Below, one piece after another: positions 1 through 35,210 of a stretch of 35,210 bases of DNA. The notes below the pieces were generated by a model that searched no databases, was not told the origin of the DNA, and saw nothing but the letters and a program-made list of their open reading frames with translations. A program made the translations under genes and the position numbers. Positions within the stretch are counted from its first letter, which is position 1; each line of letters opens with the position of its first letter. The stretch lies in the NCBI GenBank assembly GCA_903919125.1, contig CAIXGS010000012.1, positions 91,706 to 126,915 of the forward strand, in the 5' to 3' direction. The stretch comes from an uncultured Spartobacteria bacterium (lineage in GTDB: Bacteria; Verrucomicrobiota; Verrucomicrobiia; Chthoniobacterales; Chthoniobacteraceae).

Positions 1-236
1 TGCACAACGATCTTTGGGCGCTCGCGCATCCGGTGGCTGCCGTGGGGTCAAAAGCGCCCGTACTCTGGGCGCCGCACTGGTTACCAACCATCGAGTTTCC
101 CTGGCGAGTGGCTGTAGGCTCGATTGTAACGACCTGCGTCGCCCTACTTTTTCGCACTCCGGAAGCGCAATTGCTCGTCGCCGAAGCGCACTTGGAAGCC
201 GTCCGCACTCGGTATGGCGCGGAACCGAGCGCCTGA
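1..236 (+). CDS. C-terminal end of a probable sodium:solute symporter (partial)
   Basis: Only the last ~78 codons are in the window; the reading frame is already open at base 3 and ends at a TGA at 234-236. The translation has a short extracellular-like segment (HWLPTIEFPWRV) followed by one hydrophobic helix (VAVGSIVTTCVALLF) and a polar tail. An aromatic/proline segment of the type FPWxxxVGxxVTxxxxxLF just before the C-terminus is what I know from the last helix of SSS/SLC5 sodium:solute symporters (sugar, amino acid or urea carriers driven by Na+). The assignment rests on this short stretch only. The gene points toward dnaA and ends 426 bp before it. Which solute it carries cannot be told from this fragment, and another multi-helix transporter family remains possible. 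Confidence 0.5.
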   Translation, partial: HNDLWALAHPVAAVGSKAPVLWAPHWLPTIEFPWRVAVGSIVTTCVALLFRTPEAQLLVAEAHLEAVRTRYGAEPSA

Positions 237-382
237 AACCGCGACACCATGCGCTCCGCGGTGCGTCAACTGCAAACGTCGTCCCTGACAAAATTATTTC
301 GGACGGAAATCAGCCTTTTTCCTTGTCCGATTTCCATAGCGTTTTAGCCTCTGTGCCTTGCGCAGGGTAAGCCTTGAGTGCC

Positions 383-629
383 TGTGAATAACTTGTGAAG
401 AACATTGAATAACCTGAGAATAAACACAGAAACTCCTCTGCTTTGAAGGTTTCCAAATTTAAACACTCTTCACAAATCTGTAACAAGTAATCCAGCTCAA
501 AAAATTCCCTTAACCCACTCCAAACCAGAGCTCTAAGAACCATTCCAGAAAGTTTAGGCTACTCCAACCTCTCTCTGCAAGCCTCCTTAAAAGCCTCGGT
601 TACATCACCTCTAACAAACGTTAAGCACA
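383..629. promoter_or_regulatory. Candidate oriC: DnaA-box-like cluster upstream of dnaA
   Basis: The 426-bp gap between the symporter end and dnaA holds no convincing gene. It contains a 9-mer matching the DnaA box TTATNCACA perfectly on the minus strand (TGTGAATAA at 383-391), followed by three related 9-mers in the same orientation: TGTGAAGAA (394-402), ATTGAATAA (404-412) and TGAGAATAA (415-423). Their starts are 11, 10 and 11 bp apart, close to one helical turn. Further candidates are CTCTTCACA (466-474, two mismatches) and TTAAGCACA (621-629, one mismatch). The stretch around 450-520 is visibly richer in A/T than its surroundings and could unwind. In many bacteria oriC lies beside dnaA, which fits. 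That this is the working origin is inference. Confidence 0.6.
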
Positions 630-662
630 GCCTGTGTACTACTAGCGTTTCCTTCACTCTCC

Positions 663-2054
663 GTGGCGCAAATAAACGAAAATCTACCCCAATCTGAATC
701 CGCTCTCAAAATCTGGAGCGAAGTCTCTGAGACCCTGCGCGCAGAGGTCAGCATCGATACCTTCCGACGCTGGTTTCAGGACGTTCAAGCCGTCGATCTT
801 GACGATAAAACTCTCACGCTGCGCGTGCCGAATTCGATTCACCAACTCTGGATTGAGAGCAACTATCAGTCTCTGCTGCACTCTGCCCTCATGCTCGCAA
901 CAGGCAATGGTCGACAAGTCCGGTACACGTTCGCGACGACTCCCGAGACCCAAGCTTCTTTGGCGCTCAATGCGATTTCCGAACGGGAGGCCGCCCCCGA
1001 GGAGCCCTCAGCGGAGAAGTTCCCAATTGGGAGCGGGTTAAATCCCCGCAACACATTCGAATCCTTTGTGGTGGGGAGCAATAACCAGTTTACTCATGCG
1101 GCTTGCTCCGCTGTCGCCACTGGCCCCGGTAAAACATACAACCCACTTTTCATTTATAGCGGTGTGGGGCTTGGAAAAACCCACCTAATGCATGCAATTG
1201 GACATCAGATCCTTGCAGCAAATAAAAAAGCCAAGGTTCTCTACATCACCTCAGAGCATTTCACGAATGAGTTCATCGAGGCTATCAAGGCGGGGACTTT
1301 GACTAAGTTTCGCAAGCGCTACCGCCAAGCGGAAGTATTGCTCATCGATGACATCCAGTTTCTAGCTGGCAAAGAGCGCTCCCAAGAAGAGTTCTTCCAT
1401 ACTTTTAACGCTTTATTCGACGGCAATAAACAGATCGTACTCTCAAGCGACCGGCCTCCCTCGGAAATCGCCAGCTTGGAAAGTCGTCTGGTTTCTCGCT
1501 TCGAGTGGGGCCTCACGGCTGAAATGCAGCCACCAGATGTAGAAACCCGCACGGCCATTCTTCGGAAAAAATCCGAGACCATGCAGGTCAAATTGCCCCC
1601 AGAGGTCATCAACTTTCTGGCGGAACGCGTCCGAACCAACGTTCGCCGCCTCGAAGGGGCGCTCATGCGGGTGGCATCGTACGCCTCGCTCAACGAAGGG
1701 AAAGTGCCGACCACAGAGAAAATCGAAATGCTCCTCAAGGACATTTTACAAGAGGAGGCCCGTCGGGCGGTTACCATTGAGCAAATTCAACGCCATGTGG
1801 CAGAACACTTTGACATTCGTCTTGCGGACATGTCCAGCAAGCGTCGCCCAGCCAACATCGCGTTTCCTAGACAAGTGGCCATGTACCTTTCCCGAGAGTT
1901 AACCCGATCTTCGCTTTCAGAAATCGGCGAGGCCTTTGGCGGCCGCGACCACGGCACAGTGCTTCACGCTCATCGCCAAGTTCGTGATAAAATTTCCAAA
2001 GATGAACATTTACGCCAAGTCGTCTCGTTTCTAGATGGAGATCTCCAGCGCTAG
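663..2054 (+). CDS. dnaA: Chromosomal replication initiator protein DnaA
   Basis: DnaA is the AAA+ ATPase that binds DnaA boxes at oriC, opens the duplex and helps load the replicative helicase. The 463-residue product has the usual length and order. Domain I is at about residues 15-85 and is followed by a short linker. The AAA+ core carries Walker A GVGLGKT at 167-173 and Walker B LLIDD at 226-230. The C-terminal helix-turn-helix carries the DnaA signature GGRDHGTVLHAHR, where many homologues have T in place of the G after H. The start is a GTG with no Shine-Dalgarno sequence in front; it gives MAQINENLPQ, a normal DnaA beginning. It lies directly downstream of the box cluster and 85 bp upstream of dnaN. 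Autoregulation through the upstream boxes is likely, from knowledge of the family. Confidence 0.97.
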   Translation: MAQINENLPQSESALKIWSEVSETLRAEVSIDTFRRWFQDVQAVDLDDKTLTLRVPNSIHQLWIESNYQSLLHSALMLATGNGRQVRYTFATTPETQASLALNAISEREAAPEEPSAEKFPIGSGLNPRNTFESFVVGSNNQFTHAACSAVATGPGKTYNPLFIYSGVGLGKTHLMHAIGHQILAANKKAKVLYITSEHFTNEFIEAIKAGTLTKFRKRYRQAEVLLIDDIQFLAGKERSQEEFFHTFNALFDGNKQIVLSSDRPPSEIASLESRLVSRFEWGLTAEMQPPDVETRTAILRKKSETMQVKLPPEVINFLAERVRTNVRRLEGALMRVASYASLNEGKVPTTEKIEMLLKDILQEEARRAVTIEQIQRHVAEHFDIRLADMSSKRRPANIAFPRQVAMYLSRELTRSSLSEIGEAFGGRDHGTVLHAHRQVRDKISKDEHLRQVVSFLDGDLQR

Positions 2055-2139
2055 ATGGAATTAGTCTTGGTCTGCCGCTCTTTAGCAGTTTAAGAATAAT
2101 CTGCGCCCCCGACTTACTTTTTCAAAACAAAACGATATT

Positions 2140-3234
2140 ATGAGATTCAGCGTCGCCCGAGACACACTCCTCGCTGGTCTGCAAACTGTGCAGAACGTGG
2201 TGAGTTCGCGCACTACCCTGCCGATCCTTTCCAACGTTCGTATCCAAGCAGCAGACGGACAGTTACGCTTCACCACTACCGATCTTGATGTTGGCGTGAC
2301 TTGCGTTGCCGAAGCCCAGGTTGATCGCCCAGGTGGAACCACGCTACCGGTGAAACGCCTCGCCAGTATTGTGCGTGAACTCCCAGCCGGAGAGGTCCAT
2401 GTGGAGGTTGAAGGAAAGAACATCGCCTCCCTGCGCTGCGGGCAGATTTTCTTCAAAATCCACGGTCTTCCCGAAGACGAATTCCCTCCCTTCCCTGAAT
2501 TCTCTGACTGCAAACTGTTTACACTCAAACAGAACGAACTCAAGGATGCCCTGCGCAAGACCTCTTACGCCATCTCCACGGACGAAACGCGTTACGTCCT
2601 CAATGGCATCCTTTTTTCCTTCAAAGACAGCCGCTTGACCATGGTAGCCACAGACGGTCGCCGCCTTGGGTTGGTTGATTTAGAAGTCGAGTTTCCACAG
2701 AGCGAAGAAGTCGACGTCATCGTTCCCACCAAGTGCATTAACGAACTCGCCCGCCTCGTCGGTGACACGGGTGAAATGAAAATGTACGTCGCTCAGAACC
2801 AAGTGGCCTTTGATGTTGGCACCACGAGGCTTGTCTCTAAGTTGGTGGAAGGTAACTACCCCAACTACCGGCAGGTCATCCCCAACGAAGTGCGCGAAAG
2901 AGTCACTTTGGAGCGCGAACTTTTTCAGGCAGCGGTGCATCGAGTTTCGCTACTCGCTAGCGAAAAAAGTAACTCTGTGAAGTTGATGTTCACCAAAAAC
3001 AATCTGGAGATCGCAGCCAATACTCCGGATATCGGAGAGGCAAGAGAGTCCATCCCTGTTGTTTATAAAGGAAATGATCTAACTATCGCCTTCAATCCAG
3101 AATACCTCATGGCGCCGCTACGAGCATTGCCGACAGATGAAGTTTTCTTGGATTTGATCGATGAAATGAGCCCAGGAGTCATCAAGATTCAAAGCCCATT
3201 TTTGTATGTGATCATGCCGATGCGAGTGAGCTAA
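2140..3234 (+). CDS. dnaN: DNA polymerase III beta subunit (sliding clamp)
   Basis: The 364-residue protein is the ring-forming clamp that holds DNA polymerase III on DNA. It starts with MRFSVARDTLLAGLQTVQNV and continues with the repeated three-domain pattern of bacterial beta clamps, including LPILSNVRI and TTDLDVGV in domain 1 and NYPNYRQVIP in domain 2. It ends YVIMPMRVS, matching the typical C-terminal (V/I)MPMR(L/V) that forms part of the protein-binding groove. Length is normal (about 365-380). It follows dnaA after 85 bp, the common dnaA-dnaN order, and may be co-transcribed. The ATG start is preceded by AT-rich sequence without a Shine-Dalgarno motif. A perfect hairpin begins 6 bp after the stop codon. 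Confidence 0.97.
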   Translation: MRFSVARDTLLAGLQTVQNVVSSRTTLPILSNVRIQAADGQLRFTTTDLDVGVTCVAEAQVDRPGGTTLPVKRLASIVRELPAGEVHVEVEGKNIASLRCGQIFFKIHGLPEDEFPPFPEFSDCKLFTLKQNELKDALRKTSYAISTDETRYVLNGILFSFKDSRLTMVATDGRRLGLVDLEVEFPQSEEVDVIVPTKCINELARLVGDTGEMKMYVAQNQVAFDVGTTRLVSKLVEGNYPNYRQVIPNEVRERVTLERELFQAAVHRVSLLASEKSNSVKLMFTKNNLEIAANTPDIGEARESIPVVYKGNDLTIAFNPEYLMAPLRALPTDEVFLDLIDEMSPGVIKIQSPFLYVIMPMRVS

Positions 3235-3239
3235 CCATC

Positions 3240-3259
3240 TAGGGAAAAATATTTCCCTA
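3240..3259. terminator. Perfect 8-bp hairpin just after dnaN
   Basis: TAGGGAAA (3240-3247) and TTTCCCTA (3252-3259) are exact reverse complements around a 4-nt loop, six bases after the dnaN stop. There is no long T-run behind it, so it is either a weak intrinsic terminator or an RNA 3'-end or processing element. Confidence 0.4.
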
Positions 3260-3406
3260 ATCCTCAGGGCCATCATTCAACTGAATAGTTTCGTGCTTCG
3301 AGAATTCATCATCGAGACACGTTTTTAGGTTGCGTCATAGTCTGTTACGATTACTCTCTCACCTTTCCGTTGAATTAGGCTCTTTGGGCCTAGAGCGGAA
3401 GTAAAT

Positions 3407-3487
3407 GCTCACGTGGCGGAATGGCAGACGCGTACGGCTCAGAACCGTATGGGTAACACCGTGGAGGTTCGAGTCCTCTCGTGAGCA
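3407..3487 (+). tRNA. tRNA-Leu (anticodon CAG)
   Basis: A complete class II tRNA cloverleaf can be drawn. The acceptor stem is GCTCACG (3407-3413) paired with CGTGAGC (3480-3486), with discriminator base A at 3487. The D arm contains GCGGAATGGCAGACGC. The anticodon stem TACGG/CCGTA encloses the loop CTCAGAA, placing anticodon CAG at 3440-3442, which reads the Leu codon CTG. A long variable arm (GGGTAACACC region) is typical of tRNA-Leu. The T arm is GGAGG-TTCGAGT-CCTCT. The bases after the discriminator are CCC, so the 3' CCA is not encoded and must be added by tRNA nucleotidyltransferase. Confidence 0.95.
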
Positions 3488-3550
3488 CCCCTTCACCCTG
3501 AGGGGATTACGAGCCCTCTCGGCGGGTCTCCATGGATCCTGCCTCATCTA

Positions 3551-3572
3551 GTTCGCTTAAAGCATAGCGAAC
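3551..3572. repeat. 7-bp inverted repeat downstream of tRNA-Leu
   Basis: GTTCGCT (3551-3557) and AGCGAAC (3566-3572) are exact inverted repeats around an 8-nt loop. It lies 64 bp after the tRNA and could be part of its 3'-end or terminator region or an operator; no T-tract follows. The remaining sequence up to 3719 shows nothing else I can name. Confidence 0.3.
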
Positions 3573-3719
3573 ATAGTTTGCCTAACTAACGCACACAGGT
3601 GACGGGTTGAAAGTTCGCTTTGGGACTCAAAAATTGCTATTGGAGCAGTTTGTCAGATGAGTTAGTTTTTATTAGTGACGTCTTAATGATAAACTCGTAT
3701 AGAGCTTGATTCTGTCGTC

Positions 3720-4448
3720 ATGCTTGTTCAAAAAATTTCTCCAAATGCTGAAGCTGCTGGGATATTGCAACAATCCTTCGCATCTAACTTCGTCAGCCAG
3801 TTCTCAAACATCGTTGGTGCAGTGGATTCTGCCAATTTACTGAACGCCCGCAGGGCGATGGCAGAATTTTTAGCCGCAACAGCCTACACTGCAGGCACTC
3901 CCATTGATGCCCTCAACCAATCGAGTACATTCAGGACCTCTTTTGAAGCGCTGCGTAACTCTATTAGAGTTGGAGATATAAACAACGCCCAAGCTGCTTT
4001 GAGTAGGATAAGGCAGGCCTTCCTATCCCCCGTAAATTCAGTAGCTGGGACGGACTTGCGCCAAATCCAGACCGCACCAGGATCCGTCGCTGGAACTGAT
4101 TTACGTCAAATTCAAACCACTACCGGTTCTATTGCTGGCACAGATTTGCGGACTATCCAGACGGTTGCAGGATCCATCGCAGGCACGGATTTTCATACGC
4201 TAAAGCCCGAACAAATCCCCACTGGAGGCGTGGCAGGGACAGACTTGCACCAAATCCAGACCACTGCAGGATCAGTCGCTGGAACTGATTTACATCAAAT
4301 CCAGACTGCCGCCGGTTCCATTGCTGGCACAGATTTGCGCACTATCCAGACGGTTGCAGGATCTATCGCAGGCACGGATTTTCATACTCTGAAGCCCGTA
4401 CAAACCCCCACAGGAACCATCGCAGGGCTCGCCTTGCTTCCATCTTAG
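3720..4448 (+). CDS. Unrecognised protein with nested VAGTDLxxIQT repeats
   Basis: I do not recognise this 242-residue protein. Residues 1-105 are helix-prone and lack repeats. Residues 106-231 consist of eight units of 15 or 18 residues with the core (V/I)AGTD(L/F)xxIQT, ending in a partial ninth unit (GTIAGLALLPS). The units are arranged as two 63-residue super-repeats (106-168 and 169-231), each made of 15+15+15+18 residues; units 3 and 4 of the two copies are almost identical, so a four-unit block was duplicated. There is no signal peptide or membrane segment, and no cysteine. The ATG has no Shine-Dalgarno sequence. It stands alone, 232 bp after tRNA-Leu. A structural or protein-binding solenoid-like role is possible, but no function can be assigned. 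Confidence 0.75.
   Translation: MLVQKISPNAEAAGILQQSFASNFVSQFSNIVGAVDSANLLNARRAMAEFLAATAYTAGTPIDALNQSSTFRTSFEALRNSIRVGDINNAQAALSRIRQAFLSPVNSVAGTDLRQIQTAPGSVAGTDLRQIQTTTGSIAGTDLRTIQTVAGSIAGTDFHTLKPEQIPTGGVAGTDLHQIQTTAGSVAGTDLHQIQTAAGSIAGTDLRTIQTVAGSIAGTDFHTLKPVQTPTGTIAGLALLPS
4035..4445 (+). repeat. In-frame nested tandem repeat (two 189-bp blocks of 45/54-bp units)
   Basis: Block 1 is 4035-4223 and block 2 is 4224-4412; a remnant follows to 4445. Each block has three 45-bp units and one 54-bp unit, all in frame. This implies amplification at the 45-bp level, divergence, and then one duplication of the whole 189-bp block. Confidence 0.85.
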
Positions 4449-4590
4449 CACCCAGAGTCTTTGGGCGCATATTTGGGCAAAAAGACAACGGTCTCGCCTC
4501 AGGGGAATTCGTGGAAGGATTTCATTACCCTCCACTCAATCCCCAAAAAGACACGCCTCATCCGAATACGAGCGACGTAAACTGCCCCTC

Positions 4591-5394
4591 ATGGCGTCGC
4601 CAGGGCCTCTGGCCCGTTGTTACAGCGTGATACGCAATCGCATTTATCGCGAATTTCCTCCCGCTTACGCCGCGTTGAAATCCGATCTCCTGAGGAATAA
4701 CGCCGCTCCGCGCAGTGTTTGGTTTCCCCGTGGTTTGCCCCCAATGAACTTTCTATCACCTTCCCCCGTCCCAACCAACCCAGTCCTCCCACCTCCCACT
4801 AAGCCCTCGCTACATCACCCAAGCAACACCCAAAGCACGCCGCCCAATGCCCCCCAACAAGCAGCGCACACCCTTCGACTGCGTCTACTCCGAGAATACG
4901 ATCGAAGCCGTTTCTGGAACTATCTTAGCGACAGAAGGCTCTGTCTGCTATGCGATGCGGAATTTGAAGGCTCCGCCATCCGCATCAGCGTGCGCCAAGG
5001 CAAACCCGTGTTTAAATGCCCCCAAACACATTGCCAAGCTGGATTAGCGCACTTCGTGCATCCTGGGAACCCCCTCCTGAATGAGGACACTTGGGAGGAC
5101 TGGATGCGCCCGCTCCCCCTTTACAACAGCCATCCCCACAGCCATCCCAGCGGTGAAAGTCGTGTTGAAGAAGCCCTCTACCAAATTCAGCGTCCAGCGG
5201 CCTCCGCTGCAGATTCTGAGCCAGGTGCAGCAGCCTCCTTTGCCGATAATGTGGGCGATGACGCGGGCTCTGTAGGTCCCTCGGGGTTCGCTGACGGCTC
5301 AGCTGGTTCGGGCTTCACTGGCGCCTCGGACTTAGCGGACGCCTTGGGGCCGTCAGTCGCATCGGGCATCCAAGCCTGCAGACGCTTGTCATAA
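4591..5394 (+). CDS. Hypothetical small zinc-finger-like protein
   Basis: No family recognised. The best-supported part is at about 4885-5110, which encodes a compact domain with CLLC and, after about 27 residues, CPQTHC. This is a plausible CxxC...CxxxxC zinc site, in the context of a beta-rich segment (SAIRISVRQGKPVFKCPQTH) ending in ...HFVHPGNPLLNEDTWEDWM. The N-terminal third is proline-rich and poorly constrained. The true start may be the ATG at 4744 rather than 4591; neither has a Shine-Dalgarno motif. The last ~70 codons (5187-5394) are low-complexity Ala/Gly/Ser and overlap the convergent GYF-domain gene by about 208 bp, so either this tail or the tail of the opposite gene is not strongly constrained. 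Gene existence is likely, the boundaries uncertain. Confidence 0.5.
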   Translation: MASPGPLARCYSVIRNRIYREFPPAYAALKSDLLRNNAAPRSVWFPRGLPPMNFLSPSPVPTNPVLPPPTKPSLHHPSNTQSTPPNAPQQAAHTLRLRLLREYDRSRFWNYLSDRRLCLLCDAEFEGSAIRISVRQGKPVFKCPQTHCQAGLAHFVHPGNPLLNEDTWEDWMRPLPLYNSHPHSHPSGESRVEEALYQIQRPAASAADSEPGAAASFADNVGDDAGSVGPSGFADGSAGSGFTGASDLADALGPSVASGIQACRRLS

Positions 5395-5891
5395 CGCAAA
5401 TCCACTTGCCAACGGCCTCGTCGCTGAGCCGAGTCGCCCCCAGAAACGTCTGCCTCGAGAATCACGTAGGCATGCCCATCGTCCACAAACACGACTTGCG
5501 CGGGATTAAAGTCGCTGAATCGTAATGCGGAAAACCATCCCAGATGCGCGCGCAGCACTCCACGCGCACTCCAATAAGCCCCCAATGCAGTGCGTTCCAC
5601 CTGATGTTGCTCCCTCCAACCTTCGCGCAGCGTAGGCGCAGCCATCCACAACAACAAAAACAGCACACCAAGGAATCCGAGCATCCAAGCGCTGACGCTA
5701 ATGCGGCGACGCTTTTTCTCGTCCTTGTGCACAATGAGCTGGGTTACCGGCTGCCACTGTTCCAAACCCTCGCACCAAAACATGGCGCTATGGTGCACAA
5801 TCCCGCTGTTCACCATGTGCCCAATATGAGCGACTGTATACGGCCCTCGCTGCACTCCATCGAGGTACAAAAAATAACGTTCCTGAGACAT
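5187..5891 (-). CDS. GYF-domain (GYF_2/DUF4339) single-pass membrane protein
   Basis: The protein begins MSQERYFLYLDGVQRGPYT and continues with a W/F-rich stretch (MFWCEGLEQWQPV), the pattern of the GYF_2 domain, a short peptide-binding fold common in Verrucomicrobiota, Planctomycetota and Bacteroidota membrane proteins. A basic cluster (KKRRR) then leads into one membrane helix (about residues 65-87, WMLGFLGVLFLLLWMAA). A folded domain of ~90 residues follows, and then a Pro/Glu/Ala-rich tail. I chose the ATG at 5891; the frame stays open upstream to a TTG at 5921, but the ATG starts exactly where the domain begins. The GYF domain would be cytoplasmic by the positive-inside rule. The tail overlaps the convergent zinc-finger gene. 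The partner peptide and exact role are unknown. Confidence 0.8.
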   Translation of the reverse strand: MSQERYFLYLDGVQRGPYTVAHIGHMVNSGIVHHSAMFWCEGLEQWQPVTQLIVHKDEKKRRRISVSAWMLGFLGVLFLLLWMAAPTLREGWREQHQVERTALGAYWSARGVLRAHLGWFSALRFSDFNPAQVVFVDDGHAYVILEADVSGGDSAQRRGRWQVDLRYDKRLQAWMPDATDGPKASAKSEAPVKPEPAEPSANPEGPTEPASSPTLSAKEAAAPGSESAAEAAGR

Positions 5892-6041
5892 TTTCCAAGG
5901 ACACTCAAGCCCTCCCCTCAACTACATCGCCCATCTCATTCCAATTCGCAAGAGACAGATAAAATAATCTCGGTGCCCTAGCTCATAGAGATCTGCCCCA
6001 ACCCAAATAAGGTCGAGATATGGAAAAACCATGATGAGGCT

Positions 6042-6069
6042 GGGCGCCCTTTCAACTCGGCGGGCGCCC
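6042..6069 (-). terminator. Candidate terminator of icd (GGGCGCCC hairpin)
   Basis: The self-complementary octamer GGGCGCCC occurs twice, at 6042-6049 and 6062-6069. They can pair with each other as an 8-bp all-GC stem with a 12-nt loop, about 35 bp beyond the icd stop on the minus strand. On the minus strand each copy is preceded by TTCAAA or TTGAAA, so the unit is also a 20-bp-spaced direct repeat. No clear U-tract follows. Confidence 0.4.
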
Positions 6070-6102
6070 TTTGAAGAGGAACCTCTTGGCAAACCCGTCG
6101 AT

Positions 6103-7371
6103 TTACATGTGTGCTATGATGTTAGTTCCGAACTCCGAGCACTTGAGCTCGGTGGCGCCTTCCATCTGACGCGCAAAATCGTAGGTCACTTTCTTGGAGG
6201 CGATGGCGCCGTTGAGTCCCTTGAGGAGCAAATCCGCAGCGGTGTTCCAGCCCAGATAGCGGAACATCATCTCACCAGAAAGCACTACCGAACCTGGATT
6301 GACCAAATCTTTATCCGCATATTTGGGCGCAGTCCCGTGTGTTGCCTCGAAAATAGCGTGTCCAGTCTGGTAATTAATATTTCCCCCAGGGGCGATTCCA
6401 ATTCCCCCCACCTGCGCGGCAAGCGCGTCGGAAAGGTAGTCGCCATTAAGGTTAAGCGTTGCGATGACGTCGAAATCCTTGGGGCGCGTCAAGACCTGCT
6501 GAAGGGTGATGTCTGCGATGGAATCCTTAATCACAATTCCCGCGCCGGGTTTATCTTCGGGAATTTGGCACCAAGGACCACCATCAATCTCTACGGCTCC
6601 GAACTCGCGCTTGGCCACGGCATAACCCCAATCACGAAACGCTCCCTCTGTGTATTTCATGATGTTGCCCTTGTGAACTAAAGTGACCGACTTACGCCCC
6701 TGCTCGATGGCGTACTTGATCGCTGAAATCATCAAGCGCTCGGTTCCATGACGCGATACCGACTTAATTCCAACACCAACGGAGGCAACATCTTCAGCTC
6801 CAAAACGAATCTTCGCGAACTCTTTGGGAAAGTGAGTTTTCAGAAATTCCAAAGTCTGCAATGCCGGCGCGCCGCCCGCCTCAAAATCTATACCGGCGTA
6901 GATATCTTCGGTGTTTTCGCGAAAAATGACCATGTCCACCAACTCCGGACGCTTCACCGGAGAGGGCACTCCCTGAAAGTATTGCACCGGACGCAAACAC
7001 ACGTACAAGTCCAGCATCTGCCGCAGCGCGACGTTCAACGAACGAATTCCACCTCCCACCGGTGTAGTCAGCGGCCCCTTGATACCCACCAGATATTCAC
7101 GAAAAGCGGTTACCGTGTCATCAGGTAGCCAGTTGTTGAAGCGCTTAAAGGATTCCTCTCCGGCAAAGACCTCAAACCACGAAATTTTCTTCTCTCCGCC
7201 AAATGCCTTTTCAACCGCTGCATCCAACACTCTCACACTGGACGCCCAGATATCTCGGCCGGTGCCGTCCCCACGAATGAAGGGAATGATGGGGTGATTC
7301 GGAACGCTTAAGTGCCCGTTAGAGATCGTAATTTTTTCGCCAATTGGAAGGGTGCAGGTGGTGTAAGACAT
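6103..7371 (-). CDS. icd: Isocitrate dehydrogenase, NADP-dependent
   Basis: This is the TCA-cycle enzyme that oxidatively decarboxylates isocitrate to 2-oxoglutarate. The 422-residue protein has the full length of the homodimeric bacterial form. Substrate-loop serine S111 sits in [13 protein letters not shown], equivalent to S113 of the E. coli enzyme, the site of regulatory phosphorylation there. The arginines of the [19 protein letters not shown] segment bind isocitrate. K350-Y351 in [14 protein letters not shown] match the residues that give NADP rather than NAD specificity. No kinase/phosphatase gene is nearby. It is transcribed alone, with its start facing the MBL-like gene at 7552 across a 180-bp gap in which I see no clear motif. 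ATG start with no Shine-Dalgarno sequence. Confidence 0.96.
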
Positions 7372-7551
7372 GAGACGGGGTATAAGACAGGTTTATCTGA
7401 AGCAGCCGGCTTTAAAAGAATCCAGACGCGCTTGGTTAATTGGAAACGCTTCTGTAACAAAATTGCTTCACGACGGCAACACTCAGCCCACGAAAAGTAT
7501 ATTATCCCCCGAGCGGTTGCCGAATCGAACTTTCAAGATTACAGTTAAGAA

Positions 7552-8199
7552 ATGGTAACGGCAGAATCCATTAGGGAAATCAGTTCGGGCGTTTGGATTT
7601 GGCACGCCTATGACCAATCCGTCCGCACCGAGTTGTACAGTACAGCCGTCACCGCGGAGTTTGGCTTGGTGATCATCGACCCCATCGATTTAGTGCATGA
7701 CGCTTTCCATCAACTTGCAAAACATGCGCCGGCAGCCGCCATTGTTCTCACCAACGGAAACCACTCCCGTGCAGCGGCTCGTTTTCGAGAACGTTTCGGA
7801 GCCCCTGTATTCGCCCATAACGACGCGGTGGGAGAATTGACGACCTTCGTTGATGGGGCACTGCGCCCAGGTCGCCCTGTGGCAGGCAGCTTGGAAGTTG
7901 TCCAACTCCCTGGTGCTGGTCTTGGGGAAATTGCGCTGTTCCACCGTAAGGCAAAAGGCGAGTGCCACCTCCATTTTGGGGACGCATTGGTCAACTTAGA
8001 TCCACACGGACTGATTGTACTGCCGGAAAAGTACTGCCTGAGCGCGAGCCTTTTGGCGCAGTCCCTGCAATCCATTCCTCACGAAGACTTGAGTCTAGTG
8101 ACCTTCGCCCATGGAGAGCCTCTTTTGGCCCCTGCGACGGAGAAAATAACGTCGCTCGTGGGCCAGCTTTCTTTGCCCAAAAACTCTCCAACACACTAA
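7552..8199 (+). CDS. Metallo-beta-lactamase-fold-like protein with degenerate metal site
   Basis: The 215-residue protein follows the strand order of the MBL fold: an N-terminal WIWHAYD... strand, FGLVIIDPIDL, then IVLTNGNHSRAA, a later FGDALVNLDP, and a final TFAHGEPLL. In canonical hydrolases the first motif would be HxHxDH; here it is NGNHSR, so only one histidine remains. The later Asp (GDA) and the C-terminal His (AHG) are kept. A family of such TNxxHxR proteins exists among MBL-like hydrolases, and I infer altered metal binding or a non-hydrolytic role. The length is short but complete. It is monocistronic, convergent with the aldo/keto reductase. No signal peptide is present, so it is probably cytoplasmic. 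Confidence 0.65.
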   Translation: MVTAESIREISSGVWIWHAYDQSVRTELYSTAVTAEFGLVIIDPIDLVHDAFHQLAKHAPAAAIVLTNGNHSRAAARFRERFGAPVFAHNDAVGELTTFVDGALRPGRPVAGSLEVVQLPGAGLGEIALFHRKAKGECHLHFGDALVNLDPHGLIVLPEKYCLSASLLAQSLQSIPHEDLSLVTFAHGEPLLAPATEKITSLVGQLSLPKNSPTH

Positions 8200-8263
8200 T
8201 CCCCAGCAGCTCTGTGGGTAACCTGTTGAATGACCGATGGACATTTATCCCTGTGAAATTAGC

Positions 8264-8298
8264 CTCTAAATTTCGAACTCTAAATTTCGAACTCTAAA
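8264..8298. repeat. 2.5-copy 14-bp direct repeat between convergent genes
   Basis: CTCTAAATTTCGAA occurs at 8264-8277 and 8278-8291, followed by a half copy (CTCTAAA, 8292-8298). TTCGAA and AAATTT inside the unit are themselves palindromic. It lies in the 140-bp gap between the ends of the MBL-like and aldo/keto reductase genes; slippage or a 3'-end element are both possible. Confidence 0.6.
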
Positions 8299-8339
8299 AA
8301 CACCGCGTAGGTCAGGCCATCGTCGCCCCTGCCCCACGC

Positions 8340-9272
8340 CTAATTATTCTCCAAGCGCCCTTCGTGGTGACCATGATTACGCACTGGAGCGAATATTTGC
8401 TGCACCTCGCGCAGGAGGTCCACATCAAGGGGTTGCACCGCCCAGTGGGCCCACTTCTTGATGTTTTCTGGATTTGCAGATCCCGCCACGGTGGTAGCCA
8501 AGTCGGGGTGACTCAATGAAAATTGCAACGCAAGTTTGGCGATGTCTACGCCGCGAGACTCGCAGAAAGCGGCAGCCTTGCGCGCAGCGTCCTTGACCTC
8601 TTGGGATTCCTTGAGCCAATCGGGCAATGGCGCGTTCGTGAGCAAGCGCGCCGAAAACGGCCCTGCGTTTATGATACCCACCTCCTTGGACTGCAAAAAG
8701 GGCAGGAGGTCGTCCACCAAGCGCATATTTTGTAACGTGTACTGATTGTAGGACAAAATCACGTCTAAGTCGGTTTTGTGCAGTACATGACGGAAAACTT
8801 TCATGGGATACCCAGAAACCCCAATAAAACGTGCCTTACCCTGCTGCTGAACTTTTTGCATCGCTGGAATTGTTTCATTCACGATTTGGTCCAGATCGGC
8901 AAATTCGATGTCGTGCGCCAGAAGAATATCCACATGATCCGTCCCCAAGCGGTGCAAGCTGACGTCCACGCTTTCCAAGATCCGTTTGAACGAAAAATCA
9001 AAGTGGTTCAGGTCGTAACGCCCAACTTTGGTGGAGAGCATGTAGGAATCACGGGGAATGGATCGCAAAGTATGACCGAGCAACACCTCGCTCATTCCAC
9101 GCCCGTAGAAGGGCGAAGTGTCGATAAGGTTCATGCCGTAATCTATCGCTACATGCACACTTCGAGTGGCTTCCTCCAGTGATACACTGCGAAACTCTTG
9201 TCCCAAAGAGCTTGCCCCAAAGGAAAGTTTTGGGACGTAAAGTCCTGTACGGCCGAGAATTCGAGTTTCCAT
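8340..9272 (-). CDS. Aldo/keto reductase (aldose/L-fucose or L-galactose dehydrogenase-like)
   Basis: The 310-residue protein is a TIM-barrel NAD(P)-dependent oxidoreductase of the aldo/keto reductase superfamily. The catalytic tetrad is visible: D51 and Y56 in DTSPFYGRG, K82 in STKVGRY, H120 in LLAHDIEF. The start METRILGRTGLYVPKLSFGASSLG and the ALLGxxL-like region resemble the branch containing plant L-galactose dehydrogenase and bacterial D-threo-aldose (L-fucose) 1-dehydrogenases, which oxidise C1 of the sugar to a lactone. It is the last gene of a three-gene leftward operon after a TIM-barrel isomerase and a FucU/RbsD mutarotase, which supports a role in oxidising a deoxysugar or pentose. 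The exact sugar is inference. ATG start with no Shine-Dalgarno sequence. Confidence 0.85.
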   Translation of the reverse strand: METRILGRTGLYVPKLSFGASSLGQEFRSVSLEEATRSVHVAIDYGMNLIDTSPFYGRGMSEVLLGHTLRSIPRDSYMLSTKVGRYDLNHFDFSFKRILESVDVSLHRLGTDHVDILLAHDIEFADLDQIVNETIPAMQKVQQQGKARFIGVSGYPMKVFRHVLHKTDLDVILSYNQYTLQNMRLVDDLLPFLQSKEVGIINAGPFSARLLTNAPLPDWLKESQEVKDAARKAAAFCESRGVDIAKLALQFSLSHPDLATTVAGSANPENIKKWAHWAVQPLDVDLLREVQQIFAPVRNHGHHEGRLENN

Positions 9273-9317
9273 GTTATAAAAGTTTCAGTTAAAGATTTGG
9301 TCGTGCCACCCACAAAG

Positions 9318-9764
9318 TTAGACAGTACGACATCCCATGACGAGCAAGACATTTGCCCATAAAGCCTGATCAGCCGTCTGAATAGTGAGCACGTGATCCG
9401 GCGAGTTCACTGCGTCGTAAAACTCCCACTTTTGAATGGGTTCCAAAGTGAGCGCCAGCCCGGCGTCCTCCAGTTCAGAGCGATACTGCGCCCATACGGG
9501 GGGCTCACCCGACTGGGCATAAGGGTCGTCAAGAGGGATACCCATAGTGTGGACGGCATCCAGAGGCACAGCGCTCAGGAGCGCACGAAGTACTTGAGTG
9601 CAGTTCACAACTCCGGGGGTAAGAGCCAGGCTGACCACTTCTGCATTCGGGCCTTTCTTGCTGGAGGCTGGGTAGTTGCCGTCGGCAATGAGAATCTTGG
9701 CGTGATGCCCTGCCCGCGCTAGAACTTCCGTGATTTTGGGATGCAACAGCTGATGTTTGAGCAT
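9318..9764 (-). CDS. RbsD/FucU-family sugar mutarotase
   Basis: The 148-residue protein belongs to the RbsD/FucU family, which interconverts anomers of sugars (ribose pyranose/furanose forms for RbsD, alpha/beta L-fucose for FucU). Seen in the sequence: MLKHQLLHPKITEVLARAGHHAKILIADGNYPAS at the start, with H20 and D28 in the family's conserved active-site region, and a C-terminal YANVLL-like segment (LWANVLLVMG). Length (about 140-150) and the HAxIxIADGNYP motif favour FucU. An AAAGG six bases before the ATG is one of the few ribosome-binding-site-like motifs in the window. It starts 11 bp after the upstream isomerase and ends 45 bp before the aldo/keto reductase, so the three are very probably co-transcribed. 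Confidence 0.85.
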   Translation of the reverse strand: MLKHQLLHPKITEVLARAGHHAKILIADGNYPASSKKGPNAEVVSLALTPGVVNCTQVLRALLSAVPLDAVHTMGIPLDDPYAQSGEPPVWAQYRSELEDAGLALTLEPIQKWEFYDAVNSPDHVLTIQTADQALWANVLLVMGCRTV

Positions 9765-9775
9765 AATAAACCTTT

Positions 9776-10588
9776 CTAAGCAAGCAAACTACGGAAACTC
9801 TCCATGGTTTGTCGTGCGGCGGTGAGAGAATCCGGCAGTGGTAAAATTTCAGCGGAAAGGTAGCCGCTATAACGCACGGAGCGCAACGCCTCTATAATCG
9901 GCGCGCCCTGCGTGTGGCCAAAACCCATCGCGCGCCGGTTGGAGTCCGCAAAATGCACGTGCCCGAGCATCCCCCCGAGAGCGCGCAAGGTCGCTGCCAA
10001 GTCCTGCTCCTCAATGTTCATGTGAAACAAATCCGCGAGAACTTTCACAGTACTAAGTCCACGTTCCTGAAGAAAATCCGCAGCGTCCAACTGCCGGTTG
10101 AAAAGATTAGTTTCGTAGCGGTTCAGCGGTTCGTAAAGAAACACTGTCCCGTTTGAAGCCGCCAAGGCCCCAGCTTCCGAAAGCGCTTCTCCCAACCAAT
10201 CCAGTGCTTGGGCCCTTTCCACGCCTGGCTCAACCCTACCTTGCATCGAGCCCAAAATTGCCGGTGCACGAAACTGCGCCGCTTTAAGAATCACTTCAGA
10301 AATAAAATTTTTGGCCTGAGAACGCACCGACGCCTCAGGATGCGTGAGGTGAAGGCGGTGCTTGACCCACCCCGCGCCGGTTCCCACCGCGGCGACAGCC
10401 AACTGATGATGCTCCATGAACGCCATTATCTGGGTGTCATCCAGAGCGGAGGCTTCGGGCGGAAAAATTTCTACTGCATCAAACCCCTGAGCAGCAGCTT
10501 GTTGAAATGCATTCTCCAAACCATTCCAAAAAACAAACGGCCCGCCCATGGCTTCGGGCACCAACGAAACAGTGATTGCAGATTTCAT
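9776..10588 (-). CDS. Sugar phosphate isomerase/epimerase-like TIM-barrel protein
   Basis: The 270-residue protein is of the xylose-isomerase-like TIM-barrel superfamily (AP_endonuc_2, also hydroxypyruvate isomerase and tagatose epimerase relatives). Metal-ligand positions of that family are recognisable: Glu in FLYEPLNRYETN, Asp/His in ADLFHMNIEE, His in GHVHFADSNR, and the last Glu in GYLSAEILPL. The start at 10588 (MKSAITVSLVP) is chosen because the family begins there; the frame is open further upstream to 10660 but that part is unlike the family. It is the first gene of the leftward operon with the FucU-like mutarotase and the aldo/keto reductase, so it probably isomerises or epimerises a sugar or sugar acid of the same pathway. 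The reaction is unknown. Confidence 0.85.
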   Translation of the reverse strand: MKSAITVSLVPEAMGGPFVFWNGLENAFQQAAAQGFDAVEIFPPEASALDDTQIMAFMEHHQLAVAAVGTGAGWVKHRLHLTHPEASVRSQAKNFISEVILKAAQFRAPAILGSMQGRVEPGVERAQALDWLGEALSEAGALAASNGTVFLYEPLNRYETNLFNRQLDAADFLQERGLSTVKVLADLFHMNIEEQDLAATLRALGGMLGHVHFADSNRRAMGFGHTQGAPIIEALRSVRYSGYLSAEILPLPDSLTAARQTMESFRSLLA

Positions 10589-10729
10589 GAAATAGGAACG
10601 CTCAACGCCCAATCTTTTAGCCGCACGAAAATCAAACGCGACGGCAAAGCAGGAAATCAAACGGTGCGGACAGTTGATAAACGACGTAAGGCAGACAGGG
10701 AAAGCCCCAAACGGCGAACTTTGCGTATG

Positions 10730-10748
10730 AAGTTCCAGTTGTGAACTT
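10730..10748. promoter_or_regulatory. Operator-like inverted repeat in the 10589-10926 divergent gap
   Basis: AAGTTC (10730-10735) and GAACTT (10743-10748) are exact inverted repeats with a 7-bp spacer (centre-to-centre 13 bp). They sit in the 338-bp gap between the leftward sugar operon and the rightward AI-2E-family permease gene. A second, looser copy of the AAGTT/AACTT pattern follows at 10751-10765. Spacing and position fit a dimeric repressor site, but no regulator gene is adjacent. The rest of the gap shows no further structure I can support. Confidence 0.35.
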
Positions 10749-10926
10749 GGAAGTTTGCCAACTTGTGGCAGACTGATCGCCTCACAAGATAGCTAAATGA
10801 AGTTTTATAAGAGAAAGATTACCCACACTTTGAGTCTCGCGTAACTTCAATGAACTTTCAGTCGTTTTCTGCAAGACGATCTTTTCCAAGCTCCTAGAGT
10901 CACTCCGCTCACTCGTTTTTAAACTC

Positions 10927-12300
10927 ATGAAACAGCCTGACTTTCCTACCTATTGGCAGCGCAAAACTATCTGGAGCGCCGTCACAGCCCTAGCAATGGT
11001 CACCATCGGAGGGGTCAGCGTTGGAGCAATTTGGCTCACGGTGCAAGTAGTCAGTTTCCTGCAACCAGTGCTCATCCCGTTTGCCGTAGCGGTGGTGCTG
11101 GCTTACTTGCTGGAACCCATCGTTTCCAAGCTCGCGGATTGGCATATTCCGCGCCGCGCCTCGGTACTGAGTGTTTTTGCAGTGGTGTTTACCCTGCTCC
11201 TTTGGGGCACAATTTGGCTGATACCAGTCATCTCGCATCAGACAGTCAATCTGTATAACAAGGCGGATCACTATACCAAGACGGCTCGGAGTTATGCTGT
11301 GGATTTTGCCAAGGCGATCCAACAAAAGTATGGCGTCGACGTCCTCCCCGCACTCACGGAAATGCCGGATGAAGAAAATAAACCGGTGAGTGAGCTCCTT
11401 AAAGTACCTGTCGAACCCGCCAAACCGATTGCCTCCGAGGCCAACAAACCATCTCCCTTGAGAGTGATTAACTCGTGGGATGAACTTTTGGATGTGCAAC
11501 AAATCCTGCGGGGCGACTGGCTCAAGAACACGCTCATCACCGTCGCCAACAACTCCCTCAGAATGGTGCGCTCCAGTGTGGGAGGCTTCCTGAGTGTGTT
11601 CGGCTTCCTCGTTTCTCTCATCATTATCCCAATTTATCTTTTTTACTTCCTCATCGACGCCAAGCACATCTCAGACTCTTGGCAGGATTATTTGCCACTT
11701 AAAAACTCCAAATTCAAAACCGAGTTGGTGGACGCCTTGACGGAAATTAACGGCTACATCATCGCCTTTTTCCGAGGTCAGTTGCTAGTGAGCTTCATCA
11801 ACGGCATCTCCACGGCGATCGGTTTAATGGTGGTTGGCCTCGACGGTGGCCTGCTGATTGGTTTAACCCTCTGTCTATTGGGGCTCATCCCCTACATGGG
11901 CATTCTGATCTGCTGGATACCAGCCGTCATTATCGCCTCCGTTCAGCGCGGAGCGGGATCCATTGTTTCATCGGAACCGGCCTGGCTTTTCCCATTTGTA
12001 GTAACCTGCATTTTCCTTGTGGTGCAAAAGATAGATAGCTTTTACATCACGCCTAAGGTGGTGGAAAAGCGCGTCGGTCTGCATTCGCTGACCGTGATTG
12101 CCTCACTTTTCGTGTGGAGTCTGCTGTTGGGGCCAGTCCTTGGCGCACTCATCGCTGTGCCTTTAACGGCGACGCTCAAAGTATTGTTGCGTCGCTATGT
12201 TTGGGAGAGGCGTATTTTACGCGAAACCAAGCCCATCCAAACCGAGGATCCACCCACACAGACCACATCTGACGCCTCTTTGGCGGAAGCCGTACGCTAA
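10927..12300 (+). CDS. AI-2E family transporter (PerM/UPF0118-type permease)
   Basis: The 457-residue inner-membrane protein has the layout of the AI-2E transporter family. Two to three N-terminal helices (ALAMVTIGGVSVGAIWLTVQVV, PVLIPFAVAVVLAYLLEP, SVFAVVFTLLLWGTIWLIPV) are followed by a long soluble segment (about residues 115-205) and a C-terminal block of five helices containing the family's PIYLFYFLID and GLIPYMGILICW motifs. Known members export autoinducer-2 or move other small molecules or ions; in most cases the substrate is unknown, and none can be inferred here. The soluble segment carries a Pro/Glu/Lys-rich insert. The gene ends 16 bp from the convergent csrA stop. ATG start with no Shine-Dalgarno sequence. 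Confidence 0.88.
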   Translation: MKQPDFPTYWQRKTIWSAVTALAMVTIGGVSVGAIWLTVQVVSFLQPVLIPFAVAVVLAYLLEPIVSKLADWHIPRRASVLSVFAVVFTLLLWGTIWLIPVISHQTVNLYNKADHYTKTARSYAVDFAKAIQQKYGVDVLPALTEMPDEENKPVSELLKVPVEPAKPIASEANKPSPLRVINSWDELLDVQQILRGDWLKNTLITVANNSLRMVRSSVGGFLSVFGFLVSLIIIPIYLFYFLIDAKHISDSWQDYLPLKNSKFKTELVDALTEINGYIIAFFRGQLLVSFINGISTAIGLMVVGLDGGLLIGLTLCLLGLIPYMGILICWIPAVIIASVQRGAGSIVSSEPAWLFPFVVTCIFLVVQKIDSFYITPKVVEKRVGLHSLTVIASLFVWSLLLGPVLGALIAVPLTATLKVLLRRYVWERRILRETKPIQTEDPPTQTTSDASLAEAVR

Positions 12301-12316
12301 ATCGCCACGGCAAGAG

Positions 12317-12544
12317 CTACTCTCGGCGCGGAAGGCGAATCTGCGGAAACGGAGCATCGCCTTGGCGAGCCGCGTTCAAATTTGACTCTCGGATCTTGCG
12401 GTAAACCTCGTCCCGAAAAACGGGCAACTCGCGAGGTGCGACAATGCCAATTTTCACAGACTCGTTTTCAATGCGGGTAATGCACACCTCGATACTGTCG
12501 CCGATCATGATGCTTTCGCCTTCCCGGCGGGTGAGGATTAACAT
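12317..12544 (-). CDS. csrA: Carbon storage regulator CsrA
   Basis: CsrA is a small homodimeric RNA-binding protein that blocks or stabilises mRNAs by binding GGA motifs near ribosome-binding sites. The 75-residue product has the full family pattern: MLILTRREGESIMIGDSIEV, KIGIVAPRELPVFRDEVY, with L4 and R44 (key RNA-binding residues in E. coli and Bacillus CsrA) present. The C-terminal 20 residues are a longer, basic tail than in E. coli (61 residues). It lies 21 bp downstream of fliW on the same strand; FliW binds and antagonises CsrA in flagellated bacteria, so a partner switch is expected. ATG start with no Shine-Dalgarno sequence. Confidence 0.96.
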   Translation of the reverse strand: MLILTRREGESIMIGDSIEVCITRIENESVKIGIVAPRELPVFRDEVYRKIRESNLNAARQGDAPFPQIRLPRRE

Positions 12545-12565
12545 AGGGGCACGAGGGTAAGCCGC

Positions 12566-13015
12566 TTATGCCCCCTGATCGGGCCGTTGATCCACTAGGA
12601 CGTGCTCGATAGAGAAATCTGCGCTGTTCGCAATAAGCACTTGCTGCCCCAGAAGCGTCAGACGATTAACGATGATTGGCCCTACGAGATTCACCGTGAC
12701 GTGCTGGGGATCATGGGAGTGGATGACCACGATGTTGAACACAAGGGCATCCTCCTGCCCCGCTAAACGCAGAGACTCCACATCCTCGTCACGCAACGTG
12801 ATCTGGTAGTTTTCCAAGACGTGCACGGGTTCCACCACCACAAACTCCATCGGGTTCTCCCCTGTGGAACGCAAAATCTGAAAGGGCTCACTTCCCGCGA
12901 TGGGCTCCACTTCGAAATGAGTCAGATGCCGAAACCCGATAAGGCCGAAGGGTAGATGGAGAATCGACTTCTGCGCAGAGGCGGCAGGGGTAGAATCTTC
13001 AGATTGAATTTTCAT
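12566..13015 (-). CDS. fliW: Flagellar assembly factor FliW
   Basis: FliW is the protein antagonist of CsrA: it frees CsrA-repressed flagellin translation when flagellin is low, giving a feedback on flagellin level. The 149-residue protein matches the family: LPFGLIGFRHLTHFEVEPI, PFQILRSTGENPMEFVVVEP, and the C-terminal LVGPIIVNRLTLLGQQVL. An acidic/Ala-rich extension of about 15 residues precedes the domain. It is first in a two-gene fliW-csrA unit. No flagellin or other flagellar gene is in the window, so motility is implied but not shown. A weak GAGAAAG before the ATG could act as ribosome-binding site. It is separated from the upstream acpP by a strong terminator. Confidence 0.94.
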   Translation of the reverse strand: MKIQSEDSTPAASAQKSILHLPFGLIGFRHLTHFEVEPIAGSEPFQILRSTGENPMEFVVVEPVHVLENYQITLRDEDVESLRLAGQEDALVFNIVVIHSHDPQHVTVNLVGPIIVNRLTLLGQQVLIANSADFSIEHVLVDQRPDQGA

Positions 13016-13092
13016 GCTTTCTCAAACGATAAGCGTAAAACGTGCCAACGCTCACTGTACCAACATAAAGGATTCTGAAGAGCTTGGCGCAA

Positions 13093-13121
13093 AAAAAGCG
13101 CAGTGGGGAGCTGCGCTTTTT
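13093..13121. terminator. Strong bidirectional intrinsic terminator between acpP and fliW
   Basis: An 11-bp perfect stem, AAAAAGCGCAG (13093-13103) with CTGCGCTTTTT (13111-13121), encloses a 7-nt loop (TGGGGAG). Read on the minus strand the stem is followed by a run of T (complement of the A-run at 13091-13097), so it should end acpP transcription about 60 bp after its stop codon. Confidence 0.85.
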
Positions 13122-13181
13122 CGAAATTGAGTGCCAACAAATGAAGCAGCTTTTCAGGGAAGCTCCGTTTGGAAAGCAAGA

Positions 13182-13424
13182 CTAGGCGGTTTTGTCTTCG
13201 ATATACTTCACGACATCGCTAACCGTCTGGAGCTTTTCTGCGTCTTCATCGGGGACTTCGACGCCGAATTCCTCTTCGAAGGCCATCACAAGTTCAACGG
13301 TGTCTAGGGAGTCTGCACCGAGGTCTCCAATGAAGGAGGCGCTGGGAGTGACTTGCTCGGGATTGACGCCGAGTTGCTCGACGATGATGTCCTTGATTTT
13401 TTCTTCGATGGATTTTTCTGACAT
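13182..13424 (-). CDS. acpP: Acyl carrier protein
   Basis: The 80-residue, very acidic protein is the type II fatty-acid-synthesis carrier. S39 in [18 protein letters not shown] is the residue that receives the 4'-phosphopantetheine arm. The start at 13424 ([14 protein letters not shown]) gives the standard length; the frame is open upstream to 13496 but those residues are encoded by a predicted hairpin leader and are not ACP-like. No fab genes are adjacent, unlike the usual fabD-fabG-acpP-fabF order. It lies 200 bp downstream of mdh on the same strand and ends at a strong terminator, so it may be a monocistronic unit with its own structured leader. ATG start with no Shine-Dalgarno sequence. 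Confidence 0.96.
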
Positions 13425-13481
13425 AAGAGAGAGTTTATTAGCTGATTTTTCGAATTGCGGGTTGGTGCTTTTGGCGTTGAG

Positions 13482-13533
13482 AAGTGCTGTTGGCAATACA
13501 GATTTGAAGAATTTCTTTCTGCCAACGGCACTT
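13482..13533 (-). promoter_or_regulatory. Long-stem hairpin in the acpP 5' leader
   Basis: AAGTGCTGTTGGCA (13482-13495) and TGCCAACGGCACTT (13520-13533) form a 14-bp stem with a single G-U type mismatch around a 24-nt loop, 58-109 nt before the acpP ATG and about 92 nt after the mdh stop. No T-run follows on either side. It could be an attenuator or RNA-stability element, a long operator, or the 3' end of the mdh message. Confidence 0.5.
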
Positions 13534-13624
13534 TCTGTGACACAAAAGCGGTCTTATCACTTTCAAATACCTAGTGTTCTTGTCTTTGAGAATAAAAGAA
13601 TAAAATTTACCTAGCCAAACAATT

Positions 13625-14611
13625 CTACCCAAGTAATTCCCGAACAAGTTCTCTTTCCTCTTGCAGCTCAGAAACGGATGCGTCAATGCGAGAACGTGAG
13701 AATCCACTAATCGGCACCCATTTCGCCACCTCCACCACGCCGTCCGCAGTGGTCCGGGAGGGGAAAGAACTGATAAGACCAGCCTCCACGCCGTAGTCGC
13801 CCTTGGAACAGAGCGCAACACTGTAGGTATCTCCCTCACGGGTAGGAGTATGGAGCGAGCGAACGGTGTCCACCACGGCGTTGGCCGCAGAGGCCGCAGA
13901 AGAAGCCCCACGTGCCTTAATAATGGCGGAGCCTCGCTGCTGGACGGTTTCAATAAAACCATTCTCCAGCCACTCATGATCTTTAATCACTTCCGTGGCA
14001 GGAACATCTCCAATACGAGCATTGAAAAAATCCGGGTACTGAGTCGAGGAGTGATTTCCCCAAATGGTCATGTTTGTCACTTTGGAGACTTCCACTCCCG
14101 CTTTGTGCGCCAACTGGGATTTAGCCCGATTTTCATCCAGACGCGTCATGGCAAACCAGCGCTCCGCCGGAACATCTTTAGCGTTATTCATCGCTATGAG
14201 GCAGTTGGTGTTACACGGATTACCCACCACCACAACACGTACGTCTGAAGCAGCGTTTTTTTGAATGGCCGCGCCTTGAACGGTGAAAATCTGGCCGTTA
14301 ATGCCCAAGAGATCCTTGCGCTCCATGCCTGCTTTTCGGGGCACTGATCCCACTAAAAGCGACCAATTTACGCCACTAAAACCATCTTCGAGGTCGGCCG
14401 TCGCCACCACCCTCTTGAGCAGAGGAAAAGCGCAGTCGTCCAACTCCATCACAACGCCCTCCAAAGCGCCCAGCGCGCCAGGCACTTCAATGAGGTTTAA
14501 TTCTACAGGTTGATCCGGTCCAAACATCGCGCCAGAGGCGATACGAAAAAGGAGCGAATATCCGATGTGACCGGCAGCGCCAGTCACCGCAATACGTACG
14601 GGGTTCTTCAT
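13625..14611 (-). CDS. mdh: Malate dehydrogenase
   Basis: The enzyme oxidises malate to oxaloacetate in the TCA cycle. From the chosen start (14611, [20 protein letters not shown]) the protein has 328 residues, typical of the cytosolic-type group 2 malate dehydrogenases. Visible are the NAD-binding glycine motif [10 protein letters not shown], the substrate loop with arginine [16 protein letters not shown], the VVGNPCNTN turn, the catalytic Asp/Arg segment [14 protein letters not shown], and the catalytic histidine in [13 protein letters not shown]. The absence of a Shine-Dalgarno sequence leaves the start to family length; the frame is open upstream to 14653. The neighbours (acpP, dnaJ) are unrelated housekeeping genes on the same strand. 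The coenzyme is probably NAD, from the family. Confidence 0.95.
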
Positions 14612-14805
14612 GGTTGAAACAAGCGGGCACTCCAAGCGGAACATTGCCCGCAATGGTTGTTGCGCAACGACACGGGCGAAGTCCAGTGCAATGGAGAGAG
14701 AAAACCCAGAAGGACTTCTTAGAAAGGCAGTCCAGACTGCCCATTCACCTCGTACGAAGGACTTTCGATTAAAGCTGAAGGTGAATGCACAACCCCGCGC
14801 CGGCG

Positions 14806-15744
14806 CTATTTTACCTCAACGGAATCCAACTCCTGCAAATGTAACCAGGCGGCTCTTTGCTCCGGAGTAAGAGACTCTGGAACCGTCACTTGAACTTTCA
14901 CCAGGAAATCGCCGCGCTTCTTGCCCTCCATCGGCAACCCCCGTCCCGGCAGCCTAAAACGGCGACCCGACTGCGTGCCAGCCGGCACCTTCAAGCGCAC
15001 CACGCCATCTGGAGTCGCCACCTCCAACTCGCCTCCCAACGCCGCTTTCCATACAGGAACCCCCACAGCGCGCACCAAATCGCCATCCTCCACCTCGTAA
15101 TCCCCGTGGACGGCCAGTACCACCTTCAAAAGCAAGTCCCCGCCGTTTTCACCTTTTCCAACAAGCCGAATCTTCTGTCCTGGAATCGTTTGTGCCGGTA
15201 TGGAAACATCCATCTTCTCCACTTCCGTCTGCCCAGCATGGCGCACACTCACCCGTTTGCGCACTCCACGCAGCAACTCTTCGACGCTCACTTTCACCTC
15301 GGATTCCACCTGCCGTGGCCGCTTAGCCTGTTTTACGCCCTCGAAAGGAAACGCCGTGCCGCGAGTGCCTCCCCCATTGCCTTCTCCGCGAAAAAACGCA
15401 TCAAAAAAGTCACTAAACGAGTCTCCGTTGGCTCCGCCCTCAAATCCCCCGAAACCACCTCCAGCGCCATGGGAAGCACGCGCCCCTCGGTGTTGTGGCG
15501 GCCTGCCTCCCATCTGATTCCAATTCGCCCCTAACTCATCATACTTGCCGCGCTTCTCAGGATCGCCCAAAACCTCATAAGCCTCGTTGATTTCCTTGAA
15601 CTTGCTCTCAGCTGCTTTTTTATCCTTGGCAACGTCGGGATGAAATTCGCGCGCCAGTTTGCGAAACGCTTTGCGAATGTCATCCTGCGAAGCGTTCTTT
15701 GCCACGCCCAACACCTGATAGTAATCCTTGTACTGAACAGCCAT
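14806..15744 (-). CDS. DnaJ-class co-chaperone, CbpA type (no zinc finger)
   Basis: The 312-residue J-domain protein stimulates Hsp70 (DnaK) ATPase and delivers clients to it. The J domain occupies residues 5-72 with the essential HPD at 35-37. A Gly/Phe-rich linker (about 88-130, [24 protein letters not shown]) follows, then two beta-rich C-terminal substrate-binding domains (about 145-305). The cysteine-rich zinc module of DnaJ type I is absent, as in CbpA/DjlA-class class II proteins. It has the clearest Shine-Dalgarno sequence in the window, AGGAGG four bases before the ATG. No CIRCE element (TTAGCACTC inverted repeat) is visible in the divergent promoter region 15745-15910. Confidence 0.92.
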
Positions 15745-15748
15745 GATT

Positions 15749-15754
15749 CCTCCT
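15749..15754 (-). promoter_or_regulatory. Consensus Shine-Dalgarno of the dnaJ-like gene
   Basis: AGGAGG on the minus strand with a 4-nt spacer to the ATG at 15744. It stands out because almost no other gene here has such a motif. Confidence 0.85.
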
Positions 15755-15910
15755 AACTTAGCGTTAACTATTCACCTTTAGCAACCCACCACGCCAGCTT
15801 TGGGCAACGGCCTGCGCGCAGCCCCTCCACACTCCCCGTTCCTAAATCGTTTCCGCACCGCGATCGCTCGCTTCTCTCCTTTCATCGCCGAACCTCACCC
15901 CCGACTGCCC

Positions 15911-16831
15911 ATGCTTGTCTTTCTCGCCCGCCGCCTTAGCGCCATGTTCGGCGTCCTTTTCTGCGTCATATCCCTCACCTTCCTGCTGCTGCGAGCCGCG
16001 CCGGGCGGCCCCTTCACCCGCGAGCGCAAAATGCCGCCCGCCATCGAACTCCAACTCCTCGCCAAGTACCACCTCGACGGTTCCCTCTGGCAGCAGTACT
16101 CCGAATATATCAGCGACCTTCTCCACGGCGACTTACGTCTCTCCACCAAATATCGCGACCGTTCCGTGCGCGAATTACTCGCCCAAAGCCTGCCGGTTTC
16201 AGCGCTACTTGGTGGCACCGCGTTCTTACTGGCCACCCTCGGCGGCGTCCTTTTGGGCTGCCTCGCCGCCGTACGCCATCGCACCACTGCCGATGCGCTT
16301 TCCACGCTTCTCGCCCTCACACTCATTTCCGTGCCCACTTTTGTCACCGGACCGCTGCTCGTGCTGCTCTTCGCGCTTTACCTTGGCTGGCTTCCCGTAG
16401 GCGGCTGGCATTCCCTTTCCTCGCTGATCCTCCCCGCTGTCACGCTTGCTGGCCCCGCCTGCGCCACAATCGCCCGCATCACCCGCACTTCCCTGCTCGA
16501 AACCCTCCAGGCGCCCTACCTCCGCACCGCACGCGCCAAGGGCGTCTCCTCCAGCCGCGTTTTGTTCGTACATGCGATGAAAACTGCCTTACTACCGGTG
16601 GTCTCCTATCTTGGACCGCTCGCCGCCCAACTCCTCACAGGCTCAATTGTAGTGGAATCCATATTCAACCTCCCCGGCACAGGTTCCTTCTTTGTGAACG
16701 CGATCCTCAACCGAGATGTTTTCCTCCTCGGAGGCGTCGTCATTGTGTACTGCGCGCTGCTTGTCCTAATGAACCTCGCCGTGGACTTCGCCTACACGCT
16801 GTTAGACCCGCGTATCCAACTGGAAGCCTGA
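15911..16831 (+). CDS. ABC transporter permease, OppB/DppB type
   Basis: The 306-residue inner-membrane subunit is of the peptide/nickel ABC importer class. The N-terminal signature MLVFLARRLSAMFGVLFCVISLTFLLLRAAPGGPF, with the (L/A)PGxPF loop, is that of DppB/OppB proteins, and a soluble loop with GDLRLSTKYRDRSVRELL follows. Six helices are expected. The EAA-type loop that contacts the ATPase is TSLLETLQAPYLRTARAKG at about residues 196-214. The ATG at 15911 is chosen because the membrane signature starts there, although the frame is open to 15800. It is followed after 3 bp by the second permease gene. No solute-binding protein or ATPase lies in the window on the same strand, so the pair depends on distant subunits. 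Confidence 0.9.
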   Translation: MLVFLARRLSAMFGVLFCVISLTFLLLRAAPGGPFTRERKMPPAIELQLLAKYHLDGSLWQQYSEYISDLLHGDLRLSTKYRDRSVRELLAQSLPVSALLGGTAFLLATLGGVLLGCLAAVRHRTTADALSTLLALTLISVPTFVTGPLLVLLFALYLGWLPVGGWHSLSSLILPAVTLAGPACATIARITRTSLLETLQAPYLRTARAKGVSSSRVLFVHAMKTALLPVVSYLGPLAAQLLTGSIVVESIFNLPGTGSFFVNAILNRDVFLLGGVVIVYCALLVLMNLAVDFAYTLLDPRIQLEA

Positions 16832-16834
16832 TCC

Positions 16835-17734
16835 ATGAAACACCCCACAGCGCTTCGCCCCGGCCTCTTGCGCAGACTTTTGCGTCGCCCTTCTGCCAGA
16901 CTCTCCCTGCTCGTGTTAGCCGGAGTCTTCCTTGGCGCAATATTTTTGCCGTTCGCCCTCAACTACCAGTCCCAAACAACCTCCTCCGACGCGTTTCTTG
17001 CACCGAATACGAACCACCTGTTCGGTACGGATCTGAATGGGCGGGACGTCCTAGCGAGGACCCTCCAAGGCGCGCGTATTTCCCTGCTGGTGGGCTGCGC
17101 AGGGGCGTTAGTAAGCCTAGGCATTGGGACAAGTGTAGGACTCCTCGCAGGCTATATTGGTGGGCGCGTGGATGCGCTGCTGATGCGGTTGGTGGATGTT
17201 CTCTACGCGGTGCCCAGGCTCATTCTCATCATCCTTCTGGAGTTTCTACTGGACCCTTGGTTGCAGAAGTCCCTCGCCACAGTTCAGGACGGGCGCTGGG
17301 TGGGTTACAGCAAAATCGCGATCCTGATAGTAGCCTTGGGGTGCATCGAATGGCTGACTATGGCGCGTATCATCCGAGGTCAGGTCCTCTCGCTCAAGAC
17401 CCTGCCCTTCATCGACGCCGCGCACGCCTTGGGCCAGTCGCACTTCAAAATCCTGACGCGCCACTTGTTGCCCAACCTCGCCGGAGTGATCGTGGTTTAT
17501 CTGACATTGACCGTCCCCGCCGTGATGCTGGACGAGTCGTTTCTGTCGTTTCTGGGGCTGGGCGTCCAAGCACCGCAAGCCAGTTGGGGGACGCTTCTGA
17601 GCGACGGTGCACAGGCGCTCAACCCAGTGCGCAGTCACTGGTGGTTGCTCGTGTTCCCCGCCACGGCAATGAGCGTAACGCTGATAGCGCTCAACTTTCT
17701 AGGTGACGCCCTTCGGGACGCCTTGGCGGAGTAG
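16835..17734 (+). CDS. ABC transporter permease, OppC/DppC type
   Basis: The 299-residue partner permease of the preceding OppB-type subunit, starting 3 bp after its stop. It shows the OppC layout: a basic N-terminus, a first helix (LSLLVLAGVFLGAIFLPFAL), the conserved HLFGTDLNGRDVLARTLQGARISL segment, several helices, the coupling loop (residues ~190-212, LKTLPFIDAAHALGQSHFKILTRHLLPN) and the C-terminal ESFLSFLGLGVQAPQASWGTLL signature. Together the two form the channel of a peptide, nickel or oligosaccharide importer; the substrate is set by a binding protein that is not here. A GGAAG at the end of oppB could serve as ribosome-binding site. It is convergent with the FecR-domain gene, 64 bp away, with no clear terminator. 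Confidence 0.9.
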   Translation: MKHPTALRPGLLRRLLRRPSARLSLLVLAGVFLGAIFLPFALNYQSQTTSSDAFLAPNTNHLFGTDLNGRDVLARTLQGARISLLVGCAGALVSLGIGTSVGLLAGYIGGRVDALLMRLVDVLYAVPRLILIILLEFLLDPWLQKSLATVQDGRWVGYSKIAILIVALGCIEWLTMARIIRGQVLSLKTLPFIDAAHALGQSHFKILTRHLLPNLAGVIVVYLTLTVPAVMLDESFLSFLGLGVQAPQASWGTLLSDGAQALNPVRSHWWLLVFPATAMSVTLIALNFLGDALRDALAE

Positions 17735-17798
17735 GTCCCGTGGCATCGGGCAGACCTTCCCTAGTGTCACCAAGACAACTCCGAACCAGCACACCCCG

Positions 17799-20700
17799 CT
17801 ACTTAGTCTTAGTGCCGATTGTGATGTTATTCAAAGACTTCCCAAGTGCTGTGTTCGCTTCAGTGTGAAACTGAGCATTTGTCATCGAAGACGCAGCATT
17901 CGGAAGAACGATTTCCGTTGTTCCATACTTAACGCCGCTGACTATGTTGACCATCCCCCTTGAAATACTAGCGTTTGTGCCGGGCTTGGCGGCGAGAAGG
18001 CCCAGCTGGGAATTAAGCCCCACGGTGGAACCCTCCCCAAACTGTGTATTCCGGATGACAAGCGTCGTTGCATCCAGTGCCACGTTTTGAGCAGCGCTGA
18101 AGTCCACACGGTTCACCACCATGTTGTTCGCAGCTGATGCAGTAAACTTGTTTCCAATGACACCCAACTTCCCAGAGTTCCCAGAGCCATCTGAATAATT
18201 AGGTGTTAGTACACCGGCCGCATCAGTCAATTTTCCGTTGATGTTTAAATCGCCCCCAGCGGTCATGGCAATCTGGTATGCCGTCACACTGTAGGACTTG
18301 CCTGAAGTAAGATCGTTGACTGAGTTAACATTGATGTCTTTCACAGCCTTTACCTTTACCGTGCCCTTAGTGGAATCCGTCGGCGCAATAGTCACGTTGG
18401 AGACAGTCACATCCGCGCCGCCGAAAAGCTCCGTGTTATCCGCACAAATCTTTGAATTCATCAATGAAAGCGAACTGAGCGCCTTTGCAATAAAGGAACT
18501 CACAGGAGCTCGGTCAGTTGCATCTAGAGCCGAACCAAACTCAGAGTCTGTCACAGTCACATTACCACCCGTAGAGTTCAAATAAGTGGAAACAGCCGTT
18601 GGCGCCTTACCCCCGGAAACGGTGACGTCGCCAACCGCAAAGCCAGAGATGAAAGTAGTGGGCAATCCTAAAATAACCGTCGCTCCCTCTGCCGTATCCG
18701 TAACTGGCGCGCCCGTAGGGTCTGGAACATTGAGCGAAGCAACCGTCTCGCTATCTACAGAAGCAATCGTGGTACCTGCGGGGATTCCCGTTCCAGTGAT
18801 TAACATGCCAACGCCCAAAGCCGAAGTGTCCGGCACGCTCACCGTACTGATCCCGCTCTTCTTGTCGGTCGTGATGCTTGCGCCTGAAAGAATTCTTGTA
18901 GTCGAGAAGTCCGAGGCAACATCAAAAATGACATTGGAGAGACTTAACGTAGAACCGGCGGAGATACGGGCATCGTTGGTAGCAAGATTCACCCCATTCA
19001 GAGTGACCGCCTTTTTTGTGGAAGTGATTCGTACGTTGAACGCATCAGCGGAGAGTTTGTCCACTCCGTCAGCGACACTAAATCCCAATGGGACAAAATC
19101 TGTGGGCTTCTTCGAATTAGTAGTCCAAGCGATATCCCCACTAGATTCGAACACAAGCGATCCGATGGAGACATCAGCGGCAACGTTTGTCGCAGAGGAG
19201 GGCAGCACCTGAAAAGCGGAGTCGATGATTGTGATGCTAGGAGCCGTAATGCGAATCATGGAATCCACTCCTTGCATTTTGTTCACAATTGCTACCTGTT
19301 TGAGCTCCAGCGAAGATTTGGAGGCTGCGGGGAGTTCATCCAAGTTTATATCAGGACTAAACCCTGTTCCAGCCGCGTAGATTTCGAGCAGTGAAGTGTC
19401 CGCCCGCAGTAAAGTGCCCGGTGTAACTGTCAGAGTGTGACCCACGCTAATCACAAGCGGTACGGGATCTCCTGAATTCTGGTTCAAGAGGCCGGCAAAC
19501 TCGATGCTACCATTTAACCTCATATCATTCAGGGCTAGAATGACGTTGCCGTCCTTTGGAAGTAACTCACCGGCCGAGTCAACCAATCCTCCAGCAGTGG
19601 GGTCGAGTTGAAGCGGCGCTGGTTTTGCCCCCGAAGCAGCCAGAGTAAAATCGAGATCTTTACCGGTCAGCAACGAGACAAATGTGTCACGGGTGCCCAA
19701 CCCCGAAAGATCTCCTGGGATACTCTTCATGCTCAGCCAGCCCGCGGTCGTCTTCCCGCCTGTGAAACCAAAGACGGAAGCCTCGGGCGCGACCCCCGCA
19801 TCTTGAACTTGGAGCGGAGATTCCACGAAGGTCGTCGCGCTCGCCAATGTCGGGGTGAGCAGTGAGAAGGTTGTCGTCGTTGAACTGGTGATTCCGCTGC
19901 CAACCGTAGACAACGTCTTTTTGAGATAAAGTTTGTTCGAAGGACCTTCCGCAGACTGAAAAGTGAATAGTGAGACGTTGCTGTCTTGGACAGTTTTGCT
20001 GACCTGATTGTACGCGTAGCCATCCCTAGAAACCAAAGAATACGATTGATTATCAGTCGAAGGCAAAATCCAAAGAGTCGATAGATCTTCTTTGTAATAA
20101 GTTGAATAAACATCAGTTGAGCCTAAACTCATTGTCCAAGGTATCGCGGATACGCTTGAGGAAGGAGAGGAAAGAACGAGCCTTTGCTGGAAAGCCTTAA
20201 TCAAACGTGGATCCACCACATTCCCTGAAGGGCTCACAGCTTCTTTCTCCACTGCAACCTGCGCTAACACCTGCGCCACAACGCTTCGAATGGTTGACGG
20301 ATCCACTTTGAAAGCCGTGTCTGGACGGTCACCCAGCAATAAACCAGTGTCTGTCAAAGCGCCGCTCGCAATCTTTGCCTGCTGCACATTGATGGCAGCC
20401 TCGATTTTCTCAATGGAAGCTAGGGGCTTGGAAAACCCACCCACCAGTTTCGACCCAGCCACCTGAGCCTTCAAATCGAAGCTCATCGGCGGAGTAATTT
20501 TCCCTCCGGGTAACGCAAAGCTGAGCTGCCCCGCTCCAATCTTGGAGGAACCTCCCTTGGAGCCGTCCACCTGCACGCTGCCCTCGAGCCCCATCACCTT
20601 AAAACCACCCGACGGACTGGCAGACGTCACAAAAGTGGTGCCCAACACAGAAGCCGTTGCGCCTGCGCTTTTGATACGCCCTCCCCCTCTGCCCTTCGGC

Positions 20701-21032
20701 GCGTTGAAAAGAACATTCCCCTGTGCCAAATTGACGTCACGGCTATTCACTTCCACGGAAAAAATCGTATTCGACCCCACCCGCGTGACCGTTTTGTCTT
20801 CGGCAACAAGTTCCGCACGGGAGTCAGCACCCGTCTTCAAAACATTCGGTGCCACGAGCACGTCGCCAACTTTCGGAGAAGATTCTGCCTTTGTAGCAGC
20901 GTCGATGACTAAAACATCTTTAACGACCTCCGTAAATGTAAGCCCTTGTATGGCATCAGCAAACGCCATATTACCAGAGAAAAAAGGCAAAGGCAGAAGG
21001 AACAACCATAGCTTTGAGGTGGAATAGCGCAT
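17799..21032 (-). CDS. Large secreted FecR-domain surface-type protein
   Basis: The 1077-residue protein (from ATG 21032) has a signal peptide (MRYSTSKLWLFLLPLPFFSG...MAFA). A FecR-like domain follows at about residues 45-165, with the characteristic segment SRAELVAEDKTVTRVGSNTIFSV and LAQGNVLFNAPKG. The remaining ~900 residues are Ser/Thr/Asn/Val-rich, with short strand patterns (LSLSNVIF, VTDSEF, VNRVDFSAA) suggestive of a right-handed beta-helix or adhesin. One segment (LITGTGIPAGTTIASVDS) matches a motif I know from repetitive bacterial surface and tail proteins. There is no C-terminal autotransporter barrel, no LPxTG, and only one cysteine in the long part. It is not a sigma-regulator FecR, since no membrane anchor or sigma gene is present. 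A cell-surface structural or adhesive role is inference. AT-rich sequence (21060-21140) lies upstream. Confidence 0.8.
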   Translation of the reverse strand: MRYSTSKLWLFLLPLPFFSGNMAFADAIQGLTFTEVVKDVLVIDAATKAESSPKVGDVLVAPNVLKTGADSRAELVAEDKTVTRVGSNTIFSVEVNSRDVNLAQGNVLFNAPKGRGGGRIKSAGATASVLGTTFVTSASPSGGFKVMGLEGSVQVDGSKGGSSKIGAGQLSFALPGGKITPPMSFDLKAQVAGSKLVGGFSKPLASIEKIEAAINVQQAKIASGALTDTGLLLGDRPDTAFKVDPSTIRSVVAQVLAQVAVEKEAVSPSGNVVDPRLIKAFQQRLVLSSPSSSVSAIPWTMSLGSTDVYSTYYKEDLSTLWILPSTDNQSYSLVSRDGYAYNQVSKTVQDSNVSLFTFQSAEGPSNKLYLKKTLSTVGSGITSSTTTTFSLLTPTLASATTFVESPLQVQDAGVAPEASVFGFTGGKTTAGWLSMKSIPGDLSGLGTRDTFVSLLTGKDLDFTLAASGAKPAPLQLDPTAGGLVDSAGELLPKDGNVILALNDMRLNGSIEFAGLLNQNSGDPVPLVISVGHTLTVTPGTLLRADTSLLEIYAAGTGFSPDINLDELPAASKSSLELKQVAIVNKMQGVDSMIRITAPSITIIDSAFQVLPSSATNVAADVSIGSLVFESSGDIAWTTNSKKPTDFVPLGFSVADGVDKLSADAFNVRITSTKKAVTLNGVNLATNDARISAGSTLSLSNVIFDVASDFSTTRILSGASITTDKKSGISTVSVPDTSALGVGMLITGTGIPAGTTIASVDSETVASLNVPDPTGAPVTDTAEGATVILGLPTTFISGFAVGDVTVSGGKAPTAVSTYLNSTGGNVTVTDSEFGSALDATDRAPVSSFIAKALSSLSLMNSKICADNTELFGGADVTVSNVTIAPTDSTKGTVKVKAVKDINVNSVNDLTSGKSYSVTAYQIAMTAGGDLNINGKLTDAAGVLTPNYSDGSGNSGKLGVIGNKFTASAANNMVVNRVDFSAAQNVALDATTLVIRNTQFGEGSTVGLNSQLGLLAAKPGTNASISRGMVNIVSGVKYGTTEIVLPNAASSMTNAQFHTEANTALGKSLNNITIGTKTK

Positions 21033-21141
21033 AGGAATCGGCCCTTTGATTAGCAACTTTCACGCCCCCTTGAGAGCAGAATCTAAAAAATATAATTTAA
21101 GTGAAAATTAACACTCTTCACATTCTCGAAGATTATTAATC

Positions 21142-21294
21142 TCACCGAAGGATTGTAAGAGATCCGCCCGACTGAGTCTCCACGTATCTCTCGCCAGTCA
21201 CTTCAAAAATCAGCTGTCGCCCCAATCGCTTCCGCAAAGCCACCTCGCACGCAATCCGCTCAAATGCGAAAGATCCCCAGCGAGTGCTCGCCAT
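21142..21294 (-). CDS. Possible 50-residue protein upstream of the FecR gene
   Basis: A short minus-strand frame from ATG 21294 to 21142 encodes a protein-like sequence (RIACEVALRKRLGRQLIF...GGSLTIL) of balanced composition in what is otherwise a gap. It overlaps the first 11 bp of the divergent MFS gene. I recognise no family. It could be a real small protein or a chance frame; if real, the MFS start may lie further in (GTG at 21323). Confidence 0.28.
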   Translation of the reverse strand: MASTRWGSFAFERIACEVALRKRLGRQLIFEVTGERYVETQSGGSLTILR

Positions 21295-22633
21295 CGCACC
21301 GCGATATTCCGACATTGAAGCGGTGAACCGTTCTTTGCGTTTTAATATTGGCGCGGCGTTTTTGGGCATGCTCTGGCTGTGCGTCCCCATTGGCGCGCCC
21401 CTACCCCTGCTGATGCAGGTTGTTGAGGCGTCCTCCACTCAACTCGGACTGCTTTCGGCTTCTTGGCAGGCCGCTATGCTTGTGCAAATCCCTGCAGCTC
21501 TTTTTTCCGAGAGCCTGCGTCGGCGCAAGTTCTTTTGGGCCGCTGCCTGCATCCCTCACCGTATCCTTTGGGGTGCTCCAGCGCTGATTCCCATTCTGCT
21601 TCCCGAGCAGAAAGCGCAATGGCCCATCTGGATAATTGCCTCGCTTTCACTCAGTAATGTTTTCGCAAACATCGGCACTGCATCTTGGTCGAGCTGGATG
21701 GCAGACATTGTCCCCACAGAAACAGCTGGGGCGTTTTGGTCCATTCGTCAAAGGGCAGTTTCTGCCGGACTGATTATCGGAACTGCCTGGTATGGATGGA
21801 TCTTGGATCACCAAAGCACTCCAGAGAGCATGCGGGGCTTCCAATGGGTATTTCTACTCTGCGCGGTCTTCGGGGTATGCGATATTTTGGTTCATTTATT
21901 TGTGGATGAGCCTGCTCAAGACCGAGTTGCGAACAACGTCCCATGGCGTGAGCGATTGCGCGCCCCCTTTCAAACGCCCGGTTTCGGAGCGCTCACCCTG
22001 GCCATGGCGTTTTGGACTGGGGCGCAGTCGTTGGTCGGATACACGCTGGCGTTGCCGGGTTTTTTTAGCATGGTGCACCTGCATGCCTCTTTCGGCGCCA
22101 ATTATTCACAGGCATCGTATCTCTTTATTTCCGCGGCGTTAGGCGCAGCAATTTTCAGCCATAAACTCGGCGCTTGGATGGATAAAGCCGGTGCCGGAAC
22201 AGTGATGCAAAAGCTAGTTTTTTGGGCACCGATCTCCCTTCTCACCTGGTGGCTGGCAGTCCCCGGCGATGCCGTTCTCCTAGGGCACAGATTTCCGATT
22301 GCGGTAGGATGGATGACCGTCACCGGCCTCGTTCAGGGTGGTCTCTACGTGGGCACCCTCCTTTGCCAATTTCGCCTCACACAGATCTATATGCCCACTC
22401 ATGGGCGCACGGTCGCGATGGCACTACACTGGAGCCTCGCTGGTTTAGGCGGCGCAATCGGCGCATTTGCTGGCGGGTGGCTTAAAGGCGCTATCGAGTC
22501 CTCGGGCATGCCACCCTTCCTCGGGGGACGTTACCCCTACGACGTGCTCGTTCTCTTGCACTTAGTGCTGGCGTGGTGCTGCGTGCTACCCTTGTGCAAA
22601 AAATTGGCCCTTTCAGAACGCTCCTCCGAGTAA
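21284..22633 (+). CDS. Major facilitator superfamily transporter
   Basis: The 449-residue membrane protein has about twelve hydrophobic helices in the two-times-six MFS arrangement: NIGAAFLGMLWLCVPIGAPLP, LLSASWQAAMLVQIPAALF, ... WMTVTGLVQGGLYVGTLL, LHWSLAGLGGAIGAFAGGW. A charged short loop (SESLRRRKF) follows helix 2, where the MFS A motif lies, but the motif itself is not canonical. The pattern NVFANIGTASWSSWMADIVPTETAGAFWSIRQRA resembles a branch of PVC-group MFS proteins with WxxWMAdlVP; substrate unknown. The start is a GTG at 21284 because no ATG in frame precedes helix 1. It stands alone, followed 34 bp later by the convergent zinc-ribbon bactofilin gene. Confidence 0.85.
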   Translation: MLAIAPRYSDIEAVNRSLRFNIGAAFLGMLWLCVPIGAPLPLLMQVVEASSTQLGLLSASWQAAMLVQIPAALFSESLRRRKFFWAAACIPHRILWGAPALIPILLPEQKAQWPIWIIASLSLSNVFANIGTASWSSWMADIVPTETAGAFWSIRQRAVSAGLIIGTAWYGWILDHQSTPESMRGFQWVFLLCAVFGVCDILVHLFVDEPAQDRVANNVPWRERLRAPFQTPGFGALTLAMAFWTGAQSLVGYTLALPGFFSMVHLHASFGANYSQASYLFISAALGAAIFSHKLGAWMDKAGAGTVMQKLVFWAPISLLTWWLAVPGDAVLLGHRFPIAVGWMTVTGLVQGGLYVGTLLCQFRLTQIYMPTHGRTVAMALHWSLAGLGGAIGAFAGGWLKGAIESSGMPPFLGGRYPYDVLVLLHLVLAWCCVLPLCKKLALSERSSE

Positions 22634-22667
22634 TGAGGCGTCTACAGACGAACCATCTCTCAACAAA

Positions 22668-23600
22668 CTACTCCGTGGGCCGGCGGCGGCGTGGTCGGCG
22701 CGGTTGAATCTCCAGTTGAGGATGATGCAAAAACTCCTCATCAAACCCTTGACCAAGCGACATAGGCGGCATGTCGCCAAAATCCGCAGCAGGCAACGCC
22801 TCGTGATCAGACTGGCCGCCGCCCTTGAACCAAGTGCGCTCGTCTTGACGCTGTAATTCGGCAGGCAAAACCTGAGCCCCGATGACCAAGCTTCCCGAAA
22901 AGACGCCCCCCTTTTCCACCGTGATTGCCCGCGCGTACACGGTGCCCTCCAACACGCCCTTTTTGTTGATCACCACCCTGCTCGCGCAAATGATAATCCC
23001 GCGCGCCTTACCATTGACCTCCACGGATTGCCCATAAGCCGGAGAGACAAACTCCACATTAGCCTTGGGATGGATCACGAGTGATTTCGCATCGATCTCC
23101 CCCTCGTACTGTCCTGAAACACGGACACTCGCCTCGCTCGTGCACAAAATCCGCCCTCGGAAACGGCCTTCGATCCGCGCGCAACCACACAAAATCCGAC
23201 TACTCGCTATGTCAGCGTCAGGAGAAATATGGACGGTTCCCTGCGTCTGAATAGTGCGCGCAAACGGACCGGCTATCCGGAAGTCCCGGATGTCGATGTA
23301 AGAGCCGCATTGAGGACAGAGACTCGACTGCGCTTCCGGCGGGACCTCGTGAGTCTCGCGGCAGCTAAAGCAAGTGACCACACGGGCGGAATCCCGTGAA
23401 AACCACTTGGAGACCTTGTCAAAGAAAGAAGGTTCTTTGAGGCTGGCCGACTCTTTGGCCAGAAGCTTTTCAATCGCAAAGTGTTGACCACACTGACGAC
23501 AGAACGTGCTTCTGGCGCTAACAGGTTCGAGTTGACTGAATCCGCATTGCGGACAATCGGCGCCGATCTTGTCGGCCGTTTGCTTGCGGGAGTTGGCCAC
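22668..23600 (-). CDS. Bactofilin with two N-terminal zinc ribbons
   Basis: The 310-residue protein combines two zinc-ribbon modules with a bactofilin domain. Cysteines C16-C19/C34-C37 and C77-C80/C95-C98 both have the spacing CX2C-X14-CX2C, so the module seems duplicated. Residues ~110-245 carry the regular short beta repeats of the bactofilin beta-helix (for example GTVHISPDADIASSRI, VEVNGKARGIIICASRVV, GTVYARAITVEKGGVFSGSL). A proline/arginine-rich tail (RRPRRRRPTE) ends it. Bactofilins polymerise into membrane-associated filaments that guide cell shape or envelope synthesis; what the zinc ribbons bind is unknown. It lies 78 bp downstream of a short bactofilin gene on the same strand, so the two are likely co-transcribed. 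ATG start. Confidence 0.88.
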   Translation of the reverse strand: MANSRKQTADKIGADCPQCGFSQLEPVSARSTFCRQCGQHFAIEKLLAKESASLKEPSFFDKVSKWFSRDSARVVTCFSCRETHEVPPEAQSSLCPQCGSYIDIRDFRIAGPFARTIQTQGTVHISPDADIASSRILCGCARIEGRFRGRILCTSEASVRVSGQYEGEIDAKSLVIHPKANVEFVSPAYGQSVEVNGKARGIIICASRVVINKKGVLEGTVYARAITVEKGGVFSGSLVIGAQVLPAELQRQDERTWFKGGGQSDHEALPAADFGDMPPMSLGQGFDEEFLHHPQLEIQPRRPRRRRPTE

Positions 23601-23616
23601 GGAGGCCTAAAAGTTA

Positions 23617-23637
23617 GCAGAAACCAATGGCTTCTGC
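23617..23637. repeat. Inverted repeat between the two bactofilin genes
   Basis: GCAGAA (23617-23622) and TTCTGC (23632-23637) form a perfect 6-bp stem with a 9-nt loop in the 78-bp gap; a second imperfect stem (GTGGA/TCCAC) lies beside it. It may modulate read-through or mRNA ends between the two genes. Confidence 0.35.
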
Positions 23638-23678
23638 ATGAGAATGTGTGGAGGGAAAAAAGTTTCCACCGTCACCGC

Positions 23679-24107
23679 TTAGGGACGGGGAGGCACGCCA
23701 CCTCCAACAGCAGCGGCGGGACGAGCATCAGGGCTACGCACGATTTCAGGAGTCTTCATGGCAATCCGGTTGGGGGTGACCTCGGACTTCCCAACAAAGG
23801 TCGCGCCGTCTTCGATCACCAAGCGCGCCGCCTTAAGATCGCCATTGAGCACCGCGTGGCTCTTGAGTTCGCAGCGCTCCTCCACCGTGATATTGCCGTG
23901 GACTTTCCCGAAAACGGTCACTCCTTTAGTCTTAATTTCACCGCGGATCTCCGCGTTTTCTCCCACCGTCAGCATCCCTGGGCTGATGATCTCACCTTCA
24001 ACTTTACCGTCGATGGTCAGGTCGTTCTGGAACTTGATGGAGCCTTTGATCTCCACATCGGAGGCGAGTACGTTCTTGGAGTTTGGGTTGGGGTTGGTGT
24101 CGGACAT
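23679..24107 (-). CDS. Bactofilin family protein
   Basis: The 142-residue protein has the normal bactofilin size and pattern: a short disordered N-terminus (MSDTNPNPNSKNVLASDVEIKG), the beta-helix core with repeats such as GSIKFQNDLTIDGKVEGEI, GMLTVGENAEIRGEI and GVTVFGKVHGNITVEE, and a short Pro/Ala tail (GGGVPPRP). Such proteins form non-polar filaments under the membrane and affect cell curvature, stalks or peptidoglycan enzymes. It is the first gene of the pair with the zinc-ribbon bactofilin. No M23-family peptidase, a common neighbour in other phyla, is present. ATG start; the 359-bp gap upstream is described separately. Confidence 0.93.
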   Translation of the reverse strand: MSDTNPNPNSKNVLASDVEIKGSIKFQNDLTIDGKVEGEIISPGMLTVGENAEIRGEIKTKGVTVFGKVHGNITVEERCELKSHAVLNGDLKAARLVIEDGATFVGKSEVTPNRIAMKTPEIVRSPDARPAAAVGGGVPPRP

Positions 24108-24466
24108 GGTAGTGTGGTTTTAGGGTTGAAAAGGGAACGGACTGATTGATTCGGGGGGACGGGCCTTGGAGTTGAGATTTTTGGGGGCGAGTTCTTAACG
24201 CCTAACTTTGAAGCTAGTTTTCAAACTTACTTTCGGAAAATCTGACAACTTCAAGAGCAACATCGGGTTGCTTATTTTATTGCCTACTTAAACCGAAGAT
24301 AGAGCTTTGGAACTTCTTCATTTCGGAATCTAAGCCCCTCTTTTTCAGAGTCAACGCAGACGTTTTAATTTCTTTAACTCATCTAAAATCAATTACTTTC
24401 AAATCTGTAAAACTTTCGCACCTTAATCCAACTGCATCCTCCTGCCCGACAAGACTAACGTTTCTC
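24108..24466. other. 359-bp divergent intergenic region, only weak hairpin seen
   Basis: No gene or RNA family recognised. AT-rich in its right half (24180-24420). It contains the hairpin AGCAAC (24256-24261)/GTTGCT (24267-24272) with a 5-nt loop followed by TATTTTATT, which has the form of a small rightward terminator although no rightward gene precedes it. It presumably also holds promoters of the bactofilin pair and of the ABC ATPase gene, which I cannot place. Confidence 0.35.
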
Positions 24467-25276
24467 ATGACTCGCCAGCCACCCCCAATCCTTCGTATCA
24501 CCGATCTTCACGTCATTCGCGACGGCCATCCTATCCTCACAGAACTTTCTTGGACGGTGCAACCCGGCGAGCACTGGGTGCTGCTCGGGCCCAACGGATC
24601 CGGAAAATCCTCCCTACTTTCGGTTTTGAGCGGCTATTTTTTCCCTACTAATGGCAGCTTCGAGGTTCTTGGAAATTGCTTCGGACGCAGCGACTGGCGC
24701 ACCTTACGCTCACACTTGGGAATTGTTTCTGCGACGCTTGCCGCGATGGTGCCTCAAGACGAGCCCGCCGCCTTCAGCGTACTGACTGGAAGAGACGGCG
24801 GAATTGGCCTTTGGGCGGAGGTAAGCGAAGCGGAAGTCGAAGAGGCCCGCTGCAGTTTGGCGCGGGTGGAGGCGGAATCGCTTTTGTGGAGAGAATGGCG
24901 GCTTCTGAGCCAGGGCGAACGGCAACGGGTGCTCATCGCCAGAGCGCTGATACGCAACCCAGATTTGCTCATACTAGATGAGCCTTGCGCCGGACTGGAT
25001 CCAGCTGCAAGAGAGCGATTTTTGCAGTTTTTACAGCGCCTGCTGCAACTCAAAGGAGGACCATCCGTAATTCTGGTAACCCACCACGTGGAGGAAATCG
25101 TGACGGGGTTTACACATCTCCTGGCCCTTACAGAGGGGCGCGTCGCTGCGAGCGGCCCGTTGGAAACGACACTCGACTCCTCGACGTTAACGAATGTTTT
25201 TCAAACCCCGCTAAAAGTGCTGCGACAAAACGACCGTTACCGTCTGGAATTCCCTGACCAAGAGGTAGTAAACTAG
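24467..25276 (+). CDS. ABC transporter ATP-binding protein (stand-alone)
   Basis: The 269-residue ATPase carries all motifs of an ABC nucleotide-binding domain: Walker A GPNGSGKSS (about residues 43-51), the Q-loop region in SATLAAMVPQDEP, the ABC signature LLSQGERQR, Walker B LLILDEP and the switch histidine LVTHHVEEI. It ends with a short regulatory-like tail (SSTLTNVFQTPLKVLRQNDRYRLEF), a feature of the YlmA/ModF-type molybdate- or iron-like cytoplasmic ATPases. No permease gene adjoins, so the transported substrate, or a non-transport role, cannot be decided. The spacing to glnB (158 bp, with a weak terminator-like hairpin) suggests a separate unit. ATG start preceded by no Shine-Dalgarno motif. 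Confidence 0.88.
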   Translation: MTRQPPPILRITDLHVIRDGHPILTELSWTVQPGEHWVLLGPNGSGKSSLLSVLSGYFFPTNGSFEVLGNCFGRSDWRTLRSHLGIVSATLAAMVPQDEPAAFSVLTGRDGGIGLWAEVSEAEVEEARCSLARVEAESLLWREWRLLSQGERQRVLIARALIRNPDLLILDEPCAGLDPAARERFLQFLQRLLQLKGGPSVILVTHHVEEIVTGFTHLLALTEGRVAASGPLETTLDSSTLTNVFQTPLKVLRQNDRYRLEFPDQEVVN

Positions 25277-25357
25277 TTCTTGATCTAATCATTCACCCTA
25301 AGGACGTCATCTGCGCAGCCGACCACTCCGTTGAGGTTCTTCCTGGCTCAAAATCAA

Positions 25358-25772
<415 letters not shown>

Positions 25773-25805
25773 GAAGCCGAGGACCTTCCTCGCATTTTTT
25801 CAACT

Positions 25806-26585
25806 GTGATCGACCTCCCGGCTTGGCTCACGGCGGTGCTTTTGGGCGTAGTCGAGGGCCTGACGGAGTTCATTCCGGTTTCCTCCACCGGACACCTTCT
25901 AATTGCCGAGCACTGGTTGCCGAGGCAAAGTGATCTTTTCAATATCGCAATCCAGTCAGGGGCAGTCTTGGCTGTGATCCCACTTTTTGGGCCGCGAATC
26001 GCCCAGTTAAAACAATGGCGGGAACCCGCCAGCAGGCGGTTATGGGCGATGATCGGAGCGTCTTTTGGCATCACGGCTGTGGGAGGCGTGATTATGGAAA
26101 AGCTCCACTTTCGACTACCTGAGGCGCCGACTCCGGTGGCATGGGCCTTGATTTTAGGCGGCGTCATTTTTATGGCGGTGGAGTTGCTGGTGCGTCACAA
26201 GCCCTTGCGCAACAGACACACTTGGCCGGTGGCTGTAGTGGTGGGATTTGCGCAGTTAGTGGCGGCGATTTTCCCCGGGGCATCGCGTTCAGGCGTCACC
26301 ATTATGAGCTCGATGGTGGCCGGAACTTCGCGAGTAACAGCCACAGAATTCTCGTTTCTCGTGGGCATCCCCACCCTCCTGGCAGCCGGTGCCCTCAAAA
26401 TCTTCAAAGCGCTCAAAAATGGCGCACAGGAAGACTGGGGTCTCCTCCTTCTCGCGACGTTTGTTGCTGGAATCGTGTCGTTTATCACGGTCAAATGGAT
26501 GCTGCGTTACGTGCAAACCCACTCCTTCATAGGGTTCGGCATTTATAGAATCAGCGCAGGGGTGCTGCTTCTTTGCTTCTTGTAG
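25806..26585 (+). CDS. uppP: Undecaprenyl-diphosphatase (bacitracin resistance protein BacA)
   Basis: This inner-membrane phosphatase recycles undecaprenyl diphosphate to the monophosphate lipid carrier used for peptidoglycan and other envelope glycans. The 259-residue protein shows both signature segments: EGLTEFIPVSSTGHLLIAEHWL near residue 17 and FPGASRSGVTIMSSM near residue 155, with the catalytic glutamate/histidine and arginine. About seven hydrophobic helices are visible, as expected. The start is a GTG 33 bp after glnB, with no Shine-Dalgarno motif. It is followed by the rsmA-Nudix gene after 27 bp and is likely part of a glnB-uppP-rsmA-ubiA transcription unit. Confidence 0.95.
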   Translation: MIDLPAWLTAVLLGVVEGLTEFIPVSSTGHLLIAEHWLPRQSDLFNIAIQSGAVLAVIPLFGPRIAQLKQWREPASRRLWAMIGASFGITAVGGVIMEKLHFRLPEAPTPVAWALILGGVIFMAVELLVRHKPLRNRHTWPVAVVVGFAQLVAAIFPGASRSGVTIMSSMVAGTSRVTATEFSFLVGIPTLLAAGALKIFKALKNGAQEDWGLLLLATFVAGIVSFITVKWMLRYVQTHSFIGFGIYRISAGVLLLCFL

Positions 26586-26612
26586 GCGGCACCCTCCTGC
26601 AGTCTCAAAGCG

Positions 26613-27956
26613 GTGAAACTCTCCGAACTCCAAGCCACACTCTCCGAGCTCAACGCCTCGCCTACCAAAAGTCTTGGACAAAACTTTCTCCACGACAAAA
26701 ACTTAGCTGAGTGGATTATCTCCCAACTCGACCTCTCTCCTTCAGATCACTGGTTGGAAATCGGCCCCGGCCTCGGCTCTCTCACCCATCCCGCTTGCGA
26801 ACGTTCTTCGCACGGAATCCTTATCGAGAAAGACGACAGGCTCATCGCGTTCCTGCGGCAGCGCTACCCAAAACTCGATCTCGTTCACGGAGATGCGTGC
26901 GACTTTGATGTGCGCAACCTCTTCTGCGGCGGGCCTCTCAAAGTCCTCGGCAATCTCCCTTATTACGTCTCCAGCCAAATCCTCTTTAACTTTACCGCAG
27001 ACGCCACTCCCGCCACCGTCCTGCTTTTTACCCTCCAAAAAGAACTGGCTCAACGCATGGCTGCCAGCGCTGGTGGCAAAGAATACGGGGCACCCACCGT
27101 CCTGATCGGACGCCGTTGGAAAGTCGAACTTCTGCGAACGCTTCCGGCCTCTGTTTTTCTGCCGGCCCCCAAAGTGGAATCCTCCGTTATCCGCCTTACC
27201 CCGCGTCCTTCGGGAGAATTGCCCGCTTGCGACGCTGCCCGTTACAACACGCTCGTGAAGCTCGGCTTTTCACAGCGGCGCAAACAGTTAGGCAAGCTTC
27301 TCGCGCCCGCGCTTCCACAATGGAGCGAAGCGGCCGAGGCCATCGGCGCCCCAGTCACCTCGCGTGCGGAATCGCTGTCCATCGAGCAGTGGTGCAAGCT
27401 CGCCGCCTGGACCCCAGACGGCCCCGCAACTGACCCCGCCTCCGGTGCACAAGACCTTCACGGCGAAACATTCGACGTCGTCAATGCGCTCGACGAGGTC
27501 ACCGGCCAAGCCTCCCGTTTCGAGGTTCACGAACAACGTCTCCGCCACCGCGCCGTTCACATTTTCGTCTTCAACGCAGCGGGCGAACTTTTTCTCCAAA
27601 AACGCTCCCGCTGGAAAGACGTGTGTCCGCTGATGTGGGACTCTAGCGCGGCTGGCCATGTCAATGCAGGCGAGGACTATGCAGAAACCGCTGTGCGCGA
27701 GTTGCGAGAGGAACTCGGGGTGGACGCGGCGGTTGAATTTGTCGAGAAGATCGAACCGTGCGCGGAAACCGGAGAAGAGTTTGTGGGACTTTACACTGCG
27801 GCGCACGAAGGGCCGTTCCGCCTACCTCCAGCGGAAATTGATTGTGGCGAATGGTTTACGCTATACCAGATTGTACGCTGGGTTGAGGCGCGTCCTCAGG
27901 ATTTCGCTCCCGGTTTTCTAAAATGCTGGGATGTTTGGCGACGCGCCCGCTGCTGA
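26613..27956 (+). CDS. rsmA: RsmA (KsgA) 16S rRNA dimethyltransferase fused to a Nudix hydrolase domain
   Basis: One frame of 447 residues holds two enzymes. Residues 1-265 are RsmA/KsgA, which dimethylates A1518 and A1519 in 16S rRNA. They include LGQNFLHDKN (21-30), the SAM-binding LEIGPGLGSLT (48-58), the catalytic NLPYY (114-118), and the C-terminal FSQRRKQLGKLL. Residues ~280-447 are a Nudix domain with the exact signature GX5EX7REUXEEXGU at 348-370 (GHVNAGEDYAET...REELGV), preceded by FDVVNALDEVTG and HRAVHIFVFNAAGELFLQKRS. The latter is like the isopentenyl-diphosphate isomerase-like/YfcD Nudix group. No stop or frameshift separates the two. The fusion suggests co-regulation or shared substrate handling, but its purpose is unknown. 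GTG start. Confidence 0.9.
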   Translation: MKLSELQATLSELNASPTKSLGQNFLHDKNLAEWIISQLDLSPSDHWLEIGPGLGSLTHPACERSSHGILIEKDDRLIAFLRQRYPKLDLVHGDACDFDVRNLFCGGPLKVLGNLPYYVSSQILFNFTADATPATVLLFTLQKELAQRMAASAGGKEYGAPTVLIGRRWKVELLRTLPASVFLPAPKVESSVIRLTPRPSGELPACDAARYNTLVKLGFSQRRKQLGKLLAPALPQWSEAAEAIGAPVTSRAESLSIEQWCKLAAWTPDGPATDPASGAQDLHGETFDVVNALDEVTGQASRFEVHEQRLRHRAVHIFVFNAAGELFLQKRSRWKDVCPLMWDSSAAGHVNAGEDYAETAVRELREELGVDAAVEFVEKIEPCAETGEEFVGLYTAAHEGPFRLPPAEIDCGEWFTLYQIVRWVEARPQDFAPGFLKCWDVWRRARC

Positions 27957-28008
27957 AACCCCCGGCTCATTGTTGCAGAAAAACCGCTCTTAATTAACCA
28001 TCCTGCTC

Positions 28009-28878
28009 ATGAACGCCGCAGCGACGCAGCCGTCGTTTTTAACTCGTTTGGGTAGCTTTATTCGGTTTTCTCACACCGTCTTCGCGCTCCCCTTTGCGCT
28101 GATCGCGATGTTTGTGGCAGCGCGAGGGATGCCAAAAGCGGCGGTCTTTGGCTGGATATTAGTATGCGCAGTTGCGGCAAGAACTCTCGCCATGTGCTTT
28201 AACAGACTCATGGACTGGGAGATAGACAAGTTGAACCCCCGCACAGAGGGACGCCATAGACTAGTGAGCAAAACACAGGCTTGGACGGTGCTCTTCCTGA
28301 GCGGCGCACTCGCAGTATGGGCCAGCCATCAACTGAACGCCCTCTGCTTCGCGCTCAGTCCGCTGATGGTGCTAATCCTTTGCTTTTATTCGCTCACAAA
28401 ACGTTTCACCTCTTTCTCGCACCTCTTTCTAGGACTGGCGCTCTCGGTAGCCCCGATGGGTGCCTGGGCAGCAGTGCGTGCAACCTTGCTGGATTTCCAG
28501 CCCTACATTCTAGCGACCTCTGTGCTACTGTGGACCTTTGGCTTTGACTTGATTTACAGTACGTTAGACACGGAATTCGACCGAGCTAACGGCCTCTTTA
28601 GTTTTCCAGCACGCTTCGGCGTTCCGGCGGCCCTGCGCACCGCAAAGCTCCTTCACTGCGCTGCAGCATTGGGCTTTTTAAGCTTTGGATGGATGGCACA
28701 ACTAGGTGCGGGCTATGCAGTTGGCTGCGCGTTAACCTTGATCGGACTGTTTTGGGAGCATCGCCTCGCCAGCACTTTGGAACCCGCTCGTATCAACCAG
28801 GCCTTTTTTCAAATCAATGCGCTGGTGAGCCTGACCTTGCTAGGCGGGACCTTATTCGACATCGCAAGGCGGGCGTAG
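28009..28878 (+). CDS. UbiA-family prenyltransferase
   Basis: The 289-residue membrane protein is an aromatic prenyltransferase of the UbiA superfamily. It has the two Asp-rich Mg-diphosphate motifs (NRLMDWEIDKLNPRTEGR at about residue 65 and DLIYSTLDTEFDRANGL at about residue 183) and eight to nine hydrophobic helices. The N-terminal FIRFSHTVFALPFALIAMF is close to the 4-hydroxybenzoate octaprenyltransferase-like group, which in bacteria without ubiquinone includes MqnP of the futalosine menaquinone pathway. No other quinone gene is in the window, so ubiquinone, menaquinone or another prenylated product cannot be separated. It follows the rsmA-Nudix gene after 52 bp. ATG start with no Shine-Dalgarno sequence. 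Confidence 0.9.
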   Translation: MNAAATQPSFLTRLGSFIRFSHTVFALPFALIAMFVAARGMPKAAVFGWILVCAVAARTLAMCFNRLMDWEIDKLNPRTEGRHRLVSKTQAWTVLFLSGALAVWASHQLNALCFALSPLMVLILCFYSLTKRFTSFSHLFLGLALSVAPMGAWAAVRATLLDFQPYILATSVLLWTFGFDLIYSTLDTEFDRANGLFSFPARFGVPAALRTAKLLHCAAALGFLSFGWMAQLGAGYAVGCALTLIGLFWEHRLASTLEPARINQAFFQINALVSLTLLGGTLFDIARRA

Positions 28879-28970
28879 CAGTTCTCATTTGCTGCCACTT
28901 TTGAAATTCTTCGAATTTAATCTCTCCACAACCGCCTTACCCCACAAGAATCCGCCCACCCTCAGTACAT

Positions 28971-29071
28971 CTCAGCCCCCAGAACCCCTCAGAACCCCTC
29001 AGAACCCCTCAGCCCCCCTCAGCCCCCCTCAGAACCCAGAACCCAGAACCCAGAACTCCCCCCCAGAACCC
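28971..29071. repeat. Short tandem repeat, C-rich on plus (G-rich on minus) just before the esterase start
   Basis: AGAACCCCTC is repeated exactly three times (28981-29010), then AGCCCCCCTC twice (29011-29030), then AGAACCC three times (29031-29051), and after a CCCCCCCC run once more ending at the ATG (29065-29071). The minus strand reads GGGTTCT repeats and runs of four to eight G, so it could form G-quadruplexes in DNA. It lies in the leader of the following gene. Confidence 0.85.
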
Positions 29072-31111
29072 ATGCGCTCCCCTACCCTACTTTCCGTACT
29101 CGCCCTAGCGACGGCCGCTTTCTCCCTCCGCTCCGCCATTGCTGACGGCCCAAAAGACAATCTACCAGACCAAGTCCGCCCTGTGCCACCTCCCGGAATT
29201 CCCGTACCGGATGCAGATCGGCAAGGGTTACAGGATGGTGTGAAGGCGCTGGGAGAACAGTTGGCTGGACTGCGCGTCAGTTTGGCGAAGAAGCCTGCGC
29301 TGTTGGATTTGCTGCCAGACGTGGAAATCTTCCACAAGGCCGTGGATTGGGCGCTACGTTTTGATGAGTTTTTCAAAGCTCAGGAATTCCAGACGGCGAA
29401 GACGCTTTTGGACGAAGGCATGGCACGCGCCAAAAGCTTGAGCGAAGGCCAGACACCCTGGACCACACAGACCGGCCTTGTGGTGCGCGGGTACCGTTCT
29501 CGCATCGACGGTTCAGTGCAACCGTACGGACTCGTTGTACCAGCGGGTTACAATCAAGACGCACCAGTGGGGTATCGCATGGATTTCTGGTGCCATGGAC
29601 GTGGGGAAACCCTCTCGGAACTTAGCTTCATTGACCAGCGTCGCAAATCGTTGGGGGAATTTACTCCGGCCGGTGCGTTTGTGCTGCATCCCTACGGACG
29701 CTATTGTAACGCCAACAAATTTGCGGGAGAAGTGGACCTATTTGAGGCCTTGGAACATGCCCAGCGCAATTATCGTATCGACGCTTCGCGTTTGGTCATG
29801 CGCGGCTTCTCTATGGGAGGCGCAGCGGCGTGGCAGTTTGCCGTACATTTTCCAGGACGTTGGGCTGCTGCAAATCCAGGCGCGGGTTTTTCGGAGACAC
29901 CAGATTTTCTTAAGGTTTTTCAGGGCGAAACTCCGGAACCGACCTGGTACGAACAACGCCTTTGGAACTGGTACGACTGTCCGGGATGGGTGCGGAATCT
30001 GGCGAATTGCCCGACGGTGGCCTACAGTGGTGAAGACGACAAACAGCGCCAGGCAGCCACTAAAATGGAGGAAGCCGCTCGGGAGGAAGGCTTCAATCTG
30101 ACACACATCATCGGCCCTAAAACCGGTCATAAATATCACCCGGATTCCAAGCTTGAAGTCGCCGCTTTAGTCGATCGCATCGCGAGCAAAGGAAAGGAAG
30201 CCTTTCCAGAAAACGTTCATTTCGCGACTTTCACTCTGCGCTACCCAACCTCCCATTGGGTTACTGTGCAGGGTCTTGGCCACCATTGGGATCAGGCGAG
30301 AGTCGATGCCCGTTTGGACCGCGCCAATCAGCAGTGCATCGTGAGCACAAACAACGTCACTGCCTTCACCCTCCACTGCAAAGCCGGCGAATATCCATTG
30401 GATCCGCTAAACGCACTGCCGGTCATCATAGACGGCCAATCCGTGGTCGCGCCACCGCCGCAATCTGATCGCTCGTGGAACGTTCACTTCCGGCACGTCC
30501 ACAATCAATGGTTTCCCGTCGACGAACCTTGGCCGACTGGACTTTCCAAACATCCTGGGTTGCAGGGACCCATTGATGACGCTTTTTTGAGCAAGTTCAT
30601 CGTGGTGCGCCCCACAGGCACGGCGATGCATCCGGAAACCGGTCGCTGGGTCGAGGCGGAGCTTGCTCATTTCGTAACCCAATGGCGCCGCCAGTTCCGT
30701 GGAGAAATCACGGTGCGCGACGACAAGTCCATCACTGAAGAGGATCTTTCCAGCGCCAATTTGATTTTGTGGGGCGATCCAGCAAGCAACTCTCTGATTG
30801 GGAAAATTGCTCCCAAACTCCCCTTCCAATGGAGCAGCGAGTCTTTAGAAATAGCGGGCAAGCGTTACTCAGCCGGCAGTCATTTGCCTGCTCTTGTTTA
30901 TCCTAACCCTCTGGCTCCAGATCATTACGTCGTACTCAATAGCGGCTTCACGTACCGGGAATACGATTACCTCAACAACGCCCGCCAAAACGCCAAGCTC
31001 CCAGACTGGGCCGTATTGGATGTGAGCATTCCTCCCACCACGAGGCTGCCGGCAGGAATCGCCAACGCTGGGTTCTTCGGCGAGTTCTGGGAAGTCACCG
31101 CCCCGCATTAA
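29072..31111 (+). CDS. Secreted alpha/beta-hydrolase (esterase/prolyl oligopeptidase-like)
   Basis: From ATG 29072 the 679-residue protein starts with a signal peptide (MRSPTLLSVLALATAAFSLRSA). A helical segment follows, then an alpha/beta-hydrolase domain with nucleophile S247 in GFSMGGAAAW, a probable catalytic Asp at 322/323 (YSGEDDKQ) and His 353 (GPKTGHKYH). The C-terminal ~250 residues are beta-rich (HFATFTLRYPTSHWVTVQGL) and have no motif I can name; a possible small carbohydrate-binding or membrane-proximal module is guesswork. Related proteins in Verrucomicrobiota and Planctomycetota act outside the cytoplasm on esters of polysaccharides or peptides; the substrate here is unknown. 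The start is set by the signal peptide, since the open frame continues upstream through the C-rich repeat. It stands alone. Confidence 0.85.
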   Translation: MRSPTLLSVLALATAAFSLRSAIADGPKDNLPDQVRPVPPPGIPVPDADRQGLQDGVKALGEQLAGLRVSLAKKPALLDLLPDVEIFHKAVDWALRFDEFFKAQEFQTAKTLLDEGMARAKSLSEGQTPWTTQTGLVVRGYRSRIDGSVQPYGLVVPAGYNQDAPVGYRMDFWCHGRGETLSELSFIDQRRKSLGEFTPAGAFVLHPYGRYCNANKFAGEVDLFEALEHAQRNYRIDASRLVMRGFSMGGAAAWQFAVHFPGRWAAANPGAGFSETPDFLKVFQGETPEPTWYEQRLWNWYDCPGWVRNLANCPTVAYSGEDDKQRQAATKMEEAAREEGFNLTHIIGPKTGHKYHPDSKLEVAALVDRIASKGKEAFPENVHFATFTLRYPTSHWVTVQGLGHHWDQARVDARLDRANQQCIVSTNNVTAFTLHCKAGEYPLDPLNALPVIIDGQSVVAPPPQSDRSWNVHFRHVHNQWFPVDEPWPTGLSKHPGLQGPIDDAFLSKFIVVRPTGTAMHPETGRWVEAELAHFVTQWRRQFRGEITVRDDKSITEEDLSSANLILWGDPASNSLIGKIAPKLPFQWSSESLEIAGKRYSAGSHLPALVYPNPLAPDHYVVLNSGFTYREYDYLNNARQNAKLPDWAVLDVSIPPTTRLPAGIANAGFFGEFWEVTAPH

Positions 31112-31186
31112 GCGGAAAGCGGCCGCCCCAAAGCGGCGAACTACGAAGCTGTGCATTTGAACGAACCAAGTAAGCAGGCAGTCTTC

Positions 31187-31295
31187 GCTTCAACCCAAGA
31201 CAGGAAGGAAGTCTCCAGCACGGAACACTTTGGCGACCCACTTTATACCTATTCCCTCAAACAAGGGATCGATGACAAAATGGTTCGTTTGGACC
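31187..31295 (+). pseudogene. Relic of a type I restriction HsdR (helicase/translocase) gene
   Basis: In the 314-bp gap (31112-31425) the frame around 31187-31276 reads [20 protein letters not shown] and continues YSLKQGIDD. This closely resembles, from memory, the HsdR segment (A)[39 protein letters not shown] that follows the helicase motif III (TAT). After KQGIDD the next residues are KMVRLDRR, so the GFLAPY piece appears deleted, and no further HsdR sequence can be followed. There is no start codon context, no HsdM or HsdS gene. I read it as the remains of a decayed restriction gene. The rest of the gap shows no gene; a GCCGC/GCGGC hairpin lies near 31121-31139. Confidence 0.6.
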
Positions 31296-31425
31296 GTCGG
31301 GCTCAGCAACCTCCGACTAAGGAGACCAAAGTTGCCCAGCTTGCCGCCCACGACCAATCCGCAGTCTGGCCTGGAGTTCTCCAATGTAGCCCTCTAATTA
31401 AATAATGAGCATTTTGAACTGAAAA

Positions 31426-33171
31426 TCAGCGGATAAGTTCGCGAACCGGAATCACCGCCAGTTCATTCGCCGCATGACTCTTGTGCGTGTAGCCGACATA
31501 CAGCTTCCCGTCGTGCTCGATGGCGTAGGGATAGCTGAAGTCGGCGCGTTCACTGGAGACTCCGGGGCCTTCCGGGAAGATGGAACGCCGGATGACAAAA
31601 ACTTTGCTGAAAACGGATTCTCCAGGCTTGCTGACAGCGATGGTCAATGGTGAACGCTTACCACCGGTGTCGGCGGTGGTGGTGCAGACGAGGTAACGTT
31701 GACCGGTGCTGAGAGTGCCCGCGTAGGGCTTACTCGTCGCCATCGGCAGGTTCGAAGGTAGCGCCGGACTCCACGTGCGGCCAAAGTCGTCGCTGGTGGC
31801 GATGAGCGCGAGCGCCTTGCCGCCGTAGCGCGAGATGTTCGTGATGTGACTACCTTTCACGATCACGGTAGACTCCCCCCAGACGCTTCGCAGCCGACGA
31901 TCGAGAGGCAGAACGACGAGGTCCCACTTCGTGAAGTCGTCGCCATGACTGATCGCCACCGCAGGCGGATCGCCGCTGAAACCATACCCCTTCGAGACTC
32001 GGGCGCCGGACATAATCCAGTTGCCATCGTCCATTTTCTGCGGCTCCTGCATTGGCCAGAATCCATCGTTTAGGACAGTCCCCTTTGCCTGCCACTGGCC
32101 TGTCGTTTCATCGAGCAGGTAGGCGCGGGTGTGCGTGCGCTGGAAGTGATCGTAAAACGCGCCCATGAAGGCCCAGAGATTGCCGCCGTGCGAAAGAAAG
32201 ACGCCGTGGCTCACGCCGAGATTTCCTTCGCCCTCATCCATCACGACAGGTGCGCTCCACGTTTTCCCTGCGTCATCGCTTACACGCGCATGCGCTTCTT
32301 CGGTGGACGTGTTCTCATCACCTTTGTTGAAGCCGTAGGACGCGTAGAACCGCCCTTTGTGCCACGCAAGACCAACGCCGAGCGTCCACTTCGCTCCATC
32401 GGAGTCGGGTGCCTTATTCTTAATTACATAAAATTCAGCACCTTGCACTGCCGCCAATTCTGCCGAGTTTGGCAAAACCACGCGCTCATCCCACAACGGA
32501 ACTGCCGCCGCCACCGGCAGCGGAACCTCGTGCGTGGCGCTCACCGGTCGGTAATTCGCCGCTATCTCTTCCGCGCTCCACGCTGTCGCCTCAAACCGCG
32601 CCTCATCCAAAGCTCCGTGAAACGCTTGGAGCGCCCCGCCCTTATCAACGATTCCGCCAAGCGTGATGGGAGCCTGCGTGACTGGGACGGGCCTCTTGAG
32701 CACTACTTCCCCCGCCTGCTTGCCGTTCAGGTGCAATGCCGCCTTTCCCGCACTGACGGTCAGCGTCGCTAAGTGCCAGTGTCCGGCCTCCAACGCTTCC
32801 TTGCTCGTAATGGTGGCCCACCCGCCCTGCTGCACATAGGCCTTTAATTTGCCATCCGGCTCGACCGTGAGCGTCCACTGCCGCTCGTTGAGTGAATAAC
32901 GATTCTTCCCTGCGATCACCTGCTGCCCGTCATTTAGTGTGTATGGATTGAACCATACAGAAAAGGTGAAGCCGTCAGTGCCATTCAACGCCGCCGAGTC
33001 CTTTAATTCGATCGCCGAAGAGCCATCGAGCATGAGCGATTTGTCGCGAACACCGCTCGCCAGGTTCGCCGTGCCCACGACAGCGATTTGAGAATCCACC
33101 GCATCGAGCGGCCAGTGTTCCGCCATACAGGTGAGTGGTAAAGAGAGGATGCCAAGGAGGAGACGTTTCAT
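31426..33171 (-). CDS. Secreted LamG-domain sialidase-like protein
   Basis: The 581-residue protein has a signal peptide (MKRLLLGILSLPLTCMAEH). A concanavalin-like LamG domain follows at about residues 20-215, with GFTFSVWFNPYTL and GHWHLATLTVSAGKAALHLNGKQAG typical of LamG_3. Residues ~230-580 form a six-bladed beta-propeller sialidase-like domain with two readable Asp boxes, SDDAGKTW and SDDFGRTW. Members of this group hydrolyse sialic acid or other exo-glycosides, but several PVC-group members are not true sialidases, and the catalytic Tyr/Glu/Arg set cannot be confirmed by eye. It starts inside the stop codon of the upstream FGE-sialidase gene (ATGA overlap), so the two are translationally coupled. 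Expected location is periplasmic or extracellular. Confidence 0.88.
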   Translation of the reverse strand: MKRLLLGILSLPLTCMAEHWPLDAVDSQIAVVGTANLASGVRDKSLMLDGSSAIELKDSAALNGTDGFTFSVWFNPYTLNDGQQVIAGKNRYSLNERQWTLTVEPDGKLKAYVQQGGWATITSKEALEAGHWHLATLTVSAGKAALHLNGKQAGEVVLKRPVPVTQAPITLGGIVDKGGALQAFHGALDEARFEATAWSAEEIAANYRPVSATHEVPLPVAAAVPLWDERVVLPNSAELAAVQGAEFYVIKNKAPDSDGAKWTLGVGLAWHKGRFYASYGFNKGDENTSTEEAHARVSDDAGKTWSAPVVMDEGEGNLGVSHGVFLSHGGNLWAFMGAFYDHFQRTHTRAYLLDETTGQWQAKGTVLNDGFWPMQEPQKMDDGNWIMSGARVSKGYGFSGDPPAVAISHGDDFTKWDLVVLPLDRRLRSVWGESTVIVKGSHITNISRYGGKALALIATSDDFGRTWSPALPSNLPMATSKPYAGTLSTGQRYLVCTTTADTGGKRSPLTIAVSKPGESVFSKVFVIRRSIFPEGPGVSSERADFSYPYAIEHDGKLYVGYTHKSHAANELAVIPVRELIR

Positions 33172-35116
33172 GGTGCGGGAGGGAGTTGTTTGAGCCAGGT
33201 CAGATTGAAAACGTAGTGGTTGCGGCTGCTAAGGAGCTGGATGCGTCCGTCGCGCGTCTGAGTGGCGGTGAGGTAGCCGCCAATTTCGGCCATGGTGGGG
33301 CTAAGATGGAAGAGACCCCGTCCGTCGGTGCCCGGCACTGTGCGGGCGGGTCCGCCTGGCGTGATGAGCCGGCGCACGGGCCAGGTCTTGCCCTCATCGA
33401 ACGAGACGGCGGCGAAAAGGCCGTAGCCGTTGAAATTGCTGCCATCGGCGGCCTTAAAGGAGAGGCCGCGGCGATTCTTCCAGTTCAGCCCCTGATCGGT
33501 GAAGGAACAGAGCAGAATCGGCCCTTCTTTAAGCCGCAGAAGCAAGGGGCGCTGGCCGCTTGTGACCGCCGGAAACTCGCTGACCTCAACCTGCCACGAC
33601 TTGCCGAGGTCGCTGCTAAAGCTGAGTGCGAGCTTAAATTCAAAATGCTCTTGATCGGGCAGCGGATCGTTGCGGCTGAGCGCCATAATACGTCCATCAG
33701 CCAGTTCCACGAGCGGCGCATGGATGCCAGGGTAGCGAGCATAGACGCCCCCGGGACGTTGATCGCGCTCCGGCTTCACAAGCTGGTTGTGCTGCCAAGT
33801 ACGGCCGCTATCCTTACTAAAGATGAGGCTGGTGGTGCGAGAATCATGCGATGCTACGAGCGTGCCGTCGCGTAAGCGGATCACCTGGTTGCCGAGCTCG
33901 CCATGAGGGAAAATCGCGAGTGGCTTGGACCACGTTGCGCCATTGTTGTTAGAGGTGCGCACGATGTTTTCGCAGTAGCCGCGGGCGAAGTGGAATAGAG
34001 TCTTATCGCCGTCCCACCAAAGCTTGGGCGCGTGATCGTTCACATCAGGTCCGTCGAAAAAGGGCGATGCCTCTTCCCATTGCGTAGAGCCAAATCGAAG
34101 CCGGCTTGCCACGTTGCAAAGTTCGGTACCGATCTCCATCGTGCAGGAAAACCACGTCGCCAGCAGGTCGCCATTCGGGCACTCGACCACCGACGGACTG
34201 TGGTTATGCCGGGAGTAAAGCGGCCCATAGGAGTCCACCGGTATCTTCACGAACTCGTTTGGCCCGCTGAAAAACGGCACGTCCTCCGCCTGTGTTTGGA
34301 TCTTCGGCACCGACTGGCTCACGCGCTGCGCATTCAGCGGCGCGGAGGATGGCGGCAGCATCTGACCCTTCGGTAATTCACCCATCACCACTCGGAAGCC
34401 GGTCGTGGGACTGCGCGATTCAGGAATCCACGCTGAACGATTTGCCGAGCGCAGCAAGTAGCTCAGCAAAGAATGCGACCCGCCACGAAATACCCGGAAA
34501 TCGCCATCCACTCGACCCAACGGGTCAGTTTGCGGACCTGCTTCATAGGGTCCGTACCAGTCGAGGCACCACTCTGCCACGTTTCCATGCATGTCGTGGA
34601 GTCCCCACGCATTCGCTGGTGTTTCCGCGACACGGAGCGATGGCACTTGATTCATTGGGCGATACTCGACGGGCATTAGACTCCCCTCGGGGAAGAAAAG
34701 CGGACGCCAGTTGTCATCGCGGAACCACTTCTGAAAGCCCTTGGGCAAAGTCTCGCCGCTGCTGAATAATGTCTTTGAGTCTGCGCGACACGCATACTCC
34801 CACTCCGCCTCAGTCGGTAGCCGATAAGTACGGCCCTCCTTTTTCGAGAGCCACACGCAAAACTCCGTCGCCTCATTCCAGCTTACCTCCGTCACCGCTT
34901 CGTCATCCGCCGCCCGCTTCTGATGCTTCGCTTGAAACTGCCGATACTGTCCCGCCGTCACCTCAGTCACCCCAAGATAGAACTCCTGTGTGATTCTAAC
35001 CGGGTGCGCCGGTCGCTCATCGAAGTCGGCGAGGTTCGTTTCCTCCGGGTGCTTCGTGAAAAAGTAGTCATACCAAATCTTGAAGAAAACTGGTTCTTCT
35101 CTCCCGGGAACGCGGA
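33168..35116 (-). CDS. FGE-like domain plus sialidase-like propeller (3' exon; 5' part beyond window, behind a group II intron)
   Basis: The coding sequence runs from an intron junction at about 35116 to the stop at 33168. The first ~240 codons are a formylglycine-generating-enzyme-like (SUMF1/DUF323) domain: FYLGVTEVTAGQYRQF, YRLPTEAEWEYACRA, DMHGNVAEWCLDWYG, RVFRGGSHSLLSYLLRSANR. In genuine FGE the last motif carries two copper-binding cysteines (GGSxxCxxxxC); here leucines stand in their place. A sialidase-like propeller follows (~34200-33190) with Asp boxes SNNNGATW, SKDSGRTW, SSDLGKSW, SFDEGKTW. The frame would stay open up to 35195, but that part translates intron domains V and VI and should not be annotated as protein. 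It is coupled to the LamG-sialidase gene by a 4-bp ATGA overlap. Confidence 0.82.
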
Positions 35117-35210
35117 ATAGAGTAGGGAGACGCGTTTGGTAAACCACCCACACGCGTCTCCCCCTCATCGAACCGGACGGGCGGATTTCCCGCATCCGGC
35201 TCTCGGAGGC
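35117..35210 (-). mobile_element. 3' end of a group II intron (domains V and VI), truncated by the window edge
   Basis: On the minus strand, 35202-35170 forms domain V, beginning GAGCCGGATGCGG, a GAAA-containing loop, and ending CCGTCCGGTTC. It has the catalytic AGC triad, the paired GAGCCGGA/TCCGGTTC base and the two-nucleotide bulge. It is followed by domain VI, an 11-bp perfect stem (35152-35162 with 35125-35135) and then CTACTCTAT ending at 35117, with an unpaired A at 35123, seven bases from the end, in the place of the branch-point adenosine. The intron ends AT just before the FGE-sialidase exon. The rest, probably with a reverse transcriptase, lies beyond the window. Confidence 0.82.

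Follow-up and report, generated by a model that had tools for sequence, protein, structure and literature searches.

RmInt1 is a multicopy group II intron of Sinorhizobium meliloti whose home site lies in ISRm2011-2, a multicopy insertion sequence of the IS630 family (PMC5894124). The intron described here resembles it, in that a multicopy group II intron is housed in a multicopy transposable element, but the host of RmInt1 is an insertion sequence, whereas here it is a short, non-coding MITE hairpin. The D1-D4 model RF02005 is matched by relatives of our intron, and RmInt1 is set beside them by description only. Group IIC introns carry a CGC triad, use an IBS1-EBS1 pairing of 3-4 bp and lie downstream of a stem-loop (PMC7923331). 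Their placement at terminator and attC hairpins is comparable, since an inverted repeat serves as the insertion site. Our intron, in contrast, has AGC in domain V, its pairing extends over 7-8 bp in four of five relatives, and its target is cut inside the 3' arm of the hairpin; these features rule out a group IIC/attC intron. Ca. Thiomargarita nelsonii carries a 'MITEtron' in its dsrA gene, where a group I intron contains a MITE (PMC4853749). Both there and here an intron and a MITE are nested in a metabolic gene, although here it is a group II intron that lies inside the MITE. Insertion sequences that target REP palindromes (PMC1525189) also use a repeated palindrome as a landing site, but they are DNA transposons and not retrohoming introns. 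Introns in transposons are already known; our searches of the openly licensed literature turned up no group II intron with a MITE hairpin or a REP as its home site.

Results

The 3' end of a group II intron at the window edge

The analysed stretch, referred to as the window, comprises 35,210 nt of an uncultured Spartobacteria bacterium, and its last position, 35210, is also the end of contig C12. The final 94 nt of a group II intron, consisting of domains V and VI and ending in CTACTCTAT, occupy positions 35117-35210 on the minus strand, as judged from RF00029 and ten genomic copies; the remainder of the intron lies beyond the contig. Using cmscan against Rfam, RF00029 was matched over its whole length (model positions 1-77) at 35117-35204 on the minus strand, at 54.1 bits, where the cutoff is 40 (E=4.2e-8). 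The 94-nt segment folds much more strongly than its shuffles (z -6.4). The domain V hairpin, GAGCCGGATGCGGGAAATCCGCCCGTCCGGTTC (35170-35202, minus strand), is defined by its fold and by the covariance-model match, and begins with GAGCCGG, which contains the AGC triad. Domain VI (35117-35165, minus strand) is defined by the covariance-model match and the fold of its main stem; its bulge was read from the sequence and presents an unpaired A, the candidate branch point, 7 bases from the 3' end of CCCTACTCTAT. The hairpins that the original prediction had described, with their AGC triad and bulged A, are therefore real, and the covariance-model check that it named for domain V returned a match above the cutoff. 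Relatives of the intron in other genomes of the family also end at CTACTCTAT, after which mostly T and then unrelated sequence follow. Because the similarity among relatives stops there, CTACTCTAT at 35117 is the true 3' splice site.

Elsewhere in the genome (G000:C30:81867-81943; L008, L018), another, divergent group II domain V/VI scores 48.7 bits. It follows closely on the stop codon of a gene for a Clp-type ATPase, no reverse transcriptase was found near it, and it is probably a remnant.

The intron sits in a MITE and not directly in the gene

The original prediction had the sialidase gene reading in frame directly from the intron end. The frame is indeed open, but the next 46 nt (35071-35116, minus strand) are the right part of a MITE, from the hairpin arm TCCGCG to the terminal repeat ending in TTTGGTA, as recognized from intron-free copies of the repeat and from the same sequence after other intron copies. 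The gene itself resumes only at 35070/35069.

The repeat is a MITE: it is short and non-coding, has terminal inverted repeats and a target-site duplication, and occurs in many copies. It is about 160 bp in length, has TACC...GGTA ends, contains two GCGGAGC...GCTCCGC hairpins, and folds as a whole into one long hairpin (z -5.6). A 90-nt repeat probe gave 43 matches in this genome, many of them without intron, and more than 20 uninterrupted MITE copies are present. Identical 3-bp TNA target-site duplications flank four of five isolated full copies, and many copies are approximately 100% identical. Across the 40 genomes of the family that were searched, the MITE was present in 9 of the 12 genomes of the genus and in none of the 28 outside it. 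Introns in the same MITE also occur in genomes G007 and G013.

A sialidase gene split between two contigs

The gene following the MITE is the 3' part (633 codons; 33168-35069, minus strand) of an FGE-sulfatase-like and BNR sialidase-like gene, with matches to PF03781 and PF13088. The open reading frame that contains it, 33168-35195, encodes an FGE-sulfatase domain lacking the first 24 model positions, together with the BNR domain. Homologues align from 35069 onward and have about 24 more FGE-domain residues upstream of that point. Its closest named homologues are mostly from Verrucomicrobiota (Verrucomicrobiaceae, Prosthecobacter and similar MAGs). The window contains two tandem sialidase-like genes, at 31426-33171 and 33168-35069, which overlap by 4 bases at 33168-33171; the downstream one bears a LamG domain.

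The missing N-terminal piece was located at the end of contig C17 (G000:C17:8264-8401), where it runs up to MGQEGPTS. There, the coding sequence ending in TNSIGMKLVPIPSGSFVMGQEGPTS is followed by TGA, a complete MITE (MITE1), TCA, the left 114 nt of a second MITE (MITE2), and the 5' end of the intron. On the window side, the intron is followed by the right 46 nt of a common-type MITE, by TGA (35068-35070, minus strand; the right copy of the 3-bp target-site duplication, whose left copy precedes MITE1 on C17), and by CTACTTT, from which the protein continues as (D)YFFTKHPEE. The 5' half of the sialidase thus ends at precisely the point from which the window half continues, and TGA flanks the break on either side. 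Approximately 57 homologous loci are uninterrupted from MGQ(D/E)GP through the breakpoint. A script count of 60 was reduced to this number by excluding the two loci of the window itself and one match with a gap of 16 residues; a few genes are represented twice, by loci in two collections. On C17, the upstream gene is similar to genes that neighbor homologous sialidases. MITE1 is 94% identical to the common MITE form, and its right arm differs from the right arm in the window, which supports a tandem arrangement of two MITEs. The spacer between MITE1 and MITE2 is TCA, unlike the outer TGA.

We infer that C17 and C12 are physically adjacent. No contig spans the junction from C17 through the intron to C12, and the adjacency rests on protein continuity and on the matching TGA. 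Contig C17 (8.6 kb; L013) runs into the same intron at both of its ends, and both MITE flanks there are TCA. It is possible that C17 reads as a circle by chance; the continuity of the sialidase, however, favors a connection between the end of C17 and C12.

With both sides of the break at hand, it can be judged whether the intron might be a direct, phase-1 interruption of the sialidase gene whose removal by splicing leaves an intact mRNA. The intron does lie in the gene's orientation, and an open frame leads from 35116 into the gene. Nevertheless, MITE sequence makes up the 46 nt that follow the intron, and homologues align to the gene from 35069 on only. Moreover, when the exons are joined in silico, 320+ nt of MITE are retained, a stop codon occurs within MITE2 and the frame is lost for the downstream half, so that splicing cannot restore the gene. 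We regard direct insertion as highly improbable. What stands of the intron proposed within a sialidase gene is its group II identity, its sense orientation and its position within the gene; it is inserted in a MITE, however, and lacks the phase-1 structure. Likewise, of the upstream parts that were to be looked for, the 5' exon and the intron 5' end exist on another contig, but the reverse transcriptase interior is absent from the assembly. What breaks the FGE-sialidase gene is therefore the tandem MITE pair, in whose second member the intron rides as a passenger.

Ten intron copies share one insertion point

The 3' part of the intron is identical in ten places of the genome. Most of these are at contig ends, as expected, because the repeat breaks the assembly. 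All ten 3' junctions consist of CTACTCTAT followed by TCCGCGNTCCCRGG. The 5' end, defined as GTGCG by comparing complete relatives, agrees with the GTGYG signature of mobile group II introns at each of ten 5' junctions in the genome, all of which consist of GCGGAGCTNGGGC followed by GTGCGCTGGGG. Every intron copy is inserted in a MITE hairpin at …GCGGAGCTNGGGC^TCCGCG…, where the caret marks the insertion point, and copies occupy either of the two hairpins of the MITE at this same point.

Aligned on their 3' ends, the ten copies fall into a few types whose members continue to resemble each other for 46-60 nt beyond CTACTCTAT; in nine copies, TGGTAT marks the point after which the flanks diverge. 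A shared flank of this kind could be an intron-owned 3' extension, a domain VII of the B.c.I4 type, which would move the true 3' splice site to the position after GGTAT. A 47-nt sequence is common to four intron copies, with divergence directly after GGTAT, and 3' extensions of this kind, 53-56 nt in length, have been described (PMC3261151). The same sequence, however, occurs more than 20 times without the intron, attached to the other half of the MITE. Furthermore, the "extensions" are unrelated between copies, most being one or the other MITE end, and close relatives of the intron end at CTACTCTAT. A domain VII extension can be dismissed almost entirely, and we retain the flank as MITE sequence.

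Intron and MITE might alternatively have transposed as one composite unit, as opposed to repeated retrohoming into resident MITEs. Identical arms are shared by several of the MITEs that carry an intron (3' arms of type 1 in four and of type 2 in two), and the MITE appears to have been recently active, given its many copies of about 100% identity. Introns are, on the other hand, present in both hairpins and in several diverged MITE variants (C41, C10, C74, C75, C55 and C56). At least about five independent intron insertions are needed to account for this distribution, and we consider composite transposition unlikely, favoring repeated insertion into resident MITEs.

An intact intron interior, including the EBS1 loop and the reverse transcriptase domain, was not found in this genome's assembly. 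Its reverse transcriptase is represented only by the C-terminal 71 and 38 codons in the sister copies on C10 and C79, which are 97% identical to the related intron L078 of genome G007. The window copy contains no reverse transcriptase sequence and no D1-D4; it is presumably the end of a full-length intron. Judging from what is known of the family, the intron would splice and be mobile. An RVT_1 match on C75 was set aside as a candidate for the intron's own reverse transcriptase, as it looks like that of a diversity-generating retroelement downstream of an intron copy. This gene (L011, G000:C75, 744-1860) has an LPIGSLTSQ motif, lies just downstream of another copy of the intron, and is followed by an asparagine-rich, template-like stretch.

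EBS1-IBS1 pairing in related introns

Pairing between EBS1 and IBS1 is the rule for group II introns. A variable loop of domain I was compared with the intron's own 5' exon in five related introns. The loop of L076, TTCTAAA, pairs with TTTAGAA, and that of L078, GCTGGGG, pairs with CCCCAGC. Among all 120 permutations of the five relatives, the assignment of each intron to its own exon scored best. Four relatives pair over 7-8 bp, and pairing in L077 is weak, at 4 bp. Both L076 and L078 match the reverse transcriptase/maturase model TIGR04416. The D1-D4 model RF02005 was matched by L076 at 54.8 bits, over the cutoff, and by L078 at 47.6 bits, just under the cutoff of 49. In L076, L078, L075 and L081, differing EBS1 loops match differing target sites, forming a natural retargeting series.

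Pairing of the EBS1 loop with each copy's own IBS1, as seen in these relatives, would explain targeting of the MITE. The same rule is expected to hold for the copies in this genome.

Discussion

It is very likely, in our assessment, that the window edge carries a mobile group II intron whose home site is a MITE hairpin, residing in a tandem MITE pair that splits an FGE-sialidase gene. According to this model, the tandem pair would have inserted into the gene after ...MGQEGPTS, thereby splitting it. Intron RNA would then recognize the MITE hairpin through base pairs between its EBS1 loop and the IBS1 of the MITE, GCTNGGGC^T, and would reverse-splice at that point, so that the second MITE came to be occupied by an intron in the sense orientation of the gene. 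The order of events was probably MITE first and intron later.

A broader evolutionary reading is that an intron lineage of one verrucomicrobial genus re-tuned its EBS1 to a genus-specific MITE hairpin, in two genomes on opposite strands of one and the same hairpin, with bursts of the MITE creating landing sites. We lean toward this reading by a slight degree.

Conclusions

What appeared to be an intron-containing glycosidase is corrected to a gene split by MITEs. Annotation from the window alone gave the gene a false N-terminus, read through the intron and the MITE. An intron family with several targets and matching EBS1 loops provides a natural series for the study of target change. With a MITE hairpin as home site, the host is spared damage only to the extent that the MITEs themselves spare it. 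If the re-tuning reading is true, this intron would be a retroelement that feeds on a family of DNA transposons.
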